Assembly (NCBI GenBank): GCA_003135135.1
Contig: PLDK01000010.1
Span: 103,676 to 167,675 of the forward strand
Length of the DNA: 64,000 bases
Direction of reading: 5' to 3'
From: Deltaproteobacteria bacterium
Lineage (GTDB): Bacteria > Desulfobacterota > Binatia > Binatales > Binataceae
Shown here: positions 1 through 64,000 of the stretch, in pieces
Numbering within the stretch: the first letter of the stretch is position 1
Layout of the letters: each line of letters opens with the position of its first letter
Translations under genes and position numbers: made by a program
The notes under the pieces: model-generated
What the model saw: only the letters and a program-made list of their open reading frames with translations
The model's database searches: none
Told to the model about the DNA's origin: nothing

Positions 1-57
1 TGGCGGGCGCGGCCCCTGCCAAAGGCTTAATACTGCGCTGCCGTCGCCACGGCCAGG
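1..57. repeat. Mosaic palindromic repeat array A (partial, cut by window edge)
   Basis: The window opens inside one of the dispersed repeat arrays. It shows the right half of a GGCGGGC hairpin module at 1-16, the linker TTAATACTG at 27-35, and the palindromic module GCCGTCGCCACGGCC at 40-54. The same three pieces recur in array D at 14.6-14.85 kb. No gene is seen in 1-153 apart from the leader of the following hydrolase. Confidence 0.7.
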
Positions 58-153
58 ATGACAGAGACGTGCGAGTTTGATTTGCGCAGATTGTGCGGCT
101 ATTCGATTATGACTGCAAGACAGAATGCACAGTCCAAGCAGGAGTGTTGAACG

Positions 154-915
154 ATGGCTTACTTCGATTCCAACGGCGTGCAGATTTATTTCGAGGAACA
201 CGGTAGCGGCGAGCCGGTGGTGCTGGTGCACGGCTTCGCATCGTGCGCGGAGAATAACTGGGGCGCGACGAAGTGGTTCACCACGCTCGCACCGCATTAC
301 CGCGTCATCGCGCTGGATTGCCGCGGCCACGGCAAAAGCGGCAAGCCGCACGATTCGGCGGCGTACGGCGGTGAGACCATGGGCGAGGACGTGATCCGGC
401 TGATGGACCATCTGGGAATCAAGCGCACGTTGATGATGGGCTATTCGATGGGCGGACGAATCGTTACGGGCCTGCTGATGTCGCATCCGGAGCGTTTGCG
501 CGCGGCGGTGCTCGGCGGAATTGGGGCGGGGTCGGCAACGGCGCCATCTTTCAGCCGCAAACCGATCGTCGATGCGCTGCTCACTGAGAATATTTCAGGA
601 GTTACGGATCAGCGGGCAAGGGAGTTTCGCCAATTCGCGGAGAGCAGCGGCAACGACTTGAAGGCATTGGCTGCGTGCATGGGCGCGGATCGCGAAGGTC
701 TGATGGCCGAGCATATAGCGGCGAAAAAAATTCGCGTGCCGGTCATGATCGTAATCGGGACCAAGGACGTGCTGATTCCTAAGCCCACGCTGCTGCGCGA
801 TGCAATTGCGGGCAGCACACTGGTGATGCTCGAAGGACGCGATCATCTGAGCGCGCCGGGCGACAAACATTACAAGGAGGCGGTGCTGGAATTCTTCAAG
901 TCCGCGCCGGCGTGA
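154..915 (+). CDS. Alpha/beta-fold hydrolase
   Basis: A 253-residue cytoplasmic alpha/beta hydrolase with no signal peptide. The oxyanion HG lies at residues 26-27 and the nucleophile elbow GYSMG at 96-100 puts the catalytic Ser at 98. Asp205 (GTKD) and His231 (GRDH) complete the triad. AGGAG stands upstream of the ATG at a usable distance. It is a single gene, convergent with the gsp operon. Length and motifs fit the large esterase/lactonase/peroxidase-like group, so the substrate cannot be named. The family call is safe; the function is open. Confidence 0.9.
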   Translation: MAYFDSNGVQIYFEEHGSGEPVVLVHGFASCAENNWGATKWFTTLAPHYRVIALDCRGHGKSGKPHDSAAYGGETMGEDVIRLMDHLGIKRTLMMGYSMGGRIVTGLLMSHPERLRAAVLGGIGAGSATAPSFSRKPIVDALLTENISGVTDQRAREFRQFAESSGNDLKALAACMGADREGLMAEHIAAKKIRVPVMIVIGTKDVLIPKPTLLRDAIAGSTLVMLEGRDHLSAPGDKHYKEAVLEFFKSAPA

Positions 916-932
916 GCGGCCATGTCAATCCG

Positions 933-1772
933 TCAGCTGATTCGCGGGGCGTTGAGCGTGCCGGTCAATCGATAGGGCTGCGGACCGGGGGGATGCGGCA
1001 AGACCGCGATCAGGACAGCCAACTGGGCGGCGGCGGCCGGAGCCGTGGAGAGAGTGAATTCGATCTCGAGTTCGCTTTGAGCCGGGTCGGGCGCGAGCTG
1101 GATGGTCCCGTGGGCGGTCAGCGTCAAGTCGCCGCCGGTGGTCTTGAATTCCTCTATCGTTAAAGTGCCTTGATCCAATTTGAACTTTGAATGCCCGTCG
1201 CCAAGACGAATCGGCGAGGTTGCGAACGGCGACGTGAGCGTCAGCCCCACGGCGCTCAATTCGCCGCCGCCAGTCGCCGCGATGTCAGCGGAAGACAGCC
1301 ACAGATCGCCGCTTCCAGAAAGCTTGCCCCCGGCCGCCGCGCCGGGAATCGCGAGCAGGCGCTGACCGGCGATATCCACGGAGTCGAGGTCGTAGCTGAT
1401 AGCGGTGCCGCCGCCACTGGGGCGCAGCGTGAGGTTCACGACGCCGTCGTAGAGCGCGGCTTTTACCCGGACGCCGGGATGCAACGTCAGCATCGAGAGA
1501 AACGCGGGCGCGATGGTGACGGCCGGGCTCTCGATGAGCGGACCGGCAGAGGCGGGGCTGGTCGAGCTCAGGCGGACGCCGGCCAGCTGGGCGCCGAAGG
1601 GAAAGCTGGCACTCTGGCTGCGGCTTGAAACCTCGAGGCCCATCGGCGCGAGGACCTTCGAGAGAGTCGCGGAGTAGGGAAAGGTGGCAATCAGGTACGC
1701 GGTGAAAAGCGTCAGTCCGACAACTGCGTAACCGACTCGAACGAGACGGGTTCGCCGGTATTGCGCGGACAA
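933..1772 (-). CDS. gspN: Type II secretion system protein N (GspN-like, AsmA-like fold)
   Basis: Last gene of the gsp operon. The product is about 279 residues, with one N-terminal membrane helix (about residues 12-35 from the chosen start) followed by a periplasmic part rich in beta strands, as in GspN and AsmA-type proteins. The frame is open upstream to 1940, but that part overlaps gspM and reads as low-quality basic/serine-rich sequence. A TTG at 1772, 13 bases past the gspM stop, gives a sensible membrane anchor, so I place the start there; it is not certain. GspN is a non-universal inner-membrane component of unclear mechanism. Confidence 0.75.
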   Translation of the reverse strand: MSAQYRRTRLVRVGYAVVGLTLFTAYLIATFPYSATLSKVLAPMGLEVSSRSQSASFPFGAQLAGVRLSSTSPASAGPLIESPAVTIAPAFLSMLTLHPGVRVKAALYDGVVNLTLRPSGGGTAISYDLDSVDIAGQRLLAIPGAAAGGKLSGSGDLWLSSADIAATGGGELSAVGLTLTSPFATSPIRLGDGHSKFKLDQGTLTIEEFKTTGGDLTLTAHGTIQLAPDPAQSELEIEFTLSTAPAAAAQLAVLIAVLPHPPGPQPYRLTGTLNAPRIS

Positions 1773-1785
1773 ATTCCCGGGCGCA

Positions 1786-2430
1786 TCAGGTATTCTTGGC
1801 GAGCGCAACACAGGTGAGGTCAACGTCGTAGGAATGAGTGTCCTGGGTGCGGCGCTGGATGCGAATGTTCGAGACGCCGATCGGCATCGACAGCGAATTG
1901 ATCCCGTAGAGCGCGTCGACCAACTGCGCGAGGCTGACATTGTCGAGCTTCAACTGCACGCTATACTCGGTGAACCCGTCGGTAAGCTTGCGATCGGAGC
2001 CGGGCGCGATCGATCCGATCTTCGCGCGTCCGACGCTCTTGGTCATCGACGCTTCGACGATGGAAAACAGCGAGAAATCCTTGCTCAGCGGAACCGTGCG
2101 ACGCTCGGCAGCGGCGAGGTCCGCCTTGAGCTGCGCATAAGTGGCGGCGAGCCGGCGAACTTCGGCGAGGTCCTGTTGTCGTTGGACAATCTTGTCCTGC
2201 AGCCCCGAGCTCAGATCGACGATTGGGATGTAGATCAGGTTGTAGATGAGAAAAACTCCGACCAGGCCGGCGGCGATTTGCAGCAGGATGCGTTCGCGAG
2301 ATTCGAGTTTCTGATAGCGGCCGCGCGCCTGCGCGATCAGCGGATCGATGCGGGTGGCGGCATCCTTGAGATAGGGGCGGAGCAAATCCATTGCTCGCTC
2401 GCGCAGATTCTCGATCCATTCTCCAAGCAT
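1786..2430 (-). CDS. gspM: Type II secretion system protein M
   Basis: A 214-residue bitopic inner-membrane protein. A charged cytoplasmic N-terminus of about 46 residues is followed by one membrane helix (about 48-70), then a coiled-coil-like stretch rich in Gln/Glu/Ala (about 75-115) and a small alpha/beta periplasmic domain. This is the GspM/PilO layout. It lies 5 bases downstream of gspL, its usual partner in the assembly platform, which recruits the ATPase to the membrane. Confidence 0.88.
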   Translation of the reverse strand: MLGEWIENLRERAMDLLRPYLKDAATRIDPLIAQARGRYQKLESRERILLQIAAGLVGVFLIYNLIYIPIVDLSSGLQDKIVQRQQDLAEVRRLAATYAQLKADLAAAERRTVPLSKDFSLFSIVEASMTKSVGRAKIGSIAPGSDRKLTDGFTEYSVQLKLDNVSLAQLVDALYGINSLSMPIGVSNIRIQRRTQDTHSYDVDLTCVALAKNT

Positions 2431-2435
2431 CGCAG

Positions 2436-3929
2436 CTACTCGTCGCGCTCATTGGCGGGGTTGTCGCGCGCAATTCCCGGCGCTACACCCTTGAAGTTTG
2501 CGTCCATCCGAAAATCCACCTTGCTCGGATCCGATCCGGCCTTGGCATGGGCGACTTCGATCGAGCCGAAGTAGCCGCTTTTGTCGAGCGCTTCTTTGGC
2601 TTGATCGACGGTTGTGAACGAATCCGCCTGGCCAGTCACGCGCAAGCCGTTGGAATCGACCTGAACGTCGGCCATCTCGACCGGAAATCGCGGCGGCAGG
2701 GCTTGCGACACCGCCGCCAGCGTGTCGAGCGGCGAATGAGTCAGGTTGCCGCCGATTAGAGTCAGCCGATGATTCATCTTCGCGATGCCGGTCTTCAACT
2801 GCGCCTTGGCGTTGGCGGGGTCGGTCGGGCCAAGGACGGGTCCGGCGGCGGCGGCGATTTCCGCGTTGACCTGGCTGAGCCGATGAAGATTGGCGTACAC
2901 GCCGATGCCGAAATGAAAAATGATCACGCCCAACAACGCGGCGCCGAGGATTCCCGAGGTATAGAACGGGCTGAGATCGCCGCGGATGCGGCCACGGAAA
3001 AAGAATTCGCCCTGGCGGAAATTAATCAAATGGAGCGGCTTGCTGGGCAACTCGCCGAGCAGCATCGCGACGCACGATGAATACTTGCCGGTATTGGGCA
3101 CCGAGCCTTCGAAGATCCCGGTGTAATCGAACGCGCCACCGTCACTGACCGGCATGGCGAGCGAATCCGAGAGCAGTCCACGCACTTCCGGATACGCAGC
3201 CGCGGCACCCGCGACGATCACCTCGGTCTGATCGATTTCCCCACCCTGCGCGAGCAAGGTCTGACGCACCGAGTTGAGAATCGGCGCGGCTGCCTCCGGC
3301 GAGACCACCGATCCGTCGGACGTCATCAGACCGCCGGGGATCGAACGCAGCGCGCGCGGCGCTCCCCCCAGATCGACCAGCACCACCGAGGTGGATGACT
3401 CATCGCCTTCGACGATCAGGTGCGCCATCGGCTTGGCGCCGTTGCGCGCGCGGGTGAGCATCGCGGCCAGCGCGAGCGGCGCCAGCGTGACGGTCTTGGG
3501 ATCGAGTCCCGCCTTCTGCAGCAAATCGAGATGATGCAGCAGGTCGGTCTTGCGCACCACCGCAGCCATGACGAGGGTATGGTCAGCCTGGCGGCCGAGG
3601 CGGGTAAATGCGACCGCGCCATTGTCGACCGGGAAGGGCAGGTGCTCTTCGAGCGCGAAGGGAACCACCTGATGCAGCCGGCGCGCATCCTTGAACGGCA
3701 GTTCGAGCAGGCGTTTGGCGACGCGATCGGCAGGGATGGCGGAAATCACAATGTCGGGGCGGCCGGTCTCGGCGACCAGACGCGACAGCGCGCCGCCGAG
3801 ATCGGTCTCGTCATCGGCGCGGACCTTGTCGTACACGCCGACGAGATTGAGCGAATTCCACGAGCGCTCCGCGAGCGCCGCGCGCACCCGGTCGCCCGCG
3901 AACTCGAGCGCAAGTATTCGTTGAGCCAT
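2436..3929 (-). CDS. gspL: Type II secretion system protein L
   Basis: A 497-residue protein with a large actin-like (PilM-type) cytoplasmic domain at about 1-310, one membrane helix at about 325-345, and a periplasmic ferredoxin-like domain. This is the full GspL architecture, combining what type IV pili split into PilM and PilN. GspL docks the GspE ATPase to the inner-membrane platform and pairs with GspM. The ATG at 3929 follows the gspK stop by 15 bases. Residues 86-110 (ValPro, GluGlu, LeuProPhePro) carry the conserved PilM/GspL core segment. Confidence 0.9.
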   Translation of the reverse strand: MAQRILALEFAGDRVRAALAERSWNSLNLVGVYDKVRADDETDLGGALSRLVAETGRPDIVISAIPADRVAKRLLELPFKDARRLHQVVPFALEEHLPFPVDNGAVAFTRLGRQADHTLVMAAVVRKTDLLHHLDLLQKAGLDPKTVTLAPLALAAMLTRARNGAKPMAHLIVEGDESSTSVVLVDLGGAPRALRSIPGGLMTSDGSVVSPEAAAPILNSVRQTLLAQGGEIDQTEVIVAGAAAAYPEVRGLLSDSLAMPVSDGGAFDYTGIFEGSVPNTGKYSSCVAMLLGELPSKPLHLINFRQGEFFFRGRIRGDLSPFYTSGILGAALLGVIIFHFGIGVYANLHRLSQVNAEIAAAAGPVLGPTDPANAKAQLKTGIAKMNHRLTLIGGNLTHSPLDTLAAVSQALPPRFPVEMADVQVDSNGLRVTGQADSFTTVDQAKEALDKSGYFGSIEVAHAKAGSDPSKVDFRMDANFKGVAPGIARDNPANERDE

Positions 3930-3944
3930 TAGGCGCCCTGGACC

Positions 3945-4880
3945 CTAGTCTTCATGCCACGCAGCGAGCGTGCCGACGCCGCTGGTCTGGCGCTGGAAGG
4001 TTGCGGTAATGATTTTGCGGGCGCCCGCATAAGTTCCGGTCCCGACAACCGTAAAAAATTGGCTGTGCATGGTAACGTCCTGCGCAAGGGTCGGTGGGGC
4101 GGAGGCGCCGAGGAGATTCATGATGTCGGTGGGTTGGGTGAACGGTCGGGCCTCGACAATCTGCTGCACGACTTTCTGATCCTCCGTCCATTGCGGCTCC
4201 AGTGCGGCCAGCACTTGCGGCGACGCAGTGTTGGCGTTCACCGCCGTCTCGGGCATCACGGTCAGAAACGGGCTCACCCGATTGAAGATTGCCTCGTTGA
4301 ACCCCTGGACCATCTGCAAGTCGGCGATCGTCGGCATCGGGCCGTTGCGCGGCGCATATGGCGGTATCAGCCCCGCGTAGAAGCTGCTGTCATCGCCGGC
4401 GCCGTTCGCGCCATTGGGCGAAATCCACTGGATGATACCTTGAATCAGGTCGGTATTCACGTCGAGGATGGTGAACAGCCGCTGCATTTTCGCAATCGCA
4501 GTCTGGTTGGGAGCGCCGGATTGATTGACCATCAAATTGATTGGGAGCTTACGGGCTTCGTCGACGATCGACAACGAGAGATTGCCGCCCTCGAGATCCA
4601 TCGGTGGAAACGGCACTGCCCATACGTCGCTCAAGGTGTCGGTCGGAGTTTGCGACAGCGCGTCAGAGCGCGCGTCCATCGCCAGCAGCGCCAGCCCGAT
4701 ATTGATTCCCGACCGCGCCAGATAACCGGCGCGCAACTCGTTGGCCTGATTGGCCGCCGCCACGAATCCGAGTCCCGAAGTCATCGCGAAATCCACCACG
4801 ATCAGCGTCATCAGCGCGATTCCCAGCAGCACCGCCAGGATTGCCACGCCACGCTCGTTCCTTCGCCGCATCGTTACCAT
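3945..4880 (-). CDS. gspK: Type II secretion minor pseudopilin K
   Basis: A 311-residue minor pseudopilin. The N-terminus has a basic leader ending in RRNERG, then a hydrophobic helix (about 11-31) beginning GVAIL. As usual for GspK, the pilin Glu5 is absent. The long globular part contains the helical GspK insert and ends in a typical GspK C-domain. GspK caps the pseudopilus tip with GspI and GspJ. The ATG at 4880 overlaps the gspJ stop (ATGGTAA); a second ATG at 4871 is also possible. Confidence 0.9.
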   Translation of the reverse strand: MVTMRRRNERGVAILAVLLGIALMTLIVVDFAMTSGLGFVAAANQANELRAGYLARSGINIGLALLAMDARSDALSQTPTDTLSDVWAVPFPPMDLEGGNLSLSIVDEARKLPINLMVNQSGAPNQTAIAKMQRLFTILDVNTDLIQGIIQWISPNGANGAGDDSSFYAGLIPPYAPRNGPMPTIADLQMVQGFNEAIFNRVSPFLTVMPETAVNANTASPQVLAALEPQWTEDQKVVQQIVEARPFTQPTDIMNLLGASAPPTLAQDVTMHSQFFTVVGTGTYAGARKIITATFQRQTSGVGTLAAWHED

Positions 4881-5542
4881 TGTGTAAACGCCATCGGCAC
4901 GGTGACCTGCGTCGCGAAGTCCATCACGCGGCCGCCCGGCGCGGCCATCTGAATCTGGATCGCCACGGCGATCGGCAGCTGGCTCCCCTGCACCATACTC
5001 GCCGAATCCCAGCTTTCACCCCAGTTCTGGCCGTCGAAATAACGGATATGAAGCGAGAGCAAATTGTCCGCGAGCACCATGGATTGCGCTGCGGCCGCGG
5101 AAGTCAGCAATCCACTCTGCTGCGAACGTTGCAGCAGGTACCAGCCCTGCTGCGCCGGATTCGGAGTCAAACTGTAGGTGACGATATTCTCGGGCGTCAT
5201 CCCGATAAGCGCGCGGCGATGCCCTGCGCTGAACGTGGACATCGTGATGGTATCGATCGGCAGGCCATTGCCCATGTGTCCGTTGCCGAGCAGCGCGACA
5301 TGGCTGGGCGCGAAGGGAGTCTGTACGGCATTGCTCAGTTCCTTGCTCAGTTGCCACAGCAGCGCGCGGCCTTCGCGATCGACCATGAGCCGTCCTTCAG
5401 CGTGCACCTTGCTCTGCGCGATAGTGTGGAACGAGCTGGCCAGCATCGCGAGGATCAGCGCCAGCACCCCAATCGCGAGCATCATCTCGATGAGGGTGAA
5501 GCCGCGCGGCGCCTGATGCGCGCCAATACGCCGTTTAATCAT
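4874..5542 (-). CDS. gspJ: Type II secretion minor pseudopilin J
   Basis: A 222-residue pseudopilin with a class III signal: RGFTLIEMML, cut between Gly14 and Phe15, with Glu at +5. The frame is open further upstream, but the ATG at 5542 overlaps the gspI stop as ATGA and gives the normal short basic leader, so it is the start. GspJ forms the tip complex with GspI and GspK, which are adjacent. Confidence 0.92.
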   Translation of the reverse strand: MIKRRIGAHQAPRGFTLIEMMLAIGVLALILAMLASSFHTIAQSKVHAEGRLMVDREGRALLWQLSKELSNAVQTPFAPSHVALLGNGHMGNGLPIDTITMSTFSAGHRRALIGMTPENIVTYSLTPNPAQQGWYLLQRSQQSGLLTSAAAAQSMVLADNLLSLHIRYFDGQNWGESWDSASMVQGSQLPIAVAIQIQMAAPGGRVMDFATQVTVPMAFTQW

Positions 5543-5964
5543 GGCGTCACCGCCTGTCCCTGACCTGTATCGGGCGGAATCGGCGAATGCAGGAACTCGA
5601 CGAGCGAGAAAGTTTGCGTGAGCTTGGGACCATACTGGACCGCAACCATGACCTTGCGAATATCGGGAAACGTGCCCGAGGCCTCGACCATCCGTTGCCA
5701 TCGGAAGTCGCGGAACTCGCCGCGGAACGACGCCTCGAAATCACCCTTGGAGAAGCCGAGATCCGGAAAGCGCTCGAGCTCCGCCTCCGTCATCACGGCC
5801 TGCGCAAGCATCGCGGCTCGCGTCGTCTGCTGAGCGCGGATGACGGATTGCATGCTCTGATGATGGAGTCCCAGCAGGCCGACCAGCGCGATGCCGAGGA
5901 TCGCAATCGCGACCATCACCTCGATGAGAGTAAACGCGCGCGCGCGCCGGCGAAGAAGATTCAC
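5539..5964 (-). CDS. gspI: Type II secretion minor pseudopilin I
   Basis: A 141-residue minor pseudopilin with a short basic leader (MNLLRRRARA) followed by FTLIEVMVAI. Glu+5 is present. The residue before the predicted cleavage is Ala10 instead of the usual Gly, a small departure from the prepilin peptidase consensus. It overlaps gspJ and gspH by four bases on each side, consistent with translational coupling. Confidence 0.92.
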   Translation of the reverse strand: MNLLRRRARAFTLIEVMVAIAILGIALVGLLGLHHQSMQSVIRAQQTTRAAMLAQAVMTEAELERFPDLGFSKGDFEASFRGEFRDFRWQRMVEASGTFPDIRKVMVAVQYGPKLTQTFSLVEFLHSPIPPDTGQGQAVTP

Positions 5965-6554
5965 TTCGACATCCCGGTCGGCATCACGTCGCCGCTGAGG
6001 ATCGCGACTTGACCCGTCAGTGGAGAAAATTCGAGCGTCATCACGTCGCCCGATGCGTCATCGAGGTGCACCACGGTCGCATCGACGTAGCCCTCGGGAT
6101 AAAAATAGGTCGCGACCGCGCCGCGATTAACGGTGCCGATACCTTCGACGGTTACGTCCCGAATCCGAATCGCCGCCGGCATCGTTACCGGGCGTCCCGC
6201 CATGCTGTTGTCGGGCGCGAACACGGGCTTGGCGGCATACGGATCGAGCTGCGCGGCCGCGTAGCCATTTTTGTCCAAATCGAAGATGAGCCGCAGCACG
6301 AGTTTGTGGCCGCTGGCCTCATCGAACATGTAAGTTGCGCGGCCCGCCAGCCGGCGCGCCTGGCTTCGCAGCGCGGACTGACGAAATCCGCCTATGTACG
6401 GCATCGCCACCGTCAGCATCAGGCCCATGATGAAAATTACGATCGCCAGTTCGAGCAGCGTGAAGCCCGGCGATGCGGACTTCAGCGATGCGCCGAAAGG
6501 CGCGCGCGCAATCGCCCTGGCGCGGCGGGAAGCTGGACCGGGCTTCGATTTCAT
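5961..6554 (-). CDS. gspH: Type II secretion minor pseudopilin H
   Basis: A 197-residue pseudopilin. The cleavage motif SPG|FTLLELAIV has Gly at residue 30, so the leader from the annotated ATG is unusually long (30 residues, Arg/Ala-rich). The ATG lies 10 bases after the gspG stop and no better in-frame start is seen closer to the motif. The mature part has the GspH-type small beta domain. GspH links the major pseudopilus to the tip. Confidence 0.88.
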   Translation of the reverse strand: MKSKPGPASRRARAIARAPFGASLKSASPGFTLLELAIVIFIMGLMLTVAMPYIGGFRQSALRSQARRLAGRATYMFDEASGHKLVLRLIFDLDKNGYAAAQLDPYAAKPVFAPDNSMAGRPVTMPAAIRIRDVTVEGIGTVNRGAVATYFYPEGYVDATVVHLDDASGDVMTLEFSPLTGQVAILSGDVMPTGMSK

Positions 6555-6564
6555 GGCGCCATCA

Positions 6565-6984
6565 CTACGACGATTGGCTGGCGTCGATATCGTCGGCGCT
6601 TTCGACGCCGTCGGGGCCGAACGACTTCAAACTGTAGGTATTCCCATCGCTCTGGTAAAAGTAGGCGGTCCCCCATGGATCTTGCGGCAGGCGCTCGATA
6701 TAGCCGCCACTTTCGTAGTTGCCGGGCACGCGGCCGTTGGTCGGCGCCGAGACCAGCGCGCTCAAACCCTGATCGGTGGCCGGATAGTAGCCGTTGTCGA
6801 GGTAGTAGCGATCGAGCGCGGTCTTGATCTCGGCGAGGTCGGCCTGCGCCTTGGTCCGTTTGGCCTTGTCAGCGGCGCCACGCAGGCTCTGGACGACGAT
6901 TGTCGCGAGCAGGCCGAGGATCAGAATGACCACCATGATTTCAATCAGGGTGAACCCATCCTGCTTGTAGCGGCGTGACTTCAT
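6565..6984 (-). CDS. gspG: Type II secretion major pseudopilin G
   Basis: A 139-residue major pseudopilin. MKSRRYKQDG is cut before FTLIEIMVVI, with Glu+5. The mature protein has the GspG C-terminal signature (PATDQGLSALV, PQDPWG, then the aspartate-rich loop FGPDG), which binds calcium in the family. The start at 6984 is preceded by GGAGG at an 8-9 base spacing. An ATG at 7011 that overlaps the gspF stop is in frame but has a poorer context. Confidence 0.95.
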   Translation of the reverse strand: MKSRRYKQDGFTLIEIMVVILILGLLATIVVQSLRGAADKAKRTKAQADLAEIKTALDRYYLDNGYYPATDQGLSALVSAPTNGRVPGNYESGGYIERLPQDPWGTAYFYQSDGNTYSLKSFGPDGVESADDIDASQSS

Positions 6985-7007
6985 CGCGGGTACCTCCGGG
7001 GCATTTG

Positions 7008-8237
7008 TCATTGCATCAGCTGGTTGAGTTGGAATATTGGCATCAGCACTGCCAGCATCATGAAGACAATAACAGCCGCCATCACCAGCGTCATTACCGG
7101 TTCGAGCACGGTGGTCATCTGGCTGAGAGAGTGGGCGACTTCACGCTCGTAGTTGTCGGCGACCCGCTCGAGCATCCGCTCCAGTTCCCCGGAACGTTCG
7201 CCGACGCGGATCATTTCGATCAGCAGCGGAGGGAAAAGCCCGCTCTGCGCCAGCGTCTGCCCCATCCCGTGGCCTTCGCGGATACTTTCACGGCTCTGCT
7301 CGACCGCGTCCTTGAGCAGACCGTTGGTCACCACGCCTTTGACCGCGTCGAGCGCCGGCAGCAACTGGACGCCGCTGGCCAGCAAGGTGGCCAGCGTCCG
7401 CGCGAAGCGTGCGCAGATGATTCGAATAATCGTCGGCCCGATGTACCACACCTTCAGGATCGCAGTGTCGTACACGCGCCGGCCGCGCGGCGTCGCCATC
7501 GCGGTGCTGATCCCCGCGATCATCCCGACCAGCAACAGCAGCAGCGGTATCCAATAGCCGATGACGATCGCCGAAAAAGAAAGCAGGATCCTTGTCGCCA
7601 GCGGCAACGCCGCATGCTGTTGCTCGAAAATCGTCGCGACCTGCGGCACCACGTAGACGACCAGGAACGCCATGATCGCCGTGCCGACGCACATCATGAT
7701 GATCGGATAAGTCATCGCGCCGCGCACCTTGGTCACGAAGTCGGATTGGCGCTCGCTATACTCGGCGAGCCGGTCCAGGACCGCTTCGAGCGCCGCGGCC
7801 TGCTCACCGGCGCGCACCATCCCGATATAAAGGTCGGAGAAAACGTCGCGATGATTGGTCAGCGCGTCGGCCAGCGACGATCCCTCGCGCACGCGCTCGC
7901 GCACCTGCGAGAGCATCCGCTTGGTCGCGGCGCGCGACGATTGATTGCTGAGCGTGCCGAGCGAATCGACCAATTGCACGCCCGCGCCGAGCAGCGCGCT
8001 CAACTGGCGCGTGAGCAACGCCAGGTCCGAGGCCGGCATCTTGTGCCGCCACAGCGAGGGCAGCCACTCGCGGGCAGCGGCCTGGCGTTCGACGGCGGTA
8101 GTTTCCTCGTTGAGGTCGGTGGGGAAAATTCCCGACGCGCGCAGCTTGCCGCGCGCGGTCCGCGCGCTATCGGCGTCAACCACGCCGTTGACCGAGCGGC
8201 CGTTGGCGCCAAGTCCTCGATAAGCAAATACTGGCAT
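7008..8237 (-). CDS. gspF: Type II secretion inner-membrane platform protein F
   Basis: A 409-residue polytopic protein with two copies of the T2SSF domain (about 70-190 and 275-395) and membrane helices near 165-190, 215-240 and 375-400. The short N-terminal segment MPVFAYRGL and the C-terminal motif LEPVMTL are typical of GspF. It forms the platform core on which GspE acts. The gene starts 27 bases after the gspE stop. Confidence 0.95.
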   Translation of the reverse strand: MPVFAYRGLGANGRSVNGVVDADSARTARGKLRASGIFPTDLNEETTAVERQAAAREWLPSLWRHKMPASDLALLTRQLSALLGAGVQLVDSLGTLSNQSSRAATKRMLSQVRERVREGSSLADALTNHRDVFSDLYIGMVRAGEQAAALEAVLDRLAEYSERQSDFVTKVRGAMTYPIIMMCVGTAIMAFLVVYVVPQVATIFEQQHAALPLATRILLSFSAIVIGYWIPLLLLLVGMIAGISTAMATPRGRRVYDTAILKVWYIGPTIIRIICARFARTLATLLASGVQLLPALDAVKGVVTNGLLKDAVEQSRESIREGHGMGQTLAQSGLFPPLLIEMIRVGERSGELERMLERVADNYEREVAHSLSQMTTVLEPVMTLVMAAVIVFMMLAVLMPIFQLNQLMQ

Positions 8238-8264
8238 CGGTGAAAAAAAACTTAAGCGGGCGCT

Positions 8265-9980
8265 CTAGTCGATGTCTTCCTGCGTGACCCGCAGCAGTTC
8301 CTCGATCGAGGTTTCGCCGCGCAGCACGCGCCCCGCGCCGTCCTGGCGCAGCAGCACCATCCCTTGTGAGGTGCACTTGCGGCGCAGCGTCGCGGCGTCG
8401 GCATTCTGCATGACGAGCGATCGGATTTCGTCGTCCATGATCATCAGTTCCTGTATCGCCATTCGCCCGCGATAGCCGGTGTTGCGGCAATTGCGGCAGC
8501 CCTTGGAACGGCAGACCTTGGTGGTAGTTTCCAGCCCCCTGATTCCGATCCGCGCGAGTTCGGTTTCGCTGGGCCGGTAGGGCTCGCGGCAATCAACACA
8601 GAGCTTGCGGACCAGGCGTTGCGCGAGCACGGCGAGAATCGAGGATGAGACCAGGAACGGCTCGATCCCCATGTCCACCAATCGCGTAACCGCGCCGAAC
8701 GAATCGTTGGTGTGCAGCGTCGAGAACACCAGATGGCCGGTCAAGGCGGCTTGGATCGCGATTTCCGCGGTTTCGCTGTCGCGGATTTCGCCGACCATGA
8801 TCACGTCGGGGTCCTGGCGCAGAATCGAACGCAGACCGCTGGCAAACGTCAACTCGATCTTCGGATTTACCTGCATCTGGCCGACGCCGCGCAGCTGGTA
8901 CTCGATCGGATCCTCGATTGTAATGATGTTCTTCTCGGGCGAGTTGATTCGGCTCAGACAAGCGTACAGCGTCGTGGATTTTCCCGAGCCGGTCGGCCCG
9001 GTCGCCAGGATGATCCCGTGGCTCTGCCGAATCAGCCGGTCAAGGCGCTGCAAGTTCTCGCCGGAAAATCCAAGATGGTCGAGGTTGATGGCTTCCACCG
9101 CCTGCGCGCGGTCGAGCAGACGCAGCACGATGCGCTCGCCGAACGCGGTCGGTATCGACGAGACGCGCAAGTCGATGTCGCGGCCCGCGATGCGCAGCCG
9201 GATTCGGCCGTCCTGCGGCAGGCGCTTCTCGGCGATATTGAGGCCCGCCATGACCTTGACGCGCGACGTGATCGCCGGCTGAAAGCGTATGGGCGGCGAC
9301 AGCACGTCGAACATCATCCCGTCCACGCGAAAGCGTACCACCATTTCCTTTTCGAAAACTTCAACATGGATGTCGCTCGCGCGGTCCTTGACCGCCTGCG
9401 ACAGGATGCCGTTGACGAGCTTGATGATCGGCGCCGAATCGTCGGACTCGAGCAAATCCAGCGGCTCCGACGCCAGTTCACTGGCGACCACGTCGAGGCG
9501 CTCTTCCTCGAGGTCGATCATCAGGTCCTCGGCCGAGGTGGCCGACGCCTGGTCGTACGCGCGGTTGATTGCTTCGGCGATTACTTCGGGCGGCGCGACC
9601 AGCGGATGAATCTGCGCGCTGTACAGGATTCGCAGGTCATCGAGCGGCTCGTAGTTGGCCGGGTCGGCGATCGCCACCGTGACTGCGCCGTTGGTGCTCG
9701 ACAGCGGCAGCAGGCGGTTCTTCTTGGCGTAATTGATAGGAATCTTCGAGACGAGGCCCAAGTCGAGCGAGTTCTCATCTATATGGGCCTGGAACGGCAA
9801 CCGGTATTCCTGCGCGAGCGCGCGGGCCAGCCGCTGCGGCTCCAGCGCGCCCATCTCGACCAGCACGTCGGCCAGCTCCTGGCCGGGCTTCTTGCGTTGG
9901 CGCGCCTTGTCGAGGTCCTGCGCCGAGACCCACGAGCGGTCCAGCAGGATTGCCTCAAAGCTTTTTCGTGCGGTCGCCAT
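8265..9980 (-). CDS. gspE: Type II secretion ATPase E
   Basis: A 571-residue hexameric secretion ATPase. N1/N2 domains (about 1-150) are followed by the RecA-like motor: Walker A GPTGSGKS at about 328-335, the Asp box VGEIRDSETAE, the His box TLHTNDS, and a C-terminal four-Cys zinc module (CVDC, then KGCRNC). The frame opens at 10028, but the ATG at 9980 has GGGGAA at a good spacing and starts the family's MATARKSFE-like N-terminus. It is first in the gspEFGHIJKLMN operon. No gspC or gspD is found in the window. Confidence 0.95.
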   Translation of the reverse strand: MATARKSFEAILLDRSWVSAQDLDKARQRKKPGQELADVLVEMGALEPQRLARALAQEYRLPFQAHIDENSLDLGLVSKIPINYAKKNRLLPLSSTNGAVTVAIADPANYEPLDDLRILYSAQIHPLVAPPEVIAEAINRAYDQASATSAEDLMIDLEEERLDVVASELASEPLDLLESDDSAPIIKLVNGILSQAVKDRASDIHVEVFEKEMVVRFRVDGMMFDVLSPPIRFQPAITSRVKVMAGLNIAEKRLPQDGRIRLRIAGRDIDLRVSSIPTAFGERIVLRLLDRAQAVEAINLDHLGFSGENLQRLDRLIRQSHGIILATGPTGSGKSTTLYACLSRINSPEKNIITIEDPIEYQLRGVGQMQVNPKIELTFASGLRSILRQDPDVIMVGEIRDSETAEIAIQAALTGHLVFSTLHTNDSFGAVTRLVDMGIEPFLVSSSILAVLAQRLVRKLCVDCREPYRPSETELARIGIRGLETTTKVCRSKGCRNCRNTGYRGRMAIQELMIMDDEIRSLVMQNADAATLRRKCTSQGMVLLRQDGAGRVLRGETSIEELLRVTQEDID

Positions 9981-10186
9981 CAGGCATTTCCCCAGGAAAG
10001 TTGGGAGGCTGCCGGCGCCGGGCCGCAAGGATTCAAGTCATATGGAGTCATCTTCAACGACAATGTCGCCACGTCGAACTTACCACCATTTTCCCCCATT
10101 CCCGCTCAATTAGACACGATGGTTCCGGCTAGTTGCAAGTATGCATTCCACATGCCACTGACTGGTTGCGCAGCCATTGGCTACGG

Positions 10187-10669
10187 CTAGTAATGCACCG
10201 CTCCCGGCTGCGTCTCGGTCCCGCTTCCGATCGGGCCGCCACCGATTCCCATGCTGATGCCGGTATGTCCCCTGGCCGGCACCGTATGCTCGGCCTCTTG
10301 CCATGAGACGAGCTTGCCCCCAACAAACTTCAAATCGAGGAACGTCCCCTTGTCGCCGTCCTTTGACGAGGTGTACAGAAGCGCCGCGGTAATGTCGTTG
10401 CTGTTGGGCTTGTAGGGGTAGCTCCAGACCTCGGTCTCGCCCGGCAGATAGGTTCGCAGGTCGGGCTCGCCCCACGAGTGATGCACTTTGGGCGACGTCT
10501 GGCCGACCTGCAGCGAATCCGACATCCGCGTCGCCTTGATTCGAGTGCCGGCCTGGTAGGCGAGGCCGCATCCAGCCAAAGTGAGCGCCGCCGACATGAC
10601 CGCGAGCAGGGCGAATCGGGGAAATCGAATTTTTTTCCTCAGGCGGACTTTTGTTGACATTTTCTCCAT
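10187..10669 (-). CDS. Small outer-envelope lipoprotein (unknown function)
   Basis: A 160-residue predicted lipoprotein: basic N-terminus, hydrophobic helix and lipobox LAGC with the lipidated Cys at 34. The mature part is short, with a SmpA/OmlA-like feel (one WGEPD segment followed by a tyrosine/tryptophan-containing beta segment), and ends in a Gly-rich tail. The long upstream open frame to 11056 is antisense to another small gene and is not part of it. The ATG at 10669, or ATG 10660, is the start. It lies just upstream of gspE on the same strand, but a 200-base gap argues for its own unit. Confidence 0.78.
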   Translation of the reverse strand: MEKMSTKVRLRKKIRFPRFALLAVMSAALTLAGCGLAYQAGTRIKATRMSDSLQVGQTSPKVHHSWGEPDLRTYLPGETEVWSYPYKPNSNDITAALLYTSSKDGDKGTFLDLKFVGGKLVSWQEAEHTVPARGHTGISMGIGGGPIGSGTETQPGAVHY

Positions 10670-10676
10670 CGGCGCG

Positions 10677-10705
10677 ATTCTGTGGGCATCATTCCTGATT
10701 GTCAA
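10677..10705 (-). promoter_or_regulatory. Candidate sigma70-type promoter of the 10.2-10.7 kb lipoprotein gene
   Basis: On the minus strand TTGACA (10705-10700) is followed after 17 bases by CAGAAT (10682-10677). The -35 is perfect; the -10 matches 4 of 6. The expected start of transcription falls almost on the ATG at 10669, which would make the message nearly leaderless or favour the second ATG at 10660. Confidence 0.35.
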
Positions 10706-10747
10706 CGTTATGCTATAGAGCAACCGATATGAACGAGGTAGAGCCCG

Positions 10748-10981
10748 ATGGTGCGTAAGCTGACTTTGGTGAAAGGGGCGTCGCAGCGCGGATCGCTGGT
10801 ATATGGGATGCGGATTTTCGACCAGGACAGCGTCGCGGGCGTCGAAGATGCGCGGGTCAGCCTGGCCGACGGCACCAGCGGGCGAGTCACGATGCATCTG
10901 ATCGAAGGGAGCCGCGCACAAATCAGGCGGCAACTGATGCAAAGCATCGACGCGTTTTTCGAACTGCTCGACGAGCAGTAG
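10748..10981 (+). CDS. Small conserved-looking hypothetical protein
   Basis: A 77-residue soluble protein, divergent from the lipoprotein and 40 bases upstream of an enoyl-CoA hydratase gene on the same strand. GAGG precedes the ATG. The sequence has an N-terminal beta-rich half (YGMRIFDQD, ARVSLADG) and a C-terminal helix ending DAFFELLDEQ. No family is recognised. Codon use is like its neighbours, which supports a real gene. It may be cotranscribed with the downstream crotonase. Confidence 0.6.
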   Translation: MVRKLTLVKGASQRGSLVYGMRIFDQDSVAGVEDARVSLADGTSGRVTMHLIEGSRAQIRRQLMQSIDAFFELLDEQ

Positions 10982-11021
10982 AATACGCACAGAAAGAATC
11001 CGCGAGGGAGCGAAAAACGAA

Positions 11022-11810
11022 ATGGATCTGAAATTCATCAAGTACGAGAAGCGCAACCATATCGCCTATATTACGTTCAACCGGCCCGAGCGGATGAACG
11101 CGTTGCATCCGCCGTGTCACGTCGAGATGGACAGCGTGTGGGACGACTTCGTCGCGGACAAGTCGGCGTGGGTCGCGATCGTGACGGGAGCCGGCGACAA
11201 GGGGTTTTCAGCCGGCAACGATTTGCGCTGGACCGCGGAGAATAGCGGGCAACTGCTGACCGGGACCATTGGCCTCAAAGGCGGCTTCGCAGGGATTACC
11301 GCGCGCTACGACATTTACAAGCCGATCATCGCGGCGGTTAACGGATTCGCACTCGGCGGTGGATTCGAGATCGCGCTTGCTTGCGATATTATCATTGCGG
11401 CCGAGCACGCGCGCTTCGGATTGCCGGAACCGCGGGTGGGCCTGATGGCGGCGGCTGGGGGAGTGCATCGCCTGCCGCGCCAGATTCCGCTCAAGATCGC
11501 GATGGGCATGATGCTTACGGGCAAGCACATCACGGCCGCCGACGCGCTTCGCTACGGAATCGCCAACGAGGTGGTGCCGCTCAAGGATCTCATGGCCACG
11601 GCCGAGAAGTGGGCGGGGGAGATCATGGAATGCTCGCCGTTGTCGCTGCAGGCCACCAAGGAAGCGGCGATGAACGGACTCGGGGTGCCGGTCGAAGCGG
11701 CGCTCGCGAAGCATTACGATTTGATGTCGAAGCTGTTTCGATCGAAGGACGCGATTGAAGGTCCGCTGGCGTTTTCGCAGAAACGAAAGCCCAACTGGAC
11801 CGGAGAATAG
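11022..11810 (+). CDS. Enoyl-CoA hydratase/isomerase (crotonase) family protein
   Basis: A 262-residue crotonase. The CoA-binding/oxyanion segment GFSAGNDL (61-68) and the second oxyanion loop ALGGGFEIAL are present. Both family catalytic glutamates are kept, at about 116 (GGGFE) and 136 (GLPE), so true hydratase activity on enoyl-CoA is likely. It probably serves beta-oxidation or a related acyl-CoA pathway. Compare the second crotonase at 13.6-14.5 kb, which lacks both. Confidence 0.92.
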   Translation: MDLKFIKYEKRNHIAYITFNRPERMNALHPPCHVEMDSVWDDFVADKSAWVAIVTGAGDKGFSAGNDLRWTAENSGQLLTGTIGLKGGFAGITARYDIYKPIIAAVNGFALGGGFEIALACDIIIAAEHARFGLPEPRVGLMAAAGGVHRLPRQIPLKIAMGMMLTGKHITAADALRYGIANEVVPLKDLMATAEKWAGEIMECSPLSLQATKEAAMNGLGVPVEAALAKHYDLMSKLFRSKDAIEGPLAFSQKRKPNWTGE

Positions 11811-11891
11811 GGCGCCGGGCGCCCGCGGCGGGGCCGACTGCGGCGGGGCCGACCGCATCGGGGCGCGTTAAGGCCTGGAGTCGCGATCAAG

Positions 11892-12107
11892 ATGCAGGAA
11901 CTGTGGCTGTTGCGCGACGTAATCGCGATGCTGCTCATTGGCGCGACGACGGCGGCGTTCCCGCCGGTCGGGACCGGCGCGTTCTGGACGATCGTCGCAT
12001 TCTACGGCGTGGTGTCGGTGCTATTCGACGACGAAACGCCGCGCGGCGTTCCCGGGATGGATTTCTTTTACGCGACCCGCCCGCATTTGAAACACCCGCA
12101 GAGCTAG
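11892..12107 (+). CDS. Small membrane protein, unknown
   Basis: A 71-residue protein with a hydrophobic stretch at about 10-47, probably one or two membrane helices, and a short hydrophilic C-terminus. A GGAG stands upstream of the ATG. It follows the crotonase by 81 bases on the same strand and ends two bases before repeat array B. No family is recognised. Confidence 0.5.
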   Translation: MQELWLLRDVIAMLLIGATTAAFPPVGTGAFWTIVAFYGVVSVLFDDETPRGVPGMDFFYATRPHLKHPQS

Positions 12108-12275
12108 CGGCAGGGGTGACCCCTGCACCGCAGGGCTGAGCCCTGCACCCACCGTTAACGCCGCGCTCCGTTGTCGCGCGCGGCCTCTTAATACTGGCCA
12201 GCCGTGCCAACGGCCAGCGGTGACCCCTGCACCCAATGATAAGAGAAGATGCGGGACTTGGTCCCGGTTAGAAGT
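12108..12275. repeat. Mosaic palindromic repeat array B
   Basis: Modules in order: GCAGGGGTGACCCCTGC (12110-12126), GCAGGGCTGAGCCCTGC (12130-12146), the GCCGCGC...GCGCGGC hairpin (12160-12185), the TTAATACTGG linker, the GCCGTGCCAACGGCC module (about 12201-12215), half of the first palindrome, and the GCGGGACTTGGTCCCG module (12246-12271). The rest of the 12108-12442 gap holds no gene that I can see, only the leader of the next small gene. Confidence 0.85.
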
Positions 12276-12442
12276 GAGAGCGAGGGGAGAAGAAATCCGC
12301 TCACAGTCTTCCGAGTAGAAATGTTGCGTGGGGAACAAACTTTTCGCGGGTAGCGGATGCATTTCGCTTGACTTAAGGCATGCAAGCGCTTTGCCCCGGA
12401 TGTGTTATGATTAGCAAATACGATCAGCACACAGGTGAGGGC

Positions 12443-12694
12443 ATGACGACTATTTCTGTGATTCCGTCCCCGATCTTCGAAACGCTCAGGGACTCCGAGG
12501 AGACCTTGCGGACCACGCTCGCCGAGCTGGCCGAAGACAAACGAAAGCAGAAGCCGAATATCTCGGAGCGCAAACTGGCCGAATATCTGGCCGATCAGAT
12601 GGGCTACCGCGGCACCAAGAACGTGGAAGCGCTGGTGGCCTCGCGCGAGCGAATCGCAAAATCCCGCCAAGCCGTGGGTCTGAACAACAAGTAG
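12443..12694 (+). CDS. Hypothetical small protein
   Basis: An 83-residue soluble, mostly helical, charged protein (SEETLRTTLAELAEDKRKQK, then a LAEYLADQMGYRG segment). The frame is open to 12380, but the ATG at 12443 follows GTGAGGG at a sensible spacing and starts at MTTISVIPSP. It is convergent with the dienelactone hydrolase and 8 bases from its stop. The second half faintly suggests a helix-turn-helix, but no family is recognised. Confidence 0.55.
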   Translation: MTTISVIPSPIFETLRDSEETLRTTLAELAEDKRKQKPNISERKLAEYLADQMGYRGTKNVEALVASRERIAKSRQAVGLNNK

Positions 12695-12702
12695 CGCGTT
12701 CG

Positions 12703-13422
12703 CTAGTGGCCGAGGTGGCGGGCGAAGAACGCTTCGATACGCTTCCAACTGTCCTCGGCGGCCTCGGGGTTGTAAGCCGCCTTCATCGGGCCGACTCTTC
12801 CGATCCACGGGAGAAAGCCGCGGTTGCGGCTCATGAAGCTGTGGCCCGCATCGTCGTAAACTTTTACGTCGTGATCGACGCCCATCCCGGTGAGCAGGTT
12901 TTCGAGCCTGCGGCCATGCGCCGCGAATAACTTGTCGTGACCGCCGTAGCCGCCGAGCACAGGGCATACGCCGCGCAACTGTTCGGCGGTCCTGGGCACG
13001 TCGCCATAAAACGTCGCGGCGACGCCCAGCGGAGTGCGCGCCGCGAACAGCAGGGCGAATCCGCCGCCCATGCAAAAGCCGATGACTCCGATGCGCGCGG
13101 CGTCGACGCCGGGCTGCTGCTGCAAGAATTTGCGCGCCGCGTCGAGGTCGTGGAATGCGTCGCCCTCGCCACGATTGAGCGTCATCATGGTGCGCGCGAT
13201 ACACATGAGGCGCAGCCCGTCGCGGTCGTAGAGGTCGGGCGCGAGCGCGGCGTAGCCGAGGTCGGCGACCATCCCGGTGATGCGCCGGATGTCGTCGTTG
13301 AGGCCGAAGATTTCGTGGATGACGATCACGCCGGGATGTTTTTGGGAATCGGACGGCGCGGCGTACGCAGCGCGCATCGGACGGCCGCCGGCGGCGGGAA
13401 AAGTAATGTCAGTGGTGTTCAT
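12703..13422 (-). CDS. Dienelactone hydrolase family protein
   Basis: A 239-residue cytoplasmic protein of the dienelactone hydrolase family. It has the typical N-terminal segment VIVIHEIFGLND (33-44) and the Cys nucleophile elbow GFCMGG with Cys117. Asp163 (GGHD) and His194 (DAGHSF) complete the Cys-Asp-His triad. Such enzymes open lactone rings in aromatic breakdown, but many have other ester substrates, and no aromatic pathway gene is nearby. It is a single gene. Confidence 0.9.
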   Translation of the reverse strand: MNTTDITFPAAGGRPMRAAYAAPSDSQKHPGVIVIHEIFGLNDDIRRITGMVADLGYAALAPDLYDRDGLRLMCIARTMMTLNRGEGDAFHDLDAARKFLQQQPGVDAARIGVIGFCMGGGFALLFAARTPLGVAATFYGDVPRTAEQLRGVCPVLGGYGGHDKLFAAHGRRLENLLTGMGVDHDVKVYDDAGHSFMSRNRGFLPWIGRVGPMKAAYNPEAAEDSWKRIEAFFARHLGH

Positions 13423-13494
13423 CGGACTAAGCTGCCTCCTATATTGCCTCGTCCCTGAGGGGAAGTGTCACAGACACACGGCAAAGGAAGAAAG

Positions 13495-13573
13495 CCGGGG
13501 GCCCGTCGGCTTCGCTCAGGCCAAACTCCGCCCGCATCTTTGTTTTAATACTGGGTGCAGGGCTCAGCCCTGC
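13495..13573. repeat. Mosaic palindromic repeat array C
   Basis: A short array: a degenerate GGCCCGTCGGCTTCGCTCAGGCC-like stem, a CCGCATCTTTG fragment, the linker TTTTAATACTGG, and the palindrome GCAGGGCTCAGCCCTGC (13557-13573). The last base of the palindrome touches the stop codon of the minus-strand crotonase gene (13574-13576). Confidence 0.75.
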
Positions 13574-14485
13574 TCACCTTTGCCGTTTGCGGTTTTTTGA
13601 GCCCGCGTCTTTGCCATCGCGCGGTTTGGCGCGGGTCTTCGAACGCGGACCGGAACCATAGTCGCCGAACGGATCGTCACGCTCACGAACCGCATCCCGA
13701 AAGCCCGCGACTTGCGCGCGCGCCACGAAATCGAGGCCTTCCTGCGTATGCCGCGCGATTCCGTCGAATAGCGAGCCGACCAGCCGCGAAGTCGCAAGCC
13801 CCATGTTCTCCGCCGTGTGATTGCATAGCAGCTTGAGCATCTGAAGTTGATTGATCGGCACTCGCGCCATCCGCTCGGCTAGCGCAGTGGCGCGCGCGTC
13901 GAGTTCGCCGTCGGGCACCGCTTCGAGGATGAGTCCGATGCGGGCGGCCTCAGGCGCGGGGATTTCATCGCCGGTCAGCAGGTAGCGCTTGGCGCGCTCG
14001 AGGCCCATCCGATACACCCACATCGCGGTGGTCGGGGTGCCCCACACGCGCGACGGCGGATAGCCGAACGATGCGGACTGGCCGGCGATTATCAGGTCGG
14101 CACATAGCACCATGTCGGTGCCGCCCCCGATGCACCATCCCTGGACGGCGGCGATGGTTGGTTTTCGCGCGTACCAGAGCTTCATGTACACGTTGACGAA
14201 TTGCGAGATCATGCCGTAGTCGGCGACCGAGTCCCACACGCGCCTGCGCGCGGCTTCGCTTTCGCTGGTTTGCGCGCGCGTGGACCAATCGAGTCCGTAG
14301 CCGGCGCAAAACGCGGGGCCGTCGGCGCGCAGCAGGATCACGTGGACGCCATGGTCGGCGTCGGCGCGATCGATGGCGGCGGCAAGCTCGTCGCGCAGGT
14401 CGGGGGTGATGGTGTTGTACTCGGCGGCGCGGGCGAGAGTTATCGTGCCGACGCCGTTGCGGGTCTCGGTACGGAGCGTCTTCAT
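13574..14485 (-). CDS. Crotonase-family protein lacking both hydratase glutamates
   Basis: A 303-residue enoyl-CoA hydratase/isomerase superfamily member. The oxyanion loops are kept (FCAGYGLDWS near 59-68; CIGGGTDMVL near 118-127). The residue at the first catalytic Glu position is Asp124, and the second Glu is replaced by Pro144 (GYPPSRVW), so ordinary hydration is doubtful; another crotonase reaction is more likely. The C-terminus carries a 30-residue basic tail. The ATG at 14485 gives the normal crotonase N-terminus; the longer frame to 14545 adds nothing family-like. Confidence 0.87.
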   Translation of the reverse strand: MKTLRTETRNGVGTITLARAAEYNTITPDLRDELAAAIDRADADHGVHVILLRADGPAFCAGYGLDWSTRAQTSESEAARRRVWDSVADYGMISQFVNVYMKLWYARKPTIAAVQGWCIGGGTDMVLCADLIIAGQSASFGYPPSRVWGTPTTAMWVYRMGLERAKRYLLTGDEIPAPEAARIGLILEAVPDGELDARATALAERMARVPINQLQMLKLLCNHTAENMGLATSRLVGSLFDGIARHTQEGLDFVARAQVAGFRDAVRERDDPFGDYGSGPRSKTRAKPRDGKDAGSKNRKRQR

Positions 14486-14547
14486 GGGAATCGCATATAG
14501 CAGCACAGTGCCGCATCGGGACAGCGGGCGTGGGGAGGGGATCACTT

Positions 14548-14850
14548 AATTGAATGCGAAACCCGCCTGGGTTTCACACTTCCTTGGGCAGGGGTGACCC
14601 CTGCACCGCAGGGCTGAGCCCTGCACCCACCGTTAAGGCCGCCCGCCGTTGGCGGGCGCGGCCACTGCACCCGCAAGCGAGAAGACGCGAAAATCTGCGC
14701 AACGCATCTTTTCGCGACTACGCAATGGGCAGGCCCGTTGGCACGGGAGGTCAATATTAAGAGACCGCGCGCGACAACGGAGCGCGGCCTTAATACCGGG
14801 TGCAGGGCTCAGCCCTGCCAGCCGTCGCCACGGCCAGGGCTCAGCCCTGC
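14548..14850. repeat. Mosaic palindromic repeat array D (longest)
   Basis: Fills the gap between the crotonase and hisG. Order: GAAACCC...GGGTTTC hairpin (about 14558-14578), GCAGGGGTGACCCCTGC (14588-14604), GCAGGGCTGAGCCCTGC (14608-14624), GCCCGCCGTTGGCGGGC hairpin (about 14641-14657), a 43-base CGCGAAAA...TTTTCGCG hairpin (14681-14723), the GCGACAACGGAGCGCGGC module (14771-14795), a second GCAGGGCTCAGCCCTGC (14802-14818), GCCGTCGCCACGGCC (14821-14835), and a third copy of that palindrome ending at 14850 on the hisG stop codon. Confidence 0.9.
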
Positions 14851-15749
14851 TAGCCGATGATTTTGTTGAGCGGGAACTCGACGATGCCGACGGCGCCGGC
14901 TTCGAGCAGCTTGGGGAACAGTTCGCGCACCGTGTGCTCGGCGATGACGGTCTCAACCCCCAGCCATTCCACGCCCTTGAGCGCGGGAGAGGGGTAGAGG
15001 TGCGAGATGGTGGGGGCGGTGATCGACGGCAGCAGCGCGATCACTTTTTCGAGGTTGCCTTTGGCGACGTTCAACTTGATGAAGACGCGACTGTCGGCGT
15101 CGAGCGCGCCGCGAATCAGGATCCCGAGCTGGCGAATCTTGGCCTGCTTCCAGGGGTCGGTCCATGCCGCCGGATTGGCGACCAGCACGGGATTCGAGAC
15201 GAGCAATTCCTCGACGATGCGCAGTCCGTTGGCGCGCAGCGAGGAGCCGGTCTCGGTCACGTCGATGGCGGCGTCGATGATTCCTTCGGCGACTTTGGCC
15301 TCGGTGGCGCCCCATGAAAATTCAACTTCTGCTTTGACTTTGCGCTGGGCCAGGACTCGCGTGACGAACTGCACGAGCTCGGTGGCGATTCGCTTGCCCT
15401 GGAGGTCTTCGAGCCGCTTGACCGGCGAATCATTGCGCACGCATAGCACCCATCGCGAAGGCGTCAACGTGGCCTTGGCGTACACGAAGCTCTCGACCTG
15501 ATGGAGGGTCACGTTGTTCTCGACGATCCAGTCGCTGCCGGTGATGCCCGCGTCGAGCGAGCCGTCGGCGATGTACCGGGGCATCTCCTGCGGGCGCAGG
15601 ATGCGGCAACTGAGCGCGGGATCGTCGGTGGTCGGAATGTAGGAGCGCGAGCCAACCGTGATACGCCATCCGGACTTGCGCATCAGCTCGAGCGTCTGAT
15701 TCTCGAGGCTGCCCTTGGGGATGCCGAATTTCAGTACTTGATCAGGCAT
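14850..15749 (-). CDS. hisG: ATP phosphoribosyltransferase, long form
   Basis: First enzyme of histidine synthesis (ATP + PRPP). At 299 residues this is the long HisG form, with a C-terminal ACT-like regulatory domain (about 225-299) for histidine feedback, so no HisZ partner is needed. The N-terminal part starts FGIPKGSLENQTLELM, and the PRPP-binding segment DVTETGSSLRANGL lies at about 160-173. It follows hisI by 18 bases and the two form an operon. Its stop codon overlaps the last base of a palindromic module of array D. Confidence 0.95.
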   Translation of the reverse strand: MPDQVLKFGIPKGSLENQTLELMRKSGWRITVGSRSYIPTTDDPALSCRILRPQEMPRYIADGSLDAGITGSDWIVENNVTLHQVESFVYAKATLTPSRWVLCVRNDSPVKRLEDLQGKRIATELVQFVTRVLAQRKVKAEVEFSWGATEAKVAEGIIDAAIDVTETGSSLRANGLRIVEELLVSNPVLVANPAAWTDPWKQAKIRQLGILIRGALDADSRVFIKLNVAKGNLEKVIALLPSITAPTISHLYPSPALKGVEWLGVETVIAEHTVRELFPKLLEAGAVGIVEFPLNKIIG

Positions 15750-15767
15750 GTGTTTTTCCGATGGCGA

Positions 15768-16235
15768 TCAACCCGCCGACTTCTTAACGGCGTGGCCGGC
15801 GCCGGGCTTGGGCTGATGGCCGTAGCCGGGGCCGTATTTGGCGGGATCGACTTTGCGTTGCTCGACGACTTTCCAGGCGCCCGCGTCGAGCTTGCGGAAA
15901 AAGCACGACTCGTAGCCCATGTGGCATGCGGCGCCGTCGCCGCGCTGCTCGACTGCGACTACGAGCGCGTCGGCGTCGCAGTCGATGCGAATCTCGTGCA
16001 CGATTTGAAAATTGCCCGACTCTTCGCCCTTGCGCCAAAGCTTGTTGCGCGAGCGCGAGAAGTAACAGGCGCGGCCGGTCGCGACGGTCTCGTCGAAGGC
16101 TTCGCGATTCATGTAGGCGACGGTCAGGACGCGGTGGCTCAGGTGATCGACGGCGATTGCGGCGACGACGCCGCCGTTTTTGTCGAAATCGATTGCCGCC
16201 GATGCGGGAGATGCCTTTTGTGCCTGCGTTGCCAT
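15768..16235 (-). CDS. hisI: Phosphoribosyl-AMP cyclohydrolase
   Basis: Third step of histidine synthesis: opens the adenine ring of PR-AMP. The 155-residue protein is the stand-alone HisI form with no fused HisE. The zinc cysteines are visible in the DCDADA and [10 protein letters not shown] segments, and YMNREAF and WRKGEESGN are family motifs. The ATG at 16235 has GGTGG upstream; a GTG at 16244 is also in frame. It is first gene of the hisI-hisG unit. The rest of the his pathway is elsewhere. Confidence 0.94.
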
Positions 16236-16476
16236 TGCTGCCACCGGGTTGAAATAGCGCCGTAGATCGAAAATTACGCTTGCGAATCAACAAGTATCGG
16301 TGAAACTCCGGCGCGATTCAATCTGCAATGTTGCGGAAAGGTCGCCAGGCTGTTTTCAATTTGTGACAACGCGAGTAGATTACGGGACCACGTGAGACGA
16401 CTTCCCGATTAACTTGCGCGTCAATTTGCCCAACCGAACCCTTGGCTCACTACCAGACATGCACCCGGTCCCGACA

Positions 16477-17322
16477 ATGAGATTGACCAGACTTTGGATC
16501 GTTGCGATTGCGCTCGCCACGTCGATGCTCGCGTGCCGGATTCCCGGCAAATCGATCGAGTCGAATTACAAGAACGTCGATCAATTCAACTTCGACGTCG
16601 CGATGGGTCCCAAGAATTACCATATCGAGGGCTACCTGACGCGCAGCGCGGAGAATGGACGGCTGCCCGGGCTGCTGGTGCTCAACGGGGGCGAGGGCAA
16701 CGTCGATCGATGCGTGAAGATGAGCCAGGATATCGCGGCGATGGGTATCCAGGTGGCGTGCGTGAATATCCCGGGCTACGGCAAATCGTCGGGGCCGAGC
16801 CGATTCGTGGGGCAGCCGTCGGTGGTGGCGTCGCGACGGGCGCTGGACATGCTGGCGGCGCGCATCGACGTCGATTCGACGCGGCTGGCGGTGTGGGGAC
16901 TCGGGCGTGGCGCGGTCGCGGCGGGTCTGTTGATGGACTACGACTCGCGCCCGCGCGCGCTGATCCTGGAATCGGGATGGTACGACCCGCTCACGCTATG
17001 GCCGGAAGCGCCGCTGCGCACCAAGCTGTCGATCCTGCGCGAAGTATGGCCGAGCAAGCGGATACTGAAGGAGCGCAGCGTGATCGCGAATTTGCCGCCG
17101 AAGCTCGGGTGCAGCGTGCTGATCATGCATGGCGAGCGGGATAATCGGGTGCCGGTGGGCCAGGCGGTGAAGCTCGCCGACGCATTGCGCGTGCGCGGCG
17201 CGAAGGTATCGACCCGCTATTTCCCGCAAGCGTCGCACGACCTCGGCAAGCGCGTCGAGCCCGAGCTGCGCGCATTTCTGCGCGACAATCTGCTCGATAC
17301 CAACCGGGCAGCCGCTTCGTGA
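16477..17322 (+). CDS. Lipoprotein with alpha/beta-hydrolase fold lacking the nucleophile serine (FrsA-like)
   Basis: A 281-residue protein with lipobox SMLAC (Cys20) and an alpha/beta-hydrolase domain. The elbow that should read G-x-S-x-G is GLGRG (141-145), so Gly143 stands where the Ser should be. Asp222 (GERDNRVP) and His254 (QASHD) are kept. FrsA-type proteins also lack the Ser at this place, so this may be a natural non-esterase lineage. The frame opens at 16414, but ATG 16477 gives the cleanest signal. It is a single gene, followed by the phosphoesterase. Confidence 0.8.
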   Translation: MRLTRLWIVAIALATSMLACRIPGKSIESNYKNVDQFNFDVAMGPKNYHIEGYLTRSAENGRLPGLLVLNGGEGNVDRCVKMSQDIAAMGIQVACVNIPGYGKSSGPSRFVGQPSVVASRRALDMLAARIDVDSTRLAVWGLGRGAVAAGLLMDYDSRPRALILESGWYDPLTLWPEAPLRTKLSILREVWPSKRILKERSVIANLPPKLGCSVLIMHGERDNRVPVGQAVKLADALRVRGAKVSTRYFPQASHDLGKRVEPELRAFLRDNLLDTNRAAAS

Positions 17323-17540
17323 CGCGTTGCGTCGGCTGTTGACCTCAATTTCACGCGTGTAAATCAATCAGGCTTGCCTAAACGCAGCGTTGTTGCGTGA
17401 CGGTACGATATTGTCTTGCCTTACAACGGGCGCGGCGATTTATAGTACATCGTTACTCTACAATTATTTCAGTTTGGCGCGCGCATGATCGGGGTTACCG
17501 CGAGCCAAAGCAACCCACCCCGCATTTGGGAGGAAAACAG

Positions 17541-19148
17541 ATGCGTTACAGGAAGATCGTAGCGGCCAGCTTGCTGGTCGCAATGGCCGCGCTGGGATTG
17601 TCGGTCGCGACAGCCCGCGCCGACGGCAACATCAACGCGGTCAATCACATCGTCATCATGATGCAGGAGAACCATTCGTTCGACAATTACTTTGGCGCGC
17701 TGCCATATACATCAGGCGGTCCGTACCATCCGGGGCCGTGTGGGCGCAATGATCACTCCTGCGTCGACGGACTGAGTTGTTTCCCTATTCATGGAAATCT
17801 TTTCTGCTTCAACTTCAACTTCGACGAAAACTTCCGACCGATATTTGCATTCCACGACAACAACTACTGTCCCGGTCCGGACCTGCAGCATGACTGGCAG
17901 GGTAGCCATATGGAGGCGAACTTCTTCGATCCTGCGGCGGCGCTCTTTTTCTCGCCCAACGACGGCTTTGTGGTCGTCAATGCGCAGACCGAACAAGTCT
18001 CGGGGACGCCGGATTTCGGTCACAACGATACGATGGGTTATTACAACCAGAACGATCTGCCGTTTTACTATGGTCTGGCGCAGACGTTCGCGATGAGCGA
18101 CCGCCATTTCTGCTCGGTAGTCGGGCCGACGTTCCCGAACCGCGCGTATGAAATGGCGGCGACCTCGTTCGGCCACGTCACGACCAACGAGATCTACCCG
18201 CCGGGCATCAATCCGCTCAACCCCACGCCGCTGAACACCAGCATCGGCTACCAGCCGGTTACGGGGTCGATCTTCGATCTGCTCGACGCGAATCATATCC
18301 AGTGGTTCAACTACTTCGAGGATCTGCCGACCTCGGTGATTTTCCGCGGCAACCACATTCCATTCCTGGCGGCGCATGCCCGCTCAGTGAGCGGCCCCAG
18401 TCCCTTCGGCGGCCAGAGTTTCATGGCGGCCGCAGCGGCAGGTACTCTGCCTCCGGTGTCGTTCGTCGATCCCTCCTTTTCTCCCGATCAAGTTATAAAC
18501 GGCAACGTGTATGAGACCGACGAGCATCCTCCGTTCGATATTCGTGCCGGCCAGTACTTCGCCTCGCAGGTCATCAATGCCGTCCGTAACGGCCCGAACT
18601 GGAAGGACACTGTCATCCTTTTCACCTATGACGAGCACGGCGGCGCTTATGATCACGTGCCGCCGCCGGCCGCGCCGCAGCACGGAGCGCTCAACCCGGA
18701 CGGCATCGATCCGGGCCTGTGCGAAGACCTGTCCAATCCGCCGGCGAGCCTGCTGCCGGGCGGAGGGGCGCAGTGCGAGTTCAGCGAGAGCGACGTCGCG
18801 GCCATCTGCGCGGCATTCACTGCGGAGACCGCGCCGTACCCGCCGTATTGCGCGAACTTCAACCAGCTTGGCTTCCGCGTCCCGTTCGTTGCGATCTCGC
18901 CGTTTGCGAAGCCGCACTATGTTTCGCACACGGTCACCGACCACACCTCGATGTTGGCCTTCATCGAGCAGCGCTTCCTCCCCGAAGGTTCGCATCTGAC
19001 GCTGCGCGATGCCAACGCGAACCCCGGGCTCGACCTGTTTGATTTCACGAACTCGCCGTCGCTTAACGCCACCGTGCCGACGGCTCCGCCGCCGGTCGCC
19101 GGCGAGCACGACTGCCCGTACCCGGGATCAATCCCGCCCGGGGATTAA
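17541..19148 (+). CDS. Secreted phosphoesterase (phospholipase C / acid phosphatase AcpA family)
   Basis: A 535-residue exported protein. GGGAGG precedes the ATG at 17541; the Sec signal ends ATARA near residue 27. The alkaline-phosphatase-superfamily metal motifs are present: MMQENHSFDNYFG (40-52), GPTFPNRAYEM, and FTYDEHGGAYDH, with a C-terminal VTDHTSMLAFIE. A Cys-rich insert (about 70-120, five Cys) follows the first motif and suggests disulfides. It hydrolyses phosphate esters or phospholipids outside the cytoplasm and is a plausible T2SS client (inference). Confidence 0.9.
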   Translation: MRYRKIVAASLLVAMAALGLSVATARADGNINAVNHIVIMMQENHSFDNYFGALPYTSGGPYHPGPCGRNDHSCVDGLSCFPIHGNLFCFNFNFDENFRPIFAFHDNNYCPGPDLQHDWQGSHMEANFFDPAAALFFSPNDGFVVVNAQTEQVSGTPDFGHNDTMGYYNQNDLPFYYGLAQTFAMSDRHFCSVVGPTFPNRAYEMAATSFGHVTTNEIYPPGINPLNPTPLNTSIGYQPVTGSIFDLLDANHIQWFNYFEDLPTSVIFRGNHIPFLAAHARSVSGPSPFGGQSFMAAAAAGTLPPVSFVDPSFSPDQVINGNVYETDEHPPFDIRAGQYFASQVINAVRNGPNWKDTVILFTYDEHGGAYDHVPPPAAPQHGALNPDGIDPGLCEDLSNPPASLLPGGGAQCEFSESDVAAICAAFTAETAPYPPYCANFNQLGFRVPFVAISPFAKPHYVSHTVTDHTSMLAFIEQRFLPEGSHLTLRDANANPGLDLFDFTNSPSLNATVPTAPPPVAGEHDCPYPGSIPPGD

Positions 19149-19197
19149 GGAGCGGTAGCGAGGCGCTGAGCGATCGAAAGACCGCGCCTGGAATGTA

Positions 19198-19232
19198 AAC
19201 GACGCGCCGGCCGCGGGGTCCGGCGCGTCGTT
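19198..19232. terminator. Bidirectional hairpin terminator between phosphoesterase and bcp
   Basis: AACGACGCGCCGG (19198-19210) pairs perfectly with CCGGCGCGTCGTT (19220-19232): a 13-bp stem with a 9-base loop. It lies between two convergent genes, 50 bases after the phosphoesterase stop and 8 bases from the bcp stop. A short T-rich run follows on both strands (TTCTT; TTTACATT). Confidence 0.75.
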
Positions 19233-19240
19233 CTTGGCAA

Positions 19241-19804
19241 TCAGCCGATTTCCTTTAGCGCCGCGATCACTTCGTCGGTGTGCCCATCGACCTTGACCTT
19301 GGGGAAGACGCGGCGCACGACGCCCGATTTGTCGATCACGAACGTGGTGCGCTCGATGCCCATGAACTCGCGCCCGTAAAGCGACTTCTTCTTGTACACG
19401 CCGTAGAGCCGGCAGACCTTGTTGCCGGGATCGGCGAGCAGCGGGAAGTTGAGGGCGTGCTTGGCGACGAACCTCGCGTGCGAGTCGCTCGAGTCGGCGC
19501 TGATGCCCACGACTTTTGCGCCGAGCGCTTTGAGCGGCGCGAGGTTGTCGCGAAAGCTGCACGCCTCGACGGTGCATCCGGGCGTCATGTCCCTGGGATA
19601 GAAGTACAGCACCAGGTTGTTCGAGCCGATCAGATCTTTCAGCGCGACGGTTTTTCCGTCGGCGTCGGACAGCGCGAAGGCGGGCGCCTTTTTTCCTTGC
19701 AGTGCGGCGCTGGCGCTCTTCGACGGCGCCGAACCGCCGGCCTTGGCGGAAGCGGCTGCGGTCTTCTTCGGAGTCTTCGGGGTGGTTTTTCTGGATGTAG
19801 GCAT
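19241..19804 (-). CDS. bcp: Thioredoxin-dependent peroxiredoxin (BCP/PrxQ)
   Basis: A 187-residue peroxiredoxin that reduces hydroperoxides with thioredoxin. The core has TPGCTVEACSFRD, with peroxidatic Cys77 and resolving Cys82 five residues on, the atypical two-Cys PrxQ form. Residues 1-37 are an extra Lys/Ala/Ser-rich extension not seen in typical BCP (about 150 residues); it is not hydrophobic, so it is not a clear export signal. It is a single gene with its own terminator. Confidence 0.92.
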   Translation of the reverse strand: MPTSRKTTPKTPKKTAAASAKAGGSAPSKSASAALQGKKAPAFALSDADGKTVALKDLIGSNNLVLYFYPRDMTPGCTVEACSFRDNLAPLKALGAKVVGISADSSDSHARFVAKHALNFPLLADPGNKVCRLYGVYKKKSLYGREFMGIERTTFVIDKSGVVRRVFPKVKVDGHTDEVIAALKEIG

Positions 19805-19920
19805 GAGATTGATTTAGCCTCGCTCGACGCTTGTGGCAACTTGGACGTTATCGCGGCCGTCCCGAAATCACTTTTCGAATTCACGAACCCCCCCGTTTAG
19901 CAGGGTTTTCCGACCCCTAG

Positions 19921-19949
19921 TTGACGAGGTGCCAGTCACCCCCTAGACT
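19921..19949 (+). promoter_or_regulatory. Candidate sigma70-type promoter of the thrB-nth gene run
   Basis: TTGACG (19921-19926) and TAGACT (19944-19949) are separated by 17 bases, 39 bases before the thrB ATG. The match is 5 of 6 and 4 of 6. It is the best promoter-like pair in the 183-base gap upstream of thrB. Confidence 0.45.
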
Positions 19950-19987
19950 TGCCCCGCTGACAGTCCCTCTCGATCGATTGCGTCCCA

Positions 19988-21022
19988 ATGGCCGTTTACA
20001 CCGAGTTAAGCAAACCGTTTCTCAAGGAGCTCGCCGACGATTACGGCCTGGGCCGCGTCGCTAGCGCCACCGGGATCCCGGATGGATCGGTTAACAGCAA
20101 CTACGTGCTCGAAGCCGCCAAGGGCAAGTTCCTGCTGCGGGTGGACGAGGTCAAGCGGGAGAACGAACTGAAGCGCGAAATCGATTTGCTTTCGTTTCTG
20201 CGCAAGCATTCGTTTCCGTGCCCGCATCCGATGCAGGATCGGATGGGACGCTTTTACCGCAATTTCAACAACCGCTGCATGTCGCTGTTCAAATACCAGG
20301 AGGGCAAGGTGCTGGCGCCCGCGCGCCTCAAGCCGAGCCAGCTCGAAACGATCGGCCACACCCTGGGCGATCTGCATGTAATCGGCAAAGCGTACAAGAA
20401 GGGAATCGACAACCGGTTCAGTTTCGAGCGAATCGCCGACCTTTACCTGACGGTGCGCAACCGGCTGCCGAACTACTTCCGCAAGATTTGCCGCACGCTC
20501 GACGACGAGGTCGAGTATCTGACCCGCTATCTCGAGAGCAAGCTGCCCAAGGGCGTCATCCACGGCGACATCTTCGCCGACAACCTGCTGTTTCGCGGTG
20601 AGCGGCTGACCGCGATGCTCGATTTCGACGCCGCATGCCGCGGCAAGTTCATTTTCGACATCGCGACCGCGGTTAATTCGCTGTGCTTCGTCGATGGCGC
20701 CTACTCGCTCGACCGCTTCCGCTATCTGCTGTCGGGCTACGAGTCGGTGCGCACGCTGTCGTTGGCGGAATGGGACGCGTTTCCCAACGAGCTGCGCTTT
20801 TCCTCGCTGCGCTTCACCGTAACGCGGCTGCACGATTTCTTTCTGCAGCCGGTGGATGGCCACAATCGCGTGGACAAGGACTTCCGCGAGTTCTTCGATC
20901 GCCTGCGGGTGCTGCGCCGCGAGCGCGCGGGCGGGATGGAGCCGCTGCTCATGGCGATGGCGACCGGATACGACTACCGCAAGTATCAGAAAGTCAAAGC
21001 GACCGAGCGCCGCCAGGCGTGA
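19988..21022 (+). CDS. thrB: Homoserine kinase (APH-fold, ThrB type II)
   Basis: A 344-residue kinase of the aminoglycoside-phosphotransferase fold. The N-terminal segment NSNYVLEAAKGKFLLRV (about 37-53) carries the nucleotide-binding strand, GVIHGDIFADN near 193-203 is the catalytic loop, and MLDFDAACRG holds the metal-binding Asp. This is the form that replaces GHMP-type ThrB in many proteobacteria and phosphorylates homoserine for threonine synthesis. It starts a plus-strand run with metF, which branches from the same homoserine pool towards methionine. Confidence 0.88.
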   Translation: MAVYTELSKPFLKELADDYGLGRVASATGIPDGSVNSNYVLEAAKGKFLLRVDEVKRENELKREIDLLSFLRKHSFPCPHPMQDRMGRFYRNFNNRCMSLFKYQEGKVLAPARLKPSQLETIGHTLGDLHVIGKAYKKGIDNRFSFERIADLYLTVRNRLPNYFRKICRTLDDEVEYLTRYLESKLPKGVIHGDIFADNLLFRGERLTAMLDFDAACRGKFIFDIATAVNSLCFVDGAYSLDRFRYLLSGYESVRTLSLAEWDAFPNELRFSSLRFTVTRLHDFFLQPVDGHNRVDKDFREFFDRLRVLRRERAGGMEPLLMAMATGYDYRKYQKVKATERRQA

Positions 21023-21068
21023 AGGGTTGAAATACGCGGCCTGAATCACGAATCCGCGGAGTAATCCG

Positions 21069-21971
21069 TTGCCTTCAATTCTTGACAACCTGAACGCCGC
21101 CGCGCCCGCGCTATGGCTCGAGGTTTCTCCCCCGCGCGGAATCAATCCGGGGCCGCTGCTTCGCCGCCTCGCCGAGTTGGTGGGGCATGTCGATGCGATC
21201 AATCTGACCGACAACGCGCTGGGCAAGGTGAAGATGTCGGGGCTGGTGTTCGCCGCCGCGATCAAGGGGCGCCTGCATATCCCGGTCGTGCTGAATCTCT
21301 CGTGCCGCGACCGCAACCGCTTCGCGCTGAAATCCGATCTGCTCGGCGCGGCGGCTTTGGGGATCGACGCGGTGGTCGCGCTCAACGGCGACAAAATTCC
21401 CCCCGGCGCCGACGGCGTCGCGATCGCCTCGCATGACATCGACGCATATCAATTGCTCGCGATGATCGGTGACTTGAATCGCGGCGACACCGGCGAAGGC
21501 AGGCCGCTGCTGGCCAAGACCCCGTCGATTATTGCCGGTGCGGTCGCAAATCCAAATCGAAAGAACCTCGAGCGCGAGTTCGAGCTGCTCGCGCGCAAGG
21601 CCGCCGCAGGTGCGCGCTTCGTGATCACGCAGCCGGTGTTCGACGCCGAGATCGGGCGGCGCTTTATCGCCAAAGCCAACAGCCTGGGAATCAGGACGAT
21701 GCTCGGAATTCTTCCGGTCAAGCGCGAGGCGATGGCAACCTACCTGATCGATCGGGTGAAAGACCTAAGCGGCGCGCGCCGCCATCTGGACAGGTTCGGC
21801 GGGATGAGCGAAGCGGAGGTGCGCGCGATTTCGCTTCGCGAGAACCTGGCGCTGATGAAGTCGCTGGCCGGTGAGGCCGCCGGCTTTGTCATCATGAGCG
21901 GCGGTGGCCCGTCACTGGCTATCGAGCTGGCTCTTGAGTTCAGCCGCTGGCGCGAGGAGATCGGCAAATGA
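21069..21971 (+). CDS. metF: Methylenetetrahydrofolate reductase
   Basis: A 300-residue TIM-barrel flavoprotein that reduces 5,10-methylene-THF to 5-methyl-THF for methionine synthesis. It keeps the N-terminal catalytic Glu (EVSPPRG), the ALNGDKIPP Asp loop and the folate-binding ITQPVFD motif. The start is TTG at 21069 with GGAG upstream; no ATG nearby gives the EVSPPRG start. It ends with an ATGA overlap with folE, which makes the folate precursor, so the two are likely coupled. Confidence 0.9.
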
Positions 21972-22627
21972 AGCGTATTCGGGCAGATGAGAATCGCGGC
22001 GGCCGGGGATCGAAAGTGGGGAAAGCGAGCGCCGAAACGGCCGCCCGGATTGATGCAAACAGCCGCGGCCAGGTCGAAGATGCGGTCCGCGTCATCATCC
22101 GCCATATGGGTGAGGATCCCGATCGCGAGGGACTCAAACGCACGCCCGCGCGCGTCGCCAGCGCTTACGAGTTTCTAACCAGCGGCTACGCCATGGATCC
22201 CAAGGAAGCGATCAACGACGCGCTGTTTGCCGAACAAGACTACCAGGAAATGATCCTGTGCAAGGATTTGGACTTCTACTCCCTGTGCGAGCATCACCTG
22301 CTGCCGTTCATGGGCAAGGCGCACGTCGCGTACCTGCCCAATCGCAAGATCGTCGGCCTCTCGAAGCTGGCGCGCCTGGTGGAAATCTACGCGCGGCGGC
22401 TCCAGGTGCAGGAGCGCTTGACCACCCAGATAGCGCACACGCTGATGTCGCAGGTCAATCCGCTCGGCGTCGCCGTGGTGATCGAGGCCGAGCATCTGTG
22501 CATGCGGATGCGCGGCGTCGAGAAGCAGAATTGCTACGTCACGACGTCGGCGATGCTTGGCGCGTTCCGCACCCACACCGAGACGCGCCAGGAGTTCATG
22601 CAACTGCTGCGCAACGGCAAGCCATGA
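21968..22627 (+). CDS. folE: GTP cyclohydrolase I
   Basis: A 219-residue enzyme that opens GTP to dihydroneopterin triphosphate, the first step of folate (and pterin) synthesis. The type IA signature is intact: CEHHLLPF with zinc Cys107 and His110, the second zinc Cys178 in [11 protein letters not shown], and the QERLT and [11 protein letters not shown] motifs. The N-terminal 30 residues are an extra basic stretch. It overlaps metF by four bases. Confidence 0.95.
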
Positions 22628-22662
22628 CGCGTCGCGAATGACGCACGAAATCAGAGAGATCG

Positions 22663-23337
22663 ATGGCTGCTGACGACAAATCGCTGGACGCACTCGGTCA
22701 ATACGCGCTTCGCTACGTCAAGCCCGGGCATACCATCGGGCTTGGGACGGGCAGGGCGGCCAACGCCTTCATTCGGGCTCTGGGAGCCAGCCGGATTGAA
22801 GTTCGCGGCGTGCCGACTTCCCGCGCGAGCGAGCAACTGGGCCGCTCGGTGGGAATTCCGATCGTCACGCTGGCGGACGGTGGAAAAATCGACACCGACT
22901 TCGACGGCGCCGACGAGGTCGATCCGCGCCTCAATCTGATCAAGGGCTACGGCGGCGCGCTGGTGCGCGAAAAAATCGTGGCCGCGTCGTCGCGCCGGTT
23001 CGTCGTGCTGGTCGGCGAGGAAAAGCTGGTGGCGAAACTCGGGCATCGCGGGAGCATCCCGGTGGAAGTGATCCCGTTCGGCGTGGTGCTCGCGATGGCG
23101 AAGATCAAAGCGCTCGGGATGAAGCCGCGAATTCGCGAAAAGGACGGAAAGGAATTTGTTACCGACAGCGGCAACTGGATTCTCGACTGCGCGGTGAAGA
23201 AGATCGCCAATCCTGCCCGGCTGGATCGAGATCTGCTGGCGATTCCGGGCGTGATCGGCACCGGGTTGTTCGTCGCGATGGCCGATGTCGTCCTGGTGGC
23301 GGAGTCATCGGGAAAAATCCGTGTCCTCAAGCGCTAG
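22663..23337 (+). CDS. rpiA: Ribose-5-phosphate isomerase A
   Basis: A 224-residue enzyme that interconverts ribose-5-P and ribulose-5-P. Family motifs are visible: GLGTGRAANAFI (phosphate loop, Gly-rich), DGADEVD (catalytic Asp region, here FDGADEVDPRLNLIKGYGGALVREKI in two parts), and the KLVAKLG segment. GAGAG precedes the ATG. Its 3' end overlaps the GTG start of the glycerate kinase gene by 17 bases. Confidence 0.95.
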   Translation: MAADDKSLDALGQYALRYVKPGHTIGLGTGRAANAFIRALGASRIEVRGVPTSRASEQLGRSVGIPIVTLADGGKIDTDFDGADEVDPRLNLIKGYGGALVREKIVAASSRRFVVLVGEEKLVAKLGHRGSIPVEVIPFGVVLAMAKIKALGMKPRIREKDGKEFVTDSGNWILDCAVKKIANPARLDRDLLAIPGVIGTGLFVAMADVVLVAESSGKIRVLKR

Positions 23338-24736
23338 CAAGGTGCGCTCAGCGGCTACAGATTCCGATTCGGAACGGGCGGCGCGGGCCGACCTGGAAAC
23401 GATCTATCGCGCGGCAGTCGCGGCTGTAGATCCTGCCCGGCTCGTCGGGCGCGCGATGGACGGCGGATGCCTCGGCGCGGATCATGTTCCCGATCTGATC
23501 GCGGGCGCGTCGCGAGTTTGGATGCTGGCAGTCGGCAAGGCGGCGGCCCCGATGGCGCGCGAGATCGAACGCCGCATCGGCGACAAGCTCGCCGACGCGA
23601 TCGCTGTAATCCCAAAAGTTTCCCCTGCGACAACGGAGCAGGTGTCAATACTGAAAAAAGCCGCGACATCGGAGCGGGCTTTAATACTAAAAAAGAAGGG
23701 GCGGGTCCTCGCGTCAAGCCATCCTGTGCCCGACGAGTCATCCGAGGATGCGGCGCGTGCGGCGTGCGAAATGTTGCATGGGGCGGCGGCGGACGACCTG
23801 GTGATTGTCGCGCTGAGCGGAGGCGCGTCGGCGATGCTCACGTGGCCGGCCGAGGGGATAGCGCTGGCGGACAAAATCGCGGTTAATCAAGCACTGCTCA
23901 AAGCCGGCGCGTCGATTCGCGAGGTCAACGTCGTGCGCAAGCATCTTTCGGCCGTGAAGGGCGGACGGCTGATCCGCCATTGCGGCGGCGCGCGCGTGCT
24001 CGGGCTGATCCTGTCCGACGTGCCGGGCAACGATTTGGCGACTATCGGCTCCGGCCTGACCGCGGGTGACTGGAGCAGCTTCGGCGACGCGGTCGCGGTG
24101 ATGAAACGGCGCGGCATCTGGGGGCGCGCGCCCGAGTCTGTGCGCGCGTACCTGGAGCGCGCGATGGCGGGCGAAACCGACGCGACGGTAAAGTGCAACG
24201 ATCCGATTCTCGAACGCGTGACCAACGTGATCATTGGCGACGGCGAGGTTGCACTTGAGGGCGCCGAGCGGGCGGCGGCTGCGCTGGGGTATCATCCGGA
24301 TCGATGGATCGAGATGCGTGGCGAGGCCAACGACGTCGGCGTCGCGATTGCGAAGTCCCTGTGCGAGGTCAGGCGCGAGCGGGTATGCGCCATTGCAAGC
24401 GGCGAGCCTGTCGTGACGGTGCGCGGCGGCGGGCGGGGTGGACGCGCCCAGCAATGCGCGCTGGCGGCTGCTATCGAACTGTCGGAGACCGGGCCCGCGC
24501 GTCGAATCACGGCGTTGTTCGCGGGCACCGACGGAATCGACGGGCCGACTGACGCGGCCGGAGCATTCGCGTCGCCGGGCACGGTCGCCGACGGTGATCG
24601 CGCCGGAGTCAGCGCCGCGGCAGCATTGATCCGCAACGATTCGTATAACTTCTTTAAAGCGGTGGGTGGGCTGTTCGTCACGGGTCCGACGGGGACCAAC
24701 GTCAGCGACATTCTTGTCGCTCTGGTGAATTACTGA
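23321..24736 (+). CDS. gckA: Glycerate 2-kinase with an in-frame repeat insertion
   Basis: A 471-residue kinase of the GckA/TtuD (MOFRL) family: ATP-dependent glycerate to 2-phosphoglycerate. The GTG at 23321 overlaps rpiA; the ATG at 23285 would add 12 poor residues. Domains: DUF4147 (about 25-260) with SSHPVPDE and LSGGASAM, and C-terminal MOFRL domain with GRGGRAQQ and GTDGIDGPTDAAGA. Residues about 102-125 are an extra Lys/Thr-rich insert just before SSHPVPDE, where relatives run straight on. The insert is two tandem copies of a 12-residue unit, whose DNA matches a module of the dispersed intergenic arrays. Confidence 0.9.
   Translation: MSSSASKVRSAATDSDSERAARADLETIYRAAVAAVDPARLVGRAMDGGCLGADHVPDLIAGASRVWMLAVGKAAAPMAREIERRIGDKLADAIAVIPKVSPATTEQVSILKKAATSERALILKKKGRVLASSHPVPDESSEDAARAACEMLHGAAADDLVIVALSGGASAMLTWPAEGIALADKIAVNQALLKAGASIREVNVVRKHLSAVKGGRLIRHCGGARVLGLILSDVPGNDLATIGSGLTAGDWSSFGDAVAVMKRRGIWGRAPESVRAYLERAMAGETDATVKCNDPILERVTNVIIGDGEVALEGAERAAAALGYHPDRWIEMRGEANDVGVAIAKSLCEVRRERVCAIASGEPVVTVRGGGRGGRAQQCALAAAIELSETGPARRITALFAGTDGIDGPTDAAGAFASPGTVADGDRAGVSAAAALIRNDSYNFFKAVGGLFVTGPTGTNVSDILVALVNY
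23624..23695 (+). repeat. In-gene tandem copy of a dispersed repeat module
   Basis: Two 36-base units (23624-23659 and 23660-23695), 27 of 36 bases identical, encode PATTEQVSILKK and AATSERALILKK. Both carry GCGACA-CGGAGC followed by AATACT, the same core as the array D module at 14771-14795 and, in the other orientation, the hairpins in arrays B and F. The 36-base period keeps the reading frame. Confidence 0.8.
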
Positions 24737-24779
24737 GGCAGCGGCCACCGCATCGCGGGTCCGGCGAAAGGGTCAATTG

Positions 24780-26405
24780 ATGACGCTGAACCGTCAAAAG
24801 AGTCTGGCGAGATTTCGCGACGAGGAATTCGATCTCGCGGTAATCGGCGCGGGTATCAATGGCGCGGCCGTCGCGCGCGACGCCGCGATGCGGGGACTGC
24901 GCGTTGCGCTGATCGACCGCGGCGATTTCGCATGCGCCACGTCGTCGCGATCGTCGAAGCTGATTCACGGCGGCTTTCGCTATCTTCCGCAGGGACAATT
25001 TAAACTCGTGCACGCGGCGCTGCGCGAGCGCGAGCGCTTGCGCCATCTTACGGCGCCGCACCTGGTGCATCCGATTCAATTTCTGTTTCCGGTGTATCGG
25101 GGGCGCGGTTTCAATCGTTTCACGATGGCGATGGGACTGACGCTTTACGACCTGTTCGCGGGGATGCCGTTCAAAGAGTGGCACTCGAGTCTCAATGCCG
25201 CCGAGGTGCGCGAGACGGAGCCTGCACTCAGCCGGGACGGGTTGACCGGCGGCGCGATGTACTTCGACGCGTGGGCCGACGACGCGCGCGTCACGTTCGA
25301 GAACGTGCTCGACGCGGATTTGCACGGCGCGGCGGTCGCCAATTACGCGGCGGTCGAAAATTTAAGCCCGAGCAACGGCAAGATTGCGTCGGCCGGCGTG
25401 CGCGATCTGCTCGGCGGCGTCAGCCTTGAGCTGCGCGCCAAAACATTTCTGAACGCGGCCGGCCCGTGGGTCGACGAGATTCGGCGGATGGATGATCCGT
25501 TGTCGAAGCCGAGCGTGCGATTGACCAAGGGCGTGCACCTGGTGTTTGCGCGAACGGTTCTGCCGGTGCGCGAATCGATCGTGCTCGCCGACGAGCACGG
25601 GCGAATCGTGTTCGTGATGCCGCATGACCGTTACGTGCTGGTGGGCACGACCGACACTGATTACGCGGGCGATCCCGCAAGCGTCAGGACGGAGCCGGAC
25701 GACATCGAATATCTGCTCGCGGTGCTGGCCGAGAGTCTGCCGGGGATCAAGCTCAAGAATGCCGATCTGGCGACCAGCTTCGCCGGACTGCGCGCGCTCG
25801 TCAGGGCGGAGAAGGGGGCGGCGGCGCCATCGGCGGTGCCGCGCGAGGAAGTGATACTCGAGAGTTCGTCGGGACTGATCACGGTGGCGGGAGGGAAGTT
25901 TACGACGCATCGCGAGATTGCGCAGAAGCTCGTCGATCTCGTGATGAAGCGGCTCGGACGCCCAGTGGGAATTTGCCCAACGCTCGCGACACCGTTTCCC
26001 GGCGCGCGGCCGCTGGGCGCGGGCGACAAGCCGGGCGCCGACGCGGCGATGCGCACCATCCCGGCGGCGGCGGCTGAAATCCTCAAAGCGCGTTACGGGA
26101 CGCGCGCGCCGCTGGTCGCGCGAATCGCAGCCGGGCGGCCTGAACTGGCCGAGCCGCTGTCGCGCGGCTGTCCCGCGATCGCGGCGGAGGTGGTCCACGC
26201 CGTTGGCAGCGAGATGGCGCACTCGGTCGGCGACTTTTTGATTCGGCGCACGTCGTTGTCGTGGCGTTCTCCGGTCGAGGCGGAAGCGGCGGCGCCTGCC
26301 GTCGCGCGACTCATGGCGGCTGAACTCGGATGGGATCGCACGCGCGAGGACGCCGAAGTCGCCGGCTTCACGCACGAGCAGCAGAGCCGCCGCGCCATCG
26401 CTTGA
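24780..26405 (+). CDS. glpD: Glycerol-3-phosphate dehydrogenase (FAD)
   Basis: A 541-residue FAD enzyme of the GlpA/GlpD family that oxidises glycerol-3-P to DHAP and passes electrons to the quinone pool at the inner membrane. It has the Rossmann motif GAGINGAAVARDAAMRG at about 22-38 and the family segment SSRSSKLIHGGFRYL. The DAO core ends near 390, followed by the C-terminal helical DAO_C domain. The ATG at 24780 is preferred over the TTG three bases earlier. It lies after gckA, linking glycerate and glycerol phosphate to lower glycolysis. Confidence 0.93.
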   Translation: MTLNRQKSLARFRDEEFDLAVIGAGINGAAVARDAAMRGLRVALIDRGDFACATSSRSSKLIHGGFRYLPQGQFKLVHAALRERERLRHLTAPHLVHPIQFLFPVYRGRGFNRFTMAMGLTLYDLFAGMPFKEWHSSLNAAEVRETEPALSRDGLTGGAMYFDAWADDARVTFENVLDADLHGAAVANYAAVENLSPSNGKIASAGVRDLLGGVSLELRAKTFLNAAGPWVDEIRRMDDPLSKPSVRLTKGVHLVFARTVLPVRESIVLADEHGRIVFVMPHDRYVLVGTTDTDYAGDPASVRTEPDDIEYLLAVLAESLPGIKLKNADLATSFAGLRALVRAEKGAAAPSAVPREEVILESSSGLITVAGGKFTTHREIAQKLVDLVMKRLGRPVGICPTLATPFPGARPLGAGDKPGADAAMRTIPAAAAEILKARYGTRAPLVARIAAGRPELAEPLSRGCPAIAAEVVHAVGSEMAHSVGDFLIRRTSLSWRSPVEAEAAAPAVARLMAAELGWDRTREDAEVAGFTHEQQSRRAIA

Positions 26406-26411
26406 GGATTC

Positions 26412-27080
26412 GTGGCGGCACGCGAATCAATCGCAAATTTGAAAAAACGCGCGGGCAGAGTTGCGCGCATGCTTGCGAAACTGTATCCCGAGGCGCGCAT
26501 CACGCTTGACTTCGAAACGCCGTGGCAATGCCTGGCGGCGACGATCCTCTCGGCGCAGTCCACGGACGTGGGCGTCAATCGCGTAACGCCCGGACTTTTC
26601 CGCGAGTATCCCGACGCGCGCGCGACGGCGGTGGCGGATCGCCGGCACGTCGAAGAGTTAATCCTGAAGACGGGATTCTTTCGCCAGAAAACCCGCTCGC
26701 TGATCGGAGCCGCCAAGAAGATCGTCGAGGACTACGGCGGCGAGGTTCCATCCGAGATGGAAGAGCTGGTGAAAATCCCGGGAGTCGGGCGCAAGACCGC
26801 GAACGTGATTCTCGGGCATATTCACGGCAAGCCGGGTTTCGTCGTGGATACGCACGTGCGGCGGCTGACGTATCGGATGGGATTCACCAAGCGGACGGAT
26901 CCCGCAAAGATTGAAATCGACATGCAGAAGATCCTGCCGGCCGGCGATTGGACGATGTTTTCGATGCGGCTGATTATCCACGGGCGCCAGGTATGTAGCG
27001 CGCGCAAGCCGCGTTGCGAGGTCTGCGCGCTGGCCGCGGATTGCCCGAAGATCGCAGTGCGGACTGCGCCGCGCGGCTAG
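26412..27080 (+). CDS. nth: Endonuclease III (DNA glycosylase/AP lyase)
   Basis: A 222-residue base-excision repair enzyme for oxidised pyrimidines. The helix-hairpin-helix PGVGRKTANVIL carries the catalytic Lys, and VDTHVRR the catalytic Asp. The C-terminal iron-sulfur loop has the exact Cys-x6-Cys-x2-Cys-x5-Cys spacing. GTG start at 26412, six bases after glpD. It overlaps the convergent beta-glucosidase stop by four bases. Confidence 0.95.
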   Translation: MAARESIANLKKRAGRVARMLAKLYPEARITLDFETPWQCLAATILSAQSTDVGVNRVTPGLFREYPDARATAVADRRHVEELILKTGFFRQKTRSLIGAAKKIVEDYGGEVPSEMEELVKIPGVGRKTANVILGHIHGKPGFVVDTHVRRLTYRMGFTKRTDPAKIEIDMQKILPAGDWTMFSMRLIIHGRQVCSARKPRCEVCALAADCPKIAVRTAPRG

Positions 27081-28336
27081 TGTAGTTCCGCGTCGATCGC
27101 GCCGGCGCGGGCGATATCGCCGAGCCATTTCGCACTGGGCTTGAGCGAGCGCGCTTGAGTCTCACGATCGACGGCGACGAGTCCGAAAGTCGGCCGATAA
27201 CCCGAGTTCCATTCGAAATTGTCGAGCAGCGACCAGTAGCAGTAGCCGCGAACGTCGATTCCGTCACGGATGCATCGCGCAACACCGTTGAGTGCGCGCC
27301 GCACATACTCGATGCGGCGATCGTCCTTGTCGGTGCCGATGCCATTCTCGGTGACGATCACCGGAACTTTGGCGACTGCGGCTGCCTGGCGGATGTTGGC
27401 TTCGAGCGCTTCGGGCCAGAACTCGTAGCCCATCAGCGTCGTCTCGACGCCGGCCTCCGGGGGCAGCGGGCCGTCGGCGCCGATGCGATAGCGAGTGTAG
27501 GTCTGCACGCCGACGAAGTCGTCGCCGCGCGCTGCCTCGAAGAAAATGTCCTGGCATTCAGCCTTGATATGATCGCGCCGCTGTTCGCCACCGGGCATGG
27601 CCTGGAGGTCGCCAAGCGCAAGGCAAATTCCCACCGGAAATTTGCCGCGCGACGATTTGAGCGCGGCGGCGGCCAGCCGATGCGCCTCGAGCATCGTGTC
27701 GCGCGCCTTCATTTGATCGCACATCAGGTACGGCGCGAAGCGATTCGGATCGGCGCCGATGCGCCGCGCCGCCTCCGCAAACCATTTCAGCCGCGACGGG
27801 TCGAGTTTCAGCGGCATCGCGCCGAGCAGATACTGGTAGGCGCCGAGGTTGGCCTCGTTGATGGTGCACGCAACGCCAATCAGGTCGCCGAGATGCGCGG
27901 CCGCGCGCTCGCAATATCGGGCGAATCGCTCGGCGGTTTTTTTCTCTTCCCATCCGCCGTCGCCGGCAACCCATCGCGGCGAAGTGAAATGATGAAAGGT
28001 TACGACCGGCGTGATCTTGTGCTCGTGGCAGCAGGCGAGCACACGGCGGTAATGGTCCAGCGCGGCGCGCGAGAACTCGCCCGGCTCGGGCTCGATGCGG
28101 GCCCATTCAATCGAAAAGCGGTAGGCGTTGAAGCCGAGCCGCGCCAGCATCGCAATGTCGTCGGCGTAGCGATGGTACTGGTCGCAAGCGTCGCCGGACG
28201 GCTCGACGAAAGGAGAGCCGGGGACATGCTCGAGCACCCAGAAATCGCTGTTGATGTTGTCGCCTTCGACCTGATGGGCGGCAGTGGCAGTTCCCCAGAG
28301 GAAATTGTCGGGGAAAGTGAAGCGCTCGGTTGCCAT
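27077..28336 (-). CDS. Glycoside hydrolase family 1 (beta-glucosidase-like)
   Basis: A 419-residue GH1 TIM-barrel enzyme with no signal peptide. The N-terminal motif FLWGTATAAHQVEG, the acid/base Glu in TINEANLGAY and the nucleophile Glu in VTENGIGT are present. The family hydrolyses beta-linked glucosides or galactosides; the exact sugar cannot be read. It is a single gene, divergent from yceD and convergent with nth. No sugar transporter is adjacent. Confidence 0.92.
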   Translation of the reverse strand: MATERFTFPDNFLWGTATAAHQVEGDNINSDFWVLEHVPGSPFVEPSGDACDQYHRYADDIAMLARLGFNAYRFSIEWARIEPEPGEFSRAALDHYRRVLACCHEHKITPVVTFHHFTSPRWVAGDGGWEEKKTAERFARYCERAAAHLGDLIGVACTINEANLGAYQYLLGAMPLKLDPSRLKWFAEAARRIGADPNRFAPYLMCDQMKARDTMLEAHRLAAAALKSSRGKFPVGICLALGDLQAMPGGEQRRDHIKAECQDIFFEAARGDDFVGVQTYTRYRIGADGPLPPEAGVETTLMGYEFWPEALEANIRQAAAVAKVPVIVTENGIGTDKDDRRIEYVRRALNGVARCIRDGIDVRGYCYWSLLDNFEWNSGYRPTFGLVAVDRETQARSLKPSAKWLGDIARAGAIDAELH

Positions 28337-28407
28337 CGCTAATCTACCTTCAAGGATGAAATTTCTCCGACGTTACAGCGAAAGCCGCGCCGCCGCCAAC
28401 CCACTAT

Positions 28408-28435
28408 TTGAACATCGCGCTCGAAATGCAATAAT
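28408..28435 (+). promoter_or_regulatory. Candidate sigma70-type promoter of the yceD-rpmF-plsX operon
   Basis: TTGAAC (28408-28413) and AATAAT (28430-28435) are spaced by 16 bases, 38 bases before the yceD start. The -10 matches 5 of 6 and the -35 4 of 6. Confidence 0.4.
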
Positions 28436-28473
28436 TCCCTTTCCATTATCCCGTCCAAGGCGTTACGTGAGCG

Positions 28474-29007
28474 GTGAAAATCCGAATCGAGGACATAACG
28501 GCGGATGCCAAAGAGATGGCGTTCGCCGAGCCGGAGCAGGAAATCAACCGTATCCTGGGCGAGGGACCGATCCGCGAGTATCACCTGGAAGGACCGGTCG
28601 AAGTGTCGGTGTCGTTCTATCGCGCGGGGACGGAACTGTTCTTCGCGGGCATGCTGAAGACCCGGACCGGGGCCGTGTGCGCGCGATGCGCCGAGGATTT
28701 CGACGCGGCGGGCGATCGTCCGTTTCGCTTCGTGCTGTCACCCAAGTCGATCGGATACGATGACGACAATCTTCGTGCGGAAGACCTGGAATTCTCGCTC
28801 TATGAGGGCGACGAGGTGGACTTGAGCGGGCTGATTCGCGAGCAAGTCCTGCTCGCATTGCCGACGCGTCCGCTTTGCCGGGAGGACTGCCGCGGTCTGT
28901 GTCCGCATTGCGGCGTAAATCTGAATCGCACCACGTGCGGATGCCGCGTGGAAATCCCCGATTCCCGCATGGATGCCATCCGGTCGCTTAAACTACCGCG
29001 CAGCTGA
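28474..29007 (+). CDS. yceD: YceD/DUF177 family protein (23S rRNA accumulation)
   Basis: A 177-residue DUF177 protein with a GTG start. Two Cys pairs are seen: VCARCAEDF near 67-75 and the C-terminal CREDCRGLCPHCGVNLNR, as in the Cys-rich DUF177 branch. In E. coli YceD (RlhA-neighbour) supports 23S rRNA accumulation. Its place directly upstream of rpmF is conserved across many bacteria. Confidence 0.9.
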   Translation: MKIRIEDITADAKEMAFAEPEQEINRILGEGPIREYHLEGPVEVSVSFYRAGTELFFAGMLKTRTGAVCARCAEDFDAAGDRPFRFVLSPKSIGYDDDNLRAEDLEFSLYEGDEVDLSGLIREQVLLALPTRPLCREDCRGLCPHCGVNLNRTTCGCRVEIPDSRMDAIRSLKLPRS

Positions 29008-29042
29008 TAAGCTCAACCCCAACATTTAGGAAGTAATTCGCT

Positions 29043-29222
29043 ATGCAAGCACCCAAACGCCGTACTTCGCACTCGAAGAAAAACATGCGCCGCGCGCATG
29101 ATGCGCTCCGCGCCGTCAATCCCGGCTCCTGCGCGTCGTGCGGCGAGCCGGTGATGCCGCATCGCATCTGCCTCCATTGCGGCTCCTACCGCGGCCGCCA
29201 ACTCGCCGAGATAAAGGAATAG
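29043..29222 (+). CDS. rpmF: Ribosomal protein L32
   Basis: A 59-residue large-subunit protein. It begins MQAPKRRTSHSKKNMRRAHD and has the zinc-ribbon cysteines CASC (30-33) and CLHC (43-46), the Cys-containing form of L32. GGAAG-type SD upstream; 18 bases ahead of plsX. The gene is short but its position between yceD and plsX and its motifs leave no doubt. Confidence 0.97.
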   Translation: MQAPKRRTSHSKKNMRRAHDALRAVNPGSCASCGEPVMPHRICLHCGSYRGRQLAEIKE

Positions 29223-29240
29223 GCGCGGCGGAGTACGACC

Positions 29241-30662
29241 GTGAAAATCGCGCTCGACGCGATGGGCGGCGATCTCGCTCCCAAGGCGACCGTTGAGGGC
29301 GCCGTCCTGGCAGCCCGCGACTTCGGCATCGAGGTCGTGCTGGTGGGCGACGGCGAGATCCTTGCCCGCGAGCTTGCCGACCACGAAGCCGCCAACCTGC
29401 CAATCCGAATCGAACACGCGCCCGAAGTCGTCCTGATGGACGACTCACCGCTGGAATCAGTGCTGTCCAAACCGCGGTCGTCGATTCACGTCGGACTCGA
29501 TCTGGTCAAGCGCGGCGAGGCCAGCGCATTTGTCAGCGCCGGGAATTCGGGCGCCGTGATGACGGCGTCGATGATGATCCTGGGCAATCTCACCTATGTC
29601 GATCGGCCCGCGATCGCGTCACTCGTCCCGACCAGCGAAGGATTCGGCTTGCTGATCGACGCGGGCGCAAATACCGACGTGAAGCCGATTAACCTTGTTC
29701 AATTCGCCGTGATGGGAAGCGTGTACTGGCGGTACGTGCGCAACGTCTCGCGGCCGCGCGTCGGGATTCTCTCCAACGGCGAGGAGAGTTCGAAGGGTAC
29801 CGACATCACGCGCGCGGCGGCCGCGATGCTCGAGCAGATGCCGACCTACGTGCACTACGTCGGGTACGTCGAGGGGTGCGACATCAACCGGGCGAAGGTT
29901 GACATCGTCGTCACCGACGGATTCACGGGCAACGTCGCGCTCAAGACGATGGAGGGATTCGCGTCGTTCCTGCTCGGCGGCCTGCGCGGGGTTTTTGGTG
30001 GAAGCTGGCGCGCGCGGCTGGCGTATCTGCTGGTGAGAAAGAATCTCACCGCGATGCGCGAGCGGGTCGATCCGTCGGAATACGGCGGTGCACCGCTGCT
30101 GGGCGTCAACGGCGTGTCGATCATCGCGCACGGTTCGTCGGACCCCAAGGCAATTCGCAATGCAATTCGAGCTGCGGCGAACGACCATCTGGTGCATCGT
30201 GTGAACGCTGAAATTCTGGAAATTCTTGCCAAGATTCAACCCGCTGGGCCGGTCAAGCCGGCAGCCGGCAAGGGAATCAGGGCATTGTTCGGCAAAATGC
30301 GCGAGCGGTTGCATCGCCGCGACAAGGAAGCCGAGACGGCCAAGCGCGACGACTCGCATCCTGCGCCGGATCGTGACGCGGGCGCGGTGCGCGAGCCGTC
30401 CTCGGAGCAAGGCGCGGACCATCATGCAGAGGCGGCCAAATTTGAACGCGCCAGCTACGAATCTACACACTCCCGCCCGCGCGACAGCGCCTCCGATAAG
30501 GATGAAGCGCGCGGCGAACCCGCCGAAGGTGGCGCAGCATCGACGTTGCTGAACGGCACGGCGGCCAGCGCCGACAAGACGCACAAGTCAGGCGAGTTGC
30601 ACCCGCAGGACGACTCGGATGCGGGCGCGCATCCTGCAGATCGCCCGAAGGGCGATTCGTGA
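29241..30662 (+). CDS. plsX: Phosphate acyltransferase PlsX with a long C-terminal tail
   Basis: Makes acyl-phosphate from acyl-ACP for phospholipid synthesis, at the membrane surface. GTG start; MKIALDAMGGDLAP opens the family. The core runs to about residue 335 (GNSGAVMT, LLIDAGAN, and the VTDGFTGNVALK segment). It is then followed by about 138 extra residues that are hydrophilic and low complexity, rich in Asp, Glu, Lys, Ala, Ser and His. Typical PlsX is about 330-350 residues. No fabH follows; fabD is next after 14 bases. Confidence 0.93.
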   Translation: MKIALDAMGGDLAPKATVEGAVLAARDFGIEVVLVGDGEILARELADHEAANLPIRIEHAPEVVLMDDSPLESVLSKPRSSIHVGLDLVKRGEASAFVSAGNSGAVMTASMMILGNLTYVDRPAIASLVPTSEGFGLLIDAGANTDVKPINLVQFAVMGSVYWRYVRNVSRPRVGILSNGEESSKGTDITRAAAAMLEQMPTYVHYVGYVEGCDINRAKVDIVVTDGFTGNVALKTMEGFASFLLGGLRGVFGGSWRARLAYLLVRKNLTAMRERVDPSEYGGAPLLGVNGVSIIAHGSSDPKAIRNAIRAAANDHLVHRVNAEILEILAKIQPAGPVKPAAGKGIRALFGKMRERLHRRDKEAETAKRDDSHPAPDRDAGAVREPSSEQGADHHAEAAKFERASYESTHSRPRDSASDKDEARGEPAEGGAASTLLNGTAASADKTHKSGELHPQDDSDAGAHPADRPKGDS

Positions 30663-30676
30663 GGCGCCGGGATTAG

Positions 30677-31624
30677 ATGAAACTGACGTTTCTTTTTCCG
30701 GGGCAGGGATCGCAGCGGGTCGGGATGGGCAAGGAACTCGCCGATAGCTTTCCGGTCGCGCGCGAGACGTTCAAGGAAGCCGACGACGCGCTTGGGTTTG
30801 CGCTTTCCACGCTCTGCTTCGAAGGGCCGGAAGATGAACTGCGACTTACTGCCAACACGCAACCCGCCATCGTGACGGCGTCGATCGCGGCGCTGCGCGT
30901 CTATCGCAAGGAAATCGGCGGCGAACCGGAAATCGCGGCGGGTCACAGTCTTGGCGAATACAGCGCGCTGGTCGCGACCGGAGCGATTGGGTTTGCCGAT
31001 GCGATCCGCGCGGTGCGCGAGCGCGGGCGCTTGATGCAGGAGGCGGTGCCGCCGGGACAGGGCGCGATGGCCGCGCTGATAGGGCTCGAGCTGCAACAGG
31101 TGCAAGAAATCTGCGCGGAAGTCACCGGCGACGGCAAGTTCGCCGTGCCCGCGAACCTCAACGCGCCCGGCCAGGTCGTTATCGCCGGGCATGCGGCGCC
31201 GGTCCGCCGCGCGCTGGAGATTGCCAAGGAGCGGGGCGCCTCGATGTCTGTGGAGTTGAAGGTCAGCGCGCCCTTCCATTGTTCACTGATGCAGCCGGCG
31301 CGAGACGGGATGGAACCGGTGTTGCGCGCAATCCGGGTCGGCGAGTTCAAGTTTGGCGTGATCGCCAATGTCACCGCTGAGGTGAATCGCGATCCCGCCC
31401 GCGTCGCGGCGCTGCTGCTCGAACAGATAACCGCACCGGTAAGATGGGAAGAATCGATGGGCCTGGTCGCCCGCTGCGGCGTCACCGATGCGATCGAATT
31501 TGGCTGCGGCCGCGTGCTGATGGGCATGATGCGCCGGATGTATCGGACGATTCGGGTGCGCCCGCTCGAGGATCTCGCATCGTTGAAAGCGGTGTCGCAG
31601 CCGGGTACTGCCGCCAAGGCCTGA
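30677..31624 (+). CDS. fabD: Malonyl-CoA-ACP transacylase
   Basis: A 315-residue enzyme that loads malonyl groups on ACP for fatty-acid synthesis. Motifs: FLFPGQGSQRVGMG (5-18), the nucleophile loop AGHSLGEYSA with Ser near 96, and catalytic His in APFHCSLM near 204. It follows plsX by 14 bases. A 158-base gap separates it from acpP, which may have its own promoter. Confidence 0.95.
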   Translation: MKLTFLFPGQGSQRVGMGKELADSFPVARETFKEADDALGFALSTLCFEGPEDELRLTANTQPAIVTASIAALRVYRKEIGGEPEIAAGHSLGEYSALVATGAIGFADAIRAVRERGRLMQEAVPPGQGAMAALIGLELQQVQEICAEVTGDGKFAVPANLNAPGQVVIAGHAAPVRRALEIAKERGASMSVELKVSAPFHCSLMQPARDGMEPVLRAIRVGEFKFGVIANVTAEVNRDPARVAALLLEQITAPVRWEESMGLVARCGVTDAIEFGCGRVLMGMMRRMYRTIRVRPLEDLASLKAVSQPGTAAKA

Positions 31625-31782
31625 GCGCCGCCTTGCGTCGGCTGCTTTTAGTCCTTATGCTGCGCTGATAATTTGATCGCGATCCCCTGGCCGTTACCTC
31701 TGGTCTTCGCGGCATGGGGATAATGTTAGAATATTTGTTGGCGGCCTAATCACGGCTCGCTGCCAGGAGGAACGAGAGCACG

Positions 31783-32022
31783 ATGGCTCAAGACATCGAA
31801 ACCAAGGTTCGCGAGAAGATAAGCGAGCAGCTGGGCGTGGCCGTAGACGAAGTAACTCCGGAGGCCTCGTTCATCGAGGATCTCGGCGCGGATTCGCTCG
31901 ATATCGTCGAGCTGGTAATGGCGCTGGAAGAGGAGTTTAACATCGAAATCTCCGACGAGGACGCCGAGAAGATCCGCACCGTCAAGGACGTCGTCACCTA
32001 TATCGAGGCTCACAAGAGCTGA
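31783..32022 (+). CDS. acpP: Acyl carrier protein
   Basis: A 79-residue acidic carrier for fatty-acid synthesis. The phosphopantetheine site [10 protein letters not shown] puts Ser at 38. AGGAGG lies 12 bases upstream of the ATG, a strong SD fitting a highly expressed gene. The 158-base leader contains A/T-rich stretches near 31717-31735, the likely promoter region, but no clean -35. Confidence 0.97.
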
Positions 32023-32099
32023 AGCTGCGCGACCCAAAACTCGCTCGTGATAATTCGTCAGGTCCGCGGCGTCTCGCCGGCTGGACCCGGAGTTAGACC

Positions 32100-32609
32100 A
32101 TGCGGTGCCCATTCTGCCGCAATCGTGGCAACCGGGTCGTCGATTCGAGGCTCTCGAGCGACGGCATGATGATTCGGCGCCGCCGCATGTGCTCGGCATG
32201 CAAGCGGCGTTTCACCACCTACGAGCGGGTCGAAGAAGCGGCCCCGATGGTGGTGAAGAAGGACGGCCGCCGCGAGCCATTCGACCGCGCCAAGATAATC
32301 GCGGGCCTCAAGCGCGCCTGCGAAAAGCGGCCGGTCTCGATGGAAACGATCGAGCAGATCGCCAACAACATCGAGGCCACGATGGCCGAGCAGGGCGACC
32401 GCGAGGTCGCAAGCAACGCGATCGGATCGGCGGTGATGAACGAGCTGCACAAGATCGACCAGGTCGCGTACGTCCGCTTCGCGTCGGTGTATCGCTCGTT
32501 CAAAGACATCGACGAGTTCATGCACGAGCTCGAAGACCTGATCAATCAACGCAAGCAAGCGCCCGCACCGCGCGCCGCCGGTGACAAGAAAAGCGACACC
32601 GCCTCCTGA
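32100..32609 (+). CDS. nrdR: Transcriptional repressor NrdR
   Basis: A 169-residue ATP-cone repressor of ribonucleotide reductase genes. The N-terminal zinc ribbon ([14 protein letters not shown]) binds DNA and is followed by the ATP-cone domain (from [11 protein letters not shown]). The NrdR core is near 150 residues; a short Ala/Lys-rich tail is added. The ribD start lies inside its 3' end, giving a 29-base overlap. Confidence 0.96.
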
Positions 32610-33786
32610 TTCGGGCCTGCGGGCATCTGTCGGGCGGCGGGCTCTCGACAAGGCCGCGACTGGGGACCAACGCTTCATGCGCGAGGCGCTCGCGCTCGCG
32701 CGCGACCGCTTGGGCCTGACCACTCCAAATCCGACGGTAGGATGCGTAATCGTGCGCGGCGAGAAAGTCGTCGGCCGCGGCGTCACGGGCCGGGGAGGGC
32801 GTCCGCACGGCGAAACGCAGGCGATTGCGGATGCGGGCGCGCTGGCGCGCGGCGCGACCGCATACGTATCTTTCGAGCCGTGCGCGCATTTTGGAAAGAC
32901 GCCGCCATGCGCGAACGCGCTGGCCGCGGCGGGCGTCAAGCGCGTCGTAATCGGATGCGTGGATCCCGATCCGCGCGTCAGAGGGCGCGGAATCGCAATC
33001 CTCAAGCGCGCGAAGATCGAGGTCGCGGCGGGAGTGCTCGAAGACGAAGCGCAACGTTTGAACGAAGGGTTCATCACGCGGCTAACCCGCGGGCGGCCGA
33101 TGGGAATACTCAAGCTCGCGATGTCGATGGACGGCCGGATTGCGGCTGCCAGCGGCGATTCGCGATGGATCAGCTCGCCGCCGTCACGTGAAATGGTGCA
33201 TCGGTGGCGCCGCGAATGCGACGCCGTGATGGTCGGCGCGGGGACCGTGATAGCAGACAATCCACGCCTGACGTGCAGAATCGCGGGCGGGCGCGATCCG
33301 GTTCGGGTCGTTATCGATGCGCGCTTGCGCACGGCGCCGGCGGCGCGGGTATATCGGGAGCGATCGAGCGCGTCGGCTATCCTGGTCACCACGCCCAGGA
33401 ATCTCGCCCGCGCCCGCCGAAAATATGAGCGACCCGGCGTCGAAGTGATTGCCGTCGCGGCGCGTGGCGGCAAGATCGAGCTGGGGCGGTTGATGCGCGA
33501 GTTTGGACGGCGCGGATGGTGCCGCGTGTTGATCGAAGGGGGCGCAAATCTGGCCGGCTCGGCGTTAAGCGCGGGTATCGTGGATCGAGTGGCATTCTTC
33601 GTGGCGCCGAAAATCCTCGGCGCGGGTCTTCCCGCGATTGACGCGATGAAGTCGCGCCGCGTGCGCGACGCAATCCAGCTTGCCGATTTTTCGGCGCGCC
33701 AGGTAGGCGACGACTGGTTGCTGGAGGGCCGCGTCAGCGCGGGAAATCGGCGCGGTCGCGTTGGCCCGGCCGGGCGCACTGGTTAG
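32581..33786 (+). CDS. ribD: Bifunctional riboflavin deaminase-reductase RibD
   Basis: A 401-residue enzyme for steps 2 and 3 of riboflavin synthesis. The N-terminal deaminase has the zinc motifs PHGETQA (the usual HAE is HGE) and [12 protein letters not shown]; the C-terminal reductase begins near [18 protein letters not shown]. The GTG at 32581 inside nrdR is preferred, because the conserved residues just before MREALALA have no closer start. An ATG at 32677 would cut the family N-terminus. Confidence 0.93.
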
Positions 33787-33830
33787 GCCGTCAAGCCGGT
33801 GATAATATCGCCATCGTTGAATTGAATCAG

Positions 33831-35042
33831 ATGGCATTGGCTTCATTAGAAGAAATTTTCTCCACGTTGCGCGACGGAAAGATGGTCGTGATGATTGCGG
33901 AGGAGCGCGAGGACGCGGAAGGCGACCTCGTGATGGCGGCTGATAAGATCACGCCCGACGACATCAATTTCATGGCGCGCGAGGCCCGCGGCGTGATCTC
34001 CGTCGCGATTCCCGACCAGCGTTTCCGCGAGCTTGGAATTCCGCTCCAACCCTCGACCGACAACGGCGATTCGAAAGAGCAGGCCGGAGTGTTGATCGAC
34101 GCGCGAGAAGGCGCCACCACCGGCATTTCGGCGAGCGACCGCGCGCGGGTGATTTCGGTGGCGGCGTTCGGCGAATCCCGCCGTGACGATTTCGTCATGC
34201 CCGGCCACATTTTACCGCTGATGGCGTTGAGCGGGGGCGTGATGGTGCGGATCGGGCGCGCCGAAGGCGCGGTGGATCTGATGCGATCGGCGGGGGTGAG
34301 TCCGGTCGCGGCGCTATGCACGATACTGCGCGAGGACGGCGAGGCCGCGCGGCTCGAGGAGCTGCGCGAGTTTGCGGCGCGCCATTCCATCCCCATCTGC
34401 TACGTCAAGGAACTCGTTTCGTATCGCCTGACGAATGAAGTTCTGGTCCAGCGCGTTTCCGAGCAGCCGTTTCCCGTCGATGGCGGCATGCTGCGGGCCG
34501 TCATCTTCCGCAACGTCGTCGATGGCCGCGAGCATCTGGTGCTGATCAAAGGCCAGGTCGGCGGCGGACGCCCTGCGCTGGTGCGGCTCCATTCGGAATG
34601 TCTGACGGGCGACGTGTTTGCGTCGGCGCGATGCGACTGCGGCGAGCAGCTGCAGGAGGCGCTCGGGCGAATCATGGCGGCGGACTGCGGCGTGGTGATT
34701 TATCTCCACCAGGAGGGCCGCGGAATCGGGCTCGGCAACAAGATTCGGGCTTACGCGCTGCAGGACCAGGGGATGGACACCGTCGAAGCGAACTTGCATC
34801 TGGGCTTCGACGAGGACTTGCGCGATTATGGAATCGGCGCGCAAATTCTGCGCGATCTCGGCGTCGGCGAGGTGCAGTTGCTGACCAACAATCCGCACAA
34901 GATAGAAAGCCTGCGCCGTTACGGGGTGAGCGTTTCGCGCGTGCCGATCGAGGTCACGCCGCATGCGGGAAACATCGGGTACCTGAAAACCAAAAAAGAG
35001 AAACTCGGCCATCTGTTCTCGGAACTGAAGCTGACTACTTGA
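33831..35042 (+). CDS. ribBA: DHBP synthase / GTP cyclohydrolase II fusion
   Basis: A 403-residue fusion covering both branches into riboflavin: the N-terminal RibB half (about 1-200; motif [14 protein letters not shown]) makes DHBP, and the C-terminal RibA half (about 205-403) opens GTP. RibA zinc ligands are in [18 protein letters not shown], and [13 protein letters not shown] is the catalytic loop. The ATG at 33831 is chosen over a TTG at 33822. RibE and RibH genes, often next to it, are absent here. Confidence 0.95.
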
Positions 35043-35074
35043 GAGAGTAAGCCGTCTGCGGCTGTTGAATTGCC

Positions 35075-35521
35075 ATGGGACTAAGACATCAGGGGCGCGA
35101 GCTCGCGCTCAAGGCGCTGTACCGGATCGACATCTGCGGCGGCGCCAGCAGCGACGATCTGACCGCGCTGTTCGAAAGTTTTCCGGCCGAGGAGAGCGCG
35201 CGCAGGTTCGCCGTCCAGTTGATGGAGGGAGTGCGCCGCGAGCAGGCGGCGCTCGACAAGCTTCTGGCGGACGCGCTGGAGCATTGGTCGATCAAACGCT
35301 TGTCGCGCGTCGATCACAACGTGATGCGAATCGCGCTCTACGAATTGCTCAGGATGGAGGACATTCCGGCGCGGGTTACGATCGACGAAGCGATCGAACT
35401 GGCGAAATGTTACGGCGACATCGAGTCGGGGCATTTCGTCAACGGGGTGCTGGACGAAATCGCCGGACGGTTGGGGCTTAAGCAGAAGGGTGAGGAAATT
35501 ACGCTATCCAAGGCCGAGTAG
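35075..35521 (+). CDS. nusB: Transcription antitermination factor NusB
   Basis: A 148-residue all-helical RNA-binding protein that works with NusE on boxA in rRNA transcription. It opens GLRHQGRELALKALYR and keeps the HFVNGVLD segment near the C-terminus. It follows ribBA by 32 bases, as in many rib operons. Its end overlaps the GTG start of lptE by 32 bases. Confidence 0.95.
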   Translation: MGLRHQGRELALKALYRIDICGGASSDDLTALFESFPAEESARRFAVQLMEGVRREQAALDKLLADALEHWSIKRLSRVDHNVMRIALYELLRMEDIPARVTIDEAIELAKCYGDIESGHFVNGVLDEIAGRLGLKQKGEEITLSKAE

Positions 35522-36101
35522 GCTGCTCGGCTTCGCGATCGTCGCAGTCCTGTGTATTTCGGGATGCGGCTATCACTTCGCGAGTTCGGGTGACGCGCTG
35601 CCGCCCAGCGCCCAGACGATCTACGTCTCGCGATTCGGCAATGCCACCCGCGTGACCGGGATCAACGACGAGTTGATGCGTTACATTAAAGATGAAATCG
35701 CGTCGCATCGCAGGCTCACGATCGTGGATAGCCCCGACCAGGCCGACCTGCAGCTGTCGGGCGTCGTCAGGCTCGCTATTCAGGCGCCCATCAACTTCAA
35801 CACGGCGTACGAGCCGACCACCTTCCGCAATAGCGTGGTAGTCTCGGCGGTGCTCAAAGACCTGCACACGAAAAAGATAATCTGGAGCTCGACCCGCATC
35901 GGCAGCGGGCAACATGTTGCGGTCGTGGAGACCAACATCGTGACCACGACGCCAACTTTTTTGCAGCAGAACCTGCGCAGCGGCGATATCTCGCAGATGC
36001 CCGATCTCCAGATTGAGCAATCGGAAACGGCGGTGGGCCGGGACCTGATGATGCAGAAATTCGCCAAGAGCCTATACGTCGAGATGGCCGAAGGCTTCTA
36101 G
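35490..36101 (+). CDS. lptE: LPS-assembly lipoprotein LptE
   Basis: A 203-residue outer-membrane lipoprotein that plugs the LptD barrel for LPS insertion. Signal with lipobox ISGC, Cys26, then GYHFASSGDALPPSA, the LptE/RlpB start. The GTG at 35490 inside nusB gives the full signal. The next gene, holA, is its common neighbour in Gram-negatives. This supports an LPS-bearing outer membrane. Confidence 0.88.
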   Translation: MRKLRYPRPSRLLGFAIVAVLCISGCGYHFASSGDALPPSAQTIYVSRFGNATRVTGINDELMRYIKDEIASHRRLTIVDSPDQADLQLSGVVRLAIQAPINFNTAYEPTTFRNSVVVSAVLKDLHTKKIIWSSTRIGSGQHVAVVETNIVTTTPTFLQQNLRSGDISQMPDLQIEQSETAVGRDLMMQKFAKSLYVEMAEGF

Positions 36102-36138
36102 CCTTTAGCTGGGCGCCACGCGCAGGGGAGGCTACCGC

Positions 36139-37209
36139 ATGCCGCTTGAAACCGCGCTGGCATACCTTCGAGCAGCAGCCGCGCCACGGCGAATCCCGCC
36201 GGTGGTGGTGATCTTCGGTCCGCACGCATTCCTGCGCGAATACGTCCTCGATTCAATCGTTCGCAAGCTGGTGGCCGAGGGCTGCCAGCATCGCAGCTTT
36301 CAGATCGGCGCGGGCGACGATTACAGCGCCGTGCTGAACGAGCTTCGCGCGTCCGATTTGTTCGCACCCAAGCGGGCGATCGCATGCCGAATCCTGCGAT
36401 CGCGGCGGGACCGGGCGGAGACAGGCGGCGCGGACGCTGAAGCCGGCGACGCGCGCGGGCCGGGGAGCGGCGGCTCGGAGGCGGCGCTGGTGGCGGCTAT
36501 CGAGACCGCGCACGGCCCGGGCAACCTGATTCTGCTCTACGAGAAAGACAACGCGCCCGCGAAGATTTGCCGCGCCGCGGAAAAGCCGGCGTTGCTCGTA
36601 AGCTGCATGCGCCCGTTCGACAATCAGCTCGAGCAGTACGTGAACGCATTCGCACAGTCGCTCGGATTAAAACTGCCGGCGGCCGCAATCGACACGCTTA
36701 TTTCACGTCACGGCGGAGATTTGGCCGCCGTCGCCGGCGCGCTTGGCAAGCTCACAATCTTCATCGAGCCGGGCGCGGTGGTGCAGCCGGGCGATTTGGA
36801 CGAGGGCGCAAGGCGGATGCCGGAAGCATTCGAACTCGCCGACAGCCTCGCGCGTGGCCGGGGCGCGGCGGCGCTGGCGCAGTTGGGCCGTGCGACCGCG
36901 CTCGGGCGCGACGTCTTCGAAATCCTCGCGGTCGAGATCATACCGATGATGCGCCGAATGATGATCGCGGCCTCGATGATCGCGGCGCGAAGAGGCGCCG
37001 GCGACGTGGCCGCCGCGCTGGGGCTGGCGCCGCAAAGCGGCCTTGCGACCCGCGCAATCGAAGGGGCGCGGCGCTTCGGGTTGGCGCGCCTGGAACGCGC
37101 TTACTGGCGCGCGTGCGCGATGGATGCGGGATTCAAGAACGGCAAGATCAAGGAGCGCGAAGCAGCGCTGGCAGGATTGATCCTCGATCTGATGACCACG
37201 CCCGACTAG
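36139..37209 (+). CDS. holA: DNA polymerase III delta subunit
   Basis: A 356-residue clamp-loader subunit that opens the beta clamp. The AAA+-like N-domain has the FGPHAFLREYVLD segment (25-37), and the helical C-terminal region runs KRGA-free to the end. GGAGG stands before the ATG. A region near 95-115 is Gly/Asp/Arg-rich and looks like an insert. It ends the yceD-holA run and converges with rpsT. Confidence 0.88.
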   Translation: MPLETALAYLRAAAAPRRIPPVVVIFGPHAFLREYVLDSIVRKLVAEGCQHRSFQIGAGDDYSAVLNELRASDLFAPKRAIACRILRSRRDRAETGGADAEAGDARGPGSGGSEAALVAAIETAHGPGNLILLYEKDNAPAKICRAAEKPALLVSCMRPFDNQLEQYVNAFAQSLGLKLPAAAIDTLISRHGGDLAAVAGALGKLTIFIEPGAVVQPGDLDEGARRMPEAFELADSLARGRGAAALAQLGRATALGRDVFEILAVEIIPMMRRMMIAASMIAARRGAGDVAAALGLAPQSGLATRAIEGARRFGLARLERAYWRACAMDAGFKNGKIKEREAALAGLILDLMTTPD

Positions 37210-37233
37210 AAACCGCCCTTGCGAGCGGCTCGC

Positions 37234-37521
37234 TTACGCTTTCTTGCCGAACTTGCGATGCAGGCTGGAGGACAGCCGTGCAACTTTGCGGCGCACCGTG
37301 TTGCGATGCATCGTGCCGCTGGTGATCGCCTTGTACAGCACCTTGGTGGCCTGCTTGAGCGCTTCGCGTGCCGCAGCTTCGTCGGTGCTTGATGCGATAG
37401 TTTCCGCCGCCGTCCTGGCCAACGTGCGGGCACGTGTCCTGACGACGCGGTTGCGCTCGGCGCGCTTGACGCTTTGCCGATGGCGCTTCTCGGCCGATGG
37501 ATGAACTGGAATATGAGGCAT
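37234..37521 (-). CDS. rpsT: Ribosomal protein S20
   Basis: A 95-residue basic small-subunit protein. The family segment SAEKRHRQSVKRAERNR and the C-terminal HRNTVRRKVARL are typical. It lies opposite holA, a common arrangement. The short spacing to holA (25 bases) includes a small GCGAGC/GCTCGC repeat but no clear terminator. Confidence 0.95.
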   Translation of the reverse strand: MPHIPVHPSAEKRHRQSVKRAERNRVVRTRARTLARTAAETIASSTDEAAAREALKQATKVLYKAITSGTMHRNTVRRKVARLSSSLHRKFGKKA

Positions 37522-37573
37522 AACCAGTCATTTGTAACAGTGCTCGAGCGCCGGAGCAATAGAGCGGTTCAAT

Positions 37574-38395
37574 TCATTGCTTCACGCGCTGGCCTGCGGT
37601 GCGCATCGCGGCTTTCGCTTCGGTCCACAGGCCGTCGATTTCCGACGGCGTCATCGCTTTGAGATTGAGGCCGCGCGATGCGGCGATTCGCGCGACTTCG
37701 TCAAATCGCGCGACGAACTTGTCGCAGGCGGCGCGCAGGGTCTGTTCGGCATCTTTACCGATGAAGCGGGGCGCGTTGGCGACCGCGAGCATCAGGTCGC
37801 CGATTTCCTCGGCGGCGCCGGCGGTGTCGCCGCGGTCGAGCGCATGCTCGATCTCCGCGATTTCCTCGCGAGCCTTCGCCAGCACTTCGCGAATATTGGC
37901 CCAATCCATGCCGGCACGGCGCGCCTTCTCGCCGAGCTTTTCCGCGCGCATCATCGACGGCAGCCCGCGGCCGACGTGCGCGAGACTGTTCGCGCCGTTG
38001 GGCTCCTTGCTCTCGCGTTCCTGCTGTTTGATCCGCTCCCAATTTTCGAGGACCTGCCCGACACTATCGGCGCGTGTGTCGCCGTAGATGTGAGGATGGC
38101 GCCGAATGAGTTTTTCCGCGGCGTTTCGCAGGCCGGTGGCGATGTCGAACTTTGACTGTTCGGCAAGAATCAAGCTGGCGAACAGGCATTGCACCATCAC
38201 GTCGCCAAGTTCCTCGGCAACGTCGGGAAAGTTGCCGCGCGCGATCGCGTCGGCCACCTCGTACGCTTCCTCGATCAGATGGCGGGGCGTGTCGGCGAGT
38301 TTCTGTTCGCGATCCCACGGGCATCGGGCGCGCAGTTCGGTGACGACCGCGAGCAGTTTCGCAAACGCTTGCGCTGAAGTGGCGTCATCGCTCAT
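37574..38395 (-). CDS. mazG: Nucleoside triphosphate pyrophosphohydrolase MazG
   Basis: A 273-residue house-cleaning NTPase that hydrolyses non-canonical or excess NTPs. Two MazG repeats are present; the first keeps RCPWDREQ, LIEEAYEV and EELGDVMVQ (metal-binding Glu/Asp), and the second has EIGDLMLAVAN. The extra N-terminal and C-terminal tails are short. It is followed on the upstream side by an esterase gene reading the same way, four bases away. Confidence 0.94.
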   Translation of the reverse strand: MSDDATSAQAFAKLLAVVTELRARCPWDREQKLADTPRHLIEEAYEVADAIARGNFPDVAEELGDVMVQCLFASLILAEQSKFDIATGLRNAAEKLIRRHPHIYGDTRADSVGQVLENWERIKQQERESKEPNGANSLAHVGRGLPSMMRAEKLGEKARRAGMDWANIREVLAKAREEIAEIEHALDRGDTAGAAEEIGDLMLAVANAPRFIGKDAEQTLRAACDKFVARFDEVARIAASRGLNLKAMTPSEIDGLWTEAKAAMRTAGQRVKQ

Positions 38396-38399
38396 GGCT

Positions 38400-39062
38400 T
38401 CACACCCCGACGATCGGTTCGAGCACCTTCTCGGTGAGAAAGTTTGACAGATCGTTCAGCCCCTCGGCGGTTATCTCGTGACCGCAATCGTACTCGCGAT
38501 AGGTCAGCGGAACCTTCAGGGCGCGCAACGATTCCACTGACGCGCGCCCGCGCGCGATCTCGATCATCTCGTCAGCGCGGCCATGCTCAACGAGCGTCGG
38601 CAGCGCTTCGAGAGCGGCGGGATCGCTGACCTCATCCTTCAAGTCGGGCGGAAAGTACGTCGAGAGCGCCACCAGCGCCGCGAACTTCGAGGGATTTCTG
38701 AGCGCGAGCCGATACGCCAGCATGCCGCCCTGGCTGAATCCCAGCACCACCAGTTTTTTTCGATCGACCGGATACTTCTGCAGCGCCGCATTGAGAAACG
38801 CGGTCACCATTTTGTTCGCGTCGTCGATCGCGGCGCGATCGGGTGTAGCGCCCATCCGAATCGGAAACCATGCGTAGCCGCGCGTGGGACCGATCGGCAC
38901 TTCCATCGGACCCTGCGGACAAATCACCATGAAGCGGCCGTCGGCAAGATACGGCGCGAGTCCCAGGAGATCGAGCGCATTGGCGCCGAACCCGTGCATC
39001 GCGATTAGCGTCGGATGAGGTCCTTCGCCGGCGGGCTCATATACCGTATGAATCAGTCGCAT
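38400..39062 (-). CDS. Carboxylesterase/phospholipase-family alpha/beta hydrolase
   Basis: A 220-residue serine esterase (YpfH/YvaK-like group). Nucleophile GFSQGGM with Ser near 112, Asp in EHGRADEMI, and His in YDCGHEI. No export signal. The stop lies four bases from the mazG start, so the pair probably share a transcript. Likely substrate short-chain esters; not more can be said. Confidence 0.88.
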   Translation of the reverse strand: MRLIHTVYEPAGEGPHPTLIAMHGFGANALDLLGLAPYLADGRFMVICPQGPMEVPIGPTRGYAWFPIRMGATPDRAAIDDANKMVTAFLNAALQKYPVDRKKLVVLGFSQGGMLAYRLALRNPSKFAALVALSTYFPPDLKDEVSDPAALEALPTLVEHGRADEMIEIARGRASVESLRALKVPLTYREYDCGHEITAEGLNDLSNFLTEKVLEPIVGV

Positions 39063-39247
39063 CGATGCGTTCTCCTTCGCGCCAGTCTCGCATCATAGAT
39101 CGCACCCCAACGGCGTCGCCAGCCGACTTGCGAGCGCGCGGGCCGGCGGCGGCCAGGCCGGGGCTGACGCCCAAGGCTGTTCATCGCAGCCTCAATAACC
39201 GCTATCTTAGCGGCGCGCGATATGGGCAATAGCAGGATGATCGAGCG

Positions 39248-42200
39248 TTGAAGGTCGCGGGCGACAGCGATCGGGGGTGGATTGCGGGGACGCCATTTTT
39301 GCGGTGGACCGCTGCCGCGTTGTCGGTATTTTCGATCGCGGCCGCATCGGCTCCTCAAGCGTCCAGCGGCAAACTGGCGGGATTCATTGCCGGCGCGATT
39401 CTGATCGGGCTGGTCGCCTACGCGCTCATCGACTACCTCCGCCCGCTCATCGACGATCGCGACTCCGGGCTTACCGCCGCGCTGCTTGTGCTCGGCGCGT
39501 TGGCCGCCGTGAAGCTCGCGGTGATGCCGTTTTTCCCCGGCTTCGGCCCCGACGTTGGCGACTACCAGGCGTGGGCGGCCCAAATCGCGACCTACGGTCC
39601 CGCGCACACTTATCAGGCGGGATTCTTCCTCGACTATCCGCCCGGCTATCTGTACGCGCTGTGGGTCGTGGGGCTCATCGCGCGTGTCATCGGCGCGACG
39701 GGAGATTTTTACCGGGTCATAATCGAGAGTCCCGCGATCGTCGCCGACTTCGCGCTCGCGCTTCTGATGTATGCGTTCGTGCGGCGGGGCAGCCGGCCCG
39801 CGATGGCTTTTATCGCGATGCTGATGGTCGCGCTGAATCCGCCGCTGCTGTTCGACACCGTGGTTTGGGGTCAAAGCGATTCGGTGATGGCGTTCGTCAC
39901 GCTGCTCAGCATCGTGGCGATTCTCGGCCGGCAGTACGAGATCGCCTGGGGACTCGCCGCGATCGCGGTGCTGGTCAAGCCGCAGGGCTTGATGATCCTG
40001 CCGGTGCTCGGCGTCTGGACGATGCTCGAGGCCGACTTCGCGACGTGGATCAAGTCGGGAGTCGCGTTGATTGCGGTCGCGATCATCGGCATCGCGCCGT
40101 TCCAATTCGGCCATGAGTGGAACTGGATTATCAAGCTCTATACTTCCACCGCGGCCTACTACCACGAGACTTCAGTCAACGCATTCAACCTGATGGCGCT
40201 GATCGGCGGACTTCGCCAGGCGGATTCGGGCACTTTCGCGGGAATATCGTACTTTGCGCTCGGGATGAGCCTGCTGGTGCCGCTCTACGGATTCATCGCG
40301 TGGATCCTGTGGCGCGGCCGCACGCCCACGCGGCTCCTGTTCGCCTCGTTCATCGCGATTTTTGGATTCTTCATGGTCGCGCCCAGGATGCACGAGCGGT
40401 ACCTCTACCCCGCGGTCGTACTTGCGGTGCCATTGGCTCTGGAAGCGCCCGAGATGCTTGCAGTGTTCGTAGTTGTCTCGCTCACCAGCTTGATCAATCT
40501 GGCTTACATCCTGCACACGCTTAACACCGTGGTGTTCCTGGACGCGCACGACGGGCTTGCGATGGCGACCTCGGGGCTCAACGTGGTAGCGCTTGCGCTG
40601 GCCGTTTACTACGGCGCAACGCGGCTGCAGGGCAAAAGCGAGCTGAATGCGGCCGTCGCTGCGTTCTTCGGGAGATTCACCATGCCCCGGCAGGTCGAGG
40701 ATTACATTGAAGAACCGGCCGCCGCGCCCGCGTGGATCGCCACCGACACCATCATCATCTCGGCGCTGTTGATCGTCGCGGCGATCACGCGCTTCTGGCA
40801 CCTTGGCCATCCCGCCGAGATCGTTTTCGATGAGGTCCATTTCGTCGCGCAAGGACGCCATTATTTGCACGGCGAGTCCTTCCTCGATCCTCATCCGCCG
40901 CTGGCCAAGCTCATAATCGCCGCGGGCATTTTTATTTTTGGCGATCATCCGTGGAGTTGGCGGGTCGGCAACGCGACGCTTGGGACGGCACTCGTGGGAA
41001 TCACCTACCTGCTCGGGCGCCGGATGTCGGGCTCGCGGCTGGTCGGCGCGATCGCCGGCGCGATCATCCTTTGCGACGGGATGTATCTGGTCGACTCGCA
41101 CTACGCCGTCATCGACATCGTCTATCTTACCTGTGCGGCGGTCGCGTACTTGCTCTTTTTCAGATTCGCGCAGACGCCAGATGCGGGCGCGCGCCGGCGC
41201 ATCCTGCCGTGGATTGGTCTGGTGCTGGGCCTGTGCCTGGCAAGCAAATTCTACATCCCGGCGATAACCTTTCTGATGGTGGTGGGTTTCATTCTCTATG
41301 TGCTCGCGAAGGACCGTCCCAAGGCCGCGCCGGCCACGCCGCCGGTCGTCGAGCCAAAGGCGCCAATCGATTCCAAGCCGAAGAAAAGCAAAGCGCCCGC
41401 TCCGGTCCCGACCGGAATCGATCCTTTCGATCTGCCCGGAATAGCCTTCACCGCGCTCATCTGTATTGTCCTCGGATTGGTGCTGTTCCTGTTCGGCGAA
41501 ACATTCGCGCACATCCTGCCGATCGTTCTCGTAGTTCTGGCAATCCGCTTTGCGGAGATTTTCTGGCGTAGCCGCTCGTCATCGGCGGCGGGCGCGTGGC
41601 GGATGCCGTCGATGGCGAGCCTGCTCGAACCGACCAGCGTTGGCGCCGTCGCGCTGGTTGGGTCGGTCGCCGCGATCGTATACCTGGCGGTGTTCCTGCC
41701 GCATTACTGGTTCGGTTGGTGGGGCGGCATCTCAGATCTGTTCTATTACTACAAAGACATCGTCTGGTATGAAAAGAGCGTCGCGTCCGCCAGCCATCCG
41801 TACGCGTCGCCCTGGTGGAGCTGGCCGCTGATGCTGCGCCCGATCGCGTACTGGCAGAACTTCCCCAAGACGGGCGATGTGCAAACCGTCTGGGGCGGAG
41901 GCAATCCGATCCTATGGTGGGGCGCGCTGACCGCGATCACTATCACCGCCGTCAATGCGCTCGAGCGCCCGAACCTGACCCGCTGGTTCCTCGTCATCGG
42001 CTATCTCAGCTATCTCCTGATCTGGGCCTGGATCGGCCGCACGCTCTTCCTCTACCACTACATGGCCTCGGTTTACTTTGGATACCTCGCGCTGGCCATT
42101 TTGCTCGGCGAATGTTTCAAGGAGCGCGCCGAGCCGTGGGAGCATATTGCGCTGTTGCTGACGATGACGCCGGTCTTTTTCCTCGGGATGCCGCCGACCT

Positions 42201-42415
42201 GGGGATGGATCACTTTCATCGTCGTAATCGGCGCGTACGGCTTTTTCCTGCTGCAGACTCCATACGCGGGCCGATACGTTGGCAGCGTGTTCGTGGCCGT
42301 CGCGCTGATTTTGTTCGTGTACTACTTCCCGATTTGGGTCGGCATGCCGATCAGCCGCGACGGATACTACGCGCGGATGTGGCTGCAAGCTGCGGGGCTG
42401 CGCAATTGGATATGA
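39248..42415 (+). CDS. Fused double GT-C glycosyltransferase (Gpi18-like half plus PMT half)
   Basis: A 1055-residue polytopic membrane protein with two glycosyltransferase halves. The first (about 1-480) has YPPGYLYALWV near 129, WGQSDSVMA and RMHERYLYPA, as in Gpi18-like mannosyltransferases. The second (about 490-1055) is a PMT-family GT39: FDEVHFVAQG near 526 with the lumenal Asp-Glu, DPHPPLAKLIIAAG, and the PMT C-terminal 4-TM block (YHYMASVYFGYLA). A Lys/Pro/Ala linker lies near 690-730. Start is TTG; a better start is not seen. It is first of a three-gene overlapping operon. Confidence 0.85.
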   Translation: MKVAGDSDRGWIAGTPFLRWTAAALSVFSIAAASAPQASSGKLAGFIAGAILIGLVAYALIDYLRPLIDDRDSGLTAALLVLGALAAVKLAVMPFFPGFGPDVGDYQAWAAQIATYGPAHTYQAGFFLDYPPGYLYALWVVGLIARVIGATGDFYRVIIESPAIVADFALALLMYAFVRRGSRPAMAFIAMLMVALNPPLLFDTVVWGQSDSVMAFVTLLSIVAILGRQYEIAWGLAAIAVLVKPQGLMILPVLGVWTMLEADFATWIKSGVALIAVAIIGIAPFQFGHEWNWIIKLYTSTAAYYHETSVNAFNLMALIGGLRQADSGTFAGISYFALGMSLLVPLYGFIAWILWRGRTPTRLLFASFIAIFGFFMVAPRMHERYLYPAVVLAVPLALEAPEMLAVFVVVSLTSLINLAYILHTLNTVVFLDAHDGLAMATSGLNVVALALAVYYGATRLQGKSELNAAVAAFFGRFTMPRQVEDYIEEPAAAPAWIATDTIIISALLIVAAITRFWHLGHPAEIVFDEVHFVAQGRHYLHGESFLDPHPPLAKLIIAAGIFIFGDHPWSWRVGNATLGTALVGITYLLGRRMSGSRLVGAIAGAIILCDGMYLVDSHYAVIDIVYLTCAAVAYLLFFRFAQTPDAGARRRILPWIGLVLGLCLASKFYIPAITFLMVVGFILYVLAKDRPKAAPATPPVVEPKAPIDSKPKKSKAPAPVPTGIDPFDLPGIAFTALICIVLGLVLFLFGETFAHILPIVLVVLAIRFAEIFWRSRSSSAAGAWRMPSMASLLEPTSVGAVALVGSVAAIVYLAVFLPHYWFGWWGGISDLFYYYKDIVWYEKSVASASHPYASPWWSWPLMLRPIAYWQNFPKTGDVQTVWGGGNPILWWGALTAITITAVNALERPNLTRWFLVIGYLSYLLIWAWIGRTLFLYHYMASVYFGYLALAILLGECFKERAEPWEHIALLLTMTPVFFLGMPPTWGWITFIVVIGAYGFFLLQTPYAGRYVGSVFVAVALILFVYYFPIWVGMPISRDGYYARMWLQAAGLRNWI

Positions 42416-43191
42416 TCGCATACCTGCATTCGTATCATCGCCGCCGCGCGATTTTGCTCTGCGCAGTTTTCCTTGGCGCGACGTTTGCCGCCGGCCTATC
42501 CGCACCGCGATGCGCCGCCGCCGCGCAGAACCTGCTGGTCAACGGCGACTTAGCCAAGGGCTCCGAGGATCAGCCCGATTTGTGGCGTACCGAGGCCTGG
42601 ATTAACAATCCCGACGCATTCAAGGCCCATTGGCATTCGTATTCCGATAAGCCCAGCGAGCTCGAGGTCGATAATCTCAAGGCCAACGACGGGCGCTGGG
42701 AGCAACCGCTGACCGTGCAACCCGGATGGTATCAGCTCAGCGTCGATGTCCGCACCGAAGATGTCGGCGCCAAGGAAAGCGGCGCGTCGATTTCAGTCAT
42801 GGAAGACGGCATCATGTCGGCCGACATCCACGGCACCACCGACTGGCAGCGCGTGACGCTGTACCTCAAGGTCGGGGGACACGGCGCGGACATCGACGTC
42901 GCACTGCGAGTCGGCGGATTCGGCAGCCTCAACACCGGCAAGGCATTCTTCAGAAATGCGACGCTGGTCCGGATTGACGCTCCTGCGCCCAGCGCGACTC
43001 CCACTTACGACTTGATGGCGATTCGGAAGCAGGCGGCTCCCGTGCCGCATGGCTCGCCGATCTCGCTGGCGGCCACATTTTTGGCGCTCGCGGCGATTGC
43101 ATGGGCGGGTTGGCGCATATTCGGCGACGACGACTTTCGCATCTTCAACACATTTCGCGCCGCCATGTCCGGGCGCTCGAACAAACGATGA
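42412..43191 (+). CDS. Exported membrane-anchored beta-rich protein in the glycosyltransferase operon
   Basis: A 259-residue protein. The ATG at 42412 overlaps the upstream stop as ATGA. It has an N-terminal signal (ending near CAAAAQ), then a carbohydrate-binding-like beta-sandwich (LLVNGDLAKGS, WEQPLTVQPGWYQLSVDV, TTDWQRVTLYLKV), and one C-terminal membrane helix (about 217-240). The NGDF-like start and the WYQLSVDV strand match CBM4/9-type folds. The periplasmic domain may hold a glycan for its operon partners (inference). Confidence 0.75.
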   Translation: MIAYLHSYHRRRAILLCAVFLGATFAAGLSAPRCAAAAQNLLVNGDLAKGSEDQPDLWRTEAWINNPDAFKAHWHSYSDKPSELEVDNLKANDGRWEQPLTVQPGWYQLSVDVRTEDVGAKESGASISVMEDGIMSADIHGTTDWQRVTLYLKVGGHGADIDVALRVGGFGSLNTGKAFFRNATLVRIDAPAPSATPTYDLMAIRKQAAPVPHGSPISLAATFLALAAIAWAGWRIFGDDDFRIFNTFRAAMSGRSNKR

Positions 43192-45206
43192 AGTGGGGCG
43201 CCGCGAACTCTCCTGGCGCGATCGCCCCGGAAGATCGCGTTCGACAAATCGAGACTGCGGTCTTCCTGATCCCGTTCATCACCTATGCCTACTTTTACCA
43301 GGGCGCCGATCAGAGCGTCGCGTGCCGCTTCGACCTGATGCGCTCGATGATCGAGAAGAGCGCTCTGTGGATCAACGATTTCTGCGGCTACAACACCGCC
43401 GACATCATCACTCTCCACGGCCACATTTATTCGGTTAAGGCGCCCGGCACGTCCTACACGGCGTTGATTCCGTGGCTGGTTTTCCGGCTCGGGCTGCTGC
43501 CGCTGAGCGCGGCTCACGAGCCGGTGTACTGGGCCTTTGTCACTTACCTGACGACAGTGTTCACGACCGGCCTGCTTGTCGCGGCGCTGTGCGTGGTCAT
43601 GTTTCGCTTCGCGCGATTTCTCGGCGCTTCGGAGGGCCGCGCGGCCGGTGTGGCGCTGATCCTCGGCCTTGCGACGATCGCGTTTCCGTACGCGACGGAG
43701 CTCACCGGCGAACCCGTCGCCGCGGTATGCGTTTTCACCGCGTTCTACCTGCTGGCGACGTTCTCTTCTCGCCCGTCGCGGACGCGCGCGCTTGCGGCCG
43801 GGTTTCTGGCGGGATGGGCGGTACTCAACGATTATCCGGTCTTCCTGGTCGCCGCGGCGATCGGAATCTACGCCCTGTTCAAACTGCCCGAATGGAAGCA
43901 TCTGGCGGCGTTCTCCGCCGGCGCCGCGATCACCGTCGCGGTGATGCTCGCTTACAACTGGGGCGCCTTCGGAAATCCGCTCTTCTTCAGTTACCAGGCG
44001 TTCAAGCTCTCGCCCGCCGAAAATCGCCAATTCCCCGAGCAAGCGGTCGGATTCGTCGGTCTGACCTATCCGAAGATCCGCATTCTCTGGAACGTGCTGG
44101 TCGATCCTCAGCGCGGATTGTTTTTCTGCAACCCCGTACTGTTGCTGTCGATCGTCGGCGTGGGCTATTTCGCGCGGCTGAAGCGATGGCGCGCCGAATT
44201 CATCGTCACGGTCTATTCGTTCGTCGTGCTGTTCCTGTTCAACGCTTCGTACGGCGAATCGATCATATCGTGGGGAGGCGGCACCGCGACCGGCCCGCGG
44301 CAAATTGTCGCCTCGGTTCCGTTCATGGTGCTCGCGCTCGCTTTTCTTCCCGCCGCCTGCGACTACCTGCTCGGCGCGATGGGCGCGCTGTCGGCGGTGT
44401 TCATGCTGATGGCGACGGCGACCAATCCGCACTTTCCCTACGAATATGACAACCCGGTGCGCGATTTCGCCCTTCAGCAATTCATGCGCGGCGACTTCGC
44501 CACCAACCGCGACGCATTCTTCGGCGGCGGCATGATCGTCGGCGACTCGGTCGCCTTCAACCTCGGCAAACTCATCGGACTGCCCGGCCCGTTTCAGCTA
44601 TGGCCGCTGGCGATGTTATGGATCTTCGGCTCGTTCGATCTCTCGGAATCGCTCGGGCTATGGGGAAGTGGCGCGTCGCGCCGCCTGACGCAAATCGCCA
44701 CGACGATGGGAATCGCGGCCGTGTTCCTGCTCTCGATGAATCAGCGAGTCAGGCAGGGGCTCGCGGTTAGTGGCCGCCAGGGATTACTGGGCAGGTACTA
44801 CGTGGGCGAGCAATGCGGCAATAGTGCGCCGCACATAATGCGAGTCGATCGGCAACTGGACTTCGATGACATTGCCGCGATGGGCGCGATGCCGTTTCCG
44901 TCGTGCGACATCTGGCGAGGCGAGCTGATCGCGCCAACCACCGGCGAATACGAGTTTACAATCGACGTTGACGATTCGGGATGGGTCACGGTGGACGGCA
45001 CGCAGGTGATCCACGATCCGGGCTTGGTAAGCAAGGGTCATGACGCCGGCCGTATCCAGCTCACCGAGGGGCCGCATCGGATTGAGGTTGGCGAGCGAAA
45101 TCTCGAAGGCGGCTCCTACCTGCACCTGTATTGGAGAATCCCCGGCTCGACCGATAATGAAATCGTCCCCGCCGATGCGCTAGTCCCCGACCGCCCCGGC
45201 ACTTAG
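43188..45206 (+). CDS. Polytopic membrane protein with C-terminal PA14 domain
   Basis: A 672-residue protein. The ATG at 43188 overlaps the previous stop (ATGA). The N-terminal two thirds hold about 12 membrane helices in a GT-C-like plan, with charged loops. The last 145 residues form a PA14 domain (GLLGRYYVGEQCG, GEYEFTIDVDDSGWVTVDG, GPHRIEVG), a carbohydrate-binding beta-barrel on the periplasmic face. No known catalytic motif is clear. Its last 70 bases are duplicated downstream at 46523-46600. Confidence 0.78.
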   Translation: MKWGAANSPGAIAPEDRVRQIETAVFLIPFITYAYFYQGADQSVACRFDLMRSMIEKSALWINDFCGYNTADIITLHGHIYSVKAPGTSYTALIPWLVFRLGLLPLSAAHEPVYWAFVTYLTTVFTTGLLVAALCVVMFRFARFLGASEGRAAGVALILGLATIAFPYATELTGEPVAAVCVFTAFYLLATFSSRPSRTRALAAGFLAGWAVLNDYPVFLVAAAIGIYALFKLPEWKHLAAFSAGAAITVAVMLAYNWGAFGNPLFFSYQAFKLSPAENRQFPEQAVGFVGLTYPKIRILWNVLVDPQRGLFFCNPVLLLSIVGVGYFARLKRWRAEFIVTVYSFVVLFLFNASYGESIISWGGGTATGPRQIVASVPFMVLALAFLPAACDYLLGAMGALSAVFMLMATATNPHFPYEYDNPVRDFALQQFMRGDFATNRDAFFGGGMIVGDSVAFNLGKLIGLPGPFQLWPLAMLWIFGSFDLSESLGLWGSGASRRLTQIATTMGIAAVFLLSMNQRVRQGLAVSGRQGLLGRYYVGEQCGNSAPHIMRVDRQLDFDDIAAMGAMPFPSCDIWRGELIAPTTGEYEFTIDVDDSGWVTVDGTQVIHDPGLVSKGHDAGRIQLTEGPHRIEVGERNLEGGSYLHLYWRIPGSTDNEIVPADALVPDRPGT

Positions 45207-45212
45207 CGAGAC
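45135..45212 (+). repeat. 78-bp direct repeat, left copy (3' end of the PA14 gene)
   Basis: This segment covers the last 24 codons and stop of the PA14-domain gene. It recurs at 46523-46600 with 71 of 78 bases identical, in the same orientation. Mismatches include third positions, as expected from an older duplication. Confidence 0.88.
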
Positions 45213-45225
45213 GTCGTCTGGTCGG

Positions 45226-45837
45226 CTAGATCTTCTTCAGGGAATCGATGAAGGCGCTGTCGCTGAATATCTTGGAGACGCCATCTTGCATGGCGGCGTT
45301 AAGCTCACGCTCGGCATTGCCCTCGCCGGCGATTTCAACCCAATCCTTGCTCTAGCCCGTGATATACTTGTCGTAAGCGACGGAGCCATCGGGACGCTTG
45401 ACAGTCACCCGCATTCCTATGCTGGCGGTCGATTCGCCCGAAAAGAAGCCCAGCGTGAATTGGTTCTCGAAATTGTCGAGGCTTACCGATATTGCATTCC
45501 CGCCCGCGCCTTCAGTAAATCCCCGGCTATTCAACTCGGTCTCAAACGCGCTCTTGAGCGTTCCTGGCACGTCGGTGTTCGACACAATATCCGCCGTTTT
45601 TATTCCGAAGCCGTTGATTTTCTGCCCGACAGCCTGCGTCGGACGTTTGTCCGTTACTACGACTGTCACGCGCGGCGACTCAGGTGTCGCGAGTTTCGTG
45701 GCCTGAGTTGTAGGTTGATACGCGAGATCGACGTGACCAGTCGTGAAGGCACATCCGCTGAACAGCAGCATCGCGGCGGTCAACGAGACTGTAGTTGCGA
45801 TTCTGATCGGAACTGGCGCTCGTCTTGCTAGGTCCAT
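45226..45837 (-). pseudogene. YajG-family lipoprotein gene interrupted by an in-frame amber codon
   Basis: A lipoprotein gene reading to TAG at 45352-45354 (161 residues, lipobox FSGC, Cys29). The same frame continues past the TAG for 41 sense codons to a second TAG at 45226-45228. That stretch (SKDWVEIAGEGNAERELNAA then MQDGVSKIFSDSAFIDSLKK) aligns with the C-terminus of E. coli YajG, so the original gene was longer and the amber is secondary. ATG 45837 is taken as start; GTG 45852 is an alternative. It is either a decaying gene or a readthrough case. Confidence 0.75.
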
Positions 45838-45928
45838 ATTTTTCAAATTCACGATCAATTCCCCAAGAGGTGTTCGCCGAAATTCTATCGACGGTTGGCA
45901 TCTTGCCAATATCTCCCACCGTACCAGT

Positions 45929-46399
45929 TCATGGCGCCGTTTTCGTTGTCGGGCCGGCCGATGGAGTCGTGAGCGGTAGCGGCACAATCGTTTTAGTCGG
46001 AACGTCCCCTGCCGCGCCCCCTTCGGGATCGAGATGAGCTGTTACCGAGGTTTGCTGATGCGCGAAACCTGCGCCCGCCGAGGCGTCTATCGCCCACGGA
46101 AGGAGAAATGGAATAGCGTCCGCCATAAGGAAGCCGGGCTCGACCCGCGAATTGTCAGATAAGTCAGCCGACTGATAGCCGGGCTTGCTGAAGTGAAACT
46201 GGAGATCCTTCTCCCGCGGAGCCGTAATTGAAAAGGGCGTCACCTTCGTCTCACCATCGTTAAGCGTCACCGTCGCGCCGGGAGGATCGCTGGCGACGTT
46301 GATTTCCTCGGTCGTTCCCTGGAACAGCAGTGCGCACGAACAAGCGCTCACCGAACTGACGGCGAAGATCAGAGCCGCTGCCATCCTTGCTAACTTCAT
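45929..46399 (-). CDS. PEGA-domain lipoprotein
   Basis: A 156-residue lipoprotein: signal with VSAC (Cys20), a PEGA domain at about 33-76 (VASDPPGATVTLNDGE...FHFSKPGYQ), then a hydrophobic segment (ADAIPFLLPWAIDASAGAGF) and a Pro/Thr-rich tail. PEGA domains bind surfaces or cell-wall material in known cases, but the role here is unknown. The frame opens at 46471; ATG 46399 gives the clean signal. It is upstream of the yajG-like gene, same strand. Confidence 0.8.
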   Translation of the reverse strand: MKLARMAAALIFAVSSVSACSCALLFQGTTEEINVASDPPGATVTLNDGETKVTPFSITAPREKDLQFHFSKPGYQSADLSDNSRVEPGFLMADAIPFLLPWAIDASAGAGFAHQQTSVTAHLDPEGGAAGDVPTKTIVPLPLTTPSAGPTTKTAP

Positions 46400-46522
46400 G
46401 TGGACCTGGCCCCTAACTCCCAAGGTTGATGCATCGGTTGTGGCGGTATCTTGCGCTTCAGCCACAGGCAAAGCGAATCGCCGGCAGATCGAATCTGCCT
46501 GAACGAGAGAACCGGATAATCA

Positions 46523-46600
46523 AGAATCCCCGGCTCGACCAACAATGAAATCGTCCCCGCCGACGCGCTAGTCCCCGACCGCACCGGCACCTAGCACGAC
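46523..46600 (+). repeat. 78-bp direct repeat, right copy (orphan 3' end of the PA14 gene)
   Basis: A second copy of the last 24 codons of the PA14-domain gene, detached from any gene. The 1310 bases between the two copies hold the PEGA and yajG-like lipoprotein genes. The bases before 46523 do not match those before 45135, so the duplication ends there. Confidence 0.85.
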
Positions 46601-46787
46601 CAGCGCTAGTCTCGCCCGGGAATTAATCCAGCGCGCGTGAGTTCACGGCGTTCGCTTTTGTCGAGTGCCTCCGCCGCGCGTGAATGCAGAGCGCGCGCGA
46701 ACCTGGACTCAATGCGGCGGCGGATTAAAGATCTTCACGCCGCGAATGGTCGTCAGAGGCGCAAGGGTTTCTTGTTTACCCCGTCCT
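46601..46787. other. Intergenic stretch with no recognised feature
   Basis: After the orphan repeat copy this region shows no gene, hairpin terminator or array module that I can support. A 77-codon plus-strand frame (46637-46870) overlaps the next small gene and has no family-like sequence. The gap between PEGA gene start and the DUF6582-like gene is otherwise accounted for by the repeat. Confidence 0.5.
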
Positions 46788-47000
46788 CTATTTTGATGTA
46801 TTGCCAAGCTTTTTGTTTGCCTTGGCGTCTATCTTCTTTTTTTCCGATGCCGATAGCTTGCCTTTCTTGACCATCTGAGTGGCGCGAGCTTTTGCATTAG
46901 CAGCATGAGCTTTATCCGGCATTGGGTACGCACGCTTTCCCGGCTCGCCAAACTCTTTGGTAGGCATTTTCTTGCGGCCTTTCGTGGTTAACTTCGCCAT
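46788..47000 (-). CDS. Small basic protein (DUF6582-like)
   Basis: A 70-residue, lysine-rich, soluble protein: MAKLTTKGRKKMPTKEFG, then a segment GKRAYPMPDKAHAANAKARA and a helical C-terminus. This layout (KGRKxxPxxxF, YPxxDxAHAxNAxAR) is found in many small bacterial and phage proteins of unknown role. A GGAA stretch precedes the ATG. It is a stand-alone gene. Confidence 0.8.
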   Translation of the reverse strand: MAKLTTKGRKKMPTKEFGEPGKRAYPMPDKAHAANAKARATQMVKKGKLSASEKKKIDAKANKKLGNTSK

Positions 47001-47148
47001 TTTTGATTGTTCCTTAAACGGAGTTTGGTGGAGCTAGGCAGGGACCTTCCGAGAACGGTAAGCCATATACGGGAAGCGAATCAAGCTCGCTCCAGAGAGG
47101 GCCGAAGTTCTTCAGAAATACCGTTATGGCCCGGTTTCACCCCGGACG

Positions 47149-47183
47149 AAAAAAATGCCAAGCCCACGCGGGAACCTTGGGCA
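47149..47183 (-). terminator. Rho-independent terminator of the 47.2-47.9 kb lipoprotein gene
   Basis: On the minus strand the stem TGCCCAAG / CTTGGCA (47183-47176 with 47162-47156, one bulged base) is followed by seven T's (47155-47149). It begins right after the lipoprotein stop codon. Confidence 0.85.
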
Positions 47184-47897
47184 TCAATTCGGCGGGGGGG
47201 CGGGCAGATCGGGCATAGTGGAACGTCCGTTGAGCGAAAACCCACGCATCGACGCCGGCACATCGCCTGCGGCTTTATCGATCGAGGACGGGGTCCTCGG
47301 CTGACTCCGCACCGCCGCCGGCGCCGACGATTGCACCCTGGCTGACGACGCAGCCTGTCCCGGCGGGGCGCTGGGCTTGGCGAACGCCGGGCGATGGGTC
47401 TGCTTCGCCGCGACCAATACCTCGCGGAGCAGATCCGATTCCTGGATTCCATGCGATACGCAATCGACGTCGGTGGCCGGACGCAACGGGACCTTGACCG
47501 ACGAGTTGAACGTGGCGCGCACCTTGACGATGCTCGCTTCGGGACCCCGTGGCCGCACCAGGAAGTTGTACACCGACGACGAATTCAGCTCCGGCTCGGC
47601 CGTGTAAGTGCCGGCGATACTCTTTATTTTCCCGCAGTCGGCGTCGTGCAGCGTGAAGCGCGGGCCGACCGCCTCGATGATCCCGTTGGTCATGTCCTGC
47701 GCCTGTACGTGGAACGCATTTTGGGTGATGACCGCGTTAACCGCATCCCACGCGAGATCGTACGGCAGCGGAATCAGCACTTCCTGCTGTTCGTCCGGCG
47801 GTGGCTGTGTAACCGGCGGATAGAAGCATCCGGCGGCAAACAGCGCCGCAATCACGCCTAAAATCGAAAGTTTCACCCCAAACATTACCCCATTCAT
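47184..47897 (-). CDS. Lipoprotein, unknown (NlpC/BamC-like layout)
   Basis: A 237-residue lipoprotein with lipobox AAGC (Cys24) and a Pro-rich start of the mature part (FYPPVTQPPP). A small alpha/beta domain follows (about 40-165; YDLAWDAVNAVITQN, then RATFNSS), and the C-terminus is Pro/Ala/Ser-rich. The first part is reminiscent of small BamC-type folds, but no family is clear. ATG 47897 or 47885. The frame open to 48047 is not gene-like. Confidence 0.75.
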   Translation of the reverse strand: MNGVMFGVKLSILGVIAALFAAGCFYPPVTQPPPDEQQEVLIPLPYDLAWDAVNAVITQNAFHVQAQDMTNGIIEAVGPRFTLHDADCGKIKSIAGTYTAEPELNSSSVYNFLVRPRGPEASIVKVRATFNSSVKVPLRPATDVDCVSHGIQESDLLREVLVAAKQTHRPAFAKPSAPPGQAASSARVQSSAPAAVRSQPRTPSSIDKAAGDVPASMRGFSLNGRSTMPDLPAPPPN

Positions 47898-48073
47898 CGG
47901 CTCGCTTGCCCCAGCATGATAACAGAAGCGGGCGGTTGTGAGTCCAACTTTTTCACACTCGCCCGGCGCGACGCTATCGCCTCCGCGCCATTCCCCCTTG
48001 GACGAATCTTTATGATAATCTCCGCTTCGCCGGGACCTGCCCGCCAAGGCGGCTCCGCTCGAGGGTATTTGTC

Positions 48074-48826
48074 ATGTCGGGTCATTCGAAATGGAGTTCG
48101 ATCAAGCACAAGAAGGCGATTACCGATTCCAAGCGGGGCCGCGCCTTCACCAAGCTGATCAAGGAAATCACGATCGCGGCGCGACTCGGCGGCGGCGACC
48201 TTAATTCCAATCCGCGCTTGCGCACCGCGGTGACGATCGCCAAGAAGCAATCGATGCCCAACGACAACATCGATCGCGCCATCAAGAAGGGCACCGGCGA
48301 AATCGCCGGCGCGTCGCTCGAGGAAATCACTTACGAGGGCTACGGCCCGGGCGGCGTCGCGATAATGGTTGACGTGCTCTCGGACAATCGCAATCGCACC
48401 GTCGCGGAGTTACGCTTCATCTTCTCCCGGCGCGGCGGGAACCTGGGCGAGGCGGGATGCGTCGGGTGGATGTTCAAGAAGCGCGGCGTGATCGGAATCG
48501 AAAAATCCGCCATCGACGAGGACAAGCTGCTCGAACTCGCGCTCGACGCGGGCGCCGACGACGTGACCAGCGACGGCGATACCTTCCAGGTGCTGACTTC
48601 GCCCGACAAATTGAATGTCGTGCGTGACGCGCTGGAAAAAGCCGGCCTTGCGATCGCGCATTCGGAACAAACGCGGATTCCCGAAAATACGGTTGCGGTT
48701 TCCGGCCATGCGGCCGAGCAGGTGCTCAAGCTGATGGAAGAATTAGAGGATCACGACGACGTGCAGAACGTCGCCGCGAACTTCGACATCAGCGACGAAG
48801 AGATGGCGCAGTTCTCGGCGGCCTAG
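48074..48826 (+). CDS. yebC: YebC/TACO1-family protein
   Basis: A 250-residue protein of the YebC family, which acts in translation of proline-rich stretches and in some groups as a regulator of ruv/DNA-repair genes. [14 protein letters not shown] and the [23 protein letters not shown] segments are exact family motifs. The gene leads the ruvCAB genes 31 bases on, a widely conserved order. Confidence 0.96.
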
Positions 48827-48857
48827 CGGCCCGCGGGTTCTGCTGCGGAGGTGGGGT

Positions 48858-49403
48858 ATGCGGATACTCGGGGTGGATCCCGGGAGTGCGGTATGCGGTT
48901 ACGGCGTCGTCGAAGGTCCCGGCGCACGCTACGTGACGGCAGGTACGATCCGATGCGCATCGCTGGCACCGGGACCCGGGCGCCTGCGCCGAATCCACGA
49001 AAATCTTCTCGCCATCATCGACGAGTTCTCGCCCCAGGCGCTGAGCCTCGAGCGTCATTTCGTCGCCGCCAATGTGCAGAGCGCGTTTCGCCTCGGCGAG
49101 GCGCGCGCGATGGCGATGCTCGCGGCGGCGGAGCGCGATCTCGCGATGTTCGAATATCCGCCCAACCAAGTTAAACTCTGCGTCGCCGGTCACGGACACG
49201 CCGACAAGGCGCAGGTGAAATACATGGTGCGCAAGACGCTGAAACTCGACCCGGCGATCGATCTCGCCGACGACGCCGCCGACGCGCTCGCGCTGGCGCT
49301 TTGCCATCTTGGCCGCGGACGCATCCCCAACCTGGTCGAGGCGATCGAGCGCATTCGTCCGAGCGCGCCGCGCCGAGGCAAGCCCCGGATGGTGCCGCAA
49401 TGA
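48858..49403 (+). CDS. ruvC: Holliday-junction resolvase RuvC
   Basis: A 181-residue endonuclease that cuts Holliday junctions. Catalytic acids: Asp7 (GVDPGS), Glu65 (LSLERHF), and Asp139/Asp142 in LADDAADALA. GGAGG precedes the ATG. It shares an ATGA overlap with ruvA. Confidence 0.96.
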   Translation: MRILGVDPGSAVCGYGVVEGPGARYVTAGTIRCASLAPGPGRLRRIHENLLAIIDEFSPQALSLERHFVAANVQSAFRLGEARAMAMLAAAERDLAMFEYPPNQVKLCVAGHGHADKAQVKYMVRKTLKLDPAIDLADDAADALALALCHLGRGRIPNLVEAIERIRPSAPRRGKPRMVPQ

Positions 49404-50027
49404 TCGCGACGCTGACGGGTGTGCTGGCGGTTCGCGATGCGGGCCGGATCGTAGTCGAGACCGGCGGCATCGGCTACGAGGTGCTGATTCCGCTGAGCAC
49501 CTACTATCGATTGCCGCAACTCGGCGACCGCGTCGCGCTCGAGATACGCCAGGTCGTGCGCGAGGATGCGCTCACGCTTTACGGATTTTCCAGCGCCATC
49601 GAAAAACGCGCCTTCGACCTGCTGATGAGCGTGCAGCACGTCGGCCCGAAACTCGCTCTTGCGATCCTGTCGGTCCTTGCGCCCGAGGAACTGGTCGCCG
49701 CAATCGGCAAAGGCGACGTCGACAGAATCGACGCGGTGCCCGGCGTCGGTCCCAAAGTCGCGGAGCGGGTCGTGCGCGAACTGCGCGACAAAGTTGCTGA
49801 CTTGAAGATGGCAGCGCCGTCAACCACCGGGCCCGGCGGTTATATCCGCCCGGCGCCGGATGGAAACGGAAGACCGGCCGGCCCAGCCGACGAAGCAGTT
49901 TCCGCGCTCGTGAACCTCGGCATGAAACCGGTTGAAGCCAAACGCACGGTTGACGCGGTCGTCGCCGCGGACGCCGGCGCGGCGGAAAATCCGGAAGTGA
50001 TAATTCGCAAGTCATTGGCGGTGCTGC

Positions 50028-50041
<14 letters not shown>
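49400..50041 (+). CDS. ruvA: Holliday-junction DNA helicase subunit RuvA
   Basis: A 213-residue tetrameric junction-binding protein. It opens [13 protein letters not shown] (the OB-fold domain), has the two helix-hairpin-helix motifs ([14 protein letters not shown] and [13 protein letters not shown]), and a small C-terminal domain that contacts RuvB. The frame is open to 49301, but the ATG at 49400 overlaps the ruvC stop and is the family start. Confidence 0.95.
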
Positions 50042-51080
<1,039 letters not shown>

Positions 51081-51083
<3 letters not shown>

Positions 51084-51265
51084 CAGGGTGTTGAAGAACT
51101 CATATCGAAGGGCAGTTCGGGTCTCGAACGATTCAACACCCTGCGTAAAAGATGGCTTCTTACCGACAACATCTCCCCCAAAGGGGAGACCGGTGAAAAA
51201 ACCACTTTGGGGGAGACAAGAGAGAGGGAGCAGGCGTTGAAAATTACTTTTTCAACAGCCTGCTA
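51081..51265. mobile_element. Miniature inverted-repeat element (MITE-like)
   Basis: The ends TAGCAGGGTGTTGAA (51081-51095) and TTCAACAGCCTGCTA (51251-51265) are inverted copies, 14 of 15 bases matching. The outer CTAG on each side could be a target duplication. Inside are a second inverted copy of the left end (51131-51144, making a hairpin) and a CTCCCCCAAAGG / CCACTTTGGGGGAG palindrome. No coding frame of transposase size. The end sequence resembles those of small IS elements, but no parent copy is in the window. Confidence 0.6.
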
Positions 51266-51319
51266 GCCATTTGTTTCGATCGCGTCGAAGAGTGAAAGAG
51301 CGAAGAGGCGTTTCGGTCG

Positions 51320-52030
51320 ATGGCGAAGATTTATGTTTTACAGCATCACCCGGTCGAGAATCTCGGCGCCATAGCTGACGCGCTCGAAGGCGCGGCGCTC
51401 GCCTGGCAATACGTGCGCGTTTACGACGGCCAGCCGGTGCCGCCGAGCATGAAGGGTGCTGGCGGCTTGATCGTGATGGGCGGTCCGATGGGTGTCGATC
51501 AGACTGACCGGCATCCGTGGCTGCGCGACGAGATGCGCCTCATCGAAGACGCGATGAAATCGAATCTGCCGGTGCTCGGCGTATGCCTGGGCGCGCAGAT
51601 TCTTGCGGCCGTGCTCGGCGCGAAGGTCGATCGCAACCCCAACGGGAAGGAAATCGGATGGCATCCGATCCGGCTCGACGATTCGGCCAAACACGATCGT
51701 CTGATGCGCGATTTGCCCGAGACGATGACGCCGTTTCATTGGCATGGCGACATCTTCGATCTGCCGCCGGGTGCGGTCTCGCTCGCATCGTCGGAGAAGA
51801 CGCCGTGCCAGGCGTTTCGCCACGGTGACAAGGCGTACGGCTTTCAGTTTCATTTCGAGGTGAGGGGCGAAGGGGTCGCGGCGATGGCCGATGCGTTCGC
51901 CAACGAATTAAATCGCGAGAATATCGCGGCCGATCGAATGATCGCTCAGGCCGCCGAGTTCACGCCGTCGCTGGAAAAGATTTCCGACACCGTTTTCTCC
52001 CGATGGGCCTCCCCAATCCAGGGCACCTGA
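51320..52030 (+). CDS. Class I glutamine amidotransferase (GMP-synthase-like)
   Basis: A 236-residue stand-alone class I GATase. Cys89 in LGVCLGAQ is the nucleophile, with His/Glu in FQFHFEV near 175. Such orphan proteins hydrolyse glutamine or gamma-glutamyl compounds and are not GMP synthase itself, because the ATP-pyrophosphatase part is missing. It begins 55 bases after the MITE-like element. Confidence 0.9.
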   Translation: MAKIYVLQHHPVENLGAIADALEGAALAWQYVRVYDGQPVPPSMKGAGGLIVMGGPMGVDQTDRHPWLRDEMRLIEDAMKSNLPVLGVCLGAQILAAVLGAKVDRNPNGKEIGWHPIRLDDSAKHDRLMRDLPETMTPFHWHGDIFDLPPGAVSLASSEKTPCQAFRHGDKAYGFQFHFEVRGEGVAAMADAFANELNRENIAADRMIAQAAEFTPSLEKISDTVFSRWASPIQGT

Positions 52031-52070
52031 CCAGCGCCGCACCAAGCCCTGAGGTTCCTCTCCTGGCTAA

Positions 52071-52262
52071 CCCTTCTAACAGGGACGCAGTCCCGCATCT
52101 TTTCTGTTCACTGGGAGCAGGGCTCAGCCCCGCCCATCGCGTAGTCGCGAAAAGATGCGTTGCGCAGATTTTCGCGTCTTCCTAACATTGCGGTGCAGGG
52201 GTCACCCCTGCCCAAGGAAGTGTGAAACCCACGGTGGGTTTCACATAAAATCAAGTTCTTCG
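52071..52262. repeat. Mosaic palindromic repeat array E
   Basis: Order: GGGACGCAGTCCC module (52082-52094 within TAACAGGGAC...CGCATCTT), a variant GCAGGGCTCAGCCCCGC (52117-52133), the 43-base CGCGAAAA...TTTTCGCG hairpin (52139-52181, an exact inverted copy of array D's), GCAGGGGTCACCCCTGC (52195-52211), and the 25-base TGTGAAACCCAC / GTGGGTTTCACA palindrome (52221-52245). It lies between the amidotransferase and the convergent acyl-CoA dehydrogenase. Confidence 0.9.
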
Positions 52263-52296
52263 ATTTCAGTTTCGCACCCCGCGTGCGCACCCCTGC

Positions 52297-53511
52297 TCAG
52301 CCCCGGGGCAGTTTGAGGACCCGCTCGCCGATGATGTTGTGCTGAATCTCGCTGGAGCCCGCCGCGATCGTCAACCCGCGCGCCGCGAGCGTCCGATGCA
52401 TCCAGCGGCCGCCATCGATCGCGCCGAGGCTGCCGCCTTCGACGTTGGCGAACGCGCCAAGCATCTCATCGGCGAACATCGCTGCTCTCAAGTTCAGCTC
52501 GGTGGCGAAAAGTTTGCCGAATGAACTCTCCGCGCCCGGCACTTTGCCCTTGAGCTGTGCCGACAGCGAGCGGTGGCGCGACAGCCGCAGGCATCGCGCC
52601 TCGATTGCGAACTGCGCGAGTTTCTGGCGCACGTACGGATGCTTCCACGCGGGGGCGCCCTGGAAATCCACTTTCTTCGCGAGCTCGAGCAGCTCGCCGA
52701 TCGTGCGTTCCACCGGATGGCGCGTGCCGCCGGAAACTCGTTCGTACATGAGCGTCGCGATCGACACCTGCCATCCCGCGTTCAGCTCGCCGACCAGGTT
52801 TTCCTTGGGCACGCGAACGTTGTCGTAAAAAACCTCGTTGAATCCGGCGTCGCCGGTGATCTGAACCAGCGGACGCACCGTAATTCCGGGACTATGCATG
52901 TCGACCAGCAGGTAGGAAATCCCCTTGTGCTTGGGCGCCGCGGGATCGGTGCGGACCAGCAGCACCTGCCAGTCCGCGCGATGTGCCAAACTGGTCCATA
53001 CTTTCTGCCCGTTGATGACGAAGGTGTCGCCGTCGAGCACCGCACGCGTCTGCAGGGCCGCGAGATCGGAGCCCGCGCCGGGTTCGGAATAACCCTGGCA
53101 CCAGATTTCCTCGCCGGTCAGCATCTTGAGCAAGTAGCGCTTTTTCTGCTGCTCGGTGCCCAGATGCATGATGGTCGGGCCGATTCGATCGATCGCGAGT
53201 TGATTGGCGCCGTAGAGCGGCAGCGCGAGCCGTAAGACTTCGTCCTGGTAGATGGCCTGGTCGATCATGCTCGCGCCGCCTCCGCCCCATTCCTTGGGCC
53301 AGTGCAACGCTACGTAACCCGCCTTGTAGAGCCGGCGATGGTAGTCGAGCAGTTGATTCCATCGCCCGTCGTCGCGAACGTCGAGCAGGCTGGCGGTCGA
53401 GCCGCCGAGATCCTCGCCCGTACGCCCGAAGGCTTCGGCGGAGTTCTTTTCGAGCCAGCGCCGCAGTTCGGCGCGAAATTTTTCCTGTTCCGGCGTGTAG
53501 CTGAAATCCAT
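52297..53511 (-). CDS. Acyl-CoA dehydrogenase
   Basis: A 404-residue flavoprotein of the acyl-CoA dehydrogenase superfamily, which introduces an alpha-beta double bond in acyl-CoA. FAD-contact segments WCQGYSEPGAGSDLA (about 138-152) and GQKVWTSLAHRAD are present, and the C-terminal motif AAGSSEIQHNIIGERVLKLPRG is split over the last 22 residues. The layout matches the FadE subgroups typical of complex acyl chains, so the substrate is open. It probably works with the crotonases elsewhere in the window. Confidence 0.92.
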   Translation of the reverse strand: MDFSYTPEQEKFRAELRRWLEKNSAEAFGRTGEDLGGSTASLLDVRDDGRWNQLLDYHRRLYKAGYVALHWPKEWGGGGASMIDQAIYQDEVLRLALPLYGANQLAIDRIGPTIMHLGTEQQKKRYLLKMLTGEEIWCQGYSEPGAGSDLAALQTRAVLDGDTFVINGQKVWTSLAHRADWQVLLVRTDPAAPKHKGISYLLVDMHSPGITVRPLVQITGDAGFNEVFYDNVRVPKENLVGELNAGWQVSIATLMYERVSGGTRHPVERTIGELLELAKKVDFQGAPAWKHPYVRQKLAQFAIEARCLRLSRHRSLSAQLKGKVPGAESSFGKLFATELNLRAAMFADEMLGAFANVEGGSLGAIDGGRWMHRTLAARGLTIAAGSSEIQHNIIGERVLKLPRG

Positions 53512-53652
53512 CGGATGCTCCGCTTGGTTGGTCCGCGGGCGGCCTCGTCGATAGTCGAACTCTTATGCTACATACCAGACGATGCCAAAGCGTGAAACCG
53601 CGCGGGCCTTCAATTGATCCCGCGCCGGTCAAGAAGAGTCTGAGAGGAGCCG

Positions 53653-54195
53653 ATGGGTTTATTCGACGCCTACTCTCAGTCGTCCTTCAAGACGTTGCGC
53701 GATGGCCGGATGGCCTTCCACCCGCACCTTGCTGGCCGTGGATATATGGTTTCGGCCGACCAAAGAGCGGTTCTGCGCCGTTACATGATCGGTGCGGCGA
53801 TATGCAGTCCAGTGCTCGGTGTGATGGGTGCGGAGGCGAGCAGGCTCTGGAATTACCCTATCAATATCATCCTGATCATCTTGGTCCTTTCGCTTTTTGC
53901 CGCGGGAAACTACAGTGGCCTGTGGTGGCTGACGAGGAACCTCGAGCGCGCGCCAGCCGATGAACGACTAACGCTCCGCGGCCGCTACCGCACTCAAGCC
54001 CAACATCTCGGCTGGGCATCGCTGTGGTTTCTGGAAATCGGCAGCGGGATTTGTGTCGTGGTCGGGCTGCTCATCGCGGCAACCGCGGACGATGCATATG
54101 CGCTGTCGGCTGGCCTGGCAGGCGCTGTATTTTTTGGGCTCTGCGCTTGGGCGGGTGGTTACATGCTTTGGGTCAAAAGCAGCAAGCCGCTCTAA
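53653..54195 (+). CDS. Hypothetical membrane protein
   Basis: A 180-residue protein with four hydrophobic segments at about 45-60, 68-85, 118-142 and 150-172, hence a small inner-membrane protein. GAGAGGAG stands before the ATG, a strong SD. No family is recognised. It stands alone between the acyl-CoA dehydrogenase and vapBC. Confidence 0.65.
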   Translation: MGLFDAYSQSSFKTLRDGRMAFHPHLAGRGYMVSADQRAVLRRYMIGAAICSPVLGVMGAEASRLWNYPINIILIILVLSLFAAGNYSGLWWLTRNLERAPADERLTLRGRYRTQAQHLGWASLWFLEIGSGICVVVGLLIAATADDAYALSAGLAGAVFFGLCAWAGGYMLWVKSSKPL

Positions 54196-54236
54196 TCCCC
54201 GCGCCCGCGTTAATGGCGTACCTGACCGTTTACCGC

Positions 54237-54259
54237 GATATACACTTTTGGTATATATC
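54237..54259 (+). promoter_or_regulatory. Candidate VapB operator over the vapBC promoter
   Basis: ATATAC (54238-54243) and GTATAT (54251-54256) form a 6-bp inverted repeat with a 7-base spacer, ending nine bases before the vapB ATG. The right arm TATATA can also serve as a -10. Palindromes of this kind are the autoregulation sites of vapBC operons in the family. Confidence 0.5.
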
Positions 54260-54264
54260 AGGTC

Positions 54265-54501
54265 ATGATCAAGCGCGAAACCGCAAAAGTCTTCAAAACC
54301 GGCCGCAGCCAGGCGGTTCGGATTCCAAAGCGGTTCAGGTTCTCCACCGATGAAGTATTCATCGAGCCCGACGGAGATAGCGTAATCCTGACACCGCGCC
54401 CGCGTTCCTGGAAAGAATATTTCGCCAGCGCGCCGCGGCTGCCCGCCGGCTTTCCCAAACGGCTCCGCGACCGGCGGCCCGAGAAAGTGGAGCCGCTCTA
54501 A
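54265..54501 (+). CDS. vapB: Antitoxin VapB (AbrB-type)
   Basis: A 78-residue antitoxin. The AbrB/MazE DNA-binding swapped-hairpin segment [20 protein letters not shown] sits at 7-26; the C-terminal half ([12 protein letters not shown]) should wrap the toxin. The toxin start follows with no gap (stop at 54499-54501, GTG at 54502). Confidence 0.92.
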
Positions 54502-54903
54502 GTGCCGCGCCTGATGCTGGACACCGACATTTGCGTGGATGTGATGCGCGGGCGGTCGCCGGCGATTCGAAATCGCCTCGAGCGCACGAATCGAGAAGAA
54601 GTTGCGGTGTCGTCAATTGTCGCGGCCGAACTCTGGACCGGGGTTTCGAAGTCTATCCATCCTGACCGATCGAGAGACGCCGTCCGCGCCTTCCTGGCGT
54701 ACGTCACAGTCCTCGATTGGCCGGCTGAAGCGGCTGCGACATACGGCGCGATCAGGGCGCAGCTCGAGGCGGCGGGTCACTCCATCGGAGCAATGGACCT
54801 GCTGATCGCCGCGCACGCGGTTCATGAAAAAGCGACCCTCGTTACGCGCAATCAATCTGAATTCCGCCGCGTCAGCGGACTGCGGGTCGAGAGCTGGACC
54901 TGA
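54502..54903 (+). CDS. vapC: Toxin VapC (PIN-domain ribonuclease)
   Basis: A 133-residue PIN endoribonuclease. Acidic residues: Asp in MLDTDICVD, Glu in VAAELWTG, and Asp in IGAMDLLIAAH; the C-terminal TRNQSEFRRVSG matches VapC relatives. The GTG start is directly after vapB. The pair is a type II toxin-antitoxin system, intact by eye. Confidence 0.93.
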   Translation: MPRLMLDTDICVDVMRGRSPAIRNRLERTNREEVAVSSIVAAELWTGVSKSIHPDRSRDAVRAFLAYVTVLDWPAEAAATYGAIRAQLEAAGHSIGAMDLLIAAHAVHEKATLVTRNQSEFRRVSGLRVESWT

Positions 54904-55015
54904 AAGGGACGTCGTCGAGGACGTTCAACCGAGTTCAACGAAGCTTCCGGCTTCGGCATCGATGCCAACGGGGCAGTGTGTCCTTCTAATACATCGCCGG
55001 GGCGATTATTAGGCT

Positions 55016-55044
55016 ATGGCATCGCAAACCCATTGGTGTATGAT
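55016..55044 (+). promoter_or_regulatory. Candidate sigma70-type promoter of icd
   Basis: ATGGCA (55016-55021) and TATGAT (55039-55044) are spaced 17 bases, about 100 bases before the icd ATG. The -10 matches 5 of 6, the -35 4 of 6. Nothing else is recognised in the 54904-55144 gap. Confidence 0.3.
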
Positions 55045-55144
55045 GGCGGGATAATTCTGAGCGCTGCGCCCCGCCGTGAAAAAGTGCAGGTGCGGGTCGC
55101 GTTCGCGCTCAATCATTCAACAAGAGAGGCGAAGCGAGACACCG

Positions 55145-56392
55145 ATGGCATACGAGCACATCAAAGTTCCGAGCAACGGCGAAAAGATTACTCTTGGCGC
55201 CAATCACACCCTGAAAGTTCCTGACCGCCCGATCATTCCGTTTATCGAAGGCGACGGTACCGGCCCCGACATCTGGCGCGCATCGCAGTACGTTTTCGAC
55301 AATGCGGTGAAGAAAATCTACGGCGGCAAGCGCCAGATCGCGTGGATGGAAGTGTACGCGGGCGATAAGCCGTTCAAGAATTGGAAGACCTGGCTGCCCG
55401 ACGAAACCGTCGAGGCATTCCGCGAATTCCTGGTCGGCATCAAGGGCCCGCTGACGACTCCTATTGGCGGCGGCATCCGCTCGCTCAACGTGGCGCTGCG
55501 CCAGATGCTCGATCTCTACGTATGCCTGCGCCCGGTGCGCTACTTCGCGGGCGTGCCCAGTCCGGTCAAGCATCCTGAGAAACTCGACGCCGTAATCTTC
55601 CGCGAGAACACCGAAGACATCTACGCGGGAATCGAATGGCCGGCGGAGTCGCCCGAGGCAAAAAAGGTCATCAAATTCTTGCTCGAGGAAATGGGCGTCA
55701 AGAATATGCGCTTCCCCAATACCTCGGGAATCGGAATCAAATGCATTTCGCGCGAGGGTTCTGAGCGCCTGATTCGCGCCGCGCTTGATTACGCGATTAG
55801 CCACAAGCGCAAGAGCGTGACCTTTGTCCACAAGGGCAACATCATGAAGTACACGGAGGGCGCGTTCCGCGATTGGGGCTACGAACTCGTAAAACGCGAA
55901 TACAAAGGCAAGGCCATTGGATGGGACGATTGCAACGGCAAGCCGCCTGCCGGCCAAATGCTGGTCAAGGATGCGATCGCGGATATCACCCTCCAACAGG
56001 TGCTCACGCGTCCCGATGAATTCGACGTCATCGCCACGATGAACTTGAACGGCGACTTTCTCTCCGATGCGCTCGCGGCGCAGGTCGGCGGACTCGGAAT
56101 CGCTCCCGGCGCCAACATCAACTACCTGACCGGCCACGCGATCTTCGAAGCGACGCATGGCACCGCGCCCAAGTACGCCGACCAGGACAAAGTGAATCCG
56201 GGCTCGGTTATCCTGTCGGGTGTGATGATGTTCGAGCACCTGGGATGGCAGGAAGTTGCCGACGGGATCGTTCGCGGCCTCGAGAAGACCATCGCCAAGA
56301 AAGAGGTGACCTACGACTTCGAGCGGCTGACGACCGGCGCGAAGCTGCTCAAGTGCTCGGAGTTCGGCAAGGCGATCGTGGAGAATATGTAG
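55145..56392 (+). CDS. icd: NADP-dependent isocitrate dehydrogenase
   Basis: A 415-residue TCA-cycle enzyme: isocitrate to 2-oxoglutarate and CO2. Substrate-binding Ser in [12 protein letters not shown], the site phosphorylated by AceK in E. coli, is kept, and [17 protein letters not shown] carries the Lys-Tyr pair typical of NADP preference. The ATG at 55145 is chosen; the frame open to 55076 is not family-like. It has its own terminator, so it is a single unit. Confidence 0.96.
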
Positions 56393-56427
56393 CGCTGCCG
56401 CTCCCTGACTAAGGTCGAATCCTTGAC

Positions 56428-56467
56428 GGGGCTGTCGCGCGCGATGCGCGCCAGCCCCTTTCTCTTT
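56428..56467 (+). terminator. Rho-independent terminator of icd
   Basis: GGGGCTG (56428-56434) pairs with CAGCCCC (56452-56458), then after one mismatch CGCGC (56436-56440) pairs with GCGCG (56446-56450). It is followed by TTTCTCTTT (56459-56467), 36 bases after the icd stop. Confidence 0.85.
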
Positions 56468-56588
56468 GCAGGGGTGCCCCCTGCACCCAATGTTAAGGCC
56501 GCGCTCCGTTGTCGCGCGCGGCCCCTGCCGCCCACCGCGCAGGTGATTCTTCCTTCATGCCGTCGCCAAGGCCAGGGGTCACCCCTGC
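56468..56588. repeat. Mosaic palindromic repeat array F
   Basis: Order: GCAGGGGTGCCCCCTGC (56468-56484), the GCCGCGCTCCGTTGTCGC hairpin (about 56497-56523), GCCGTCGCCAAGGCC (56559-56573), and GGGGTCACCCCTGC (to 56588). It lies directly after the icd terminator. Confidence 0.85.
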
Positions 56589-56647
56589 GGTTCTCTTTTG
56601 CGGCGCTCCTGTTCGATCGCGCGGCGGTCTGCTAAATCGTTTTAGCA

Positions 56648-57388
56648 ATGAACCCACGCCACGCTGCCGCGCTCGCGCTGATCGTGCCCGCTGTATCTTG
56701 CTCAGCATTGATCGGTGTGGCGGCGGCTCAGATTTCGATTACGCCGCCCGCTCCGCAACAGCGCGTCGCACCAGCCAACCCCAAATTTACGGTCGATCAG
56801 CAAGGCAATCTGGTAGCACCAGATGATAAACCGACCGCGGCTCCTGACGCTTCCGGACAAAGCACGCTTGAAATTCCCCCGGTGCCGAAGGAGTTCGAAG
56901 GATGCTGGGAAGGCATGGTCTCCGAGCCCGATTCCTGGCAGCTTTTGGAAGGTCCGCCCCTCGGAGGTTGGATACCGAAGACATTTAGCCTCTGCTTCCG
57001 GAGAATGGGAAACGGACCGTTCACAATCACCTTTCACGACACCAAGCTAGATACCGGGTACGTGTCGGAACGCGGCTATAAGGTCAGCAACTACGACGAG
57101 CAAACCGAAGTTGTTTCCACAGACAGTAGGAATCAGGTCCTATTGCACAGCGTGGCCAGAATGGATCAGCGTGGTAAGCTCTTGGGGCTCTTTCCGGGAC
57201 CGACCCTAACGATTGCCGCAAGCTCCGATATCCGCTGCGTGCTCGTTGACCAGGGTGAGACTATGAACGTCGAATTGTCAGGGGTCGATCGATGTAGCGG
57301 GTCTGAGTTCTGGGGCTGCAACGGCCAGCCTTGGGTGCAGGCGACTTGGCATGCCCAATTTCACCGGACGACAAACACCAGTCCATAA
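56648..57388 (+). CDS. Secreted hypothetical protein
   Basis: A 246-residue protein with a Sec signal ending about residue 27 (GVAAAQ). A Pro-rich linker (to about 75) precedes a beta-rich domain of about 160 residues containing five cysteines (EFEGCWEGMV, FSLCFRRMG, DIRCVLVD, VDRCSGSEFWGCNGQ). No family is recognised. It lies between arrays F and G and is less GC-rich than its neighbours, which may point to transfer. Confidence 0.7.
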   Translation: MNPRHAAALALIVPAVSCSALIGVAAAQISITPPAPQQRVAPANPKFTVDQQGNLVAPDDKPTAAPDASGQSTLEIPPVPKEFEGCWEGMVSEPDSWQLLEGPPLGGWIPKTFSLCFRRMGNGPFTITFHDTKLDTGYVSERGYKVSNYDEQTEVVSTDSRNQVLLHSVARMDQRGKLLGLFPGPTLTIAASSDIRCVLVDQGETMNVELSGVDRCSGSEFWGCNGQPWVQATWHAQFHRTTNTSP

Positions 57389-57454
57389 ACAAAGCTGCGT
57401 AGTGCCGCCGCCAAGTTCCATCAAGTTCGCTCCGCAGCCGCCTTCTCGCCCGCC

Positions 57455-57633
57455 TTGTTGCCCGAGAGGCAACCCCCGGGGGTCCCTCCGCTTCGGTCGG
57501 GATGACACAAAGAGCAGCCGCATCTCTTCTCTCACCCCCTTCTAACAGGCCGTCAGGCCGCATCTTCTCCCACCGTTGGGTGCAGGGGTCACCCCTGCCG
57601 AAGGAAGTGTGAAACCCACCGCGGGTTTCACAT
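57455..57633. repeat. Mosaic palindromic repeat array G
   Basis: Order: a GTTGCC / GGCAAC hairpin (57457-57473), a CCGCTTCGGTCGGGATGACA segment (57488-57507), the GGCCGTCAGGCC module (within 57542-57566), GCAGGGGTCACCCCTGC (57582-57598), and the TGTGAAACCC / GGGTTTCACA palindrome (57608-57632). The last two form the same 53-base unit as in array E, 50 of 53 bases identical. It ends 12 bases before the GTG of the ABC ATPase gene. Confidence 0.88.
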
Positions 57634-57644
57634 ACAATGAAGCA

Positions 57645-58550
57645 GTGGCCTCAACCGTCGAACTCATCCGCGTCCGAAAGTCCTATGGCGGCTTTACCGC
57701 CGTTGACGATCTCTCGTTCGAAATTCCACCAGCGCGCATTTTCGGCCTGCTGGGACCCAACGGCGCCGGCAAGACCAGCACCATCCGCATGATGATCGGC
57801 ATCACCGCCCCCGATTCCGGCTGCGTGCGGCTCTTTGGCGAGCCGCTGCGCCGCCGCGCGATGCGCCGGGTCGGCTATCTGCCCGAGGAACGCGGTTTGT
57901 ACCGCCGGATGACGGTGGGCGACAACCTGGTTTTTCTCGGCCGGCTTGCAGGGCTGTCGGTCGCCACGTCGAGGGAACGAATCGACGCATGGGCGCGGCG
58001 GCTCGAGATTGCGGACTGGGTCGATCGTCGCGTCGAGGAGTTGTCGAAGGGGATGCAGCAGAAGATCCAGTTCATCGCGGCGCTGTTGCACGATCCCGAG
58101 TTGATCGTCATGGATGAGCCGTTCGCCGGCCTCGATCCGGTCAACACGATGCAGCTCAAGGATGTGCTGGTCGGGCTTCGCACGGCGGGAAAGTCGATCC
58201 TGTTCTCGACGCATCGGATGGACCAGGTGGAAAAGCTGTGCGACTCGATCTGCCTGATCGATCGCGGCAAATCGGTGCTGCAAGGGAGCCTGAGCGAGAT
58301 CAAAGCCGGTAACGGCCGGCGCTACGTGCAAATCGACTATGAAGGCGACGGCGGATGCCTGGCCGGCAATCCGCTCATCGATTCGTTGAATGACTACGGC
58401 AATCACGCCGAAATCCGCCTCAAGTCGGATGCCGACCCGCAGGAACTGCTGCGGACGGCGATGCGCGGGTTGCGCGTGATCCGATTCCAGGTGATGGACC
58501 CCTCGCTCGAACAAATCTTTATCGATCTAATAGCCGGCAGAGATGACTGA
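57645..58550 (+). CDS. ABC transporter ATP-binding protein (NatA-like)
   Basis: A 301-residue ATPase with Walker A GPNGAGKT at about 37-44, signature LSKGMQQK, Walker B VMDEPF, and a C-terminal DUF4162 domain. This is the NatA-type class that pairs with a single permease carrying an extracytoplasmic domain. GTG at 57645 is the start; the open frame before it runs through array G and is not part of the protein. It overlaps the permease gene by 8 bases. Confidence 0.93.
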   Translation: MASTVELIRVRKSYGGFTAVDDLSFEIPPARIFGLLGPNGAGKTSTIRMMIGITAPDSGCVRLFGEPLRRRAMRRVGYLPEERGLYRRMTVGDNLVFLGRLAGLSVATSRERIDAWARRLEIADWVDRRVEELSKGMQQKIQFIAALLHDPELIVMDEPFAGLDPVNTMQLKDVLVGLRTAGKSILFSTHRMDQVEKLCDSICLIDRGKSVLQGSLSEIKAGNGRRYVQIDYEGDGGCLAGNPLIDSLNDYGNHAEIRLKSDADPQELLRTAMRGLRVIRFQVMDPSLEQIFIDLIAGRDD

Positions 58551-59817
58551 GTTCTCGATTCACAAAGTCTGGATCATCGCGAAACGGGAATACTTTGAGC
58601 GGGTCAGGACGCGCTCGTTTCTCCTGTCGACGTTCGCGACCCCGGTGTTGATGGGAGCATTTCTGATCCTGCCCGCACTGATCAGCGCATCGATGGCGCG
58701 CGGTATCGTGCGCGACAGCGAGCGCCCGGCGCGAGTCGTGATCGCATGCGACAATCGCGCGCTGGCCGAACTTGCCAGCGGCGAATTGATGCGCCAGCGG
58801 GGTACGCGCTACGAGCCCTCGGTCGTTTCTCCCGCGTCGCCGGCCGAGCACGAGCAACTCGACAAGCACCTCGATGCGGGCGACATCGAGGGCTATGTGT
58901 GGCTCGACGGCCCGGCGCGCGCTTCCCGTCACGTCGTCTTCACGACCGGTCGCATGGGCGACTTCATTCTTGAGCGCCGGCTCGGCGACGCGCTGTCGTA
59001 CGCGTTCGCCGCGGATCGCATGGTGGAGCAGGGCAGCAGCTCCGGCGACGTGGCCGCGACGCTGCAGCCCGTCGACCTCACGGCGGTCCGCGCGGGCAAG
59101 TCGTCCTCGGCGTACAACGCGGTGCGCGGCGCGGCGGTCGTGTTGATTCTCATGTTCGTGATGTTGTTTTCGCTGCTGTCCTACGGCGTGATGGTGATGC
59201 GATCGGTCATGGAAGAAAAGAGCTCGCGCATTACCGAGGTGTTGCTGTGCGCGGCGAGCGCGCAGGAACTGATGACCGGCAAGATTCTCGGCACCGGCAG
59301 CGTCGGCCTGACGCAGATCGCGGCATGGCTTGCGATGGCGGCGTTCGGTGCATCGCGAAGCCTGTACCTCCGCACCACGATGACGGTGCTCGAAGTGGGT
59401 CCGTCGCTGATTGTCTATTTTGTCGTCTTCTACATATTGGGTTACCTGCTGTACAGCGCGATCTTCGCCGCCGTCGGCGCGATCTTCAATTCGATCGATG
59501 AAGCGCAGCAGTGGAACTTCGTGATCATCCTGCCGCTGATCGCTGCGTCGGGATTGATTCTGCCGGTGGCTACGTCATCGGACTCGCCGGTCTCGGTGGC
59601 GGTTTCGTTATTTCCGTTCTGCTCGCCGATCCTGATGTTCGAGCGCCTCGCGGTCCACGATCCGCCGCGATGGCAGCTGGCGCTGTCATTGCTGTTGCTG
59701 GTCGCGACGATTGGCGCGGTGATGTTCATCAGCGGGCGAATCTACCGAATCGGAATTTTGATGTACGGCAAGCGCCCCACGATTCGCGAGCTCTCGCGAT
59801 GGCTCCGCCACGCTTGA
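58543..59817 (+). CDS. ABC-2 transporter permease (NatB-like)
   Basis: A 424-residue permease. One N-terminal membrane helix, a large extracytoplasmic domain (about 55-190), then five to six helices in the last half, with MRSVMEEKSSRITEVLL as the ABC-2 coupling motif. Pairs with the ATPase upstream in an exporter of the NatAB/YhaP type, whose known cargo include sodium and various drugs; the cargo here is unknown. Confidence 0.9.
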   Translation: MTEFSIHKVWIIAKREYFERVRTRSFLLSTFATPVLMGAFLILPALISASMARGIVRDSERPARVVIACDNRALAELASGELMRQRGTRYEPSVVSPASPAEHEQLDKHLDAGDIEGYVWLDGPARASRHVVFTTGRMGDFILERRLGDALSYAFAADRMVEQGSSSGDVAATLQPVDLTAVRAGKSSSAYNAVRGAAVVLILMFVMLFSLLSYGVMVMRSVMEEKSSRITEVLLCAASAQELMTGKILGTGSVGLTQIAAWLAMAAFGASRSLYLRTTMTVLEVGPSLIVYFVVFYILGYLLYSAIFAAVGAIFNSIDEAQQWNFVIILPLIAASGLILPVATSSDSPVSVAVSLFPFCSPILMFERLAVHDPPRWQLALSLLLLVATIGAVMFISGRIYRIGILMYGKRPTIRELSRWLRHA

Positions 59818-59980
59818 GTACGGCGGGGGGGCGTACCGCCCGAGCCGTCACAGAGAGCCCGATCAGATTGCTTCACAACGTCATCAAACGCTGCTATCTA
59901 TCGGACAATTGGGGGGCACCTCCGGGCGGCACCCGCGATGCGGTGAGGGCGGCGGTCTGGTTGCCTCAGCCGCTTAAGTC

Positions 59981-60009
59981 TTGCTCATTAGCAAACACAC
60001 GAATATAAG
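59981..60009 (+). promoter_or_regulatory. Candidate sigma70-type promoter of mdh-sdhCAB
   Basis: TTGCTC (59981-59986) and TATAAG (60004-60009) are spaced by 17 bases, 43 bases upstream of the mdh ATG. The -10 matches 5 of 6. The rest of the 59818-60052 gap has nothing recognised. Confidence 0.45.
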
Positions 60010-60052
60010 GTAGGCTTCAGAAAAGGAACGACCCGAAGTTAGGGAGCAACCC

Positions 60053-61000
60053 ATGGCTCGGAAAAAAATTGCGTTCATCGGAGCGGGTAATGTCGGCGCG
60101 ACTTGCGCCCATCTATGCTTCCTGCGCGGACTCGGCGATATCGTGCTCTACGACATCATCGACGGACTGCCGCAGGGCAAAGCGCTGGACATGCTCGAAT
60201 CGGCGCCGGTGCTCGGCATCGACGCCAACGTCATCGGCGGCACCGACATCAAGCTCATCGAGGGCGCCGATTGCTGCGTCGTCACATCGGGCTCGCCGCG
60301 CAAACCCGGCATGAGCCGTGACGACCTGCTCAAGATAAACGCCGCGGTGATGACCGACGTCGGCGCCGCAATCAAGAAACACGCGCCCGGCGCTTTCGTG
60401 ATCGCGGTGACCAATCCGCTCGACGCGATGGTTACGCAGCTCAAGCGCGTGACCGGTTTCGCGAAAAGCCGGATCGTCGGGCAGGCGGGCGTGCTTGACT
60501 CGGCGCGCTACCGCACCTTTCTGGCGTCGGAACTGGCCGTGTCGGTGGAAAGTATTTCCGCGATGGTGCTCGGCGGGCACGGCGACGACATGGTGCCCAT
60601 TCGCAGCTACACGACGGTCGGCGGCCAGCCGGTCGAACGCCTGGTCGGGGCGAAGCGGCTGGAGGAAATCGAGAAGCGCACGCGAGGCGGTGGCGGCGAG
60701 ATCGTCCAGCTGATGAAGACTTCGTCGTATTACGCGGCAGGAGCCGCGGCTTACAAAATGGTCGAGGCGTACATGCTCGATCGCAAACAAGTGCTGCCGT
60801 GCGCCGCGTTTCTTGACGGCGAATACGGCGTGAAGGGACTCTTTGCGGGAGTACCGGTCGTGATCGGCGCGGGCGGCGTCGAGCGCGTTGTCGAAATTCA
60901 GCTGAGCGCCGCCGAAAAGGCAGCCTTCGACAGTTCGGTGGCACACGTGCGCGAACTGGTCGAGGCAATGGACAAGGTAATCGCGGCCGCACAGGGCTAG
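60053..61000 (+). CDS. mdh: Malate dehydrogenase (LDH-like type)
   Basis: A 315-residue NAD enzyme of the TCA cycle, from the LDH-like MDH group. Rossmann motif [11 protein letters not shown] at 9-19, catalytic Arg/Asp region, and His in GGHGDDMVP near 178. AGGGAG before the ATG. It is followed by sdhC after 17 bases, a common TCA cluster in deltaproteobacteria-type genomes. Confidence 0.94.
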
Positions 61001-61017
61001 CGATTCGGGAAAGGCTT

Positions 61018-61680
61018 ATGGCAGAAGCAGAGGCAGTTGCGGCGCCTGCGATCGCGGCAGGGATGACGGCAGACGAGCGGCACTGGCTGCTGCGCAGGTT
61101 GCACTCGCTGTCGGGAATCATTCCGATCGGCGGATTCTTATTTTTCCACTTCTTCGAAAACGCCTTCGTCCTTAAGGGCGGCGCGATGTGGTGGAAGGAA
61201 ACCGAGTTCACCCGCAATCTCCCGTTTCAGATCGCGGTCGAAGCGTTCGTCCTGTGGATTCCGATTCTCTACCATGCGATTTACGGATTGGTCATTACCG
61301 CCACCGCGCGGCCCAACGACTACCCCTACGAGCGCAACTACCAGTACACTTTGCAGCGCATCACCGGGATACTCGCGTTCCTGTTTATCGGCTTTCACGT
61401 CCTCTCGACGCGCGGGGTCTACTACGCCACCGGCGTCGAGGCGGATTACCTGCGGATGCATAACTTCATGATGAATCCGCTGATCCTGACCGCTTACGTG
61501 GTCGGGACGCTGGCCTGCGTCTATCACCTGACCAACGGCATTTTCACCTTCACGATCACGTGGGGAATTGCGGTCGGCCCCAAGGCGCAAACGCTGGTGA
61601 ACCGCGCGTGCATCGCGCTGTTTATCATCATGGCGATCGTCGGCGTTTCAATTCTGGTCGCATTTCGCGCACCCGCCTGA
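61018..61680 (+). CDS. sdhC: Succinate dehydrogenase cytochrome b subunit (single large type)
   Basis: A 220-residue membrane anchor with five helices and histidines in HSLSGIIP, FHFFEN, LYHAIYG, GFHVLS and YHLTNG, fit for two hemes. This is the large cytochrome b558 (type B) form, with one subunit in place of SdhC and SdhD, and indeed no sdhD follows. It carries quinone electrons for the SdhAB module. Confidence 0.92.
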   Translation: MAEAEAVAAPAIAAGMTADERHWLLRRLHSLSGIIPIGGFLFFHFFENAFVLKGGAMWWKETEFTRNLPFQIAVEAFVLWIPILYHAIYGLVITATARPNDYPYERNYQYTLQRITGILAFLFIGFHVLSTRGVYYATGVEADYLRMHNFMMNPLILTAYVVGTLACVYHLTNGIFTFTITWGIAVGPKAQTLVNRACIALFIIMAIVGVSILVAFRAPA

Positions 61681-61691
61681 GGAGAGAACCA

Positions 61692-63434
61692 ATGCCAGGG
61701 CATCATATAATCGTAGGCGGCGGGCTGGCAGGTTTGACCGCGGCAATGAAACTCGCGGAGCGGGGCGAGCAAGTCGATCTCTTCTCCATCGTCCCGGTCA
61801 AGCGTTCGCATTCGGTGTGCGCGCAAGGCGGAATCAACGGCGCCGTCAACACCAAAGGCGAGGGCGACTCGCCGATGATTCACTTTGACGATACGATTTA
61901 CGGCGGCGACTTCCTGGCGCATCAGCCGCCCGTCAAGGCGATGTGCGAGGCGGCGCCGGCGATCATCTACCTGTTCGATCGGATGGGCGTGATGTTCAAT
62001 CGCACGCCCGAAGGCCTGCTCGACTTCCGCCGCTTCGGCGGCACCAAGCATCATCGCACCGCATTCGCGGGCGCCACCACCGGGCAGCAGCTCCTGTACG
62101 CACTGGACGAGCAGGTCCGCCGCTACGAGGCCGCCGGCCAGGTGCGCAAGTTCGAAGGCTGGGAGATGCTGAGCCTCGTGCAGGACGAGTCGGGCAACTG
62201 CCGCGGGATCGTTGCGATCGACACGCGCTCGCTCGAGATGCGCGCGTTTCCCGCCGACACCACGCTCGTCGCCACCGGCGGCCCGGGGCTGGTCTACGGC
62301 CGCTCGACGCAGTCGCTGGTCTGTACCGGATCGGCGGTCAGCGCGTGTTACCAGGCCGGTTCGACCTACGCCAATGGCGAGTTCGTCCAGGTGCATCCCA
62401 CCGCAATGCAGGGTGAGGACAAGTATCGTCTCATCTCGGAGTCGATTCGTGGCGAGGGTGGACGGGTGTGGACCTATCGCGACGGCAAGCCGTGGTACTT
62501 CCTTGAAGACATGTACCCGGCGTACGGCAACCTGGTGCCGCGCGACATCGCGACGCGGGCGATTCACAAGGTCGTGTTCGAGATGAAGCTCGGCGTTGAC
62601 GGGAATCCGCTGGTTTATCTCGACGTGAGCCATCTCGATCCCGTGGAACTCAATCGCAAGGTCGCCGGCGTGCTCGAAATCTACGAGAAGTTTTCCGGCC
62701 AGGATCCGCGCAAGGTCCCGATGAAGATTTTCCCGGCGATGCACTACTCGATGGGCGGTCTGTGGGTTGATTACCATCAGCAGACCAACATCCCGGGACT
62801 GTTCGCGGCGGGCGAGTGCGACTTTCAATATCACGGCGCCAACCGGCTCGGCGCCAACTCGTTGCTGTCGTGCATACACGGCGGCAACATTTGCGAGTCG
62901 GCAATGATCAACCACGCCAAGTCGCACAAGAGCGCGGCCAGCGCGCAGATTTTCGATCAGGAGCTCAAGCGTCAGCGCGAATCGTTCGACAACATTTTCA
63001 AGATGAGCGGTCCGGAGAACGCCTTTGCGGTGTGGCGCGAACTCGGCGACATCATGACCGAAAACGTCACCGTCGTGCGCTACAACGACAAGCTCAAAGC
63101 GACCGACAACAAGCTGCTCGAGCTCAAGGATCGATGGAGCCGAATCGGGCTCAACGACAAGGGCAAGTGGGCGAACCAGGAAGTGTTGTTCGTCCGCCAG
63201 CTATGGAACATGCTCGAGCTGGCGCGGCCGATTACGCTCGGCGCGCTCAATCGCAATGAATCGCGCGGCGCGCACTACAAGCCCGATTTTCCCGAACGCG
63301 ACGACGCGAATTTCATGAAGACCACCATGGCGGCGTGGTCGTCCGACGGCCCGCGGTTCAGTTGGGAGCCGGTTGACGTGAGCCTCATCAAGCCGCGGCC
63401 GCGGCGCTACGACATCGACAAATCCGCCGCGTAG
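61692..63434 (+). CDS. sdhA: Succinate dehydrogenase flavoprotein subunit
   Basis: A 580-residue flavoprotein of complex II. FAD Rossmann motif GGGLAGLTAAMKLAERG near 9-25; RSHSVCAQGGIN has the His for covalent FAD. GGAGAG before the ATG at 61692. The frame open to 61560 overlaps sdhC and is not used. The C-terminal helical domain is complete. Works with sdhC and sdhB. Confidence 0.96.
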   Translation: MPGHHIIVGGGLAGLTAAMKLAERGEQVDLFSIVPVKRSHSVCAQGGINGAVNTKGEGDSPMIHFDDTIYGGDFLAHQPPVKAMCEAAPAIIYLFDRMGVMFNRTPEGLLDFRRFGGTKHHRTAFAGATTGQQLLYALDEQVRRYEAAGQVRKFEGWEMLSLVQDESGNCRGIVAIDTRSLEMRAFPADTTLVATGGPGLVYGRSTQSLVCTGSAVSACYQAGSTYANGEFVQVHPTAMQGEDKYRLISESIRGEGGRVWTYRDGKPWYFLEDMYPAYGNLVPRDIATRAIHKVVFEMKLGVDGNPLVYLDVSHLDPVELNRKVAGVLEIYEKFSGQDPRKVPMKIFPAMHYSMGGLWVDYHQQTNIPGLFAAGECDFQYHGANRLGANSLLSCIHGGNICESAMINHAKSHKSAASAQIFDQELKRQRESFDNIFKMSGPENAFAVWRELGDIMTENVTVVRYNDKLKATDNKLLELKDRWSRIGLNDKGKWANQEVLFVRQLWNMLELARPITLGALNRNESRGAHYKPDFPERDDANFMKTTMAAWSSDGPRFSWEPVDVSLIKPRPRRYDIDKSAA

Positions 63435-63455
63435 TCCCCCAGCAGGAGCATCCCA

Positions 63456-64000
63456 GTGGCAGAACAGACGCAAGTCTTGAGAATCAAGCGCCAGGAAACG
63501 CCGAACTCCGAGCCCTACTACGAGGAGTTCGAGATACCCTATTTGCCGCATCACAACATCGTCTCGATGCTGATGGAGATTCGGCGCAACCCGGTCAATC
63601 GTAAGGGCAAACGCGTCGCGCCAGTCGTCTTCAACGCCAACTGTCTGGAAGAAGTTTGCGGCGCATGCACGATGGTGATCAACGGGCGCGTCCGTCAGGC
63701 GTGCTCGCAGCTCGCCAACGGACTCCACGGGCCGGCGACGGTCGAGCCGATGACGAAGTTCCCGGTAGTCCGCGATCTCTGGGTCGATCGATCCAAAATG
63801 TTCGACCACCTGAAGAAGGCGCGCGCGTGGATTCCGATCGACGGGACATACGACCTGGGTCCGGGCCCAAAAGTCGCGCCCGACGTGCAGCAGTTCGCGT
63901 ACCTGTTCTCGCGATGCATGACTTGCGGATGCTGCCTGGAGGCGTGCCCGCAGTTTAACTCGCATTCGAAGTTCATGGGCGCATCCGTGATCGGGCAGGT
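63456..64000 (+). CDS. sdhB: Succinate dehydrogenase iron-sulfur subunit (partial)
   Basis: The gene opens with GTG at 63456 and AGGAG 8 bases upstream, and runs off the window after 181 codons. The [2Fe-2S] ligands are in CLEEVCGAC (from about residue 64), and the [4Fe-4S] and [3Fe-4S] site begins CMTCGCCLEACP near 155. It lies 21 bases after sdhA. The end of the protein, about 60 residues, is not seen. Confidence 0.94.
   Translation, partial: MAEQTQVLRIKRQETPNSEPYYEEFEIPYLPHHNIVSMLMEIRRNPVNRKGKRVAPVVFNANCLEEVCGACTMVINGRVRQACSQLANGLHGPATVEPMTKFPVVRDLWVDRSKMFDHLKKARAWIPIDGTYDLGPGPKVAPDVQQFAYLFSRCMTCGCCLEACPQFNSHSKFMGASVIGQ

What the first reader, a model, noticed from the sequence alone, without database searches (positions are those of the whole stretch)
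23624..23695. Dispersed intergenic repeat module inserted in frame and doubled inside the glycerate kinase gene
Two tandem 36-base units with the core of the array module at 14771-14795 (GCGACAACGGAGC, then AATAC) lie inside gckA and encode PATTEQVSILKK and AATSERALILKK. The flanking protein continues normally (SSHPVPDE), so the insert is tolerated. This is like the palindromic elements of Rickettsia that enter genes, but from an unrelated-looking family. It suggests the modules can spread into coding DNA without destroying it.
Basis: partly seen in the sequence, partly recalled or inferred. Interest (0 to 1): 0.82.

Follow-up and report, generated by a model that had tools for sequence, protein, structure and literature searches.

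The report
Genome repeat captured inside glycerate kinase gene
A short hairpin-forming DNA repeat that is scattered between the genes of one small bacterial lineage once landed inside the glycerate kinase gene, was kept in frame and later doubled, and now codes for a floppy, probably harmless loop; this is a new example of something already known from Rickettsia and from REP repeats.

Summary
Two in-frame 36-base units (27/36 identical) at 23624-23695 lie in gckA. Their core occurs 83 times in the 3.73 Mb genome (reversed control: 1). A profile built only from intergenic copies finds the in-gene copies of four species. In relative G002 (palsa_1089) intergenic copies carry the same TTAATACTGAAAAAA tail, linking gene unit and module. 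Exact modules occur in 5 of 41 family genomes; GckA carries the insert in exactly the four of these in which the gene was found, one clade (100/97). The insert lies between two strands, in the main disordered stretch of an otherwise confident model.

gckA is the only convincing gene-interior case among 83 exact copies, so entry into coding DNA is rare, unlike Rickettsia RPEs. One G002 copy appears to interrupt the start of an M20 peptidase gene out of frame, so insertion seems not frame-selective. No RAYT transposase was found in module-bearing genomes; what moves the repeat is unknown.

The parts
23342..24736 (+). gckA, glycerate 2-kinase type protein (GTG start at 23342 is the likely one; frame open from 23285)
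   Evidence: start codon is inference
23624..23659 (+). in-gene unit 1, PATTEQVSILKK
   Evidence: R2 profile E 0.0097
23660..23695 (+). in-gene unit 2, AATSERALILKK
   Evidence: R2 profile E 1.9e-4
14763..14805 (+). intergenic module copy in the array, same core and CTTAATAC
14540..14852 (.). composite intergenic array of hairpin modules that holds this copy; absent at the same place in G006
14622..14664 (-). diverged module in the same array (CCGCGCCCGCCAACGGCGGGCGGCCTTAA)
   Evidence: R2 profile E 1.6e-6
12143..12186 (-). intergenic module copy
56482..56524 (-). intergenic module copy

Best explanation
A roughly 40-base palindromic repeat, CCGCGCGCGACAACGGAGCGCGGCCTTAATACTGAAAAAA, was active in the common ancestor of a few species of this genus. 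One copy went into gckA between the strand ending in AVIP and the strand leading to HPVPDE, a linker of variable length. Four of the six frames of the module lack stops, so the gene could stay open. In the gene the stem lost bases (GCGCGG to GCGGG), the AATACTGAAAAA tail slipped or recombined, and the unit is double in this genome and its sister G001. The encoded 24-residue loop is probably neutral. Shown: homology, presence in one clade only, open frame, linker position in a model, turnover of intergenic arrays. Inferred: that the copy arrived by transposition or a similar copying process, and that the loop has no function. Unknown: the enzyme that moves the repeat.
For: Intergenic-only profile finds the gene copies. 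G002 has free modules with the same tail, TTAATACTGAAAA. Modules are limited to 5 of 41 family genomes; GckA carries the segment in the four of these that have the gene, one clade at 100/97; G003, G004 and the other aligned relatives lack it. AF2 model: pLDDT 90 overall, 57/49/67 over residues 91-120, strands 82-90 and 119-124 on either side. Four of six frames open. Array absent in G006 with 7 bases between the same flanks.
Against: No target-site duplication or exact empty gene was recovered, because the linker differs too much in G003 and G004. No candidate transposase was found. Unit 1 alone is only weakly matched by the intergenic-only profile. A cryptic function of the loop cannot be excluded.
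Confidence: 0.85

Rival explanations
1. An ordinary intragenic tandem repeat grew by slippage in a variable linker, and its likeness to the intergenic module is chance or convergence.
For: The place is a variable linker, and copy number and tail length vary between species as slippage would give.
Against: The single unit of the basal species G002 matches the intergenic module over the stem, loop, CTTAATAC and tail; presence follows the module clade.
Confidence: 0.05
2. The unit reached the gene by local copying (gene conversion or slippage) from a copy in the rpiA-gckA spacer about 250-300 bases upstream rather than by a separate transposition.
For: G001 and G006 have degenerate units in that spacer; the G006 spacer resembles the G006 gene copy (score 69) far more than the gene copies of other species (32-37).
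Against: Neither the spacer of this genome nor the stretch upstream of gckA in G002 has such units; the G001 spacer shows no preference for its own gene copy. It may explain later changes rather than the origin.
Confidence: 0.15
3. The insert is adaptive: the loop or the hairpin in the mRNA changes GckA function or expression and is kept by selection.
For: Kept in frame in four species.
Against: Sequence and length differ in every species; the model shows disorder; the two in-gene hairpins are only weakly more stable than shuffles, z -1.35.
Confidence: 0.08

Closest known systems
Rickettsia palindromic elements (RPE; Ogata et al. 2000, 2002, as reviewed in PMC10969869)
   Same: Palindromic repeat present between genes and, in frame, within a gene; peptide added without breaking the gene.
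   Different: About 40 bases here against about 150; one convincing interior capture here against nearly half of copies in R. conorii; no sequence relation shown; another lineage.
REP elements inside genes (GTAG and CGTC REPs, PMC3733652)
   Same: 20-40 base hairpin repeats, many copies, mostly intergenic, singles and mosaics, a few in coding sequence with tolerated peptides in linkers.
   Different: No GTAG or CGTC tag at the ends of the module; no RAYT (PF01797) gene in module-bearing genomes.
[quoted passage not shown]
   Same: Short, non-coding, palindromic, presence/absence between relatives.
   Different: No parent insertion sequence and no target-site duplication identified.
BIME-type mosaics of E. 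coli (from own knowledge)
   Same: Arrays built from different short palindromic modules with shared linkers (here GTATTAAG / CTTAAYAC).
   Different: Unrelated sequence; lineage-specific; no functional data.

Membership tests
Rickettsia palindromic elements | palindromic repeat found in frame inside genes as well as between them | tested here: met
   gckA in frame in four species, other copies intergenic
Rickettsia palindromic elements | length about 100-150 bases and frequent insertion into reading frames | tested here: not met
   unit about 36-40 bases; one convincing interior case among 83 exact copies
Rickettsia palindromic elements | sequence relation to a described RPE family | not tested
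   no RPE sequences were compared
REP / RAYT system | terminal GTAG (or CGTC) tag on the hairpin | tested here: not met
   aligned copies have no such conserved tag; definition from PMC3733652
REP / RAYT system | RAYT (Y1_Tnp, PF01797) gene in the genome | tested here: not met
   none in G000, G001, G002, G005, G006; one in G004, which lacks modules
REP in the loose sense | short hairpin repeat in high copy, mainly between genes | tested here: met
   83 exact cores; consensus fold z -4.1
MITE | terminal inverted repeats shared with a full insertion sequence, and target-site duplication | tested here: inconclusive
   empty sites seen in G006 but arrays are composite and flanks too diverged for a duplication to be read; no search for a parent element with a transposase other than Y1_Tnp
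Rfam families | match to a described RNA family | tested here: not met
   no match in the window at gathering scores
glycerate 2-kinase (GckA / TtuD) | DUF4147 and MOFRL domains with residues invariant among relatives | tested here: met
glycerate 2-kinase (GckA / TtuD) | enzyme activity | not testable with these tools
   needs expression and assay

The most novel reading that the evidence does not exclude
A lineage-specific palindromic repeat family without a RAYT, unrelated to RPEs, inserts into gene starts and interiors and has seeded new protein segments, so that in-frame capture of hairpin repeats is a recurrent way for bacteria to gain peptide loops. In the basal species G002 the five old-type copies outside gckA all point tail-first at a gene start, and one of them appears to interrupt the signal-peptide codons of an M20 peptidase gene.
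Probability: 0.2. Interest if true: 0.6.

Novelty: new member of a known kind. Interest (0 to 1): 0.42.

Why it matters
It gives an ordered case outside Rickettsia: gene without insert (G003, G004), one unit (G002), a varied form (G006) and a double unit (this genome, G001) on one supported tree, with the free-standing module still present in the basal species. That is a natural series for testing whether captured repeats are neutral or gain function. The concept itself is known from RPEs and intragenic REPs, so a specialist would be interested but not very surprised.

Tried and rejected
Chance match of a 13-mer: rejected by genome count, controls and the intergenic-only profile. Assembly artefact: rejected, since four separate genomes carry related but non-identical inserts. 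Ancient part of the family: rejected. RAYT-driven REP: no transposase and no tag. Other genes with interior copies in this genome: the long frames over other copies have no Pfam domain over the module; the one with a domain (Peptidase_C69) begins it well after the module; two of the 83 exact cores (L066, L067) lie in likely genes but lack the flanking module and look like chance matches. Known RNA family: none. A rough caller showed no simple orientation rule for the modules of this genome. No paper on repeats of this kind in this lineage turned up in the one search made under a guessed phylum name; the lineage itself was not determined beyond the record title.

Full report
What is there. Window 23624-23695 consists of two 36-base units, alike at 27 of 36 bases, that encode PATTEQVSILKK and AATSERALILKK. 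They lie inside an intact gene for a glycerate 2-kinase type protein (DUF4147, MOFRL; relatives of known structure 1x3l and 2b8n). The 13-base core of the units is that of the intergenic module at 14771-14783, with one base changed in unit 2.

It is not chance. The core occurs 83 times in the 3.73 Mb genome and its reversed control once. Nearly all of these copies share a longer module: a hairpin with arms like GGCCGCGC / GCGCGGCC around the loop GCGACAACGGA, followed by CTTAA and mostly by a second palindrome, GCAGGGGTCACCCCTGC. A representative folds well below its shuffles, z -4.1. In this genome only the gckA units join this core to the tail TYAATACTRAAAAA.

The missing link is in a relative. 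In G002 (GenBank PMOH01, Deltaproteobacteria bacterium isolate palsa_1089) five copies outside gckA read CGCGCGACAACGGAGCGCGGCCTTAATACTKAAAA, and its gckA reads CCGCGACCACGGAGCGGGCCTTAATACTGAAAAAA at the place of the insert. Gene unit and intergenic module are therefore the same element; the gene copies have lost a few stem bases. A profile built only from intergenic copies recovers the gene copies of G002 (7.2e-8), G001 (5.9e-7), G006 (1.6e-4) and this genome (1.9e-4 and 0.0097). In the 17 other relatives' gckA loci searched, the only hit at E up to 1 was one of E 0.07 on the other strand in G003.

History. Exact modules are in five of 41 family genomes (52, 23, 20, 14 and 5 copies) and in none of the other 36. 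GckA carries the segment in four of these five; the fifth, G005, has no gckA match. GckA of G003 and G004, of the same genus, has an unrelated linker there, as have the other relatives aligned. A tree from GckA without the segment makes the four carriers one clade (100/97), with G002 branching first, then G006, then this genome with G001, the last fork at 94/91. The simplest account is one insertion in their ancestor. The double unit is shared by this genome and G001; G006 has a degenerate, rearranged form; G002 has one unit plus a slipped tail and has lost the RVLAS residues beside it (read). Related tail units also lie in the rpiA-gckA spacer of G001 and G006 but not of this genome, so local copying may be part of the story.

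Why it is tolerated. Four of the six frames of the intact module have no stop. In the AlphaFold2 model (mean pLDDT 90) the segment covers the main stretch of low confidence, blocks of 57, 49 and 67 over residues 91-120, between strands 82-90 and 119-124. This place is a variable linker in the family. The gene is open in all four species despite their different insert lengths. The model assigns a helix to residues 97-113, but at a confidence that makes this meaningless.

How often do modules enter genes? Of the 83 exact copies here, gckA is the only convincing interior case; other long frames across copies have no domain over the module. In G002 one copy lies directly after ATGAAGAGAACC of an M20 peptidase gene. 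As it stands the frame from this ATG stops after MKRTARDNGARP, whereas the flanks without the 38 bases read MKRTAIAVTILALLAVPRSALA, which looks like a signal peptide. Orthologues have a signal-like N terminus without the module. This looks like a disruptive insertion, so the process does not choose frames. That the joined reading is the original start is inference; the real start in G002 may be another codon.

Mobility. Arrays come and go: the array at 14540-14852 of the window is missing in G006, where 7 bases separate the same flanks, and other arrays differ in the same way. The moving enzyme is unknown: no Y1_Tnp transposase in the five module-bearing genomes, no GTAG or CGTC tag.

Comparison. 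Rickettsia RPEs often enter genes in frame (review PMC10969869), and REPs inside genes have been listed for several species, with the remark that linkers or loops may tolerate them (PMC3733652). The present case works like these but is a separate, shorter family confined to one small clade, with rare capture in coding sequence. It is a new member of a known kind.

Noticed in passing
L273 (G002:C327) about 1496-1600; same place in L154 and L237: A module copy directly after ATGAAGAGAACC of an M20 peptidase gene; it breaks the frame from that ATG, and the flanks without it read as a signal peptide.
   Followed up: partly
L237, L238, L239, L241, L242 (G002): All five old-type modules outside gckA point their TTAATACTKAAAA tail at the start of the next gene, four of them within about 50 bases upstream of the start; a possible 5' UTR or promoter role.
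   Followed up: partly
window 14540-14852: Composite array of different short palindromes (CCCGTTGGCACGGG, GCAGGGGTGACCCCTGC, GCGAAAATCTGCGCAACGCATCTTTTCGC and others) joined by TTAAG/CTTAA linkers; whole array absent in G006.
   Followed up: partly
L099 about 1407-1489; L100 minus strand about 2913-2959: Degenerate module units in the rpiA-gckA spacer of G001 and G006; spacer and gene copies of G006 resemble each other, which suggests local conversion.
   Followed up: partly
L060 about 615-690 (G000:C37 near 177420): Another short direct repeat, GTCAGGCAACTGAAAGAACGTCAGGTAGCTGAAAAAATGTCCGACAACTGAAAAAATG, beside a core match that lacks the module flanks; looks like a different family.
   Followed up: no
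L053 of this genome against L218 of G006: At one orthologous intergenic site the two genomes carry different hairpin modules within the same frame of flanking modules, as if modules are swapped.
   Followed up: no
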